A stretch of DNA of 64,000 bases from Eretmocerus hayati (lineage: Eukaryota; Arthropoda; Insecta; Hymenoptera; Aphelinidae), in contig CM056743.1 of NCBI GenBank assembly GCA_029851415.1, forward strand, positions 11,834,727-11,898,726. Reading direction: 5' to 3'. Below the pieces are notes generated by a model. The model saw only the letters and a list, made by a program, of their open reading frames with translations. It made no database searches and was not told the origin of the DNA. This document shows, piece after piece, positions 1 through 64,000 of the stretch; position 1 is the first letter of the stretch; the number at the start of each line of letters is the position of its first letter. The translations under genes were made by a program, and so were the position numbers.

Positions 1-2359
1 CTATGATTCTTTCGACATAATCTATCGATTAGATGATAACGATATTTCATTTGATCTCATTGACCTCGGATTTCTGAAAAATTCAAAATTTTCATACATA
101 TTCTAATCAGTCGGATTCAAACGAATTCTATAATATCTTTCCAACCAATCGATAGATATCCTTCAAAAATCTTCAATTTAGATGCCCAAAATATCTCCAA
201 GATAGTCCCTCGTAAGAATAACTCAAGATATATGATGATATTTTTACTAATTCACATATTTTCTCGTACCTTCCTCTACAGCTCATTCATCTCACTTTCA
301 ATGACCTAAAAAAACACTTTCCCGACATTCTGAATCGATTGGATAGATACCAATTTTCTTCTTAACTCGTTAAACATCATTGATATCAAGTTTTTCTCCC
401 AAGATGAAAATTTTCACCGAAATTTCATTTTAATCATATTTAAACTGAATGTGCTAGATTTCTGTCTCAACCAAACCATGGATATTGCGAAGAGAAATGT
501 TTGCTTTACATTCCCTGAGTCCCTCTCAGACGCTCCCTTGGAAGTATATATCGGAGTATAGAAAACTAGAGACTCTTCACGCGCGCAAGCGCGTTGACTT
601 ACCAAATTGTCATGAAGGAATAGACAAAATTATTACATATCATCAATCATCTACATGGTGTAAGATCAGATTTTTTGTTAGTATCAAAATATCTGGATGG
701 TCGTACGTGATTTTGGGTGCATTCATGATGAAAAATACGCATGCAGTGTAGATCTGCTGAAAATTTTAAGAAGTCAGAGATCTAAATTCGATTTGGCAAT
801 TTCGAGTATTTGAGAATTCCGGGTCTTCTCTCATACCCATCCAAAAAGAGAAAGATCCGAGAGCTCTCAATCGAATAAATCTCACTAGTTTAAGAAGTTT
901 TCATGGGTTTGGAATTTTATTCTCTCTCCTTCACTTCCTTAATCGAAGAAAAATCATGAATTGCGAAGGCGCTGAAGTACGGCTACTTTTATAACGAATA
1001 ACGAAGTAAAGACAATAAAGTAACGTAAAAGCGACTCGTGACTCATGGTATGTTGACCCATCCTCACTAGATAGTTCGCATCACTGCGTCTGCCTGTAGA
1101 GAGAAACCTTGATCCTGTCCAAATCCTGTCATCATTTCTCCCTTTTGGGTTGTAATTGCTTACAGTCTATCGACTTCACATTATCGACACAGTGGATGAA
1201 GGTGACAAAATCGACTGATTCGAGGTTTCCCCTCCTCCTTCTCAAAACAAGATGATAGTTTCCTGAAAAGTTTCAAAATGTTTGTTCAAAGTGATTCAAA
1301 CACCACTCGGATTTTGGAAACTAATATCGAAATTCAATGATGGTTGCTACAATTTTCGAAAGATTCCATAATACAATCGTTCATTCAGCAAAGACTGGCC
1401 CTCAGGCGAACACAATTGTTGAAACTCATCAAAAGTGATTGCCCAGGTGGTAACTCTCTGGCGCTCTCAGTTATTTTTCTCATTTACTCTGACTCTACAC
1501 TTTATGTTGGACTGATTTTAGTTTTGGTATTGATGAATGTTCACTCAAGTTTTTCAACAAAATTATGCTCGGCGATCAGAGTTGGTAATGTCAGAAGGAT
1601 GCGTGATTTAATCCTCTGATTGATAAGAATCGACTGATTGTTGAAAGTTGATTGAGGGGAGGGTACACCTTAGTTTTGGAGTCTGGCCTAAAAGAATCAT
1701 GGTGGTCTAAGGATCTACAATCATTATATGGGTGATTCTGAGATAACTTATGCATTAGATGTCCTGACCTCGCATTTATATTGAATATGACCAAAAATGA
1801 TGAGTCTAACGATAAAATCTAGTGTATTCTATTGAAATGAAGGTGTCCCAATAGTTCCGGAAGCGGATATAAGTTTAATGTGCACCTGAGCTTACCAAAA
1901 GTGGTCAAAATGTTCTTACCGTGGCATGTCTTAAACTGGAGTTGCACATTTCAATCGTGTAGTTTGCCGAGATATTCATTCAATCTCGGTTCCGTACCAC
2001 TCAAATATCAAAGTTGGGTTATGAAAAGGTGATATTATGTACAAATCGAGTATCAAGTCTCACTTCAAAATGGTCGAAACACAGCCGACATTCTGTCCTG
2101 GAATTTTGCAAATGTTTAGAATGCTTTTCGATAATTCGAGTCCGGGTCAGCGAATCGCTTCGAACGGCTCTATAACGGCGGTAATTGATTTCTAATACAC
2201 CAAAAAACAAAATACTACCACCAGCGGAATGATGAATTACGTGAATAGCTTCTCACGTGATGATTCATGGACAATTTTTCCGTTGCGAAATAAGAATTGT
2301 CCTTACCGTGGTCACTGGCTCTCGAACACTATGCAACGTCAAGGTCCAGAAATTTTTTA
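1..2359. other. AT-rich non-coding flank, no gene seen
   Basis: Only short chance reading frames are present; I see no conserved motif or paired splice sites. Around 1900-1935 there is a short piece with the phrase TTACCGTGGC, shared with the dispersed repeat at 2360-2690. This is the left flank of the large nested transposon. Confidence 0.4.
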
Positions 2360-2690
2360 CTGTCCACTTTTACCGTAAAAACAGGCCATCTATTCGGAAA
2401 AAACTATCCGTTACGATTCACGCCTTTGAGATCACTTTTCATGTCAAAATGTCCTTACCGTGGCTGACCTTACCGTGGCACAAATATATCGGAAATTGCT
2501 CATATCTTTTACATAGATCGACTAATGTTTATTCCCGTCTGAGAATTGTTTTTGGTTGTCAGATAGATTGGAAAATACCCATGAGCAGTCAGATTGCAGC
2601 CATATTCCAACTAGTCAATTTTTGGTCCAAGTCCCAACCCCCGCCGTTTTTGCCCTCGAGATACCTAAGTTATCTCGTAATCACTCATAT
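2360..2690 (+). repeat. Dispersed repeat, copy 1 (second copy inverted at 22.5-22.8 kb)
   Basis: The segment matches the reverse complement of 22500-22840 over roughly 300 bases with many substitutions. Shared landmarks are ACGCCTTTGAGATCACTTTT, CTTACCGTGGCT, TCAGATAGATTGGAAAA and CTAGTCAATTTTTGG. No coding capacity is recognisable. It is probably an old transposon fragment of unknown class, lying just outside the left end of the Harbinger element. Confidence 0.6.
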
Positions 2691-2934
2691 TTGTTGTTCC
2701 GAGTAAAAAACGATGGCATAGTCGGTTTTTTGGAAGAATGAATTTTAGATCATATTTATGCTCTGGTTTGTATCCCCTTCATCGGATCACCAAACCCATA
2801 CAATTTGTTCAAAACCATAAAATGAACCTCTATAGAAATTTACAAATCGATCTATCAAATAATGTGGGACTAGATACATTCATTCGGGTCGAGAATCTGA
2901 ATTTTCTCGCTAAAACGCCTCAAAACTCGAATAA

Positions 2935-3010
2935 GAGCGTGTTCATATTGGCAGCAAATCGCCGCGATTTTAGCGATGTGAAATCGCGGCTCAGTCGCCG
3001 ATGTGAAAAC
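2935..3010 (+). repeat. Outer part of the left terminal inverted repeat of H
   Basis: These 76 bases match the reverse complement of 35723-35798 with a single substitution (CCGCG against CCACG). The sequence is itself rich in short inverted motifs built on GCGAT. It ends in GAAAAC (3005-3010), which is one copy of the 6-bp duplication flanking element X. The rest of this repeat resumes at 20998. Confidence 0.88.
3005..3010. repeat. Left copy of the 6-bp target-site duplication of X (GAAAAC)
   Basis: GAAAAC directly precedes the first base of X, and the identical hexamer directly follows its last base at 20992-20997. The undisturbed right end of H, read on the - strand, has a single GAAAAC at the same place (GATGTGAAAACACATCGC). 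Confidence 0.88.
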
Positions 3011-3481
3011 TACGGAAACGTGTAACCGCCCCGCCGATCCCGCAACCCGCATTTCGCACTCGCACAGCGCTGCGGCATGCGGCGTCGATTCGCACACCGC
3101 TGCGGCATGCGGGTTTTTGAATCTATACATAAATAAGCTACGGAGCGGCTCCCACAACCCGCCCTGGTCTCCGTCGGTTCAGCTACACTCCAGGGTATGA
3201 CTACAAGAGTGATCTCCTCTGAAATTCACCTCAGCATTAAGTAATGCATATGAAAATCGCGTGACGCGGCATGAGCAAGATGAGCAAGCAGCTGACGCAT
3301 GCGCAGAGTGCAGATGCAGACAGCGACGTCGTCTGCTTGCACAGCACAGCCACAGCTGCAGCTGTACACACGCAGTCGGCTTTCGCCAGCTTTCGCTGCC
3401 CAGAAACCTGGGTCAAGGTCGCGGACCGGATGCATCACCAAGTTCGGTTTCCAAGTTGACGTGATCGCCCAAGGTGTAGTG
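3011..3481 (+). repeat. Left terminal inverted repeat of X
   Basis: This repeat matches the reverse complement of 20537-20991. The outer 210-220 bases are nearly identical; farther in, the arms differ by substitutions and small indels but share long blocks such as ACCTGGGTCAAGGTCGCGGA. It is much richer in GC than its surroundings. It contains two copies of a GCTGCGGCATGCGG unit (about 3068-3115). Confidence 0.9.
3124..3137 (+). promoter_or_regulatory. TATA-like box inside the left repeat of X
   Basis: TATACATAAATAAG lies about 115 bases from the left tip and is conserved in the right repeat (20865-20878, - strand). In both arms it points inward. A transcript starting shortly downstream could feed the kinase gene: the kinase start codon sits one base after a good splice acceptor (TTCCAG at 7772-7777), which implies an upstream non-coding exon. 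This is inference; no transcript is visible. Confidence 0.4.
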
Positions 3482-3529
3482 AGTTTTAGGACGCTACAAT
3501 GTAATCGTGGAGCCGTGTGAGCTACTTAG

Positions 3530-4210
3530 TCCACGTAGTATCTGAGAAAAAATTGAATTTCGTAAAAAATTTTTAAAAAAATCATAAAATTTTCTTCGTT
3601 TTTTTATACACTTGGGAGGAAAGAATCGTTCGATACCTGGAAAAAGTGTGGTTTGATGCCACGGGTTATTTTTTTCAACACATAGCAAAAATTGTTGCTG
3701 TGTTAAAATCACGAGAAAAAAAATTTTCCCTTGCACCTGGTATCCTGACATGATTTTTCGAGACAAAATGACCGTTTTAACACGATCCCGTAGTCTGTTT
3801 TGGGCTGCCATGACAGGATTTTCGTCTAGATCAAGAAAACTTTTTTAAAAAGCAAGGTTTTTACGGCTAGATGGGATGGGTCATGGTTTTTACGGATGGC
3901 TGGATGGGTCACAGTACCGTGTTCAGAGGGTCATCTTGCATTGGAAGACCGTGTTTGAAAACCAACAACAAGGAGAAATTTTTCTTATCGTGATTTCAAC
4001 ACAGCAAAAATTATTGCAAAAACGGGTGTTAAAACAAATTTGTGGCATTGAACGACAGTTTTTACGGGTACCGGAAAAATTTTTTTCCCACAAAATACAC
4101 TTCAAAATGAAGAAAATGCGACCTCGAACGTTCAAATTGGTCTATCTTAGATGGTTCATGATTTTTCGAAAATTTGTTGCGAAATTATCCTTTTTTTCAG
4201 ATATACAAGG
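3530..4210. mobile_element. Foldback / non-autonomous inverted-repeat element
   Basis: The ends mirror each other (GTAGTATCTGAGAAAAAATT near 3535 and the complement of TTTTTTTCAGATATACA near 4190). Inner blocks do too: CAACACATAGCAAAAATTGTTGCTG and neighbours around 3670-3730 against CAACACAGCAAAAATTATTG around 3995-4020. Identity is moderate, so it is old. It begins about 50 bases inside the left repeat of X. Confidence 0.45.
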
Positions 4211-4249
4211 GAGACGAGTTATCGAATTTAGCATCCTAGGGTTCTGAAA

Positions 4250-7200
4250 TCATCGGGATAGATCCTGATCGTGTGTCAGCGGGCCTAAAAATGTAGGAAA
4301 ACAGAACTTGATATGCCCTTTGACCAATTGGTATTCCCTGGAACCTCCAGATTCGGGAATGAAGGAAAAACGTAAAAACGCTATTTTTGGAGATCTAGTC
4401 CTTTCAATTTGAAAAAAAATCCTCAGGTGTGGGTGCAAATCGGAGGTCGGTATCGGTTTCAGCGTCACAAAATACACAAGAAAATCATTGTACGGTCATG
4501 CATCATTACTGCCCCTAAATTTTGTTACACAGAGAAAAACAATCATTTTTCATAATAAAATCATTTCATTGTTACGAAAGGTGATCTTTGATTAGTGTAT
4601 TTCCATTTATAGATATGAAAGGAATCAAAATGTGGTATGATTCATTTTAATTGTCCTCAACATCATGATTCGATATTCCAAAATTATTGACACTAAAGAA
4701 GATCTTTAGTGTTTTTGCAAGCTACGCGATCTAGTCAGTTTTCTTAACCATGACTAAAAATTCAGACAAGCTATGATAACAACGATACATTGAAGGAAAA
4801 TTTGGGATGAAAAATATTCGGAGAGTTAACTGTTGACAAGCTTTCGCGTACTTTTTCGTTCATTCTTTTAATGAAAGCAATTCTTTTTGCACTTGTTTTC
4901 TGAGTTCACAAACTTTCAGATGAGGTCGTCCAACGTTCCCGAACTACAACTTTCCCAAATTCTTCCACCCCCCTTGAGCTGCCGCCCTAAGCTGTAGCTT
5001 CAATTAGCATCACTTTAGATAAATTATATTCTCAATTATTTTGGTACATCTAATTTTAAATGTTCCCTTTGTTCCTGAATGGTCCTCTAAGATCTTTAGA
5101 AATTAATGCTAAGGCAGATCCACATATTATATAACTCGACATAAAATCACTTCTTGTTCAGAAATAACTTAGTGAAATTCCCTTAAATTTTTCACAACTC
5201 GCTCACCTTGAAACTTATCGGATCACCCAATTCGACTGACTGGAAAACGATTGCCAACAGTACAAGCAAGGAACTGAATGAGTATGTTCAGGTAAGAAGT
5301 CGAGCTACGCGGAGAAGTGTATGTGGAAAAGTGTGAGCTGATGATGTGAGCCAACGACAGACGACAAATCTTCAGGCAAGCCGTAAAATCAGCCTGACCA
5401 GAGCAGACTCAACAGACCCCGCAAACCGGAGAGAATCAGATGATCAGACCTTATGATTGTGATGGTGGAGAAATGGAGAATCGGTGAGATTCAGAGCAGC
5501 AGACGAGCATTGACGAGCATCAGAGGGCGCAGACGCCAGACACCGCCATGATTTTGTAGAATTTCTTATCTCAACTGCTCAAGTGACTGTTCCCGCTCGT
5601 TTTGATATTTGGACTCGTCTTTCTGCTTAAATCTCAGCAAATCTCAGTTGCACTTGTGAAATTGTGACCTCGTCGCCATCGGCTTTCGACTCAGTTGGAT
5701 GAACATCTTGTGCAGCAGATTACAACAAAGTGTCGTATCCATTGTACGAATAATTACTCCAAGATCTTTTCCAGAGACTGCCTTGAACGCTGCTGTATTT
5801 GTTTGAATAGACCTGAATCCAAGAAGAGGTAAATCTTTTAGTTTTTACCAAATAAATACTACATTGTAGAAATAACGAGGGGCTAATCCAGATCCAACAC
5901 TGACATGGAATCAATATCATATGGTGGTAGGATAGACTATTTCCCACCAACTCTTGTTCATCATACCAAGGTTTACTTGCATTAGTATCCTTGAATACTA
6001 GCGTTTACATATTTATTGTTGCTAGAACATGACAAGATTTCGCTTCTTATGGTACTGACTGTAAAGTGATCTAGCAGCTTTCTACAAATTTTGCAAATGA
6101 AACATTCATCTACTTGTAGTCCTTTCAAGCTTGTCTTTAGTAGTAAATATCATCAACGCAAATTAACATTCCAAGATTGAGGAAGACTTTGATTTTGTAA
6201 ATACCATGATAATAATTTACTCTGATTCACAAAATATGTGGAGGAAAGTGTAAGACAATATAATGCATCTAAGCTTCTGCAAATATGCATGTGAATCTAT
6301 TAGGTCGTTGAAGTAGTACAAAAAGAAAGAATGTCGATTATTGCCTAACGTCTACTCTCTGCCAGGGTCCAACATGGTAATCACCTCATGCTCATGAGAA
6401 CCCATTCTCGTCAACAAATCATGGATGCTCCTTCCACAAAAGAACCTGAGTCTTTTCTGAGTGGTCGATGTTAGAAAAGCTCATGTATTCAGATTATGAA
6501 TAACAAGTCTTGCATCTAGAACCTTTTGATCAGGTGCAACTACAATTGTAGAGACAAAATCTCTTGTGTATCTTTATTTGCAAAATTAATATCCCATACT
6601 CATCTTTTAAATGAACATTCATATGATATGCCTAACCCAGCATGAAGTGGTTACTGAAAGTTGGAATTAGATACTCTACGTTGGAAAATTGTTCTAAGCA
6701 ATGACTGCGTCAATTACCATACATTTCATGTCAATAGTTGATTGAGCACAAAGGTAAACAGTAAATAGTTGAAAGGGTGGAACACTATAGCCTGCGCTAA
6801 TACATGCTGGATTATCCCATACGATCACAAACTGTGACTTCCTTATCTTCCAAATTACATTGCAACTTCGAGGTGCCTTAATTTTTTAGTCTATCACCCA
6901 ACCACATCATCTTCTTGGCACCAGCTAACCAGTAAGCCTGTTTTTGGATTGAGGATTTCTGTAACTAATTCAACTAAGCCTTCTTGATCTTTGACAGCGA
7001 TGACTCAAAATTACATGCTAGTATTTTCTAGATTACCTTAAATTACTCAATTTCACTTGAACATTCTTGAATATCTTCTGCTGTCTATCATTCGAGATGT
7101 ATTCTGATTTTACTCGATTGAAGGTTTGTCTAGATCAAATATAGCAAAGAAAGTATGCATTGAGTTTTTGTTTGATCGGTTCCCATTAGAACTTTGAACT

Positions 7201-7740
7201 GGGAATCCAAGCACTAACAGATATGACCATCTTATTCCATGAATAGAACAAAATATAAAGAGAGTGCAAGCATATTCATATGATACATACATACTTATTG
7301 AAAGGTGTGCCACCATTTTGACATCAACCTTAGTCTTGGCACATCATATCGAGTAGTTGATACTCTACAGATTGGGCTGTCTGATGGCTTCCAACAACAC
7401 GATATGGATCCAAATAGGTCTGCAAAGATATATTCCCATCCCAATCCTGGCAGTTAGTTAATATTCGTAATGAAGCGATTTGTGATAGTCAGTTTATCAT
7501 CGTTTTTTGACAGAAAAAATATAATCATACGGTGCAATATTTGAAAAATCAATTCTATCTTTTGGATTGACGTTGATTGATTGTAGATTTTTTCTGTACA
7601 TTTGGATGAGGGTACAAGAATGTTACAGGATCAAATTTCTCAAGAATTGAACAGTCAATAATTTAATGAGCTAGAATTCCAGACAAATTATAAACCATGC
7701 ATGGAAATAATTGAGGAACATTTTTGATGTAGTTATAGTT
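4250..7740. other. 3.5 kb without a recognisable gene, interior of X
   Basis: This AT-rich sequence has only short reading frames (none over about 80 codons) and no motif or repeat I can assign. It separates the left repeat of X from the kinase coding exons and may hold a 5' non-coding exon and intron of that gene. Confidence 0.4.
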
Positions 7741-7778
7741 GAATCATGATTGTTAATCATTGTTGTGTAAATTCCAGG

Positions 7779-10095
7779 ATGGCTGACGGCTCAGGCGAGA
7801 CGTTTAATGAGATGAATGTGGAATTCTACAGCGACACTGAGGTGGTATCACTTCCCATCTCAGATTTAACAATTACAAGAGAGAATTTGAGTGCATATTT
7901 CGAAGGTACTGTCGAGAGTATAAATTACACCAGTGACTCGGGACAGAATTGCGGTGTTCGTATTGACGGAGACGTATTCAAATTACGCCCTAATGTTTTG
8001 AAATATCAAGTTAAGCTTCGTGAATCAGGTGAGAATTAATTATACTGCTCATAGGCATACTGCTTTCAAATCATGTTCTGCAATCCATTGATTCTGAAAC
8101 ATCATCTATACTTACAATTCATGTGAAAACTCTCTTGCAGCGACCCCAGCACAGAGACGTACAACACTGAATCCCAAGAAGCTTAACTCCATAAAAGAAT
8201 TTAGACAAATATACTTGGGACAGGCTAAGGCGAAAGAATTAGAAAATCAATTGAAGAAAAGCTCCACAAAATCAAAGATTAAAAACCTCAAAGTACTACC
8301 TTCTCAATGTGGACAAGAATCGTCAGTACAAATCATGGCGACGAGTCAGAAAAGTAACCTCAAGAAACAGTCGAAAATGGGTGGCTTGGACCAAAAACGT
8401 TCAGATGGAGAGAAAATTCGCGTACTCAACTTTGGCTGGATGCACAGGACTAATGAAAGCAGCAAGTTTATAGTACAACCAGCCCCTGATGGGGGAACAA
8501 AATCTATCTCCTTCAACTGGGACAAAGATTACTCTATAGAAGAAGTAAAAACGGAAGCTATTAAAGCTTTTCTAACCAGCCAAACTAAAGCTTATTTCAA
8601 CAATGCAATAGTTGAACTTGGACCAAGTATAAAATCAATCGTAGAAAACTTTGACGAATACGGAGGTTTTAAAGGATTTGTTGCGGCGATGAACAAAAAG
8701 AACCACAGGTTCAAATTGTACGTCAAGACTTCATTCTTCGCAAACTATACGGATGCGGAAGTCAACATGATAATCTTCGACGAAGAAAGACAATTCAAGA
8801 TTCATGAGAAGGAAATAGAAGATGAAGACTCAACGTTGGAAATCCGCGGTATAGGCTCCCAAGAAAGTGAGACTAATAATAACCTCGTTCCAGATATTAT
8901 TTACTCAGAGATTTCGGGTGCTGTAACCCCTGAAAGATCTTTTGGAAACTCAATTTTTACGAATAACGTTCCTCAGTCCTACGTAAGTTCAGGGGTATTT
9001 GCGGATCTTCAGATTATGAAACCCATGGAAAATCTTTCCAGTTTACCAGACAATGACTTGAAAGCCGCAATACTCGATGCCCCTATTATTGACGTTGCTG
9101 ATGAAAGGTGTGATGCACCAACTGATGTGCAGAAAAAAGGAAACATCTGTAGCATTGAAAATTCTCCACCAACGAAGAAACGCAAAGTCTCACCTACCAA
9201 AATCTTCAAAGTCCCCGTAGCCCTTCCTAAAAGAGGGAAGATTGCAGATTTGTCTGACCTACAACCACGAGCAGTCCACGAATTCCAAAGATCTGATTTC
9301 GAACTTACAACTCTGCTTGGGTGTGGTACGTTTGGAGAGGTACGGAAGGGTTTATGGGATCACACGGACATTGCTGTCAAAATTCTGAAGGTTAATCAAA
9401 GCACGATCGCAGCAGTTAAGCGTGAAGTCAATCACTTAAATCAATTATCACATCCCAACCTTGTGGCACTATATGGAGTGTGCCTTGCGGGACCAAAATT
9501 CCATTTGATCATGGAATATGTCGATGGGGCCAACTTGGCATCAATATTGTTTGAGCCGGATGTTGGAAAAGACTACAATCTGAATCGTGATTTAATTGCA
9601 CACCAAGTGACTGTAGCCTTGGCGTATTTACATAAACTTCTCTGTGTTCATCGAGATATCAAGCCTGGTAATATACTTGTCACAAAGACAGGTGACAAGG
9701 CTAAGCTGTGTGACTTAGGATTGGCGAAGATGAAATCGACTTTGACGAAGGATCCATATAATACGAGCAGAGGAAAAGAAGTTCGACAGATTGGAACTCC
9801 AGCCTATATGGCGCCCGAAGTCTTTTTGAAACAGAAAGAAGCAGACGAGTCGTCAGACGTATGGTCCTTAGGCTGTACGATTGTAGAACTCTATACTGAA
9901 GATCATGTCTGGGATCTGGATGTAGAAGATTCAGATCACGAGTTGGAGCACAATATATTTGGAAAAAATCGTGTGCCAGACCAGAGCTGCGTTCCCGACT
10001 TTCTTCAAGATAGTTTGAAGAAATGCTTCACATATTTCCCTCCTGAACGAATTACAGCTATAGAACTGTTGAAATGCTTCAGCTTCTTGATAAAG
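7779..10095 (+). CDS. TDP43_N-like module plus protein kinase, gene carried by X
   Basis: Two coding exons are visible: 7779-8028 and 8141-10095, joined through a 113-bp GT-AG intron in phase 1. The first exon (about 83 residues) resembles the TDP-43 N-terminal domain (PISDLT...FEGTVESINY...GVRIDGDVFKLRP). The middle part is uncharacterised (around residues 170-270, with GWMHRTNESSKF and DGGTKSISF) and has a basic SV40-like signal TKKRKV near residue 426, so a nuclear location is likely. The kinase domain spans about residues 468-735: glycine loop GCGTFGEV, lysine in IAVKIL, HRDIKPGN, DLG instead of DFG, and MAPE. It looks active and closest to TKL/MAP3K-like kinases. A donor AAG|GTGAGA at 10095 suggests further exons; unspliced, the frame ends at 10191 inside a MITE. 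I chose ATG 7779 because it follows a splice acceptor. The host or transposon substrate is unknown. Confidence 0.8.
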
Positions 10096-10140
10096 GTGAG
10101 ATCATTTTGGGCAATACTTCTTACAATCCATGAACTGATA

Positions 10141-11045
10141 CTTTACCGGTCAAAATTCCAAGCTCACCCAAAATGCTTTCTTCTAATTTAGTGAGCTGTG
10201 CCACTCGGCTCTACCGAACTCTTAAGCACTTCATCTTGGCCCATCTCAGAGATCTTTTTACGGACTTTGAGATGACATTATTCATTTATTCGAATCTTGC
10301 CAATTTTAGTTCGAAAAAGAGTGAATTTCGCCGATTTTTGGGAAAATCTTTTGGATCGTGCAAGTTTGAGTCACATAAATGTTTTGCCACAAGACTTGCA
10401 AGACCCAAAAGTACGTTTAGAGCATCAAAATCCGTCCTCAAATGTCTCTTCATGCCACTCCTAACCCGAGCTATGATATTTTCTCTGAGGAAAGATTTTC
10501 CGTAAAAACTAGCACTCAATTTCAAGATAGACAGAGAAATGCGCTTTATGGGGATAATTATGTTTGCATCCAGTATCTCTCTTCTTCATTATGATTGCAT
10601 AAACGAGAAACCTGTGGAATAAGCCTTAAAACCTGAATTTTCTCGTAATCCTCACACAAGGGTGTTAGTTTTTGCGAAAAAAACTCTCCTCTAAGGTAAT
10701 ATCATAGCTCGGACTAGGAGTACATTGAAGGGAGAATTCAAAACGCATTTTGAAGCTCTAGGTTTATCCTTTCAGGCATCTTACATTCCATACTAAATAA
10801 TTTATGTGCCTCAAACTTGCAGCAGCGAGGAAATTCTCTCAAAAATTTTTGAAATTTACACTTTCTCAAGCTAAGGTAGGCAAGATCCGAATTCGTATGA
10901 ATAACAATGAAAAATGTCAAATCAAACTGCGCGGAAAAACTTTTGAAACTAGCCCAGATAAAGTCCTCTAGGGCTAAGTAGAGCCAAGTAATGCAGCTCA
11001 TTGAAACAAAATTTTTTGGTAACCTTAAACTTTTGACCAGCAGTG
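10141..11045. mobile_element. Tc1/mariner-like non-autonomous element, copy 1
   Basis: The left tip TTTACCGGTCAAAATT and right tip AACTTTTGACCAGCAGTG are inverted and flanked by TA (10139-10140 and 11046-11047). Arms of about 300 bases mirror each other imperfectly; for example, the peptides read from the two arms align as LFTDFEMTLFI and SFSAQFDLTFFI. The element lies 45 bases after the last kinase splice donor and supplies an artificial stop if that donor is not used. Confidence 0.7.
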
Positions 11046-11049
11046 TATG

Positions 11050-14000
11050 TATTTTGAAATTATCGACTGTGGAAGATAACGATATAGGAAACTGATCCAG
11101 AAATCGCCGAAAACTCCATTGTTTCCTCGCTATTAGTATTTGAGAAGTCAGTAAACAGAGCTGTACATAAAGAAACCTTTCGAGTTCTCGTGGATGAGCT
11201 CGTACTGTTTTTCTTCCTTGAAGTTGATACCGTTGATTCTGAGTGTTGCGAATTCTACTTGGGTGCATTAAATCTCTCTCACTCTCAATTTTTTTCTGTC
11301 TGCCAACAGTGTTGATTTGATGTGTTGGACCCCATGAGGCTCTGCGACCTGATGGATACCCATTCTTATCTCTCTTCGATGGATGAGGGCTTTCACAAGT
11401 GCTGAAGAGAAATGAATCTTTAATCGTATCTAAATGACGGCTCTACTAGTATCAAGATACTAGATATAGTACAAACTCTGGTGCTTGCATTTTGATAATT
11501 TGAGAATCCAAAAGTAGTCATGTATAAGACATCGCCAATGTTAGGAGTTTGTTCGAATACCTGTGATTGTGTGATGAGAATTATTAGGAGAACCACGAAG
11601 TTGATGTATAGTATGAAATTCAAGGCCCAGTATTCAAAGGCCTCCACATTAGAGACTAATTCATGCCTCAAATGTTTTTGAGTCGAGTCTTGATTCATGT
11701 TTGACTTTTACATCGAGACTGTAATGGTAGAACAATTACTTTACACATTCAGAAAAATTAATTTTAGGGAAAAAATTTGCACAAGATGAGGAAATTTTTT
11801 CAGATCATCTCGTTGCAAATGAAAACTTTCCACATTGATCCAATCCTTTGAATGAAAATTGTCAACGCTTTAGTTCGTGTCGTACTGGTTGAAACATATT
11901 GATAAGTTTGAATTTCGAGTTTCATGTAGAATTTCGAACTATTATCATAGTAGTTTCTAACAGTTTATGTCGCAATGGGCGCTAGGCCACCTTTTTCTGA
12001 CATTTAGATATTGTTATGACCTTTGTTCCGGTACATCCGAATGACGTTCTGTTTCAATTCTTCTCATCGCTTTCTTCCCATAATCTAGATCAGAACAATT
12101 GTGCTACATTTCGAAAGACTCAGAAGTCGTCAAAGTTTAGCTTCTGTTTCAAGGATCTGCATTTATTTAGTATTTATTTATTCATTTATTCATTTAAAGT
12201 ATTGAAGAATTAAATATAAAAAAATTAGACTTCCAAATGTAGATGATGTTTGAAATCGATTACATAAGAGCACATTGATCACGCTTTGATGAGACGGTGT
12301 TAATCGATCATATCAACATTTTATTGATGCATTCGTATTGTATCAGTATGAATAACCAAGTTCATTTTTAATGCAATGTTCTATAGAAATTACGCGGATA
12401 AAACTTACCTTGGCCATAGACGCAAATGAAAAGGGCGACATTTTGCAAAATTTGTGGTTCTGAAAAGATTTTCTATTCTTAGTTAGGCGAAGATGGTTAT
12501 GTCTCAGTTATTCTGGTACAGCAACAATACTTGCATTTTGCTCGCCATACTTAACACGAGACATGGAAAATCATGTCCCCTTTGATATTCCAAGAGAATG
12601 AGTTCTCGTGTTTCTAATCGAAATGACTCATCAAGAGGATTTTTCATGAAGTTCGATTTTTCTAACCATCAAGAAATGGTCAGTGAAGCATAGGTAGATT
12701 GCTACGCGGAGTATACTGGAAGTTACTCGATACAGGTAATCAAATTACCTTGGATAAGAGTAAGTTTCTCGTCTACCGCACCTTTACTATAATTTTTTCA
12801 TTGTCGTTGTAATAAAATGCTGAATGATCAATAAAAATATTTTATGCAATTTTCCGATAATTGAGTGGTTACAAAATCGCATAAAATAGCATTCGTACCT
12901 CGATCATGAAGTTCCCTGCTTCCGAGCGATTATTTCGACCCTCGCCCGCAGATCGGGCCGGAAACCAATCGCTCAGAAGTAAGCTACAATGTTTTCTCAC
13001 GTACTTCAGGGAATTCCGAAGTTTTTCCAAGTACTAATACAAAATAGAACGAGTCAAACTGTATTTTGATACAGTATCGCAAAGGCGAACCATGCTTGTG
13101 AGGCACAGATCTCATTCTTCGACAATGGATCGACATTTCTCCAGGTCATTGCTCCAACATAATTCCAAATCTCTTCACTCATCTCAGCTTATTTTTAATG
13201 TGACAACGCGCACTTTGCCAAATAAAATGAAGAATATGAAGGCATATAAAGATTTGTTACAGTAATGCCCTCGAGAAATGTCAATACCTTTTTGAGTAAT
13301 GAGATCAATGTTTCACCAAAATGGAATGGCTCAGTGGCACTATTGTATGAGAATTCAAACGGACTCGTTTCATTTGATAGTACCTACTTGGAAGGAACTT
13401 CTAAATGCCCTAAGGTACGCCAAGGAAAGTCAAGATACGCCGGAGTTGGACGCTTAAACCTCAATTACACCAGAGTTGCGTTTTCAAAGAACGAGATGTT
13501 GATGGCTTATCTAAGTTCTATTAGACCAAATTTCAGCTTCGCGTAGCTGGTCTCTAAGTCGTTGTGATAGTCTTGAACAGTCTTGAAATTGAGCTGACAC
13601 GCGTGAAAGAATAATGCAACGGGTGAGATTTAGGAGCACGTTCAGATAGGGCCCAAAGGTACAAAGACATGAGAAAGAATGGGAAAATCTTGAATTTGAT
13701 ATTTGTAGGAGATGGCTCTGGCGATAATTTTGATTTTTGTTGGGGAAAGTTTCATTCGTATACTTGGAGTGAATGAAGGAAGATTCCAAGTAAAAGCACT
13801 CATGGTTCTAAGTCATCTCTAACCAACCGTGCTTCATAATTCTCGATTTGCGTTACATTCAAGAGCGAATGAATATTAAAAGGAGAAAAAAAGTAAACTA
13901 GAGTTTGATCATTTTATTTTTATTAATTTGTGAATTATCGGATAGTCAAATATGTACAGCATTTTCAAGTCGATGAACTGACGGCCCTACCGTAATGATC

Positions 14001-14820
14001 AATAATCAGAAACCACACGCGATCATGGTAAGTTAATTCGAAAAATTTTTTACAATTCATTACTTCACAATTTACATTTTATATGTTACTTCATCTGTTA
14101 TGCTATTGCATTTATTTGTTATACCTTTATTTTTTATACAATTGTAACAATTTATATACTACTCGAGACGGAGTAGGAGACCATCGCAATTGTACAGAAG
14201 AAGTATATATCCTCTATCAGCTCTTTTCAATCAATCAAAACATAAAAATGTCGGTAAAGCTGTCGCGTTCAGCTCTTTCTGAGCTTGGATTTGATCTCCA
14301 AATGATATCTGGAATATAGCACCTCTTCAAAATCCGAAGGGTTCCTCGTCTTAGAACAAAACATTACTCAATATTCTGAACACCGTGACAAAGACTTGAT
14401 CAGCTCAAGGGAAGTATTCCTCTAAACCGTTCACACATACTGCCCAATATAGTGAATACGTTTATTTTATCGTTTTTTACAATAATTAGTTATGACTGTT
14501 TGTGGACGCAGGAAAAATCTATAGACACTTGCATTAGTCCTAGTTCATACAAGAAACGATTTAGACTTGAGATAAAAGACAAATACCTGATTGCAACTGA
14601 GAAAAAGGATGTAAAACCAATCAATCTTCCAAATCATTTTTTATACTATTTTCATTCGAGTGATATGATCTGAGTATCACGAATGCTCTATCGATTCTGC
14701 CATCTTTCATACCATTTTCATTCGAGTAATACAGTCTGAGTATCAGAAGTACTCTATCCAATGCTCAGAGCTTGCGGCAAGAAAGGAGTTGAGTGCATGT
14801 TGTCACTCTCAGTTCAACAT
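11050..14820. other. 3.8 kb between elements, no assignable gene
   Basis: Only weak open frames are present (for example a 93-codon frame at 13265-13546, + strand) without recognised motifs. A small hairpin lies near 12930-13010 (GAGCGATT against AATCGCTC). AT-rich simple sequence occurs near 12165-12195. A downstream exon of the kinase gene could be hidden here. Confidence 0.35.
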
Positions 14821-14821
14821 A

Positions 14822-15111
14822 CACTACCGGTTAAAACTTTGTGAACAGCCGAAGACGAAAAGGGAAATTTAGAGAATTCGGTATCTGCGACCTCGTTGGT
14901 CCAGAACGACTTGAGCTTATCTCATTTTGTACATTTTTTCAAGCACTTTGAAGACTAAGGAAAAACCCTCAAATAGCTTTCAAAATGCTTCGAAAAAGCT
15001 ACGAATCGAGCTAAGCTTAAAGCGTTTTGGACCAACGAGGTTGCAGAAATCGAATTTTCAAATTTAGACTTTTCAATTTTAGGCGGGTAGAATCTTTTGA
15101 CCGGTAATGTG
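14822..15111. mobile_element. Tc1/mariner-like MITE, copy 2 (about 290 bp)
   Basis: The left tip CACTACCGGTTAAAAC follows a TA; the right end reads CTTTTGACCGGTAATGTG. Subterminal blocks mirror each other well: ACCTCGTTGGTCCAGAACG (near 14890) and CGTTTTGGACCAACGAGGT (near 15024). No protein is encoded. It lies just 3' of the integrase gene of X. Confidence 0.65.
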
Positions 15112-15308
15112 TCTGCATATCAGACAACGCGGATATAGACCGTACATTCTGCACCCTTTATACAAATTTTGAATTCGTTGTTTTTTGTGCATGACTTACA
15201 CGTAGATTGTTGCGAAATACTGACTATTCTCGAGCAATGCAATGCTGCCTCTCATGGTTGTAGACCGAAAAAATCAGTCATTGCTCTGAACGTTGTTTTG
15301 GCGGAGAA

Positions 15309-18300
15309 TCACAGAGAGTCACCATTGACGCCATCCTCGGAGTCACCCGCAGAGTTAGTATTCGAGTCGTCATCGAGATCTTCCAAAGAATCGACCATTT
15401 CAATGACGGTTCTGAATAAGGTATAAGCTTCATCAATGGATGTAGGAACTGTAGAATTCGGCAGAAGTAGTTTGATGAAGGTCTCGATGTCCTCGTCGTA
15501 GAGTCTAGGCTCAATTGTTTGTGAGGCAATGAGCGCATCGATACCCGGAAGATGAACATCTTTTCCACAGTTTCTTGCTCCGTATTTCTCGGGGCAATGG
15601 TATATAATATCGGGTATACCACATGGAACTTTAAGGTCGTGTTGCTGGCGGATTCTGTGACTGTTCCATTCTGAAGTTGATCGGTCGATATCAGACCTCA
15701 GCAAGGGCCCGAAACAATATCTCAGCACTTCTATGTGAAGTGGGTTCAATCGATCCAACTCTCTTCTGGCCTCCATATTCTTGAATAAAGTGATGTAAAA
15801 TCCAGCAGTGTGGTTGATAAGCTGCCTCCAATACTTTTCAATTCTTTCATTAGCTGTGCTTGGGCCTCTTATGAAGCTGCGCGTGTTGGCATTTTCGTCA
15901 TCGTGTTCAGAGCGTAAAGCGATCTGAAGCAACTCAATTTTGACGTTCTCAGTACCATCGTCACACCGTACCATACACGGTACACAGCCCTCTTCCTTGA
16001 CAGCGTTCAAATAATGCCAAGCAATAACTTCAGGTTTATTGTTTGTTGTACCGACTGCCACCCATATAACTTTCCTGGAGAATCCATCGACGCAACCCGT
16101 TATGGCAAATCCAAAATACTTGAGCTTATCGAATCCATCGATGTGCCATAGAAAATTTGGACCCGGTACCCAGTATATCCTCCTTTTCAGTTTGTATCTT
16201 GATCTCTCTTCTATACCTTCAGGGTCGATTATTCTCATTAACTCCAAGACGGTCTTTTGCTTAACATCCAAATGATACTTATCCCTGAGTCGCTGCCACA
16301 TGAGTTTGTGCCCAAGACTAATTCCGGAACCCATCATCTCCATAAGTATGGCTTCAATAATCTTGTCGAGATCTGATTCAATAATGTTTTTTCTCTTGAG
16401 ATTCGTATATCTATAAATTTTCTGTAACGATCTCACAGATACTTTGATATTGTACTTTTGAAGCAACAATTGTGAGATCTCTTTATAGGTATACCTGCCA
16501 TGAAATAAGTCTCTTATAAGCTCCGTCACATCGATTTCATCACCTGTTGAGGCAAAAAAATTGATTAAGTACTCAAATGCCTAAACCACAAAACTTACTG
16601 ATCTTCGATCAAGATTTCGTAAGGGGATTGCGATCGTTTGAGAAATATTTTTTGTTTTTCTTTTCATTATTCAAATTTTAGCGAGCGGAGCTTGGACCAA
16701 ATTTTTTGCGATCAAAGAGCACGTGGGAGCCCAACGTTATCTCGATAAAAAATTTGAGAAGAGGGTACAAAGAATTCTAGATATAATTTGGGTAAATATA
16801 CATTTCGATTGTGTATGTACAGCTATGACAAATCAGTGCGTGGGGAATATCCAAGACGAGTTCCGGTGGGAAGCTCGGGGCGAAACAGCAACATTCAATC
16901 TCGTAGAATATACATCCTTTCTTCACGAAAATCGATCAATTATGCTAGGCTTACACTTTAACGACTTATGAAAATTGTCTGAACTCAATATGGAAGGACA
17001 TTTTTGTCTAAGACCAAAACCAATATTGCTGTAATTTCACTCGCTATAAGTCAAATCTCACTCTAGTATAGGTAATTATGCGTTCCCTCCTAACTCAAGT
17101 CGAAAGACTCGAATAGACTATCGGGGCTAGATTTTCACTTACGAATCACGGTTCACGCTGAAACTCTGGAAACGGTTATCTTCTGACAGCAAGAGACGAT
17201 GAAATTATAGACCCTATTGCTTTACTCTATCCTTAGAGATTAATTACTTTATACTGGGAAGTCATTTTCTCTTCAAGGGATTTACATGAAAACCTAATAG
17301 ACTTACTTTCCACCATGATTCTCAAGAACGCTTTTGATGTTACCATTTGATCATGACTAAATCTGCACCATTTGGAATGAGAATACGCAACTTAACGACT
17401 AGGAATGTGCATGTTCTGGGGTGTTTACACTTTAGGTGCACAATTGAGTGAAGGGCCGCGCCGTGCAAGCAAAATTTTTTTCCCATTTTCCTCAAAAAAC
17501 CCTCGATTTAGGGTAAACAAATAGAAGACGCACACGTGTTATCATCGAACTTGAATGTCTCAACTCGTCTTTTAGCTCAAATCGTGAAGGAATTCGTGAA
17601 TACTTGGAACAAAAATGTATGTATATGATAGATTCGGATGTACCAGACGCTTAGTGTTCCTCGCTTCCCTGCAATAATCTAATAATTTGGGTTAAACATT
17701 GAGTTGTCATGAATGAGTCGGACAATAACAGTAACTAGATAACTCATCTCTTTGTACCGTTAGATTTTCCACACAAGTAGTAAATGGAACTTTACGGATG
17801 TGCTGCACGGCTACCGCATGCCTTTAATAATTCTTGAGACGATCCCAGCTTCCCCGTATTTTTGAGATATTGATATGATAAAGGTTCGAAATGTTGATTT
17901 TGTCCCCTGTAGGCAACCGAACTTCGACTCTTAGATTCACTGCCACGCATATGGGCGGATCCACGAAAATGTCCGTTCATTTCTTCTATTCCTTTGTGAA
18001 AAATTCCGAAGAAACTGGTTTAGATCCAAAAGTTGCTTCAAGGTATGCAATATTTCTGTCAGAATCTTAGCAAACGCATAGAAAAACTAGGCAAAGTAAA
18101 GTAACCTTTTCTCGCGGACGTTTTCGTGGATTTGCCCCTATGTTCAGTGAAAAATCTGTATATGATAGCTATGCACTTTGGATTTTGTCACTTCAAATGA
18201 CATAATCCACAGTGCGCATAGTCCACCATATGCGGAGTGAAATTAATTACTAAGCTCGCGCATGACCATCCGATATTTTGAAGATAGATTTGCACTCAAA

Positions 18301-19485
18301 CTGCTTACTCAACACTAATCAGCTCGACAAAATCCCCAGTCGACTACGAGGCCTTTTAAATTAATAGGGTTGTCTCCCAAAAATCCAAATACACCTATGC
18401 ATGGATTATAATCTATGATTCGCAGCCAAGCGCACCTAGACGTGTTTTCAGATTGGCGTACAAAAATTTTGGTCCATTCGGTCCCCACATAGAGCTCTTC
18501 CCTAGCACGTTAAATCGCGTCGTACATTCACTTGAAGTATTTGGTCGCATTAGACCAAATTTATGTGGAAAAGAGTTCTAACATTAGTAGCCGAGCTGTG
18601 CGAATATTTTTGAAGCAATATGTGAATCTTTTCCCTCTCTGCGACTCCTTCAATTTGACATATCTTTGGCTGGCTTCAGTTGTGAGACATGTATTTGGAC
18701 CCAAACAAGTGGAATTCAATCGCAATCAGCCACCGAAACTCGTCTGGAGCTGCAAAACTTTTTTACCCGAATCACCATAGACAAGAGCAAAGAAAGTATT
18801 TCGTTATAACATCTCATATTTGTTAATATCCTACAACTCTGAGCACAGATGTACAAAGGTATGACTTGACTTGTTCTGTTTGACATATGGCTGGGGACCG
18901 TAAAAGTTGACTTGAATTTTCCATCTCCTCATTTTACTGCTAGTGAAAATCAATACTCTCAGTAATTCACAAACAATGGTTAACGAGCAATGGGATAGTA
19001 TTGATGGCTGCAAAGGGTCACATGATTGCCTTTGCTTTTGATAAGTTAAGAGTATGAAACCTAAGTCTTGTTAAGATAACGGAATTCAAGCAGTCTCCAT
19101 TGTAAGAGCTTAATATTTAGGAAAGCGAGCAGAGGCGAAATTGGAATGGAGCTCGATTGCAAGTCATGCAAGTCAAGTAGTCCTGGGGACGCAAAAAGTA
19201 GGAAAGCATCTTTTCTCTATCATTGAACGAATGACTTTTGTACAGATTAATGTTACCTGCTGTGTCTCCATGAATGACTTGGAATGCCTGAATGTTTGGA
19301 GGTAGCATAAATTTTCTGTCAACTGATTGAATAGTCTGTGTCTGTCCATTTTCGAAGTATTCTAGTTCTTTCACAGAAGGGAAATATTGGTTCAACGTCT
19401 CCAGACTAATAGTATGCTCTTCTAGCTCAAAAGATATAGTAGGATGACTGTGACTTGTAAAGTCAATCAGATGAACTGCATTCAT
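15309..19485 (-). CDS. TDP43_N-like module plus rve-type integrase/transposase of X
   Basis: Coding exons are 19485-19257 (76 codons plus one base) and 16543-15309. The donor GCAG|GTAACA and acceptor TCAACAG|GTGATG leave matching phases, giving one open protein of about 487 residues. The first exon resembles the TDP-43 N-terminal fold (ISLETLNQYFPSVKEL...KFMLPPNIQAFQV) and parallels the kinase first exon, including intron phase and position. The second exon has a helix-turn-helix-like start (YTYKEISQLLLQKY), then an integrase core with candidate acidic residues in WHIDGFDKLK (about D212), RCDDGTEN (about D271) and NERIEKYW (about E312), and an acidic tail. This family occurs as transposases in animals; as part of X it is the obvious candidate for moving the element. 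No stop or frameshift is present. The 2.7-kb intron holds nothing I recognise. Confidence 0.8.
16549..19250. other. Long intron of the integrase gene
   Basis: 2.7 kb between the two coding exons. Short open frames on both strands have no recognised motifs. The intron is AT-rich and shows no obvious nested element. Confidence 0.5.
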
Positions 19486-19489
19486 TTTG

Positions 19490-20530
19490 AGTATGATCTA
19501 GGCCCTATCGATAAAAGACACTTTAGGATTTTGGAGGGGATATTCAACATCATCAAAGTGAATACTGCACAATTACCTTCCCCTCGACTCGACTGAGGTA
19601 GCTTCTCTAGAGGATGAAAATCACAATCAACACTATCAATTCATCTATCACAGCAGGTTTGTGACTCATAATAGCATCATTTCAAGATATTGAGTGAGAG
19701 CTTCATGAATTGCGAACCGAGTTGAGTATTTGTATTGTGGATGAGGCTGGGATGCTGCTCATCTTTCAAGCTTGTCAGCATAGCTGTCGTTCAAGGTTTG
19801 CAAGCCTCCAAACCAGCCTTGTTCGATACTTGGCCCAAATTATGTCACAAGAGAAAGGAGTCTAGAGGCAACATGCTATCACACCTGGCTTCTGGAAATA
19901 CAATAATGGAGTATTTCATCTTTGCTTATGTACAATATTTTGAACATGCGGGAGAAGCAACTCGACTCACCTCATATAGCTCTGGCCTGATGCACTGGTA
20001 TTGTAATGCACATTTGGCGTACTATCACATCAAGCCAACCATTTGAATATTTACACTGCACAAAAGTTCAAGGTGAGTTTTTGGACAGACTTGAAACATC
20101 CTGTGGTATGGAGGTTTCATCGAGTACTACTATAATGCACAATCAATCTCTTCAAAATAGCGATTCCTCAGTCAATGGAACTGAAATTAAATTGAGTTCT
20201 AAATAATTGTCACGTGCCTAAGAGAAGCTGCGATTTCGAGTCATGTAAATGTCTGTAAAATGCGGAAAAATCGTAGAGTGCTCAAAGCAAATAGAGTGGA
20301 GGGTGTCCTAACCTCAATCTCTGACGTCGTGCACTCGGCTTATAGGTAACGAACGATGGCATCTTGGGCGATCTGGCACTAGATACATCTTTACCAACGT
20401 AGTCGCGCACCCACGCCGAGAACATGACTAGCCACCCGGGTTTCAAACAAACACAAGCTCGCTGTCGACGTCTCATGGCTATACAAGCCATGGAAAAGTG
20501 GGGTCATTACGCCAGCGGGTACATCACTGG
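19490..20530. other. Upstream region of the integrase gene up to the right repeat of X
   Basis: No gene is recognised. A short frame at 19735-20046 (+ strand) has no known motif. The region presumably holds the promoter and any 5' exon of the integrase gene, which reads away from the right repeat. Confidence 0.35.
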
Positions 20531-20536
20531 GGGTAC

Positions 20537-20991
20537 ACTACACCTTGGGCGATCACGTCGACTTGGAAACTGAACTTGGTGATGCATCCGGTCCGCGACC
20601 TTGACCCAGGTTCCTGGGCAGCGAAAGCTGTCAAAAGCCGACTGCGTGTGTACAGCTGCAGCTGACCAGTAGCTGTGCTGTGCAAGCAGACGACGTTGTT
20701 GTCTCAAAGCCAACGACTTGTCTGCAGATCAGGGCTGCTGCAGATGCACTCTGCACATGCAGTAATTCTGAGGTGGATTTCAGAGGAGATCACTCTTGTA
20801 GTCATACCCTGGAGTGTAGCTGAACCGACGGAGACCAGGGCGGGTTGTGGGAGCCGCTCCGTAGCTTATTTATGTATAGATTCAAAAACCCGCATGCCGC
20901 AGCGCTGTGCGAATCGACGCCGCATGCCGCAGCGCTGTGCGAGTGCGAAATGCGGGTTGCGGGATCGGCGGGGCGGTTACACGTTTCCGTA
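20537..20991 (-). repeat. Right terminal inverted repeat of X
   Basis: This is the inverted match of 3011-3481. The two tips are identical for more than 60 bases, and a C/G difference in the second GCATGCGG unit is among the first substitutions. The last base (20991) is directly followed by GAAAAC. Confidence 0.9.
20865..20878 (-). promoter_or_regulatory. TATA-like box inside the right repeat of X
   Basis: Reading the - strand gives TATACATAAATAAG, the same as in the left repeat and also pointing into X. It sits about 1.4 kb upstream of the integrase start codon. Confidence 0.38.
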
Positions 20992-20997
20992 GAAAAC
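20992..20997. repeat. Right copy of the 6-bp target-site duplication of X (GAAAAC)
   Basis: Identical to 3005-3010. It is followed by ACATCGCACATCGC, the continuation of the terminal repeat of H. Confidence 0.88.
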
Positions 20998-21112
20998 ACA
21001 TCGCACATCGCACATCGCGCATCGCGCATCGCAACTCGCACATCGCACATCGCAACTCGCAACTCGCAAATCTCACATCACGCAGCTGTCCGCGCGGACT
21101 GAGAAATTAATC
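20998..21112 (+). repeat. Inner part of the left terminal repeat of H, with 7-bp tandem array
   Basis: This stretch continues the repeat broken by X. It consists mainly of tandem 7-base units of the type ACATCGC / AACTCGC / GCATCGC. It then runs into CAGCTGTCCGCGCGGACTG, a strong palindrome, and ends near TGAGAAATTAATC. With 2935-3010 it totals 191 bases against 156 in the right repeat. The 35-base difference equals five 7-base units. Confidence 0.85.
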
Positions 21113-21148
21113 TATTTTCCCACTTAATTCAAAAATCACAATTGGATT

Positions 21149-21264
21149 GGTGAAGGTCATCATTTAGAAACTTGAATGGAAGAAATTGACCCCTTTTTGA
21201 TATCAATTTGTTTCTATTTTGATATCAAAATCTTCTATTCAAGTTTCTAAATTATGATCTTCAC
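21149..21264. repeat. Short inverted repeat / hairpin
   Basis: Arms of 34 bases (21149-21182 and 21231-21264) mirror each other with about three mismatches around TTCAAGTTTCTAAA. The loop contains TTGATATCAA twice. It may be a small MITE or a structural part of the H end. Confidence 0.55.
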
Positions 21265-22025
21265 GCCACGAACCAAAATGTGAAATAAAAGTTGACCATA
21301 TATATGACGGTATATTGATGTCGGTGAACAAGAAACCCGCGTCTTTCGCATCTCATCAAGCAAATTTTCCACGCACACGAAGCAATCTGTCGACGCGAAA
21401 AAGCCACCCGTGCTCATCATTCCCCGCTAGTTTCGACAGCGTGATCAGACGTCTTTTAATCTTGGCGACTGTTAATACTGGCGGGGGATGCATGCGATGG
21501 GTGCAGTCTCGTCGCGGCGACTCACTGCCTTTTGTCCAATTTGGAGAAAATACGATAGGTACAGGCAGATTACGCGGGACTCGTGTTTTCCCTGATTTTA
21601 CCCGTCGTCTGTTCGACAGCGTGATTGGTCATCAATAAATCACAGCGATTATAAAAAGACGGGGAAAACAGGAATCCCGCGCCATACGTCGGTACCTAGC
21701 CTATTCATCTCGGACTCAGACAAAGGGCAGTCCGTCTCCGCGACGAGTTTACCCAAGTTTACCAGATATTTTCGTGGATCACCAGTAGATTGAATACAAT
21801 AATTGGACCATATACAGCTACGAGGCTTGTCGCGACCACGGTCAAAAAGGCTAGCCCTGCGCAACTAGTGCAAATTTTCCCAAGACCCAGACAGTAGTTT
21901 GTCTGGAGACAGATCACCGTCTGTCTGAGGTCCGGGAAACCGGCGGACATCTGCTGATACTTACCATTTGCAATTAAAGATATGGATAGGCAGGGGTAGG
22001 GGGTAAAGGGCCCGCTCCTAAATTT

Positions 22026-22035
22026 TGTATAAATC
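22026..22035 (+). promoter_or_regulatory. TATA-like box upstream of the MADF gene
   Basis: TGTATAAATC lies about 140 bases before the ATG at 22167 and is followed about 25-30 bases later by a plausible start region. It is a candidate core promoter for the MADF gene of H. Confidence 0.4.
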
Positions 22036-22166
22036 GAGCGCAAAACTGACTTGCAAACCAGTTTTGTGCTTGACACCACCTACGTCACATCGCGAGTTTT
22101 TGCCGTGTGCCTTTGCTTACATCGCTTGTGTATTTTGTTCTTCGCGAGCGTTACGTGTTTAGTGTT

Positions 22167-25100
22167 ATGAGTGAAAAAATGTCAGCGAGAAAAAAGTGTA
22201 ACACCACCCCCGCTGTCAAGGCGTCTGCTGTCCGGCACCCATCGCGGACCAAGGATGGACTTGGGTGATCGTGAGCAGTGTCCAACTCGATAAGACGGCC
22301 CTGATCTCCGCTGTATACAAGCGGAAGCCATTGTGGGAGAAGAGAGATGATAACTACCCACAGTCTCACCACGCACTCAGTCCCCTTTGGGATGGAGTGC
22401 TCGAAGAGATGAATATAAAAATCACTCCTCAAAGCAGTAAGTGTTTCCAAATTGTTCACGGTTGTGGTGGCATTATAGGTGGCACATATGTGCATCCAAA
22501 CGTACGTATGTGGGTGATAATGAGACAACTTAGGTATTTCGACTTTTCGAGGCCAAAAAAGGGAAGGGTCGGAATTTGAACCAAAAATTGACTAGTTGAA
22601 ATATATCAGCAATCTAACTGCTCATAAGTGTTTTCCAATCTATCTGACATCCAAAAATTATTCCCAGACTGGCATTTGACGTTAGTCAATCTACGTGAAA
22701 GATATGAGCGACTTTCGATATATTTTAGCCACGGTAAGAACATTTTGACATAAAAAGTGATCTCAAAGGCGTAAATCGAAACAGATTGTTTTCTCTGAAT
22801 ACACGGCCAACTTTTACGGTGAGGTTTTACGGTGATGTGTTTAAAACTGCCGCGTCAATGTACGAGTGAGATCGCCGCGCGTCTGCTCGCATCGTCCGCA
22901 CCAGCAAATCAACGCGTCCGCGCGCGTAATATTCATGACGTCTGGCGTGATACAGACCCTATATGCTCGTGTTATAAGTATGATTGAAATTTGAATCCGC
23001 AAAGTCGAAAAAACGTACTTACGCCGAATCTTTTCAAAAAGAAAAAGTGTAGTTGTGCATAGTGACGTTGTTGAATGATCTCTTCCGGCTATCGTAGAGT
23101 TTTTCGAGTCATTCTCCGATCCTTCTTCAAGTTGATATTAAAGGCGATAACCACTCATACTCTCAGACCATACTTATCTCCATTCAAAAATTATTCACAC
23201 GTATATGCTAGTAGAGCTATCTGCAGTATCTTCTTTGAGTATTGGTCAATTCTATACTACATAATTGATTGCGAATCCACCAGTAAGGAATTCTCTGATA
23301 TGAGTATGTTCCCAGTGTTCCCCATTATGTATGCGAATCCATTCAACATAATTACACGCAAGTGATTCCTGTGCTCAGAATCATTCTGTTCGGTTGTATA
23401 TCTAAACAGAAGAGTCGGAGCACTAGTCTTTTCAAAACACAATAGAAGGTGCGTAGTGTGTAATGTACGCTCCACCAACAAGTGCGCAAAATCACTGGTG
23501 ATGTATTTTTTTTGTATGTGATCGAGCATGATAAGTATCCTGTGGGTCAACTACAGAGATTTGAAATGAACATTTGCAGTCATTAACACAAATTTTAATA
23601 TTCTTCAAATGAATAATCATCACCACCCAATCTCTTGATTTCATTATTTTTTTTGACCTACTATTTCATGGAAAGCATACCCAACCCTGATCTTCACACA
23701 GTCTCAGCATTCTAATCATTACCATGGCATGGCACATGCATGTGCCTCTTTTCCATGATAACCTTTTGTGCATACGATGTTTAACTTCAATCAAAATATT
23801 GATTTAAAAAGTACGGGTTCTGCAGCAAAATTTGTCGTTCATCCAATATTGAACTATGAGTCGACCATAAAGCAGCCAATCTTTATTGTAGACAATTATT
23901 CTACTAAACGCCCGACATTCAAATTTTCAATATAACCAATTCTTTTCAACTTCAAGCGATGAGATATTCTATCTAAAAAATTATCATTGCCCCTTAGTGA
24001 ACTTTTTGTCCGATCAATTATCGGCATCCAAAACTTTTAAATCTCATACAATGTTTAACTTTTTCAGAATCGATTGTTCGAGGGCGCTGGACAAGCCTCA
24101 AGAACGGGTTCAACACAGCTTGGTCAAAAAGGCCCAAATTAGCGTCTGGGTCAGAAGCTAAGCAATGGGTTTCCAGGAACCCAGATTACAAGGCGATGAT
24201 GTTCTTGAAGACCAACCGTCAAAACCGAAAGTCCCTGAGCAACCACAAGCCTAGTGTCCCTTTGCATTCTGAGAACTTTTATGACAGTGACCACTTTGAT
24301 GATGAAGATTCGGAGGGTAGATAAGGTCAAGAAGAAGAAGAGCAGCACAGAGCTCTTGATGAGTACGACGACGACGACGAAGATGACGACGACGATGACG
24401 GCGATGTCGACGACGGTGGCGATGGTGAATCTCGGATCTACTCCGAGGTATCCGAAGCTGATACCGATGAAGATGTACCCCTCATCAAAGAAGAACCAAC
24501 CGATGCTCAGCAACCGATGCGCAGCAAAAAGCAAGAAGGCTCCAAAACGGAAGGGATCCGCTTGTGTTGAGCCAGCCCACAAGGAGTGGAAGGCTCAGCA
24601 ACGCATTAGGCCTCCAACCAACAGCCAACTCTTACAAGTTCTTGTTGCTACTGAAGAAAAGAAAGTAGCTCTAGCAGAGAGAGTCATCGATGAAAAAGTG
24701 AAGAACGAACTTCGACCTTATAAGAATAACGTCGACGATGAGTGGATGGACTTCTTTCACGAGCTGATTCCACAACTTCAAACTTTCGACACTCGAAAGC
24801 GTACTGCATGCAAAAAAGCTTTTCGAGACCTCGTCGCAGAAATACAGACAAGTGAGTGATCATTCCACATACTTACCCATATCAACTAAGGAAACATTCC
24901 TTTTCAAATTATTGCTGTGTCTTAGATGCTCAAATAACTCATTCCTCACATCAATCGAAACATCAATAATGAATCACGGATTGTATCTCAGATTATAGAT
25001 GACAACTGTCTGAGAAAAATTGAGAATGTTCTTCTTCAAATCTCGTATTTGTAATCCAGAACCGTGTCTTGCACTTTCGATAATAAATTATGGCGTAACA

Positions 25101-25451
25101 CTCGAAACTATAGGATTTCTTCTCGGATTCTTTCTACATTTTTCTATCTTTTCCGAGGCTCATTAAAAACCAAAAGTTCGGTTCTTCCGTTGTTTCCTAG
25201 CACGAGAAGATAATTTTCAGCCTGGACTTCGGCCTGCTTTTGCCGCTATCTAGAGCGCTTAAGTGCAGCAACGTCTACTGCCTAGATATGGTGCCACGTC
25301 GTTTTGTGGGTTGATATATTATTTCAATACATGATCTACTCTAATTTCAGATAAATCCTGGAATGCCGTATCGTCCGTAGGTGATGGATCGAACCATATC
25401 GATTTGGCAACTGATGAAGCCATTTCTAATTCAGCCAGTCCCCAGTTATAG
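22167..25451 (+). pseudogene. MADF/BESS-type DNA-binding protein gene of H (decayed)
   Basis: Three exons are visible: about 22167-22436, 24068-24851 and 25351-25451. Both junctions keep the reading phase. The MADF domain is split by intron 1: DKTALISAVYKRKPLWEK and SPLWDGVLEEM before it, GRWTSLKNGFNTAW after it. A serine/lysine stretch and an Asp/Glu-rich GAC-repeat segment follow, then a BESS-like end (EWMDFFHELIPQLQTF). The gene is damaged. ATG 22167 opens a different frame (MSEKMSARKKC...) from the MADF segment, so a frameshift lies near 22250. TAA at 24322 interrupts exon 2, and a +1 shift is needed near 24500-24560. MADF proteins bind DNA; Harbinger transposons carry a Myb-class partner that helps the transposase bind DNA and enter the nucleus, which is the likely ancestral role here. 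Confidence 0.72.
22500..22840 (-). repeat. Dispersed repeat, copy 2, in intron 1 of the MADF gene
   Basis: Reverse-complement match to 2360-2690 with perhaps 70-80 percent identity. It lies in the first intron of the MADF gene, about 65 bases after the splice donor. Confidence 0.6.
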
Positions 25452-25534
25452 CCAATGAGACGCAGATCTCGATCGACAATTCCGGGCTCACCAGTACATC
25501 ATGATGGTCGCGTAAGTCGTATCGAACCATCACC

Positions 25535-28307
25535 AAAGGAGCTGTTGCAAATAAGGCCAAATCTGCTCCAGAGAATTGGGACTCCAGGTTGCACTGAAAT
25601 GCGTGTTTTGGGTGTCTGAATATGCATATTAATTTTTTCCGCGTCAAATCAAAGCGTCTCCCAGTAGTGGGCAAAAAGGTGTCCCATTTAAAATACACGT
25701 GGAACGCACTTTCTAGCGTCCCTCTCAAAATTGGCCCAATGGACTATAACGGCTCCAATGAGGATTTGTTCTTGAACAGAAAATACAACTTTTAGGGGTT
25801 TTTCATGGACGGGAAATGATGTGCTCGTACCGAAAAACCACTTGAGAGATGGAAAATGCGGATCTTTCACGCTAAAACCGGGGAATACTCGAACGGAGTG
25901 GGATTAATCGAAAAGTTGCAGAGGACCAAAGTTGTAGATTATGTTCTAAGCTTCCATTTGGCATCGGTTTTTTATGCATGTATTGGTTGGGGGTTCCCAA
26001 AAAACGACCAAAAGTCGTAAAAAACCATATTTATTGGATTTCTTGGCGATCTCGGGGTGAAAATGGACTGACAAACTATCATATCTTGTAGATCTCATCA
26101 AAATACACAGTTTTGGTTCCCATAATTTTTTCGAAAAAACGCACCAGATTCGAGTTTATAGCAAAAAAGTGCCGAAAATAGGCACTCTCCAACATTCTCA
26201 CGCAAAATATTCGAAAAACGCAAATGGAAACCCTATATAATAATTGCATGAGAAGTTGCCCTTTTTTGTGTACTTTAAAATGAAAGAAAAATTCATAGCG
26301 TTCCGATGTTCCTGCTTCGAGGAATATGCATTTTTATGCCAGATAACAAGTTTGAGTGAATAAATTCATGGTTCCAGCATGCTATATGCAATTCTACGTC
26401 AATGAGTCATACAACTACATCAATCGGACATGCAAAATCACCAATTTTCATCCACGATCACCGTTCAGAGCCCTAGAATATCCCGGAAACTAGGCACATC
26501 CATCAAAATTCTCCGGTGCTATTGGAATTCCTCATTTGTCAAGGCCCAACACTGGCAAGCTTGCACGCACATGGGTTCCCCGGAAGTCGCAGCTGCCAAA
26601 ATCTGTTGATATTGTGTGAATTCGTACGTTGGTAGATGAGAATCCCCGATTCAAACCTTCTCCCTCTAAAAAAATCGCAAATAGCCCAAAAATCATAATA
26701 CCTCGAGTCACTCGCAACAGAGGCTCAAACGATTTCTCCAATATGCACATTCCTGGATACGCATCCGTGATCCTCATAATTTTGGCGGGTTCCAAAAAAT
26801 CAGATATCATAGCGAGATATGTCTTAAGAGGGCTCCTTTCTTTCTCAAAATCAAAGCTCTCCAAATAATCAAATGGGAACCATATGCCATCTCGTCAGGG
26901 AGAGAGAATTGACGTTTCTCGTTCTTCTCAGAATAAAGGAGTCCTTTCTAATGTTATTTGCATATTGCGAATATCCAAATCAATGAATCAAACTTATATC
27001 GCAGAAACCCAGTATGACGATGATCTAATTCTGGGGTGCGAAGTATTTTGTTTCGTCGATAGTTTATTTGGTGAATGCGGCATAATGAGAAAGATCGGGA
27101 TCCTCTGTACATCCTCTTCACAATTGACCACTCGTGGAAGCTCTGCCATATCCTCCTGTTATGGCTCTCCTGGAGACTAGCTGTGTACGTGCCTCGATCT
27201 GTCCCCCCTCCTTCTTCGACATCAACTTGTGATATCAATCCAAGTCATAGAGTATGAGTTCTCATGAATGGTTATTTTCGTAGTCTCGTACACTACAATA
27301 TTCTCATAGTTGGAAAAAGTTTTGAGAAAGACAACAAGCCTGGTGTTCAAAGATTCGATCCTTATCATAACCTTATATAGCTCCGAATGATGATCGTGGA
27401 TGAAAATTGGTGATTTTGCATGTCCGATTGATGTAGTTGTATGACTCATTGACGTAGAATTGCATATAGCATGCTGGAACCATGAATTTATCTACTCAAA
27501 CTTGTTATCTGGCATAAAAATGCATATTCCTCGAAGCAGGAACATCGGAACGCTATGAATTTTTTTTTTATTTTGAAGTACACAAAAAAAAGCAACTTTT
27601 CACGCAATTATTATATAGGGTTTTTATTTGCGTTTTTCGAGTATTTTGCGTGAGAACGTTGGAGAGTGCCTATTTCCGGCACATTTTCGCTATAAACTCG
27701 AATCTGGTGCGTTTTTTCGAAAAAATTATGGGTACCAAAAATGTGTATTTTGATGAGATCTACAAGATATGATAGTTTTTTTACCCCGAAATCGCCAAGA
27801 AATCCAATAAATATGGTTTTTTACGACTTTTGGTCGTTTTTTGGGAACCCCCAACCAATACACGCATAAAAAACCGATGCCAAATGGAGGCTTAGAACAT
27901 AATCTACAACTTTGGTCCTCTGCAACTTTTCGATTAATCCCACTCCGTTCGGGTATTCCCCGGTTTTAGAATGATAGATCCGCATTTTCCATCTCTCAAG
28001 TGGTTTTTCGGTACGAGCACATCATTTCCCGTCCATGAAAAAACCCCTAAAAGTTGTATTTCCTGTTCAAGAACAAATCCCCATTGGAGCCGTTATAGTC
28101 CATTGGGCCAATTTTGAGAGGGGCGCTAGAAAGTGCGTTCCACGTGTATTTTAAATGGGGCACCTTTTTGCCCACTACTGGGAGACGCTTTGGTTTAACG
28201 CGGAAAAAATTTATATGCATATCCAGACACCCAAAACACGCATTTCAGTGCAACCTGGAGTCCAAATTCTCTGGAGCAGATTTGGCCTTATTTGCGACAG
28301 CTCCTTT
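25535..28307. mobile_element. Foldback transposon with about 0.93-kb inverted arms
   Basis: The arms 25535-26475 and 27385-28307 are inverted copies with about 90 percent identity. The outer tips are AAAGGAGCTGTTGCAAATAA and its mirror ending TTTGCGACAGCTCCTTT. The central 0.9 kb (26480-27380) has frames up to 110 codons without recognised motifs. No target duplication is certain. It lies 84 bases after the stop of the MADF gene, so it may affect 3' processing. Class unknown. Confidence 0.75.
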
Positions 28308-28676
28308 TACTGCATGATTGAATAAGTACATTGCAATAATGTCGACGAACGCTTCTTGGAACATTGTCTGAGTCCGAGCTATTGAGAATGAGTATTTGAA
28401 TTATATCTAGTAATGAGAAAGACCTCTTGAGAATATAAGCTCTGTCGATCAAAAACTCCGGTCAGGTGAAGAGATTCTTGGTATTTCAATATCAAAACCG
28501 TTGAGGCTGAGGGTTATTGAATCTATAAGAACTCTACTGTTTAGTCAAATGCACCTTCAACGTTCTAGATATGATAATTCATGCATCACAATGTTACGAA
28601 AAAGTATTTCAAATACCAACTCCGAAATAGAAATTAAATTATACCCACGAAAAAAAATTAATTATCACATTCGCAG

Positions 28677-29726
28677 GGTTCGGGATACAGTGGGGACCAG
28701 TTGACCATGAATCAGAGTCAACCGAATGAAGGCGTACGTGACCGAAATTCAGTCGCAAATGGTTGCGAGGACTATGAAGAGTATCTTGCTGCTCAGGGGC
28801 CTAGTATGTGTGATAACACTTTGAATCACACCAGTGGTGACGACAATTGTCATAGCCTGGATGTTAGCCTCGGCGCTGCTCTCAATTTTGGTGAAAACAG
28901 CGAGAAGAAATATGTAAGTGTCATTTCACACATGGAACTTCCGCCTCTCTCAGTAAATGTCAGTAACTACAAAACTCTTTGATGAAATATGGATCCTCGT
29001 GCCAATCATGTAATTCATCCCGATAATTATGCTCAAGTGCTCGTAGAGGACACAAATTACACCATCGCAGAATTTGTAAATGCTTCTTCATTCACTCGGT
29101 CACTTCAAAAAGTGGTCTCTACTATCGTCCAACTCAATTTCGATGGAGTTTCATTTTTCCATTAGCATAGCATCAATGCTGATCTCAGTATCAACAGAAC
29201 TTGATAATTTTAACATGACTCATGATTGTAATGATTCTCGAAACCACAATGTTTTCATTTATGTAGAGCTCCACCATATTCAATACGTCCAACATGCGCC
29301 CGTTCATCACGTGCACGTTCCTGAGAGTGAGCTTTTTGTTCACAAGAATGTAACTCATCAGGGTATTGTCAAGCTAAAAGAATTTTGAGGCTACATTGAG
29401 ATTTGTTACGACCGCATTCTAATTAGAATCGCCATGAGTGCGATATAACTTCATCAATCGAGACCCACATCAATTCTACTATGTGATTTCGTCACCGTAA
29501 CTCACGAATCATATTCTGAATGTATGCAGAAGACTGACAGTTCAAAAGGGTAATAATCCAACATTTGGTATTTGAGATTTTCGCTCTGGAATACAAGATT
29601 TCGATTACTCGAGGGTGAGCTAATCAGATAAAATTATCAAATTTTCTCACTTTGCAGATTCACCGATCTATTACCACGAGCTCCGTCCCAAATGCGACTC
29701 AAATGTCAAATTTGATTGTGCCGTAA
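28677..29726 (+). CDS. Small two-exon gene of unknown function inside H
   Basis: Exon 28677-28913 starts after acceptor TTCGCAG and ends at donor TAT|GTAAGT. Exon 29658-29726 starts after TTTGCAG and ends at a TAA. The phases agree (0/0). From the ATG at 28707, in good context (ACCATGA), the protein has about 91 residues and is acidic, Asn/Ser-rich, without known domains. The frame is also open upstream of the ATG to the acceptor, so another 5' coding exon is possible. It may be a third H gene or a remnant of the MADF gene separated by the foldback insertion. Confidence 0.35.
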
Positions 29727-29729
29727 ACA

Positions 29730-31195
29730 CAACGTGCTCTACGGAGTTGCCGCTATCTCAATCTCGAGGTATTCCACCAAAATGATACTGTTATTGATTT
29801 CTATACTACACCGAGACAGACTTCGCGATGGTACACCAACGATGAACGGTGGAAATCTAATATGACAGCTATCACATGAAGCCTTGAATTTAAGAAACGT
29901 GGAGGTTAGTAACAATGCAACAATAACGTGACCCTCCATTAACTACTTCTAGGTATCAATTGTCCTTGGATATGAGGAACAATGAAAAGTTTGGAAAGTG
30001 GCTCGTTTAGAGCATGCATCAAAATTATTTTCCACCGTCAATGGAAACCAACAATCAGTGAATGCAGCTCATCATGTGAAAAGATTAACTAGTAGATCAA
30101 AACTTGTAAATCAATGGTAGATTATATTCAATAGACTTTAAACTTATTAGCGTGTGAATGTATAGACTTCAAATGTCAACGTTGAAGTGTAACATAGTGA
30201 AAAAGCCTTGTTGACTTGATAACTCTTGATGTTGTTCTGTATGCGATGATTCTATATTTTCCAGATCACTCATAGAATTAATGCATCAACAATGACAGTT
30301 GTTTGCAGAATATGGGAAGACCTCAGACCTCATAATATTTCTTATTTTGTGAAAATTCTTTATTTCTCAGATCAATTATGAATTGTAATAAATCCAAAAT
30401 CAGCTCACATATGCTTTGCTTCAGGAGATAGACTCAGAATGGATATTACAGTAAGAATGTACCCTAAGTTTATTAATACTGTCTTATATATATTTTAATC
30501 CACAACGTAACTTTACGTATCTACAATAATCATCATCGTACCTTCCTGAACAATTTTTTTTCAATCACAAGAACTTCTTCGGCAGTTGTGTTATGATCGA
30601 GTTGAACGCATGAAATGTGTGAACGTAATCTTCCCAAGGAAGACCAGAAAACGACCCTGCGTATCAACCTATTGGAACTTTTCTTTGAGCTTATTACAGC
30701 ATTGTCCACACCCATTAAGAGATTTTCACAATAATATAATCCAAACAAATTATTTCAAGGATAACACTAATGGAATTGTCAAGTTCCTTCATAACGTCAG
30801 TTCCCAAATTATAAATGTACTTAAAGCAAACATTTTTACAGATGATACCATTATGAATGGTTGAATATCTTTTGAACTTAGAACTCGTCATTGATCCATC
30901 AAAGTTAAAGCAGCATAATTTCAACAAACTATTCAAAGTAGACTATTGTGTATTTGCAATTCTACATTCTTGACTCACTAGTTCAAGATACCTACAATGT
31001 TGGTGAATATCCCATTAAACAGCTTCAGAGACTCATGTTCCACTTAGTGATCAGAAGCAAAACCGTTGAACAAATGAATTTACATGCCCGAGATTCCTGC
31101 AGCTTTACTTGACACTGCAGATAATACATTAACCATAGATTGAGACGTAATCGCGGGGACTGCAAAATCGTTATACTTTCTGGTGGACACGATGA
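29730..31195. other. No recognised gene between the small gene and the Harbinger transposase
   Basis: AT-rich sequence with short chance frames only. It holds the convergent 3' ends of the H genes. Confidence 0.4.
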
Positions 31196-31201
31196 AAATC
31201 C

Positions 31202-32671
31202 TTATTTCCTGCTATCAAGATAGGTTCGTAAATCTTCACGAGCTTGAACACCGGAACCTCCCAATCGCCTTTGACGGTCGAGGTTTCTTGGACAGCTTCG
31301 CACTCGTATATTCCTGACACGGCCATGTGGCTCATCTCCAGTGAGTCCCTCTCTATCAATAATGATATCGTGCAGCAAACAAATGCATCTTACTAAATGA
31401 TCAACCGTTTTTGGATGTTGGTGCAAGGTTGTTAGTAGCATCCTGAATTTGTTCGTCATCATGCCAAATGCGCACTCGACGATCCGACGAATCCCGTTGA
31501 AGAATTCGTTGAAATTCCGTTGGCTCAAAGATAAAGCTTTTCCTGAGTAGGCCTTCAGTGTGTGCAGAGCCAAGAGATACGCATCATCTCCAATAAAGAA
31601 ATGAGGTAGCCAGATATTTGTACCGGGAAGCTTCTCGGCTCTCGGTATCACAATGTCCCCGTCCTCGATATAGGTATAGAGATCTGACGTCGCAAATGTA
31701 CCTCCATCACTCTGCTGTCCAAACCCACCGACGTCGATGCTAGCGAATCTCCCGTATGCATCGACTTGAGCTTGCAGAACGATGGAGAAATAATGCTTGT
31801 AATTGAAGTAAACAGCCCCTGACCTTCGAGGCTTTCATATTCTCACATGCTTGCAATCAATGGCGCCCATGCAATAATCAAGCCCCCATCTACTTTGGAA
31901 GCCCTCGGCAATGTTCCTCAGCCTCTCTCTGTTTAGTAGTGACATGTGAGTTTCATGAAAAGCATCCCGAATTGCGACCACGGTTTCTTTGATGATGCCT
32001 GCAATCGTTGACTTGCCCATGAAGAATGTGAATTTCAACGACTCATACGTTGCGCCAGTGGCTAGAAATCTGGAACCCAATTGAAAGTTCGGAAACTGAA
32101 TCTAGAGTCAGAAGAATGGTGTGTGCGCAGAGTGATATTGATGTCTTCTTCATGAAACGATCGGTATACCCAATATTCTGGATATTACTGAACATTCACA
32201 AAGAATGTAGGTAACTGATAACCGTATAAAATAATATGTGAAGGATTCTGTGAATGCGTGCATAGATTTTTGATCCAACGTTGTGCGGGTGAAATTTTTG
32301 AAAGGTCGAGTGCAGGTATGATGATAACTGATCAGGTGGATTCCTTACCTGAGGGTCACGACAAGTCTTTCTTCAGCTCCAATAGCTCTTGTATGGAGTT
32401 GATTCCAATTCTTTCGCAATAAAGGCGTGACTCCTTCAAGAATGTAATCAAAAGTTTCAATCGACATACGCATATACTTCTTGAATTCCTCAGGATCTCT
32501 TCTGAGAATTGGGAACAAAGAAAAGTACTGTCCAAAGTTTTGTCGGAGCTTATTCATTTCCTTGGTTTGTACAGATCGGTTGCAAAGTAGCAGATACGCT
32601 TTCACAGCCGTGTTGTCCATAAACAAGCCTGAAACCACATCGTGGATGTTATCGGCTGTTATATAGTCCAT
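31202..32671 (-). pseudogene. PIF/Harbinger DDE transposase with one nonsense codon
   Basis: Exon 1 is 32671-32349 and exon 2 is 32069-31202; the donor CTCAG|GTAAGG and acceptor GGTTCCAG|ATTTC restore the family motif TLRFLATGATYESL. The protein would be about 396 residues, a normal family length. The DDE core is visible: CMGAIDCKHVRI, FIGDDAYLL and RRIVECAFGMM. A single TGA at 31835-31837 interrupts the frame just after the first catalytic aspartate; the frame is open on both sides, with family-like sequence after it (SGAVYFNYKHYFSIVLQAQV). The start ATG 32671 fits the N-terminal part (MDYITADNIHD). The gene converges with the MADF gene of H. The nonsense codon suggests a recently inactivated transposase, unless it is a sequencing error. 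Confidence 0.82.
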
Positions 32672-32699
32672 TTTGCAAGTCTCGAGATATTATCTGTAA

Positions 32700-35300
32700 C
32701 AGAAAAAATTCTATACTTCGAGTTGCGGTTATTTTACGATAGTTGGGAATTAATTTCGTGAAACATTTCTCGAGGAAACCTATAAGCTCTTGCTGCCGTT
32801 TTGTACTATTGTTGAAGCATACTCTGCTGCAAGCTATAAAAAACAACATAAAAGTTCGGGAAGAGTTTTTCCTCGATTGATGAAACTGTCGGCATCTGAT
32901 CCCCAATCTCAACTCATGTTTAAACATGGGGTATACATGATACGATTTTTTAGAATTTCTCGTATCGAGAAGAATATTCAAAAATGTTAGCGCACGCCTA
33001 GATTCACTTATTTTATGTCCGTTTGAGAAAAATAGTGGATAGAGGCATTTGTGGATTGTGTAAAATAATTGTTGCATATGAAAGAACTGTATCGTAATCC
33101 GAGACACATTTTTATCCATTTCAAGAATTGAAAATAGACCATTTTGCATGATAAAAATATTCCAAAAACTGATTCGAGTTCTCGGTACACAATCGAAAAT
33201 TTTATCAGAAAAAAATTATCAAACTTTGAAGGACTTTCGTCTATGACACTTTTATATACCAACAACAAAAACAGATAGTGCAACGCGCTGGGCGACTTTG
33301 TTGAACCAAATATAGTAATAAAGAAAATTGATCCGCGACGTATGCAAAAACTTCTACGGAAACAAACTTTATTTGACATCAAAAAGTTTATTGGAATCGA
33401 TTCGCAATGTTTCCGCAAAGAATGTTCCGAAATCTTCCCAAAATTTTTGCCCTTGAAGAACAATGGCTTAATATCGCAGACATCACAAGAGATTCACTCG
33501 CGCTGTGACCCACGGGGTAGCCAAGTAGCACACGATAATTATTTGATCTTATGTTCGGAAATATATTATTCCCAGTTCTAGTGAGGGGCTCTAGTTCTCG
33601 GTGAGCATGTTTTTTTACATGTTTCAGTAAACTGTGCGTAAAGTATACTCTTACGCACCGAATATCAAGAATATATATTATACTCCAATAATTGAAGAAT
33701 TTGAATGAAATATATCCTCACATGTGTATGAAATACATGCCTCCTCTTTCAGAGTTTCCAAGAAAAATTCATATTTATTATTTTTGTTTGTTGAGTTGAC
33801 AAAAACTTCTGGAAATTCTAACAATTCTGAATGTTGATAGTTGCTAAGATCACTTTGGAAAGAATTCTTACATCAATGCGGGGCCTCAAATGAGATAATA
33901 AAGTTGAATTTGGATGAGTAACGTGAAAAATGAGCATTGAAAAAAGAGCAATTACATCTTTGTTAGATATACATTTTTTTGTAGAATGAAAGATTTTTGC
34001 AGTTCTCTAAGCGGTGCATTTGTAATGCAGAAACAATGATTGGAACAGGGGCCCCACACAGTTGGAAGAGGTGGTCAGGTTTTTGAGAGCGATTGAGATG
34101 TCATGTGTAACAAATGGCTACTGGACAAGTGCATAACTACGATTCAAATTGATTTATTGGGTCTGAATTAGATCCGTTTTGTCAAGATCAGCTATTTTCA
34201 TATGTGCCAAACGACTACCGGGTAAGTGCATGACTACTGTTTGGACTGATCTATTGGATTTCAATCAGATCCGTTGTTTCAAGATAAACTACATACTCAT
34301 TTGCGCACATGTAACAAAATAGGTGGATTCAAAGTCTTTCATCGGGATTTTTTGAGCACCCACCATCTTTGAATTGTTGTAACTAAAATCTGAAATGACG
34401 GGCATGAAGTTGAAATTTCAATAAACCTTTTCTTCGGCTTGAAAATATGAGTTGTGCCGAATTTGCAAAACCTAACATCAGCTCTTGCCGGTAAATTGTT
34501 GATTGAAAGCGAAAAAATACATCAAAACCTGTGTTCAAATTCATTTTAATCCGGCTAACGGAAGAATGTAGAGCGGATCATATGTATAATAATGACGATC
34601 ATCATTGTCTCAAAATTTTGCGAAGAGCCCATGACACGGGCATGTCAAGACGAGTGTTAAGACTACATGTAGTTAGTAACATGGCGTGGAGAACCGGGTT
34701 AATGAGGTAAACTGACCTTGCTCATGAGTGTATCACGATGACTGCAGGAGTCGAACCGGGGGTGCCAAGATCCTCTCTTATCCTCTCGATTTGTTTGCAC
34801 AACAGGGTTGGAGTCAGCTCGCGGCGCAGCGCTCATTTAGTGATCTCTTTTTAGTCAAAGAGCTGCATGCACAGGTCGCAGCTACCACCACCCGAGCCGG
34901 TTGTAAGCACTTGAAGGCACTTTGGTAACTACTTCGCGAGCGAGATGCTGAGCTCTATTTGGATGTAATAATTTGCCATAAAAAGTGGGGTTACATGTGG
35001 TTCAGTCCTCAACTCTGATTGGTCGAGGGCACCGTATTATGTACGCACTCTTGGTGTTGCAGATTGAAATCTCAAGTCAAATGGTTTTCAACGGATGAGT
35101 CATTAACACAAACCGATAGTTTGCAGGTTTGAGAATATGAGGGTGGAGTTTCAACGAAGGACGAGTGATGATAATTGTTCTTGGGAGTTTCCCGTCCTCA
35201 AACTGCGCACATCGTTGATGTACCAATATGAACAAGTCCTCCGCAATTCGCCAAACCATGTGCTTTTGACAGAGAGAGAAAATAGATGAATTGTTAGTCC
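32700..35300. other. Upstream region of the transposase within H, no further gene
   Basis: Reading frames up to 151 codons occur on the - strand at 33008-33463 but have no recognised motif. A tandem duplication lies at 34113-34295. The region should contain the transposase promoter. Confidence 0.35.
34113..34295 (+). repeat. Diverged tandem duplication, period about 93 bp
   Basis: Two successive units start CAAATGGCTACTGGACAAG and CAAACGACTACCGGGTAAG. They stay alignable through GATCCGTTTTGTCAAGATCA and GATCCGTTGTTTCAAGATAA. Confidence 0.55.
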
Positions 35301-35307
35301 AAAGGCT

Positions 35308-35491
35308 CTCGAAGTTCTCCTCCCCCAAATTGTTGGCACGTGCCAATGTGAGAGGTATAAGCAAGACCCCCTCGGAGACCCCCACAATCGCGGCCACGGA
35401 TTAACTGACCGCGAGACTCGTCGCGGCGGGGTCTTTTTCGGGTTTTCTCACATTGGCACGAGCCAACAATTTGGGGGAGGAGAACTTCGAG
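35308..35491. mobile_element. 184-bp MITE with 46-bp terminal inverted repeats
   Basis: The arms 35308-35353 and 35446-35491 are inverted copies with one mismatch (tip CTCGAAGTTCTCCTCCCCCA). The near-identity implies recent origin. The inner part is GC-rich. No clear target duplication. Confidence 0.75.
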
Positions 35492-35642
35492 AAATTTTGC
35501 TTTCATACTTCATGCATCTCTTTCCTCTGTACTCAGAAGGATACGGTTCGGCAAAATGCGCAGTTTGAAGGCAGACCTGGCAAAACAGGAGCCAAGATCA
35601 GCATTCAACTGTCATCAAACAACTGAAATATTTAATCCGATT

Positions 35643-35798
35643 GATTAATTTCTCAGTCCGCGCGGACAGCTGCGCGATGTGAGATTTGCGAGTTGCGATG
35701 TGCGATGTGCGAGTTGCGATGTGTTTTCACATCGGCGACTGAGCCGCGATTTCACATCGCTAAAATCGTGGCGATTTGCTGCCAATATGAACACGCTC
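35643..35798 (-). repeat. Right terminal inverted repeat of H (undisturbed)
   Basis: This is the intact counterpart of 2935-3010 joined to 20998-21112. Reading inward from 35798 the order is the tip GAGCGTGTTC, the GCGAT-rich part, GATGTGAAAACACATCGC, the 7-base array, and the palindrome around CCGCGCGG. It proves what the left end looked like before X inserted. Confidence 0.88.
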
Positions 35799-35999
35799 TA
35801 ACTTTCATTACTCCGAAGCATCACACTACCACTCCCTCATTCAGATCGAAGAATTACATCGAAACAGTGGACGGGACATTGAAAGAATTAAGTGAAAAAT
35901 CGCTTAGAAATTGTATGTTTACATGTCTAATGTCTATGAGTCCTCTCCCTGAAGCACTATATTGATCATATTTATATTCTGATTATAATCCACGACATA

Positions 36000-37280
36000 A
36001 AAATTGAAAAATAGAGATCTGACTTGCACTTTACGCCCCGTCATATCGAATCTTGTCGATTATATTATTCTTGCGCAGAAAAAACAGTCTCCCGCCTTTC
36101 GGATTTATACAAACGCAAGACTTCAATTTACGAATGAAATACATCTTACGTACTTCATTGCATACAATGAAATACAATATCAGCATTTCATCACGACGGT
36201 GAAATACCCATCGCATACTTCATCGCGTGAAATGAAACTGGCACCCCGTATTACACATCAGATTATAAAACTTCCAACTTTCCGACACACCAATGTAATA
36301 CGGTTAACCGATTTCATTCAACAGAAATTTATCTCTTATATCCCGGGTGCCCGGCTTTCGCCTCCACCCCGGTTACCGCCATGGGCGTGAGGCAGGGATA
36401 CGCCCTGTCAGCGCGTTGGCTTGGAGGACGGACATCACTGAACCACAAGTGGTTCAACAATGACTCGATCCTTCTCCCCGACTACCGAGTCCCGGGCTCG
36501 GCTCCCAGCACACTTCTGGTGCCCACCTGTCGGTGGAGGGTTTTTGAGCTCGTCTAGGCTTCCTGAGAGTCCACGGAGCCCCTCGGGTTGATGGGTGAGT
36601 CTTCCAGGCTCGCATTGCTATCGCCCGAGGACGATTCCAATACGAGTCCCTACACTCACTCATTCCCGTGGTGCCGGATGGAGATGTGCAGTCTCCGAGC
36701 TCCGGCGGGCGCTGACTGGGGCCGGGAGCTCAATAGACTCTAGGGATGAGGCCCTGCTTCCCCCAACCCCCTTGCGGGTTTTCGGGAGGAGCCAAAGCTC
36801 CGAGCACCAGTGTCGGGGACAGGCTTCTCCCTGCCGGCTTCGGGCTTAAGTCTAGGTACGATGTCCTCGTAACTGAGTCCGGAGAGTCATCACAGCCCGG
36901 GACTTGGAGCCCCCCTTGCGGTTCGATTCTATTCAACAGAATGGAAACCGAGGAACCTATCACACGCTCCGTTATGAAATTTACATGTTTCCCGGGTTTC
37001 ATACGAATGTGATACAACCCGCTTTTTATTCAATAGAATGGAACTCCAGGAACCTATTACGCGCGCGGCCATAAAAATCATACTTCTCCGGGGATTTGCA
37101 TGAACGCTTGGTGAAATACGCATCCCGTATTTCATCGCCGCTAATGTAACTTAAGGGGGATATCTCAGCTACGATCGTGAGTCTGCACATTTTCGGATAC
37201 GTAATGTAACTTTCTACGAGATGAAAATGGGCTCCTGCACTTCATATATAACAATGAAACATCGCACGCATATCACATCT
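36000..37280. repeat. Array of short alternating motifs around a GC-rich block
   Basis: At 36100-36320 and 36925-37260 the motifs GTGAAATAC, TTTCATCGC, AATGTAAC and ATTCAACAGAATGGA recur in both orientations. An approximate 100-base unit is repeated at 36927 and 37025. A GC-rich 0.6-kb block (about 36340-36920) lies between two ATTCAACAGA motifs. It resembles a retrotransposon end or a complex repeat, but I cannot classify it. Confidence 0.4.
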
Positions 37281-37294
37281 ATATTAAAAATGGG

Positions 37295-37302
37295 TATATA
37301 AG
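37295..37302 (+). promoter_or_regulatory. TATA box in a possible LTR-like promoter region
   Basis: GGTATATAAGACC is followed by a C-rich, purine-poor leader with many CGAC and GTCG motifs (37320-37480). The pattern resembles an LTR or strong RNA polymerase II promoter, but no second LTR or downstream gag/pol frame was found. Confidence 0.35.
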
Positions 37303-38800
37303 ACCAGCTTCCGGAGCCAGATCAAGAACAGTTGGATCACGTCTACCGACGCGATCACTTCGACACGTTTCGTCGCCAAGCCTCGCACGAGTCCCATCAC
37401 CCGTCGCGTCGCTTCGTTGCTCCGACACGACCCGACGCCATCATCTCGACGCGCCCCAGCCGCGATTGGGAATCTACCCAGACTCCGTGAGGAAGGGAAG
37501 TGTATGCGGTGTCGAACTTGCAGTTGTGTATCGAGTCGCAATTGAACTTTGAATTGACTTTGTTCCGTCGAATACCCAACCTCCTGTACTTGATACCGGA
37601 CTACACATACTCACTTCGAGTAGATGCGATTCTCGAGTGAAATCCAAAGACTATTCTCTGAATAACGTCAATTTTGGAGTGCGACGAATGAATTGCTCAG
37701 TTCAAAATAGCAAACAGTCCAAAGTGTATGCTCCGCGCTCAGAAGAGAACCACCGCCGAAACGTGTACGGACTTCAACAGGCCAAACGCTTGGCGCTGCT
37801 TGGAGCGTTACAAGCCGAGGCCTCAACTTCACAAACAAGACTGCTCAACCATCTACAAACTCGTCTCCGGTCAGCGAGATGCGAGAGTGAACTTTCACTC
37901 TCATTAACGAGGTTCCCATCCCGCGGAATTCCGAGCCAGTCAGATCCATATTATTATACGCTTTCATTCTACTTCACTTCAGCCATCTTGGACGGTGGTG
38001 CGTTTCCGGTACTTAGCTAGTCAACAGCACGGCAGCCACTACTCTCGCTGTGAAAGCAAGAGAGAGAACCTTCGTGTCGTCCGGTACCGAGTTAGTCAAT
38101 GAATGCGCCTCGCTTTCGAAATTTCGCGCGCTTGTAGGCTTCAGACTCGAGAACCAGCGGCAAGTTTAAACACGCCCTCACCGGCGATGAGGACGACAAA
38201 GATGACGATCTAATTGTGTTTCTCTTGATGGACAGGATTAGCGCGCTCTCACACTATTTGTATCGCTATGCATAACCTATAACAGTGTTTATCCGCGCTC
38301 GTCATTCTCGCGATGAAAAACTGAACACCTATGCAGCACGCAGCAGAATACTGAAACCGGACAAGAGTTGACTGAACAACTCAACCAAACCAAACTCCAC
38401 CAAACGTTTGGTGAAACAAGGCGGTATGAGTCGGATGGTCGATGCATTTTGGCCGGCAGCTGGCGCTGCGTGCACACTGGCGCACACGCAGGCTGTCTGA
38501 AGAGATGACCACGGTTTTCACGAATCTTATTTTTTAGAGAGATGGATATGCTTTACGCTAACCCATGTCACTAAAAAGTATAAAATAAAAAAAGATTAGT
38601 GAATAATTGAGCTTTTACGATACGTTTTTATTTACAAATCTAATATTCTTCTCAACAACTAAAAAGCATAAAATAATCTGGAATTTTATCGGCTAGCCCA
38701 ATTCATTTTGAGTAAAATCGTATGCTATGCAGTTGCTCATCATATCTCTTATCGTGAGAAATAGTTTTTGATCCTAGTCTTTATCTATCTCTTGGGGAAC

Positions 38801-39038
38801 TCTCTCGACCAATTATGATGAAAGTTAGAAAACACCTACTATACCATAGTTATAGACGATGGAAGCCTGGTATGCTGAGCTTCCGGGCAAGAATAGTGAA
38901 GAATTGCGTGGTCCATGGATATTCCCCCATTGGCAATCGCGTGAATTCCAAGTCCGGGACAATGGCACACCACGCTTTCATCGTCGATAACTATGGTATA
39001 GTGGATGTTTTCTAACCTTCATCACAATTGATCGAGAG
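38801..39038. mobile_element. 238-bp MITE with about 62-bp inverted repeats
   Basis: The left arm (TCTCTCGACCAATTATGATG at 38801) mirrors the right arm ending TCACAATTGATCGAGAGA. Both contain GATGAAAGTTAGAAAAC-like and ACTATACCATAGTTAT blocks. Identity is about 88 percent. Target duplication unclear. Confidence 0.7.
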
Positions 39039-39184
39039 AAGATGGGAAGCGGGTTTTTCAAATGTCCAGATTTCCTGCGATTGCTCGAGGTTGCTGGGGG
39101 GGGGGTTGGGTAGTCTTGTGGGGATTCTGGGTATGCCTCCAGGTGGCTACCCGTTCCGCATCTCTCTCGCGAGCGCACAAATTC

Positions 39185-39194
39185 TATATATAAG
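39185..39194 (+). promoter_or_regulatory. TATA-like motif TATATATAAG
   Basis: A canonical-looking TATA motif in a locally GC-rich stretch about 150 bases after the MITE at 38.8-39.0 kb. No gene is recognised downstream. Confidence 0.25.
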
Positions 39195-39716
39195 GCACTC
39201 CTCCACCTCCGCACTCCGCGTCCAGGGCAACCGTGTGCAACCTTAGCCCTATTGATGAGCCCGGTTTACGATGTACACATGGATATCGCAGTCCGTGTGC
39301 GTTGATATGAGAGTTCCAGCGCATACGCTCTCACCCAGGTGCACACTAGCACACACCGTTGCTCACAGTTAGTGAAATCCATGTGTTGGGATCTCATTCG
39401 ACTATCAGCGCCACCTGTGGACGTTTCTTTGCTACAGACTCATAGAAAGATTAACATCGAGCAAAAAAAAGGAAAGAATTTGGATGATTGGGTCAGCTCG
39501 TTCATAATGAAACAATTTCTTTCCTCGTGTGCTCAAAACACTAAAGAGTCATCAGATCTGGTTCAAAGGTATCACAGGCTCACAAATTCTGAGGCTATCA
39601 CTATCCCACAGAATCTGACAACGAGCGTTTAGTCATTTGATAAGGCTAAAATCATTGCAGTAGTAACTTTGGGTGATGAATTCACGGCGTCAAGCAGTAA
39701 TGCCACTTTTTGATTC

Positions 39717-40063
39717 TCAACGCAAGGTGGAGGCACCCACCTTGACTCCAGTGCCTGATTTGCCCCCATCAGACCTCAAATATAAACGCACTTGATTAAG
39801 CCACTGCGCAATTTTTATGTTTTTCATCTTTGGGTATGAGAGAATAGGTGATTCCAGATGCTCAAAAATGGTTTTCACTCCAATCTGAGCAATAACTTTG
39901 GTTTTTGACGCTTTGGCCATTTTCGTTCTCTCCAGTCCAACTCATGATAACTCTGATTGAGTTGGCCAAATCCAACGTACTTTGGCTCATTCAATTTTGA
40001 TTCCACCTCAGCCTTAGATCGTTTCTTGCGAAGCACAAGAGCTAGATTATCGACAAATTTCAT
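39717..40063 (-). pseudogene. Possible fragment of a non-LTR reverse transcriptase
   Basis: Translation of the - strand gives KFVDNLALVLRKKRSKAEV, which resembles the YADDLALV-type catalytic region of Jockey/R1-like elements. In another frame comes KTKVIAQIGVKTIFEHLES, resembling the following region. The second D of the catalytic pair is N. Frameshifts separate the pieces, so if correct it is a short dead fragment. Confidence 0.3.
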
Positions 40064-40821
40064 GCACGAAATGGTGAAAAAAGGTATTGGACTCTAAATT
40101 CCACGCCCGCGTGTATGGTGGCTTCGTCACCATGAATTTCTTGCAGAGTCGGGATATCCCAATATCCAAACGCCGAAAGACCTCAACTGCGAGGGGTCCC
40201 ATCAGATAGATCCATCGATCCAACTCGCGCGACAATATGCAGAGTCCATCCAAATGGGTCTCACTAGTAGGGCTTATCATTACCCGTTATGCCCGTTGGC
40301 GATTTCCACCGTCGTAGTGAGCTTGTTGATGTGAGATTATCCAGAACTAATTACTAGCAATTCCACCTACTCTCAAACTACTCAATTTCAGTGGGTGAAG
40401 CCAAAAATATGCATCAAAAATTAAGCGAAGAAGAATTCATAGGAGAAAATCAGGCACATCTTCATTTTGACCCAGAAGAAAATCTTCATCCAAATTTAAA
40501 AACCTGAATCCACAGCAATTCATAGTCACTACCAGATTTTCCAGCGTTCTTTAGCTCATTTTGGAAATCTTGGAATGAGCTTTGAGATGAAATCAAGTGA
40601 GTTGCTAAATATTGAAATGAGTCTTGATGTATGAATAAATCTGTAAGAAATGAGGCCAAGTGGACCCACTTACCATTTATTGTGGAGCTCAACAACATTT
40701 CAAACTTCACACGGATTCGTGACCTTACACATGTATTCCAAAATGTGTCACTCACATTAGCCGAATTGAGGTTAATCAATGCCGGCCAATTTGTTGTTTA
40801 CGTGGGAAATTGAAAATCCAT

Positions 40822-42098
40822 CGCGACACATACACTGAGAACCATGAATCGTATACCTGACTATATTTTGTTCGTTGTCTCAATGACTCCATCTATAGTT
40901 CATGCGACGCTGAAAAATAGTCCTTTGAACGATCCGAATGTACCGCCGACTCACCGAGATAGTAGTGGCTACTATCCGAAGGTTCAGTCAAGTATATGAG
41001 AAGTGGGGATGGCACTACGGATCGTCTGCTGTTGCATATCATCAGTCCCATTTGAATTAAATGGAGAACGATTCACACCACATCTCACTTTATTTAATGG
41101 AATTTGGAAATGAAAATGGAATTCGCTAGCTTATTCCATCTTTGGAGAATGAAATCTGATGCAAAAAGGACATTGTCCCTTCTAAAGAAGAAAATCTTGA
41201 TGACGCTTGGAGATGTTTTCAAAAATATACTAAAGTGAACATTTAAAAATATCTGAATGAGGGCATGTGAAACTTTGAAAGAGCAAATTGAGATGGCGAA
41301 ATTATTCAATTGCAACTTTTTCCCTTACATTGGCAGACGATTTTTTTCCTTAAAACTGATTATAACCAAGATATGCGAGTGCTACACCAAGAACCACAGG
41401 CTTCTGGATTCTGTGTTCCAAGAATCGAGCAGTTCAAGATCTGTCATATTCAGCGCTGGTCACATTCAGCAAATGCAGAAAAGTTTTCAGGTCTTGTGTC
41501 GAAGAATAACATACAAGATGGGGCATGCATTTCCTCCGCCACAGACTAATGTCATGTAGACTATTACTGCCATAGCTCAGAGACTTGACAGAATATATTA
41601 ATATGAGGGAACAATCTCAACTGATGAACAGAAGGTAGAAACATCTTCAAGGAACAGAATTTTGAATTCATCCGAAGACACTTGGATGGTTACGCAGGAA
41701 CTATAACCTTGCAATTTGGAGATTGGCTTGCAAGCCAACAAGCCAATTCTTGTATTGGAAAGAATTATCTTCAGATTCTAGAGATATCAGGGATGGAACC
41801 AAGCTACAAGCAGCTAAATTCTTTCAATCCAATTGTGATTCTCCCATATAGCAGCAACCTAAAATCTGCATGAAAAAATTTTTCATCAGAAATCATATGG
41901 CCAAATATATTTGAGTCCCCGACGACGCGAGATAGTAACCATTACTATCTCGAGAGTTTGGGACAGTGCAGCAGACTATACGTATCGTATGAGGTATTAG
42001 TGTGAGTATCATCCCGCTTGGTTTCACGATATGGATAGTCACAGGTACTATCGCATCGCGCGGTGAAGTATTCACGGTTCTCAGTGTACACATACTCG
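40822..42098. mobile_element. Probable DNA transposon remnant (about 1.3 kb) with inverted ends
   Basis: The left end CACATACACTGAGAACCATG mirrors the right end CACGGTTCTCAGTGTACAC. Inner parts (the TATCTCG/GATAGT motifs near 40955 and 41930) are also inverted. Internal frames up to 100 codons have no recognised domain. Confidence 0.45.
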
Positions 42099-42099
42099 T

Positions 42100-44100
42100 C
42101 AAAAACAAAATGCGCGCCACGACAGCTGAGTGTCGACCGATGCTAAATCTACCGGTTTGAAAGCTCTTTTCTCTCCCTCCATTCGCAAGCTGTACTCAAA
42201 ATGAGGCGCAGTCGCTGTGATGTGGCTCTGTACAGAGTACACGCATGTCAGAGTCCGACAAATAGAGCATTGGTTGCACGTGGTGGACTGTTTATTCTCT
42301 CTGGAAGAGCGACTCGGTGTTTTTGCAGATCCACGACGTGTACATCAAGTACAACGCAAGCTCGTTACTTCCGTATAGTACACGCACACAGGTATGTTAA
42401 AGTATGTACTCGTGGCATTGCTTGCACTCTCATCTAGATATACGTGACCCTGGGATAGAAAATGTAACTAGAGTCAGATGCTCGCTACATTGAGCTAATT
42501 GAGCGATTAGTTCCATGCGAGTTTCCTCAACAGATTTGAGGATTTCCATCGGTACAGCTTGTTGAGTGTAAATGCTGAATCTCAGGTGAGCCATTAAAAT
42601 TATTTAGGGCAATGAAATTTTGATGTATGTAGCTTCTTCTCAAGGTATGTACTTCGTACTATGTTAAAAACTCAATAACTAAGAGTGTGTAGGACCATTC
42701 GAGGAATTCCACCAAAAAAATAATTATTCAAAAACATCAATTAAAAGTTCACATAGTCATTATCTGTATAAAAGATGATCGAAAATTTCGGAATGCCATC
42801 CGGATGGTAAGAGCTTCGAGAAATCTCACATAGATTCTCATACCGGGAGAAGAACATTCAAGAGTTTCGAATGGGGGAAACCATCTGAATAATGTAAATA
42901 TCATGGATACGCCTTTGCAAGCCAATTGATCAGCAAATCTGCTGATTTTCACATAGCTCGAACTCCTATGAAATTTAGGAATATTCCATGAATGAGGAGA
43001 ACTGTTCAAAGATTGGAAATCAGCAGGAAGCTGTTGAAAATTGAAAATTCTCTTAACAAATTGCTCTAGAACATTATGTATTTTCAATCGCGGCCATCAA
43101 GAGTACAGGAGTAGAGTTCCAGACTTTTGATCCATTTGAAGTGATTGAATGGTCCTGGAAGTGCAAACGCTAGTGGTTGGAGTCGAGATAGAGGGTATTT
43201 GTGAACAAGATGATTCATCACATTCGGCATTCTACTATTTCGACCCCCATCAATCAAATTTTTCCAAAGCAAAATTAGATTCACCCACCATAACCGTGCG
43301 TTGTATTATCCACTGGTTTGTATTAAGCTGATTAAGATAAGATTAAAAAGCCCGGCTCGGGAAAATTCTGCTGGATGCTGGTAGTCATCAAACAGAAGAT
43401 GTAGCAACCCTTCAACATCACTGGTGAAACCTGTGATGAGCTAAGTATTCAACAGCCGGCCCATGCTTGTGAATGTGAAAAAACTACACTGCTCAAGTAT
43501 TCTCTCTGGCAGAATCTGTTTTTATGATGACTGTTATCACTCCCAACATCGAATTGCCATCTCCATCAAGACACATAAATGACCCTTCAATATGAAAAAC
43601 GCAGGCCTCTGAGTCAGCTGCCATAAGATTACCATTGCAAGCTCATCAAAATATTTTCATCAAACTCTGCAAGCTTCGTTCGATGATGAATCAGTTGAGA
43701 ACGATACATCTTTTTTCACATATTGGCAATATTTTATCCTAGATATTCCGGAGGAGTTTCGTTTGATGTACGCGATGAGATACGCGTAAAGGAGATGAGA
43801 GTGGCATGGAAAATCTGTCTGGCTCATGTATAGCCGGAATACCGTTTCGAAGTTTTGCAAGCAGCGGAATAAGTACTGATTTTCTATGAGTTCTGCAAAC
43901 ATATCCAGAGCTTCAAAGTTAGTTGAGCATTTTGCGGGCAATTTAATTACCCTCTCGCGATACCCCGAGTTCATGCGATATTTCTGTGCAACTGACAGCT
44001 TCAGCAATCATATCCATCGTGGGCCAATATTCATCCCTGACAAACATACTGGGAGGCGTAGAGCTTATTTTATTTCTCGGGTGTTTTTAATGTTGGGGAA
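42100..44100. other. No recognised gene
   Basis: Several - strand frames (42749-43087, 43084-43284, 43660-44007) are open for 66-115 codons but lack motifs or clear splice linkage. They could be remnants of a decayed element. Confidence 0.3.
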
Positions 44101-44117
44101 AGGAGTTTGTTACTTAT

Positions 44118-44546
44118 TGGAGTTGATGTATTATCGATCTTGAAGGACGGTGGGGGATTAAATCAATTCCCAGAATTTTGTGATGGAACTTTTATTACGA
44201 CGTCTCGTCCACAAAGATTCGTGGACCTCATTAGGCTTGGGTTTTTGTTATTCTTTAGATTATCATGGTATATATTCAGCGATCTTTTGCTGGAGACCAG
44301 ACATAACGTCTGACTCCTGTCCACTGACTCTATTTACCTGTATTGACAGGACCCAGACGTTATGTCTGGTCTCCAGCAAACGATCGCTAAATATATACCA
44401 TGACGATCTGAAGAATAACAAAAACTCAAGCTTGATGAGGTCCACGAATCTTTGTGGACGAAACATCGTAATGAATGTTCCATCACGAAATTTTGGTGAT
44501 CGATTTAATTCCCCACCGTTCTTCAAAATCGATAAGGCCCCAACTT
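44118..44546. repeat. Near-palindromic inverted duplication, about 200-bp arms
   Basis: The arms 44118-44318 and 44346-44546 mirror each other with perhaps 85 percent identity around a short centre near 44332 (inner blocks GGAGACCAGACATAACGTCTG and mirror). A 205-codon frame (44880-44263, - strand) reads through one arm and the centre; its product has no recognised domain, so the frame may be partly a by-product of the duplication. Confidence 0.65.
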
Positions 44547-44794
44547 CAATATTTATCATCCTTGAGGACGAGAAATCTACAATATCTTTCAGGAGTTTGT
44601 TACTTTGGTAGTTCCAGTCACCCAGCATTGAGTAGACTCGATATCGGGTTTTAGTCGTGCACCGATGATTGCTTATCCTTGTATAAGATGAGTTCAAGTA
44701 TCTATCTTCAAAGTTCACTTCTGAAACATTCTGTGGTTCAATCATACCTTTTACAGTTTGGATCTCAAGATTGACTAGAGTAACGGGGATGTAA

Positions 44795-45008
44795 TATGAC
44801 TCATCATCAGATGAAGTGGATGCGATGTCATCTAGTTTCTGAGCAGAGCTACCATGGAAAATTGATATTCCCCCTACCATTTGTGAATGACTAATTCTAT
44901 CTATGACTCATCATCAGATGAAGTGGATGCGATGTCATCTAGTTTCTGAGCAGAGCTACCATGGAAAATTGATATTCCCCCTACCATTTGTGAATGATTA
45001 ATTCTATC
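44795..45008 (+). repeat. Recent tandem duplication, period 107 bp
   Basis: 44795-44901 and 44902-45008 are identical except for one substitution (GACTAATT against GATTAATT). The first copy overlaps the start of the open frame at 44880-44263. It could be a replication-slippage product or an assembly artefact. Confidence 0.85.
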
Positions 45009-45216
45009 TCATTTCAGGTCACAAGTTCTATCTACAGATGTGTGGTCTTCAATCAGTTCCGTGAAATTTGATCATTTGGCTCAAACTGCAGTGAGGCCAC
45101 AAACCATTGGCGGTAAATTTAAGACCAGGCCGCAGTCAGCCGCCATATTGAATGTAGCCCTGAATCCGTTCGGAGGATAAACCAAATTTTAATCGACCGA
45201 ATGACTTAGAATTTTA

Positions 45217-45440
45217 CATGCATCTATTCTACAGAATGCATGTGTGAAGGGGGGCTACGAAGCCAAATATCTCAATTTCCTACAGAAAAAGTATCCAGAC
45301 GAAGTTTACTCGAGACGTCGTATGTTACCACTCATGAGCAGACGACGTTTGGCGACGCCTCGTCTGGATACTTTTTTGAAGGATATCGACACATTTGGCT
45401 TTGCGTAGTGCCCTTCAGACATGCATTTTATAGATGCATG
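45217..45440. repeat. Long imperfect inverted repeat (MITE-like)
   Basis: The left arm CATGCATCTATTCTACAG... and right arm ...TATAGATGCATG mirror each other over about 90 bases, including AAAAGTATCCAGACGA on both sides. A nested hairpin lies in the loop (GACGTCGT / ACGACGT). Confidence 0.6.
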
Positions 45441-45630
45441 TGGAATTCCAAGTCATCTGGCCGAGTAAAAATCGACATATCTCCCGAACAAATTTGGAGC
45501 TTTTGGCGGACTACAGCCTTGAGGCTGTATCGGAGTTTCGCACAAAACGTGGATCGACTCACAGCAATGGTTTTTTCATCAGTTGAGATGAGGATGGTCG
45601 AAAATAACTTAGAATCGCTTCAGAAATGAA

Positions 45631-45777
45631 TCTCTGGTACGATCTGTGAGGACAAACATCTCTGTCTCCCTCAAGATTCAAGCTGAGAAGCAAGGTCGCG
45701 CTCTCGGAATATCTCCTGATTTTTCGATTCCTCCTCAAGAACGAAATGCGTTTATCCTCACAGATCGTACCAGAGCT
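45631..45777. repeat. Short inverted repeat flanking 90 bp
   Basis: CTCTGGTACGATCTGTGAGG at 45632 is mirrored at 45755-45774. The outer and inner neighbours also pair. Possibly a small MITE. Confidence 0.5.
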
Positions 45778-45929
45778 TCATTCTTGAAGCAATTTCGAGA
45801 CATTTGCGACCAACGCACGACTCGTTTGACGAAAAAACCATTGCGTAAAGTTGATCCGCGCTCATGCCGCGATACTCCGACAAAGCCTGAAGTCTTTGCA
45901 GTTCCGAGATATTATAACTAATTCAACGT

Positions 45930-48900
45930 ATGGGCCTAGTTCCCAGATTCCGTAGGGATACTTTTTAGGTACAGTCGCTAATATATTTCGAACAAGGCGA
46001 TGATAATCCTCCCGGATATCTTTCAACATCTCTCAAAGATGACAATCGCGAATTCAATATTTAACACAATCAAACTGCAATTCACATGATTGGATCATAG
46101 CTTTTTCTCCTATAATACGTGGGAGAACAAGGACCAAAGGGATCAAAGGGAGAATAATGCGTTACCCAACACCAGTTATATTAGAAGAACTTGGCTTCTT
46201 GGCTGCATTCATTACTCTCCTCGATGCATTATTCGGCTTCTCATGATCGAATGACTAATCTTGTGAGCAACTTATAATGAAATTACAAGCTGTGGAAAGA
46301 GAATAGCCATTGGGCAATGCATTTCGATAAAATTAATACGATCCAAATTGAAGGCACCATGCTGCTCTGTGCATTCTGTTGGATCAACTGTTGAAAAATC
46401 AATACTCTTCGTGAATGGAGATCTCCTCACTCTTGCGATACACCTTCAAAATTATCATAGAAATTTTGTAACCATGACAACTTCAATTTGATTTATCTTG
46501 AATCTATGGTAGTATGCATCTCGCATGTTTGATGGAAGGAATCGGAAGAAGGCTTTTATGGTGTAATACTTTTGTGGTGCATACCTTCGCGTAGATTTCC
46601 ACTTTTCAGGAGAGAAATTCATTCAGAAAAGTCAAATGGATGAAAAAGATTGTTTGCATTGATATCAACGATACAGCGTCATCTCATAGAGTATATCTGT
46701 GTTACAGTTGTTGTATCCTTTATTACAACTCCAGAGCAGGTGCGCATTATTATTCTGCCGTCACTTGCAGTCCATTAACGAGCCACTCACTTATGACATG
46801 GAGGAGTGGTTCATTTATGGCCATAGTTGAGTGTGCATTGATTAGTCCAGGTTCTTTTGCACACACACACACACATATGTGTGTGTGTATATGTGCAGCA
46901 TTGCTTTCCAGGATGTGTCGTCGTGCGTAACATCACTTTCCAGGATTTACACCACTTTCCGGGACATCCCGGAAAAATTTTATGTGTAACATCAGTTTCC
47001 AGGACGTCCTGGGAAATCCATTCGCTCTATCCGGGATCTCGATATGAAGTGAATATATAGTACGAAATGGCATCCTGGAAAAGGGAACTGTAAAATCCGG
47101 GATCCTTAAATAAAGGATGCAACTCTATGATATACATGAGACGAAGCTTGTTCGATGTGGCAACTGTGCCGTATCGGAAAATGTATTTTAGATCAGGGTT
47201 TTGGATGGGGAACCGCACCGCGATATTTCAATTTCTGTTCGCCGTTTCGTTCGAGACCAAGCATGTGAACTCGTTACAAATAGTGCACATCCATGCAAAT
47301 GGGGAAAGTCTTTCCGTCTTTGCAATTAACAAGCGTGCAAGATTTGCCTTCAACCATCACTATAATCTGTTTGGTGATTCCCATCGATTTTCATGGAGCT
47401 TCTCAAAACAGTATCTCATGATGATACTCAATCATACTTGAATTAGGGACTTCAGAGAATCAGATCCCTCACAGCTCATATTTGAGGTGGCAAGTATGAC
47501 CCAGCAGGTTTCAAGGTGGCAAGTAAGCCCGAGCAGAAAATGTATTCGAGATAGGATTAAGCTTCCTGATAGTTCACTATTTGTTCACCTCATGCATTTA
47601 TCTGCAGTATTTAGATAATACTTGGTGTATTTTGACACCTAGACCCGCATTATAAGTGAATAGCTTATATCATGTCATACCAATCTTGCAGTAGTGGAGA
47701 CAAACCTTTCATCAGATTCATGAAGCCATCAGTAGTACATCAGATCCTTTTCGATGAAGATACATCTGATACACTATATTAATATATAAGAGTGTGACTT
47801 CTTAATCGTAGGCTCTTCTTAATACAAGGCCTGCAAAGCCTTGACTCCACATCAGTCATGGAACAGCTTTTTGCATTGTGAGGAGGGGACCAAGTTACAA
47901 GGAGTTCATGTGGAATGCCTTTCATCCTGGCTTTTGAAACAACTGACCCTTTATCATTTTCCAGTGCCATGTGAACGTAATTAGTGATGTTTCATCATCT
48001 AATATCTCCCGATATATTCAATGAGAATGATGGAAGATTGTCGTATACTTTTCACCTAATTTCTTGTCACTTTGTTCAAGGTTTGCTCATCAATGTAGAA
48101 AGCATTCCAAGTTGAGGTTCAATCAAAATTATGCTCAATCTATATTAGTACTACTTTGACTCATGTGTTCCATGTTTTTCATTCATGTGCATCTGAAAGC
48201 TTCCTGGTTGTATATTGGATGGAAAGGGGAAACGACTGTGGAAAACATTCTTTTGAGTTTGGTCAATTGGAAGGTGAATCAATGTTGGAGGTAGAAACAT
48301 CACCACAAACGAGATAAAAGTTTCTCCTATGCATTGAGATTTGTATTTCAATGTGTAGTATAGTAAATATGTTGATGATAGAGGTACAGAGCTCATATTA
48401 AGATTTTTACTTTGTTAGAATTCTGGAGTCGTTTTCTCAACTACTTTCCCCACATCCATCACCAACCTGAAAGAGAATCTATTTTGTAATAGAGAAGAAC
48501 GGTTTGAGATCCAAGCATAGAACCGCGCCAAGTTGGAGGTGTCTCAAGCTTTTGAGCTATGAATACTTATTTATGGAGAATAAACAAAAACACAAGCGTG
48601 AATCAAGTGAGCTTCAATACTTTAGTATGCAATGATCAGGAAGGGGTAGATCTATGCTGGTGTCCAATTTAATGGGTTAGAGTAAGAGTACCATCAGGAT
48701 AACCAATCATGTCCAATGCAAGAGATTACATTGCTACTTCTCACTTTTTAGAGACACAGGAGTTCAATAATTATGATAAGACTCTGAATGTCATAGATTT
48801 GGAGTTTGATATAATCTTCTGCTCTTAAGAGATGTATAGCACATATTTGTGGGTTCATGAAAGTAGGGGCTTGTGAACTCTTATATGAAATCGTGAATCC

Positions 48901-49670
48901 CAGCTTTTGAATTGAATCTTGTTTGTGCTGATTGGAATCTAAATGGAAGTTGTAGATGCTATTTTTGTGGACCTATCAATTTCACACAGGGTTGTGCTGA
49001 GCAATTTCTGGAAAGAGAATTGCTTTGCAAGATTTTGTATGGTTTTGTGGAACTCATTAGAATGATACGATTCAACTCAGTCTAAATTCAGAGTATTTGT
49101 TTAAGCCAAAAAAATAGCATCTAAGATTTGGATTCAATTTGATCTTGCGCATGGTATTTTTAAAAAGCTGGTAACTGGAACATCCAAGAACTGTCCTGGT
49201 ATCAATGATATTGAATTTCATATCATTGATTCGTAAAAAAGGATGATCCAAGTTCGAAAAATGTAATTTGTCCTGGTATCAGCTGCTGAATTTGTACGGG
49301 GACGAATTTGTAAGATATGACTCAAAATACTACCAGTCCCTTGAAATTATTCAATGATTGCATTCGTTAGATTTTAGATATCAAGTTTGGTCCTCTGCCA
49401 TGAGCAAGAATATTGATCGGGTCAACAGAGTAAGCTGAACAGCTTGGAACCTGGAGGATCGCTACTTAGAATATTCTGACGCATTCTAGTTAGGGAGAGC
49501 ATGGAAGGAGGAGAGTAAACTCAGCCGCCGCTAGCATTGGCGAGGGGCCTGGGAAGTGCTGGGGAGTATGCGCCGCTAGGAGCGCTAGCTACGCCATCTC
49601 GAACGCTACGAGTCGGTAAACTTTGTACCAAAACGGCCATTGGCAGCGCTGATTCCAGCTGACTCTGCCA
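45930..49670. other. 3.7 kb without a recognised gene
   Basis: Short frames only. It includes an AC/GT dinucleotide palindrome at 46860-46888 and two loose repeats of TAACATCACTTTCCAGGA (46928 and 46986). Confidence 0.35.
46860..46888. repeat. AC/GT microsatellite, self-complementary
   Basis: CACACACACACACA is followed by TATGTGTGTGTGTA, so the tract can fold back on itself. Confidence 0.8.
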
Positions 49671-49677
49671 TCGCAGC

Positions 49678-50057
49678 AGGGTCGGGTTTCAGCGTTCACG
49701 TATTCACGAATTTACGAATTTACAGATTTAGCGAGGCGCATGCTCAGTGCGTTGCGTCCAACAAGTTTCATTCGCACGATTGGGTCCGTCGAATCGGGCC
49801 GCTGATTTGTATACGAATTCAGACAAATTCATTTGGCCAAATGTTTCCTAGTTTGGAATGTTTGAGTGAAGCAACAAATCAAAAATGTCTGAGCACAAGA
49901 AAAATTAGTCCAAAATTTGTTTGAATTCGTATACAAATCAGCGGCCCGATCCGGCGGGCCTAGTAATGTGAATGGAGCTTACCCACCACGAAGCACTGGG
50001 CATACGCTCTGTTAAATCTGTGAATCTGTAAAGTCATAAACTTTGAAACCCTACCCA
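49678..50057. mobile_element. About 380-bp foldback/MITE
   Basis: The tip GGGTCGGGTTTC is mirrored by GAAACCCTACCC. Inside, TCGGGCCGCTGATTTGTATA (49796) is mirrored at 49930-49955. Most of the length can pair. It lies in a locally GC-rich patch. Confidence 0.65.
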
Positions 50058-50249
50058 GCTATGACCTACCCTTGATGGAAACTCGATTGGGGGACTGCTC
50101 CGAGGCCGAGTTCGTTCTATTTTTTTTATATATACCCTCCCTAATTCTGATGTACAATTCTGTTGATGGGCTTATTGGAGCCATGTCGAATTCACCTAAG
50201 TTTACTAAACCAATCGATCGTATGCAACCAGAGACAGAGATCATATGAT

Positions 50250-52230
50250 AAGGCCCCGGCGCGACGTTGCGAGTGAGCTGGTCCGCATGGCGTAAGTGCG
50301 TTCCTCGTGGAAATTTATGTTCGGGAAAGAAATTTGTGCATGGGACACTTGCACCCAGTACTCTCTTCGTGAAAATTTTAGAGGATCAATAGATCAGAAA
50401 GCGCTCACTATGAAGAAGTCGATTGTTTGTGTGATTCTAACTCCATGACCCTACTGGACACTCTACAATATGTCTTCGATTCCCACACATGGAGAGGGGC
50501 AATTTAATTCAAGACTCATGACAAAATAATGGATATATGAGGGTTTCCATGGAAATTTTGACTTTTGTGTTACTACGATGTTCCTGGAGTATTCTGAACT
50601 ATTAGAAGTGTGCAGAAGTGGCATTGTATAATATTTGGTATCATTCAATATGGCCTACATTCTTTCTTGTTGCAACGCATCATGATTTGTCAACAGAAGA
50701 CCGCAAAAGATGATTTTTGGTCAGTTTACAAACGAACCAACGCGATTTTTTGAATTGATGAGGCTGTAACTCAAATACTTATGCCTCAACTACTTCGGTG
50801 GAATGATATCTCTATCTACTAATTTCATATTTTGAGAAAATGTTTGCTTCAGAGGTGTGCGCTGATTTGGCTATGATATTAGCTCTCATTTATCGATGTA
50901 ACCGAATTTTGGGGGAAAACTTTCTCCGGCTATTGTTTACGAAAATGATGAAATACCTTGCGTGAAACGGGGAATTGAGCAATGAGTTCTTGAAGTTGAA
51001 AAAAAGACAAATTGAATCCCGTTTGGTTTGTGAGTGTGCGTTGATCCAGGCAAATTTTATGAAGCTTCAAAGCTCATAAAGTTATCGCGCCACTGGCTTT
51101 GAAAATGGTCATTTTTTATGGCATACTCAGGAGACGTAAAGCACAGGATTGGAATGTTGTGCTCTTTTTTCTTTATCACAAGAAGGTGATGAGCGCATTG
51201 TTTTGAGTTGCAATTGTCGATAGGTATTTCTGTGAGAAGCTGGGGAGAAATATTTGAATCCCGATGGTAAGCTCAATAAGCTTCTAAATGTGGTGGTATC
51301 GCGGATTTCTTGATTTGTACATAATATACGGCTAGAATATGAACAAAATAACACCACAGTATACTCTAGCGATTGAAATGAGACTCATAAGTCGTGACTA
51401 GATTTTGGAAATTTACATCGAATTTTGGAAGAATCAATGATAGAATTCATCTTAAAGTCAAGTCAGGCGAAATGTAATCCCTATCAATCGTCTAGACAAT
51501 GTTTTGAATCGAATCTACTCGATTGGAGTTGATTCACAAATGTTTTAAGAGTGGAATTCCGTACTTGTCGTTCTGAACAAGATACCTTGACTTGGAGGAG
51601 AGTGGCACCACTTTTTTTACATGTTTTTGATGTCTTAGAATCACATAAAACCCATTTCAAACGTGTGCGATGGAAATTTTTTTTCTTTTTCGGAGGGTCA
51701 TTAGTTAAAAGTTTCATGGAAACCCTCATACGTACCATTGTTGTCGAAGACTTGAAATAAAATTCAAGCCGAAGAGTTTACTGAATCCCATGATTTCAAA
51801 CACGTGATGCAATTACGTATTTAAAAAGTTTGCAAAGTGAAAACTATTTTTTAGATTACAACACAGGAACAGCGTGCTTCTGCGTCGTGTCCTGCAAACC
51901 GGCATATGCATGGCATATGCGTCTCGGTGGGAAAATTGTCGGCTCGATTCGAGCTCGGTCGCTCCGCTCGAGCAGCGCGCATGCAACGGCTCTGACCACC
52001 GCCGACTTTTTTGCGTGTAGAGATAGGGACCTTAACGCCAGGGGGACCCGAGTCAATGTTAAAATTGTAGCAAATCTCAGCGCTGCTGGCTCAATACGCG
52101 CGCATCCAGCCACCAGCCCGTGTATGTCGGGAAGACGTTGTTATGGAATACATCAGGCTATGGTGCAGGAGCAGTATACAGCACAGAAGAGCGGACCGAG
52201 TGCTGCGAGTCGACTTGAAGAATATACACT
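50250..52230. other. No recognised gene
   Basis: Short frames only. A GC-rich patch at 51890-52200 (CpG-containing, with GCATATGCATGGCATATGC) stands out from the AT-rich surroundings but has no assignable function. Confidence 0.3.
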
Positions 52231-52266
52231 CTATTCTTATAAATGATGAATAAACCAATTGGTCTA

Positions 52267-52557
52267 TTACCTAGAATAAATGGTTCATTTGATATGACTC
52301 AGGGATTTGGGATATCTGAAATGACTCATTTGGGAAACTTGAAAAAAAATTCCAACAGTCATTGCTTAAGTCAGTATTCCTTTCTACATTTTAGGCGTAC
52401 AATACTTAGTTTCAAACAGATTTTTCAAATGACTCATTTCAAATGGGTCATTTTGAATGATTCACTTCAAATGATTCATTTTTATGGTTCCTAAGATGAG
52501 TCATTTCCAACATCCCAAATCCCTGAGTCATTTCAAATGAGTCATTTATTTTAGGTA
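52267..52557. mobile_element. About 290-bp MITE rich in ATGACTCAT motifs
   Basis: The left part (TTACCTAGAATAAATG, ATGACTCAGGGATTTGGGAT) is mirrored by the right part (ATCCCAAATCCCTGAGTCAT, CATTTATTTTAGGTAG). TGACTCAT or TGAGTCAT occurs several times. Confidence 0.65.
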
Positions 52558-53162
52558 GGGAAGTGACTCAAAGAGCGATATCATCCTTACGTCCTAAAGA
52601 AGTGTTCAGCAGGTCAAAACATCCAGTCAGTCTGTTGCATCATCATTCTTTCCGTGGCCGATGTAAGACCAATTTCCACAAAGATGCTCAAAGAACCTAA
52701 TTCAACCGTCGAAACCCTTTGAAATTCGGCAGAATTGTAGATTATATCCCTTTCAAGCATAGTCCATGGGGAGAAATCAGTTTGAAGAAACTTTATAATA
52801 ATAAACAACAAAGATAGGACAATCTATAAATATTAGCGCCAGCCCGCGGATCCGCCGGGCCACAGAGCTGTGCTGGCCCTGCGCCCCTGCCAAACGTCCT
52901 CCCGATCGACACGCAGCCTTTCACATTTCGCCACGCTGCCTAATGCTAGTCGGTCCCTTCTGACTAACGACGTGCGTTCGCTGGGGCCTGATTCCGAGCT
53001 CGGCGACGACTGTCGCGACGGCGTGATTCACAGCGTATTTTGCGTTTCACAGTTCCTTTCGGACATGCAAATTATTTTTATCCATGGTAGAGTCACTCGC
53101 TTCAATTGACATTTTGCGTAATAATAGCAGCTGATTTGCGAGTCAAATTACTGTTTATTTTT

Positions 53163-53208
53163 CAAGACAACGTTTCGATAGTTATTTTACTATCCTCATC
53201 AGGTCTAC
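53163..53208 (-). ncRNA. Hammerhead-ribozyme-like motif at the 3' end of the left Penelope-like copy
   Basis: On the - strand: GTAGAC, core CTGATGA, extra G, stem GATAGT with loop AAAATA and ACTATC, core GAAA, then CGTT and GTCT. GAC/GTC closes stem I and a 2-bp stem III (AC/GT) has no loop, as reported for Penelope-like hammerheads. The unpaired G after CTGATGA departs from the consensus, so activity is uncertain. Confidence 0.6.
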
Positions 53209-53695
53209 AAAATGAATAATACACATAATTGGTAACAGAACGCACAGACTTATCCATAGGTACAGATTTCAGTTTACCTCAATTTGATGATATTTCAAGC
53301 AAGTCTCATGTGAAGTATCTTTATACTCATCATAATACTGATGAGAGTCAAATTTTTTACACCATTTGTCACTCTATTTCGAAGGCTATTTTGTGGCATT
53401 TCTTGTTATTCCACTGTACTGACTAGTTTAACTTCATTATACTATAAAATTCTTAACTAAAAAACTATTTTGAATGATAACTATTGGAGAATAAAAGAGG
53501 ACATGATGACTAGTTGTTGATGTATGTGGTAAGTATGAGTCGATATCGATCTGCAATTGATTGATAGGGTAAGTGGTGACATCTAGATGTTAAGCAATTA
53601 AGTCAGAAAAACTATGAAAGGAATCTACTTGATCAACACATCATTGTGAATTTATAAGCTGGATAACAAGAGTATTGTGATGTTTTTTTCACTCA

Positions 53696-54826
53696 TTATT
53701 CTTTCTCTCTCATTCTTCGTAAAATAGGGGCATAAACTTGATGGATATTCTGACTGTCTTCCTTCTTATTGATAGCATACTTTTCAATCCTGATATTAAC
53801 CATTTCTGATACTATTCTCTTCCTCCAATTACATTCTGAGTCCAGTATTTTTACTTGTTCAAAATCAAATTCATGTTTCAAATTTCTTGCGTGTTCACTT
53901 ATAACAGTTTTTTTCTCCAGTTTTTCGATATCACCAATATGTTCGCTCATTCTTTTGGAAACCGATCTTTTTGTCTCCCCTACATACACAGCCTGACAAT
54001 TTTTACAACTAATTCTATAAACCACATTTTTCCTTTTTAATCTGTCAGTCTTATCTTTACCTCTCACTATCAAGGAACTGAGATTATTTGTTACTCTGGG
54101 TATACACTTGACACCATATTTACTGAGTTTTTTTGAGACACTCTCGTAAAAACCATCTATATAAGGTAAGCTAATGTTGATGAAAGTTTTTCTATTGTTG
54201 GTAGAGGTTCTAGCAATTTGGTTATTAAAAGAGGATTGATACTGTTGATTATGATTGATACGTTTACTGACATGGTGATTGATGAATGGAATCGGGTAAT
54301 TATTTTCTTTAAGGATGTTTTTTACGAACTTAATATTCTTATTATGGAATTTTTTGTCAGAAAGTAATAATGCTTTGTCAACCATACTGTAGACCATTGC
54401 TCTTTTTTGGGACAAGTGATGATGTGAATGATAATTTAAAATTCTTCCAAAGTATGTGGCTTTATGATACCAGTCAAAAATTAGTTTATCTCCTTCACGT
54501 ATAGTTAATACTTCAAGGAAACTAAGTTTGCCATCAACTTCTTGTTCATATGTAAATTGTAGCCTCTGATCGTAGGAGTTGAAGACTTCAAGTACATGAT
54601 TAATCTTGTTCTTAGGAATAATCATGTATATATCATCCACATATCGCCCATAAAAGAGAGGTTTAAACTGTAATTTGGACAGACATTCCTGCTCTAAGTC
54701 CTCCATCACCATGTCAGCAAACCTACGGGATGGTGGTGATCTCATTGGTGTACCATACTTCTGCTTGTAAAAAAGACCATTAAATTGAAAATAAGTATTG
54801 TCCATCAAAAATGTTATTGCTTCCAT
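53696..54826 (-). CDS. Penelope-like protein, left copy: partial reverse transcriptase plus GIY-YIG endonuclease
   Basis: The frame of 376 codons contains the catalytic GRYVDDIYMI, a linker, and a GIY-YIG nuclease (VVYRISCKNCQAVYVGETKR, SKRMSEH, later EMVNIRIEKYAINKKE). It is 5'-truncated, starting inside the palm region (MEAITFLMDNTYFQ). Compared with the right copy it has G to R and P to R changes near GTPMRSPPSRRF, a conserved motif upstream of the catalytic site, and S to F in YFGRILN, so this copy is probably inactive. The protein would act in target-primed retrotransposition. Confidence 0.85.
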   Translation of the reverse strand: MEAITFLMDNTYFQFNGLFYKQKYGTPMRSPPSRRFADMVMEDLEQECLSKLQFKPLFYGRYVDDIYMIIPKNKINHVLEVFNSYDQRLQFTYEQEVDGKLSFLEVLTIREGDKLIFDWYHKATYFGRILNYHSHHHLSQKRAMVYSMVDKALLLSDKKFHNKNIKFVKNILKENNYPIPFINHHVSKRINHNQQYQSSFNNQIARTSTNNRKTFINISLPYIDGFYESVSKKLSKYGVKCIPRVTNNLSSLIVRGKDKTDRLKRKNVVYRISCKNCQAVYVGETKRSVSKRMSEHIGDIEKLEKKTVISEHARNLKHEFDFEQVKILDSECNWRKRIVSEMVNIRIEKYAINKKEDSQNIHQVYAPILRRMREKE

Positions 54827-54849
54827 AAAATCATCTAGGAAAACACCAC

Positions 54850-56049
54850 GTACAGTTGGCTGTCGAAAAAAGATTTGAGTTGATTTATAAGAAATATGGA
54901 ATTCCCCTAGATGATTTTATGGAAGCAATAACATTTTTGATGGACAATACTTATTTTCAATTTAATGGTCTTTTTCACAAGCAGAAGTATGGTACACCAA
55001 TGGGATCACCACCATCCCCTAGGTTTGCTGACATGGTGATGGAGGACTTAGAGCAGGAATGTCTGTCCAAATTACAGTTTAAACCTCTCTTTTATGGGCG
55101 ATATGTGGATGATATATACATGATTATTCCTAAGAACAAGATTAATCATGTACTTGAAGTCTTCAACTCCTACGATCAGAGGCTACAATTTACATATGAA
55201 CAAGAAGTTGATGGCAAACTTAGTTTCCTTGAAGTATTAACTATACGTGAAGGAGATAAACTAATTTTTGACTGGTATCATAAAGCCACATACTCTGGAA
55301 GAATTTTAAATTATCATTCACATCATCACTTGTCCCAAAAAAGAGCAATGGTCTACAGTATGGTTGACAAAGCATTATTACTTTCTGACAAAAAATTCCA
55401 TAATAAGAATATTAAGTTCGTAAAAAACATCCTTAAAGAAAATAATTACCCAATTCCATTCATCAATCACCATGTCAGTAAACGTATCAATCATAATCAA
55501 CAGTATCAATCCTCTTTTAATAACCAAATTGCTAGAACCTCTACCAACAATAGAAAAACTTTCATCAACATTAGCTTACCTTATATAGATGGTTTTTACG
55601 AGAGTGTCTCAAAAAAACTCAGTAAATATGGTGTCAAGTGTATACCCAGAGTAACAAATAATCTCAGTTCCTTGATAGTGAGAGGTAAAGATAAGACTGA
55701 CAGATTAAAAAGGAAAAATGTGGTTTATAGAATTAGTTGTAAAAATTGTCAGGCTGTGTATGTAGGGGAGACAAAAAGATCGGTTTCCAAAAGAATGAGC
55801 GAACATATTGGTGATATCGAAAAACTGGAGAAAAAAACTGTTATAAGTGAACACGCAAGAAATTTGAAACATGAATTTGATTTTGAACAAGTAAAAATAC
55901 TGGACTCAGAATGTAATTGGAGGAAGAGAATAGTATCAGAAATGGTTAATATCAGGATTGAAAAGTATGCTATCAATAAGAAGGAAGACAGTCAGAATAT
56001 CCATCAAGTTTATGCCCCTATTTTACGAAGAATGAGAGAGAAAGAATAA
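54850..56049 (+). CDS. Penelope-like protein, right copy: partial reverse transcriptase plus GIY-YIG endonuclease
   Basis: The open frame runs in from about 54841 without an ATG (VQLAVEKRFELIYKKYG) and continues 390-400 codons to TAA at 56047. It has the intact motif GTPMGSPPSPRF, YVDD in GRYVDDIYMI, and the same GIY-YIG domain as its partner. It lacks fingers and N-terminal motifs, so it is truncated and cannot encode the full enzyme. Its end lies about 490 bases before the hammerhead-like motif. Confidence 0.88.
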   Translation, partial: VQLAVEKRFELIYKKYGIPLDDFMEAITFLMDNTYFQFNGLFHKQKYGTPMGSPPSPRFADMVMEDLEQECLSKLQFKPLFYGRYVDDIYMIIPKNKINHVLEVFNSYDQRLQFTYEQEVDGKLSFLEVLTIREGDKLIFDWYHKATYSGRILNYHSHHHLSQKRAMVYSMVDKALLLSDKKFHNKNIKFVKNILKENNYPIPFINHHVSKRINHNQQYQSSFNNQIARTSTNNRKTFINISLPYIDGFYESVSKKLSKYGVKCIPRVTNNLSSLIVRGKDKTDRLKRKNVVYRISCKNCQAVYVGETKRSVSKRMSEHIGDIEKLEKKTVISEHARNLKHEFDFEQVKILDSECNWRKRIVSEMVNIRIEKYAINKKEDSQNIHQVYAPILRRMREKE

Positions 56050-56536
56050 TGAGTGAAAAAAACATCACAATACTCTTGTTATCCAGCTTATAAATTCACA
56101 ATGATGTGTTGATCAAGTAGATTCCTTTCATAGTTTTTCTGACTTAATTGCTTAACATCTAGATGTCACCACTTACCCTATCAATCAATTGCAGATCGAT
56201 ATCGACTCATACTTACCACATACATCAACAACTAGTCATCATGTCCTCTTTTATTCTCCAATAGTTATCATTCAAAATAGTTTTTTAGTTAAGAATTTTA
56301 TAGTATAATGAAGTTAAACTAGTCAGTACAGTGGAATAACAAGAAATGCCACAAAATAGCCTTCGAAATAGAGTGACAAATGGTGTAAAAAATTTGACTC
56401 TCATCAGTATTATGATGAGTATAAAGATACTTCACATGAGACTTGCTTGAAATATCATCAAATTGAGGTAAACTGAAATCTGTACCTATGGATAAGTCTG
56501 TGCGTTCTGTTACCAATTATGTGTATTAATAATTTT

Positions 56537-56582
56537 GTAGACCTGATGAGGATAGTAAAATAACTATCGAAACGTTGTCTTG
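56537..56582 (+). ncRNA. Hammerhead-ribozyme-like motif at the 3' end of the right Penelope-like copy
   Basis: Same sequence as at 53163-53208 but on the + strand: GTAGAC, CTGATGA (56543-56549), stem II 56551-56556/56563-56568, GAAA (56569-56572), CGTT, then GTCT (56577-56580). The predicted cleavage site is after T56576. Confidence 0.6.
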
Positions 56583-56964
56583 AAAAATAAACAGTAATTT
56601 GACCCGCAAATCAGCTGCTATTATTACGCAAAATGTCAAATTATTTTTAATTATTATTGCAAACATCAATGCTTGCAATGATAATGTTTAATTTGCACAT
56701 TTCGTCTATGACAAAATCAAAATTGTTCTCATCTTGATTGATACGAATTTTGTAATTTTAATCGAGGCTCTCCCTCCGTTGAACTTGAGGTTATGTCTTC
56801 GGGGGATCATGTATTATAGACATCTGCTTGGCATCGGAGTTGTTGTGAGAAGGACTAGTAAGCAGTTATGGTCAATAACAAATAACTCCAAAAGAAGAAT
56901 TTATTAGGAATTTTCCGAGACGTTTAATCGTCGCGTGAATCCAATTCCCTCCAATAGTTTCTAC

Positions 56965-57817
56965 ATGAGCAGTTCGCAATCTCCATCTTCAGCCATTCAT
57001 CATTTCAAAAGTGAGTATTTGTGAATTAATGTAAATAACCCTCTACATTCCACGCAGCTTGTGTCTCTTAGAAATCAATGTTCCATGAGTATTTTTCTTC
57101 TTAAACCCACACCTAGTTTCTGTTCATCATGTTATATCTTCATATTTGTTACAGTGCAGACGAATCGTGATCTACTTTGTGTTAACCAAGGCTATGTTGA
57201 GCACTATGACACCCGCGAGTTCACTTTTGATGTTTATCTACTGGTAAATTTTTAAATCAAACGCCCATTTCCAGATTGTCATCTCAACTCCGAGGATAAG
57301 TGGGCTCTCGTGAAGACCAGGTCTGGATGTGTGGGTGCCAGCCAGCAACTGGTTGCAAGATCTCAGCCGTAAGTATTTGACTTTTTAATTTTATGTTGCC
57401 CCTTCATCATTTATTGAATATTCATATGTCTTCACAGCCTATCACCTCATGCTGCCCAGGGAAAATCACTAATTGTCAGTGAATTGCTGTCAATGTACCT
57501 TACAATCGAGAAACCTTTGAAGAGTGTAATATCAGTGTCATGCATTATGATCGCCTTTGGCACCCTGATGAACCTTTGTTCCGGGGATGGTACCCCATCT
57601 CAGGTAATTCTATTATTTCCAACTTCTGTAAACTGAGTGTAGTATTGTAGTGAGGGAGAATAATGTACAGAGTGAATTTATGTTAACAGTTGATGGAGGG
57701 TACATCATCCGAAAGCAAAAGCAGACACCTGTGCCAGTTGTTTATTTTGCCCCAGCGAAACCAGTACAAGAGGCACTTAACAAGTATTGGTCTTTTCTTA
57801 TTGACCTGTTTGTATAA
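56965..57817 (+). pseudogene. Unrecognised five-exon gene or decayed gene
   Basis: Exon-like segments with good splice signals are 56965-57010, 57155-57243, 57275-57368, 57438-57603 and 57690-57817. Exons 1 and 2 join in frame (MSSSQSPSSAIHHFK then MQTNRDLLCVNQGYVEHYD). Exons 3 and 4 join in one frame, and exons 4 and 5 join in two frames. The more protein-like frame in exon 4 (NVPYNRETFEECNISVMHYD) has a stop near its start and does not match the phase of exon 3, and exon 2 to 3 is also out of phase. Either the model is wrong in places or the gene carries small indels. I recognise no family. Confidence 0.35.
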
Positions 57818-57956
57818 TTCATGTGATTGATCTCCGAAAAAAGGTATTAAGTGTCCCGAAGCCTGGGCGTTACTAGAATGTGGATTTGCCATGAAGAATA
57901 AAACCTGCAAAAGTTTCAATATATATTTTTAAACCATGTTGTTCATACAAATCCAT

Positions 57957-58177
57957 GGTGTTAAAGTTTGAAACGTTCTAATACAACGAAACGAATTACC
58001 TCATAGTCTCAGACAGTTCTCAGAGCATAAATTGAAATCTTTTTGTTCTGAATGAGAGCAAGCAATGCTCGGTGTAATGAATTCTACCAATGGTTAGTGG
58101 AACCAAGCCTGGAAAATTCTTCAATTTCCTGAAATTTCATTTAATTGTTGTATTAAAACGTTTCAAACTTCAACACC
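57957..58177. mobile_element. 221-bp MITE with 31-bp inverted repeats and 12-bp flanking duplication
   Basis: The arms 57957-57987 and 58147-58177 (GGTGTTAAAGTTTGAAACGT and mirror) differ at two positions. The element is flanked by ATACAAATCCAT at 57945-57956 and again at 58178-58189. The 12-bp duplication is long for known DNA transposon families. Confidence 0.78.
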
Positions 58178-58520
58178 ATACAAATCCATTGTGAATTTTT
58201 TTAAGTTCTTTGTTCGAGCCATCTATGTCAAAATCCAAATTATATATAACTACGAACCTAATTCAAAGTAACTGTATACCCCTCAATAATCACTGGAAAC
58301 ATAAATTGTTCACGTCTTCTTCGATTTTTCTATCATCATTCGTAAATTATTGATTATCAGGAGAAACTGATGTGTAGAGATAGTTTGTCGATCTTTGAAA
58401 CATGTCCAGCATCGACCAGAATACTTCTCGTAAATTGCATACCTCCGGAGTTACTCCTTATCAAAGCCAAAATGTTTAGACTAGTTCACCAAAATATTCC
58501 ATAATGGCATCAGACTAAAT

Positions 58521-59657
58521 TTTAAAACCGGTCAAAATTTTGTGGACACCTCAATAGTACATTACGCGTCGAGTGCTGGGAACATTTTTTCCTTCGGGAA
58601 ACCGAGCTGGACGTGGGCGATGGCACCGTCCAGCTTGGTTTTCCCGAAGGAAAAATGTTTCCGCATGAGACGCGTATGCAGTTTTATACGTCTGTACGCA
58701 GAAACAGCTTGTTTCCAGGCCTCCTCGCGTAGCGAGGAGGCCTAGGAACACGCTGTTTCTACTTATGGACGTATAAATAACAAAATTTTGATTTCGATCA
58801 CTCAACCGCTCCAAAAATGGAAACTTGGGTTCATTTTGTAAGTCTTCTTAAGTTCTTCGAGTACTGTCTGTGGATATTTTCTTCCGGCTCAACAAGCTTC
58901 CAATAGGTGAAATCGAGACCTTGCATATAAATTCATGAAAATTAGATCAACATCCACACTCCTGCAAGACAGACATGATTACAAGGATCAACATTATTCA
59001 AAGAGCATTCGAAAGTGAAAGTTGAGAGCTTCAAATCCGTCATTCAAAATTATTCTAGCTCATTTCTGATCCACGTTGTGGCTGATTTTGTGAAGGAAGA
59101 ATTCTCTGGAAGGAGAGTCTGAAAATCATAGAAAGTCTAAGAAATCGGGCCCACGTTGAGATTCCTTAAATTTTTCCCAACTTTTTCCGTATTGTTGGTG
59201 AGACATAGCAAAATCAGTCTTTGCACCAGTGAAAAAATGAGCATATTCGTAATTTCTGAAAGACTGGTCCTTGTACCAATAAAAATATTCTTGGAGAAAA
59301 AGGCTGACGGCTCGCATCAGAAATAACGTTGAATAACGTGTAAAACCAGATTTCGACGCTCTTGACTTCTACTCTGAGCTGGTTTTTGAAACGTCTAAGT
59401 TCATTAATTTACGACAGATTTGCGCAAGTTAGAATAATCACCCGATTTTTATCCAATTCTACTAGGCTCCCACTTTGGCTTCACAAGAATCTATTGAGTT
59501 GCGCGGAAGACATATGAAATAAATCTTGAATAGATTTTTAAAAATCTACAAAATAAGCCAGAGTAAAGTATTTTCGACAAAGGAGATCTGAGCAGTACAG
59601 TGAGCAAAATTTGATTTATTTTTTTTTTAGGTACACATATACTTTAGAGCGGTAATG
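58521..59657. mobile_element. Tc1/mariner-like non-autonomous element, copy 3, split by a hairpin insertion
   Basis: The left end AAACCGGTCAAAATTTTGTG and the right end TTAGAGCGGTAATG correspond to the ends of the 61-kb copy. The body (for example AATCCGTCATTCAAAATTATTCTAGC at 59035 and CAAGAATCTATTGAG at 59482) aligns with 61370 and 61808. A 225-base hairpin segment (58556-58780) interrupts its left arm. Confidence 0.65.
58556..58780. repeat. Two adjacent long hairpins inserted in a Tc1-like copy
   Basis: The first hairpin (58564-58675) pairs ACGCGTC...TTCCTTCGGGAAA with TTTCCCGAAGGAA...GACGCGT. The second (58684-58776) pairs TATACGTC...CAGAAACAGC with GCTGTTTCT...GACGTATA and has an inner perfect palindrome CCTCCTCGCGTAGCGAGGAGG. 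It is absent from the sister copy at 61 kb. Confidence 0.7.
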
Positions 59658-60011
59658 TAGGCAAGTGAATTCTGATCAAAGGTTTTTTTGGTATTTTCCC
59701 CAAAGTTTGGAGATGTTTAACTAATAAAAAAAATTCAATTTCGCGACTCTTAGCTCTATCTGCATTTATGGAAGCGCCGCATCGCGGGTTGCAACTGACA
59801 ATATTTAATAGTTTTAACACTAAATCACGATCAAACTTGGGGAAAAAATACAATGAGACCAAATCTTATCCAAATTCACACACCTATCTCACACAAATAG
59901 CTTGAGTACATCGTGAACAATTACGGCGAATTCATTGCAAACTATTTCTATTTTTACTTTTATGAAGAACAACTAAGATGAAATGAAATCCACGAGGAAA
60001 AGTGTCGATAT

Positions 60012-60201
60012 CGAAGCCACCGTGGCTTCGTGGATAAGGTTCTTGCCTTCAACGCAGAAGGCTGGGGTTCGAATCTCGGCCGGCACCAATGTGAATTTTC
60101 ATAAGTGCTTTTCGGTGGTTTCGGTGGTTCGGAACCCACCTCAAACTGTAGGTCCAGCAGGATAACCTCGAATAGAGGTTGAAAATGCGTTGATAAAAAA
60201 A
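60012..60201 (+). mobile_element. tRNA-derived SINE
   Basis: The head has an A box (TGGCTTCGTGGATAAGG at 60023) and a B box (GGTTCGAATCT at 60066-60076). A short unrelated body and an A-rich tail follow. It is flanked by AAAGTGTCGATAT (59999-60011) and AAAGTGTTGATAT (60202-60214), one mismatch, as expected for LINE-mediated insertion. Transcription would be by RNA polymerase III. Confidence 0.8.
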
Positions 60202-60214
60202 AAAGTGTTGATAT

Positions 60215-61060
60215 AAATTTTGTAGACCTTATTAAGATCTCCAGAGGATCTCCTTTGATGTTCACCAGGAAAGTCGACAGTCTCTGACTTATGAAAGGAA
60301 AATCGATAAAGACGTGGAAAGATCCATGGCTCTATTGTTTAGTCCTCCTACGCCCAAAGTTTTGACATATAAATATTGTTGATCATGCTGTGCACAAGAT
60401 CTCCTTCGAATAATTCCCTGAGTATTCCATGTTTTCCAGTGCTCTCGAGGTAGAATTTCCCGATTCAAAATTATAGTGAATCAAATACAAAGCAGTCATT
60501 TGCGATGGCTCTTCTGTGCTCGTGAAGCTGATGAAGTGTACAAACTCTCTTTTGGGATCCTCCGCCTCAGAAGGTGATATCAACGTCGTGTCAATGAAAA
60601 TGCTTAGAGCTAGGGATACACGTTGCTCAGCAACTTTTTGGTCCCAAGCAATAGAAGGATCGAAACAATACCAGCGACCAAGGGGTGCAAAAACGGATCA
60701 TGATGCACACTCAGTCGAGAGTAATTCTACGTTGATTCCGCAAGGTTTTCTCAGACCATTTTTTGACCCATCGATATTTTTTGCCGTTTTAAAATGTTGA
60801 AAATAGTGTTAACTTACATGTTAGAGTGCATAAAGATTCGTTTTGCATTACCCAGATCTATCTGAGTGATCCTGCAATAAATTCAAATTTTGAGAAATTT
60901 ACTCGGCAATCCGCGCACAACTTTGGACTGCTTTCACCGATCGCGATTCTGCTAACGGGAATCAAACCAGGGTTCAAAAAATTATCAATTTACCATTTGC
61001 CCAACATTTCAGAAACCGTTTCGGCCCTTGCCAGACTCAAGATAATCTTAAATTACGGTG
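60215..61060. other. No recognised gene
   Basis: Short frames (94 and 84 codons at 60516-60800 and 60826-61080) without motifs; the second runs into the Tc1-like element. Confidence 0.3.
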
Positions 61061-61068
61061 TTGGTGTA

Positions 61069-61988
61069 CACTACCGGTAAAATTTGTGCACACCTAATAC
61101 AGAAAAAAATTCGATTTTGCTCACTGGATTGCTCGGATCTCTTTTGTCCAATATAAATCTACATGAACTCATTTTGTGTTCTTTTTTGAAGCCCCTTAAG
61201 AGCTATTTGCAATTTTTTATGCGCAGCTCAATAGATTGTCGCAAAATCAATCTGAATCCATGTAGAATTTCATCAGATCGAGTCATTATGCTTACCTCCG
61301 TAAGTGTGGGGGAAATTGATGGATTCAGATACTACAAAAAGCAACTGAAGGTAGAAGTGAAGACCTTTGAAATCCGTCATTGAAAGTTATTCTAGCTTGT
61401 TTATGGTCCGAGCTGTGACTGTTTGTAAGGGAAGATTTTTCTCGAAGAAGAGTCCCGAACACCACGAAAGGTGGAAAAATCGGGCTGACGGTGGTATTTC
61501 TCTGAGTTTTTACAATTTTTTGTATGTTGTTGGTGAGAGGAACCAAGATCAGTACTTATACTTGTGAAAGAATGAGTACATACATAATTTCTCACTGGCT
61601 GATATTTTTTCGAGGAAAATCATCCTCTACAAAAACAGCCACAGCTCGGACCATGAACAAGATAGAATAAGTTCCAAAAACGGATTCTAAATCTCCTGAG
61701 TTCTTATTTGAGAGCTTTTTGAATAATCAAAATCCATCATTTCCCGCCAGAGTTGCGGAGGTTTGGGTAATGACCCGATTTTTGTCAGATTCTACAAGTC
61801 TTCAGATTCATTTTACAAGAATCTATTGAGCTGCTCAGAAAATACAACAAACAGCTCTTAAAGTGCTTGAAAAAAGCTAAAAAATGAGCCCAAGTAGAGT
61901 TAACTTGCACCAAGGAGATCCGAGCAGTCGAGTGAGCAAAATCGATTGCTCTTTTTTTTAGGTGTGCACAAACCTTTGACCAGTGGGG
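61069..61988. mobile_element. Tc1/mariner-like non-autonomous element, copy 4 (about 920 bp)
   Basis: The left tip CACTACCGGTAAAATTTGTG follows TA (61067-61068). The right end reads GTGCACAAACCTTTGACCAG with TA at 61989-61990. Arms of about 200 bases are inverted: peptides from the two arms align (SSIDCRKINLNPCRI and SSIDSCKMNLKTCRI). No transposase frame is present. Confidence 0.72.
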
Positions 61989-62828
61989 TAGCTTTTTCAA
62001 CATGCTCAGAAAAATTCGTCTTCAATCATATTTTCGGTAGATATTATTGTTATGGACCCGTGAAAAATGTTGAAGCATCATTTGTAACTCATGGTTTCCA
62101 TAAATTTTTGTTTTAGAAGGAGTTTCTTGCAGAGCTTTGAATTTGACTTCATCGGGTTTGTCGAGTTATTTTACATCGAATATGGTAAGATAGACCAGGG
62201 TGATGCAAACAAATTCTGTTGAATCTAAAAACTCTAAGGTTTATATTTTTGAGACGCTATGGAACACGAACATCAAAAAATACGGGAAAAAAACATGGAA
62301 GAATCTTGAATTATTCGGAGGAAATCTCGCTGAATAAACATGGAATTACTGATTTAAACTATTTCTTTCACTCAAACCTACAAATTGACGACCGTTGCAA
62401 AGCTAATGAATAGCAAGTCAAGTGTCTACCGACCCATTTGGGAAAATATTCAGGTTCTACGCGCGGATTACCTGAGTTCTCCCTGATTTCCAGGTGCAAA
62501 ACGAATTACCTGAGTATTCCCTGATTTACATGTTCGGTGGACATCATGTTGATATGAATTATTGGATTCAATATGGGCTTGTTAGACCGACTTTAGCGAG
62601 TATTTCTCACAAGAAGCGCCTTTTCGAGAGGAATTCAATTACCTAATTGGAAATAAATTTCAGCTTTGACACTGACAATGCAAGCCGCCTCACCCCCACT
62701 CCTCTATTTTTTTATCGTCTGCTTTATCCATGCCAAATGAAGGCCATTAACACTTGTTGCATCACTTCCGGTTCGGGGTGGCTCACTAGTGCGTGTCTAA
62801 TCCTCCGCAATCTTCGATTTCGCTAAAA

Positions 62829-63740
62829 TGTAAGGCTGAATATATCGCGAATTATTAACAAAACAATCTCTAATTTACCATTTAGACCTACGTTTCATTT
62901 ATCGCTGTTTCCAGGGCTCAACAACAGAGGAATACGCCGGATAAGAGGCAGCGCGAGTTGTTGATAAGTCATGTGTCAGACTACCCCGAGATCACCCTAC
63001 ATTTTGGCTCTGAAACAAATCTCCCCGCAATAATTCACTTAGCAGATAAACTCAATGAGGTGGGCGAATTTCAAGGTTCTCCAATCGATTGGGTTAACGT
63101 GAGTATGAATTTCAAATCTCAAATTTGTCTGGTACTGTTTATGGTCAAATGCACAAGTGCAAGCTCAGAATTCCATTTCCAGTATTGGTATGATTGTGTT
63201 GCCAAGGCTCATGAAGAGTATCAAGCAGCAGAAGAGGTCCTTGACAAAATGCCTCTGTTCTACAGACGCATTATTGAAGTTACTTCACAAGCAGTGGACT
63301 CGTTGGAAAAAGAACACCTACGAGCCAGTACATCGGCAGAGCAACCCAGTAGACCCTGATATGTTGATAACGACCTATTAAGACCACCAACAACATCTTC
63401 AAACGTAAGCAAATTATCACCATGTAATAGTACATATCGAGTCGCAAACCAAACCCCTCAAAGATATCATCGGGGTAACTTGGTGACACCTTCATATTCA
63501 CCAAATGATGAAACAAGCATCAAATTGACGAATAGTGTTGATGGTTTATTCAAAAATCTGCAGAAAAAAATCAATGGTGGATTTGAAAACTTTAAAGAAA
63601 ACTGGTCGAGTAAACAAAAAGCTGATGGAACAGCTTATGAGCAAATTCTCACAAGTCAACTGCGAACCTTCAACATCCTGGCTGATATAATGAGGCAAAT
63701 AACAAACTTGGTTGCCTTACTAACCACATATCTTTCCTGA
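62829..63740 (+). pseudogene. zeste-type (Myb/SANT-like) DNA-binding protein gene with one nonsense codon
   Basis: Exon 1 ends ...AT at 62829 before GTAAGG. Exon 2 (62915-63098) begins with G, so splicing builds the ATG (then GCTCAACAACAG). Exon 3 runs from 63183. The N-terminal part (DKRQRELLISHVSDYPEI, HLADKLNEV, WVN|YWYDCVAKAHEEY) matches the layout of zeste-type Myb/SANT-like domains with their spaced tryptophans. A Thr/Ser/Pro-rich linker and a helical C-terminus (VDGLFKNLQKKINGGFENF... to LLTTYLS) follow. A TGA at 63357-63359 interrupts the frame, which continues in the same frame to the stop at 63738. Such proteins occur both as host regulators and as partners of transposases. Confidence 0.6.
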
Positions 63741-64000
63741 GCCAAGGCAAATGATAAATGTGAGATGCTTCATATATCGGTGATTGTGTGTTACAATGGC
63801 ATCATTGATTTTTGTCTGTTTCTTGCAGGTGGAGTATAACTCATCCAAGCATGTTCGGTGTAATCATTATTTGTGTAAGTTGATGATACGAAAAGCATGA
63901 AGTTCCAATTTTTCTCATGTATGTGATGACATTCATTTGATAAATGAATAAAGACACCAACAAAGTAATTTTGAAGAAAGACGACTAACATTGAATGAGA

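Follow-up and report, generated by a model that had tools for sequence, protein, structure and literature searches.

Transposons of the IS3EU superfamily (IS3EU/GingerRoot) are described with TA..TA termini and duplications that are usually 6 bp long (PMC10045372); in rust fungi, the termini read TAYGG..CCRTA (PMC12730594). That this superfamily gains genes is illustrated in published passages on three fungal systems. TET+ IS3EU elements, mostly from rusts, carry a transposase gene and an alpha-kinase gene in opposite orientations, with a TET/JBP gene between them (PMC12730594), while Kapitonov's Intons (PMC3520738) and Styx of Zymoseptoria (PMC10853768) are multi-gene, IS3EU-descended elements with other gene sets. 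Here we analyse a window of 64,000 nucleotides (C3:11834727-11898726) of the wasp Eretmocerus hayati, whose 692,130,109-base assembly, in accord with a published one from HiFi and Hi-C data (692.1 Mb; PMC10482854), served for all genome searches. The window contains a multi-gene transposon, X, that by its sequence fits IS3EU as well; its gene set differs from all of the above (Table 1).

Table 1 Features of transposon X and its host element (window positions).
Feature	Position	Strand	Basis or remark
Host Harbinger element, flanked by TAA	2935-35798	.	about 14.9 kb once X and one hexamer are taken out
Left target-site duplication GAAAAC	3005-3010	.	direct reading
Transposon X, IS3EU-like, 17,981 bp	3011-20991	.	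tips and full-length sibling
Left terminal inverted repeat of X	3011-3481	+	
Kinase exon 1, TDP-43_N-like N-terminal domain	7779-8028	+	protein mapped, GT-AG intron
Kinase exon 2, linker, conserved middle region and protein kinase domain	8141-10095	+	Pkinase 1.3e-48
Kinase exon 3 with stop codon	12483-12554	+	protein mapped
Transposase exon 2, HTH_21-like region, rva_4/rve DDE core and stop codon	15309-16543	-	profiles and mapping
Transposase exon 1, TDP-43_N-like N-terminal domain	19257-19485	-	protein mapped, GT-AG intron
Right terminal inverted repeat of X	20536-20991	-	
Right target-site duplication GAAAAC	20992-20997	.	direct reading
Host Harbinger transposase ORF	31205-31834	-	DDE_Tnp_4 match
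Paralogous empty site, other Harbinger terminus	35640-35799	-	junction alignment

The original prediction had described X as a DNA transposon with exact borders, namely identical inverted tips, terminal repeats of about 0.46 kb and perfect GAAAAC flanks, and each of these can be read directly. The 18-base tips, TACGGAAACGTGTAACCG and CGGTTACACGTTTCCGTA, are identical as an inverted pair (TACGG..CCGTA), and the hexamer adjoins both of them. The right end is 87% identical to the left across 471 nt, indels included; the ungapped arms are 97% identical over 241 nt (including 12 nt of flank), 96% over 129 nt and 92% over 36 nt. Within X lie two imperfect palindromes, at 10192-11000 (in the second kinase intron) and at 14821-15110.

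The surrounding element has the features of PIF/Harbinger, as had been claimed: an ORF matching DDE_Tnp_4 (7e-20) and a 3-bp duplication, TAA. Deleting X and one hexamer yields GATGTGAAAACACATCGC, which occurs once in the window, on the minus strand at 35716-35733, and in none of 100 shuffles; removal of X thus restores the sequence of the intact right end, just as predicted. When joined, the flanks of X align to this paralogous empty site free of gaps at the junction, with 79% identity overall; 35 gap positions lie farther along, where this Harbinger terminus has tandem repeats. A genome search with the joined flanks, in which 40 of 111 candidates were scored, gave as the top of 41 rows a match at C4:87129788-87129947, 98% identical across all 160 bases. 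These results, together with other copies that have hexamer duplications of their own, support X being a genuine transposon that inserted precisely into a genuine Harbinger element. Elsewhere in the window, positions 53696-56049 contain two ORFs of 406 aa that are almost identical and lie inverted relative to each other; the plus-strand one matches GIY-YIG above the cut-off and RVT_1 just below it, and is Penelope-like.

With the left terminal repeat as query, the genome yielded 35 matches, which fall at 15 places; both ends are present at 14 of these and a single end at the other (L025). Together with a cousin on C2, found through the transposase protein rather than the tips, the two-ended set numbers 15: X, a second full-length copy, the C2 cousin and 12 more. 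Twelve of the 15 have their own perfect 6-bp duplication (X GAAAAC; C3:43.96 CAGTAC; L003 CGTATG; L004 CTTACC; L005 CATGAG; L006/L021 CTTCTC; L007 CGTACG; L008 GCAGCA; L015 AGAAAG; L023/L024 CTTTCG; L026 GCAAAC; C2:120.24 CATACG); the exceptions are L009 (CACATC/CATCTC), L013/L022 and L029/L030. Ten of the 12 hexamers start and end in G or C, a possible target preference in counts uncorrected for base composition.

Along its length, the second full copy (at C3:43961999-43979997) matches X with 99.0-99.2% identity, and it keeps both frames open. Its transposase coding sequence shows no difference from that of X in 1,464 nt, its kinase (P0076) 12 in 2,277 nt, of which 10 are synonymous, and the remaining sequence 116 in 14,240 nt. 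The cousin (C2:120238212-120256607; 18,396 bp) looks very young, since its 1,053-bp terminal repeats are free of mismatches. Four copies of about 1.07-1.11 kb (L003, L004, L005 and L007) join X 1-546, X 629-1048 and 104-140 bases of the opposite end; they are an internally deleted, non-autonomous subfamily. A 12.5-kb copy at C4:42807853-42820390 (L029, L030) has only its ends in common with X and holds no clear gene. As for differing borders, we found just a tandem extra outer tip of 10 or 16 bp in a few derivative copies: L026 (C4:26588900-26594000), L008, L017/L029 and L030. In L026 this extra tip (10 bp) is present at both ends, and the duplication lies outside it. That the junctions of X are assembly joins is so improbable as to be nearly negligible, given the separate hexamer duplications of the other copies, the full sibling elsewhere and a HiFi assembly at 693-fold (PMC10482854).

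X encodes a transposase identical to the E. hayati protein P0001 (QAD02_001831). This transposase matches rva_4 at 5e-39, with HTH_21 and rve below their cut-offs, and its predicted DDE residues are D212, D271 and E312. The AlphaFold model (mean pLDDT 88.7) matches the structures of Mu, TnsB, IstA and retroviral integrase; a search of solved structures with the sequence itself gave no match. X has in common with IS3EU/GingerRoot its tips, in accord with both TA..TA and TAYGG..CCRTA, its 6-bp duplications and its IS3/IS481-like DDE core with no HHCC upstream (P0001 lacks cysteine from residue 73 to 210). The same core is also present in relatives from fish, Nasonia, Trichogramma and Leptopilina. 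IS481EU was rejected: it needs TNT..AYA or TGT..ACA tips and duplications of about 4, 15 or 25 bp, whereas X has TACGG and 6 bp. Polintons/Mavericks and proviruses measure 15-20 kb and make 6-bp duplications, so both the size of X and its hexamer would suit such an element. This reading is nonetheless very improbable, and for Polinton/Maverick already contradicted, in view of the rva_4 transposase with its HTH_21-like region, the TA..TA termini and the absence of a DNA polymerase B match among the seven ORFs of at least 120 aa inside X, a scan that an intron-split gene could escape.

X departs from other IS3EU/GingerRoot elements in its 18-kb size, in a eukaryotic-type protein kinase and in the TDP-43_N-like domain that heads its transposase; in its place, the fish relatives P0057 and P0061, like three others, have N-termini with CxxC..CxxC. 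The kinase gene converges with the transposase gene, tail to tail, and its frame is complete (758 aa). The protein has GCGTFG, AVK, HRD, DLG and APE motifs, which we take as signs of an active kinase. Several IS3EU-type kinase loci share a conserved middle region (kinase residues ~174-305; FGWMH..GGTK..LYVKTSF), which in P0076 matches no Pfam family above cut-off. Four further ORFs of at least 120 aa in X (10738-11442 and three others) have no Pfam match. Two protein-database searches with the kinase returned the two E. hayati kinases alone. Both required exact 5-residue words, and one scored just the 7,995 candidates richest in common words, so absence from other wasps does not follow.

Like the fungal TET+ IS3EU, X thus carries a kinase gene oriented opposite to its transposase. 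Its kinase is, however, a conventional Pkinase instead of an alpha-kinase, and its scanned ORFs include no TET match. The original prediction knew of no insect element described with such a size and gene pair, a novelty claim that stands in part: X fits a known superfamily, and the fungal arrangement of kinase opposite transposase is published (PMC12730594). What is new in X is its cargo: the transposase is accompanied, tail to tail, by a protein kinase that is complete, and the two are intact in both full copies. In the open-access literature searched, mostly listings and passages, we met neither an animal IS3EU with a conventional kinase nor a transposase and kinase with a domain in common; the word IS3EU is absent from the main text of one of the two E. 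hayati genome papers.

Judging from their sequences and predicted models, the kinase and the transposase of X start with the same TDP-43_N-like domain. The models of both N-terminal domains have the TDP-43_N (PF18694) fold, and the nearest solved structure is the N-terminal domain of TDP-43. The best PF18694 scores were 24.3 bits (P0007), 17.6 bits (P0012) and 16.3 bits (P0001), below the gathering cut-off of 27.1 bits, hence the name TDP-43_N-like; five other transposases and two kinases gave no match to this family. A profile of the domain searched against solved structures returned seven weak TDP-43 rows out of 11 (E 0.19-1.3), beneath a top row that was an antibody chain (E 0.016, no stretch significant alone). 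At eight of the nine kinase places sampled, the kinase has the transposase-type N-terminal domain. This sharing goes unmentioned in passages on the fungal TET+ IS3EU (PMC12730594), and no paper joining the TDP-43 N-terminal domain to a transposase was found in the open-access library searched.

The pairing, which like the common domain goes beyond the original prediction, recurs across the genome. When matches less than 6 kb apart on the same strand are merged, the 78 matches of the transposase search come down to 55 loci. The kinase search, in which 59 of 218 candidates were scored, produced 61 matches that merge into 54 loci. For 29 of these kinase loci there is a transposase locus within 15 kb; in 26 cases the two are on opposite strands, and all 26 are convergent; random placement gave a mean of 0.115 and a maximum of 2 in 2,000 trials. 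A control search with the Pkinase family (123 of 551 candidates were scored, giving 136 matches that merge into 121 loci) found a transposase within 15 kb of 26 of 49 X-kinase-like loci versus 3 of 72 other kinase loci (Fisher p 4.9e-10). Of these three, two are in convergent orientation to the transposase and could be additional IS3EU kinases. Among the best 30 transposase loci, a set that counts X and its second copy, a kinase lies within 20 kb of 25; at 21 of these the two genes converge, at the other 4 they do not.

Not all paired loci are independent, as some are near-identical to one another: C15 equals C3:21.67 for 4,158 bp, so that the two may be the same locus twice, and three pairs are 97-99.9% alike (C1:101.17/C2:20.23, C3:11.37/C3:21.68 and C1:180.22/C1:204.65). 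In a FastTree phylogeny of 36 transposases, 28 of them from E. hayati, the 17 loci labelled paired fall into about a dozen lineages in several clades, and a Leptopilina transposase clusters with four of them (support 1.0). Three loci labelled unpaired in the tree (C2:60.01, C4:101.95 and C3:90.50) were afterwards found to have convergent kinases. The bit scores of transposase and kinase correlate in rank at 0.41 (p 0.047) over all 24 listed loci, and at 0.83 (p 7e-5) over the 16 with transposase scores above 300 bits, a cut set afterwards. Across this genome, similar kinases adjoin IS3EU transposases from many lineages; X, its second copy and the C2 cousin are the three for which borders around the gene pair are proven.

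Comparing X with its C2 cousin (NG86), the pair of copies that all selection figures cover, we find both genes under purifying selection: dS is 0.97 and dN 0.201 in kinase exon 2, against 0.84 and 0.054 in transposase exon 2. With dS alike and dN low, the two genes diverged over a similar time, both constrained. DNA transposons commonly capture genes, and the kinase might be such a passenger, without a role in transposition; the five of the 30 transposase loci at which no kinase was found within 20 kb would agree with this. A passenger is an improbable reading all the same, for the arrangement is mostly convergent across divergent families, the N-terminal domain recurs at the kinase places, and the kinase is both under selection and complete in its frame in two copies.

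The constraint is uneven along the kinase: the kinase domain is conserved (dN/dS 0.107/0.983) and the linker evolves fast (0.275/0.962). Such a pattern would also suit a kinase directed at host proteins of silencing, DNA repair or the cell cycle, aiding transposition or survival of the element, with the common domain serving just for localisation; TET dioxygenases of the fungal IS3EU have been interpreted as anti-silencing genes (PMC12730594). We regard host targeting as unlikely, albeit worth weighing, since the N-terminal domain common to kinase and transposase speaks for the two being direct partners.

We now propose that X is an autonomous-looking IS3EU-type transposon whose kinase and transposase co-assemble through their common domain, the kinase regulating transposition, a model we consider somewhat probable. 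The TACGG..CCGTA tips would be where the DDE transposase acts, and insertion would involve a 6-bp stagger. The borders and duplications are observed, and the enzymology is suggested by analogy with IS3/IS481-type and integrase-type enzymes. The N-terminal domain of TDP-43 forms head-to-tail chains, which one phosphomimic, at S48, disrupts (PMC5830921); polymerisation is established for TDP-43 itself, whereas the transposon domains score below the Pfam cut-off. By analogy, this domain could let kinase and transposase build homo- and hetero-oligomers, head to tail. A kinase bearing it could enter the transposase assembly, then dissolve or arm it by phosphorylation. Whether its substrate be the transposase or its own domain, such phosphorylation would switch assembly, timing or copy number. 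The recurrence of the pairing in many related elements, together with the common domain, suggests a role for the kinase in running or controlling transposition. More tentatively, and at less than even chances, wasp IS3EU would at large be two-component machines in which a dedicated kinase and a transposase co-assemble by the same polymerising N-terminal domain, phosphorylation toggling the assembly so that the transposon controls itself, the kinase being as old as the wasp IS3EU lineages.

As selection maintains the kinase alongside the transposase, with which it has a domain in common, phosphorylation control of transposition becomes testable in a defined protein pair. X also puts a TDP-43-type domain in a setting beyond TDP-43. 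The alpha-kinases of fungal IS3EU hint that this superfamily may have partnered with kinases repeatedly.
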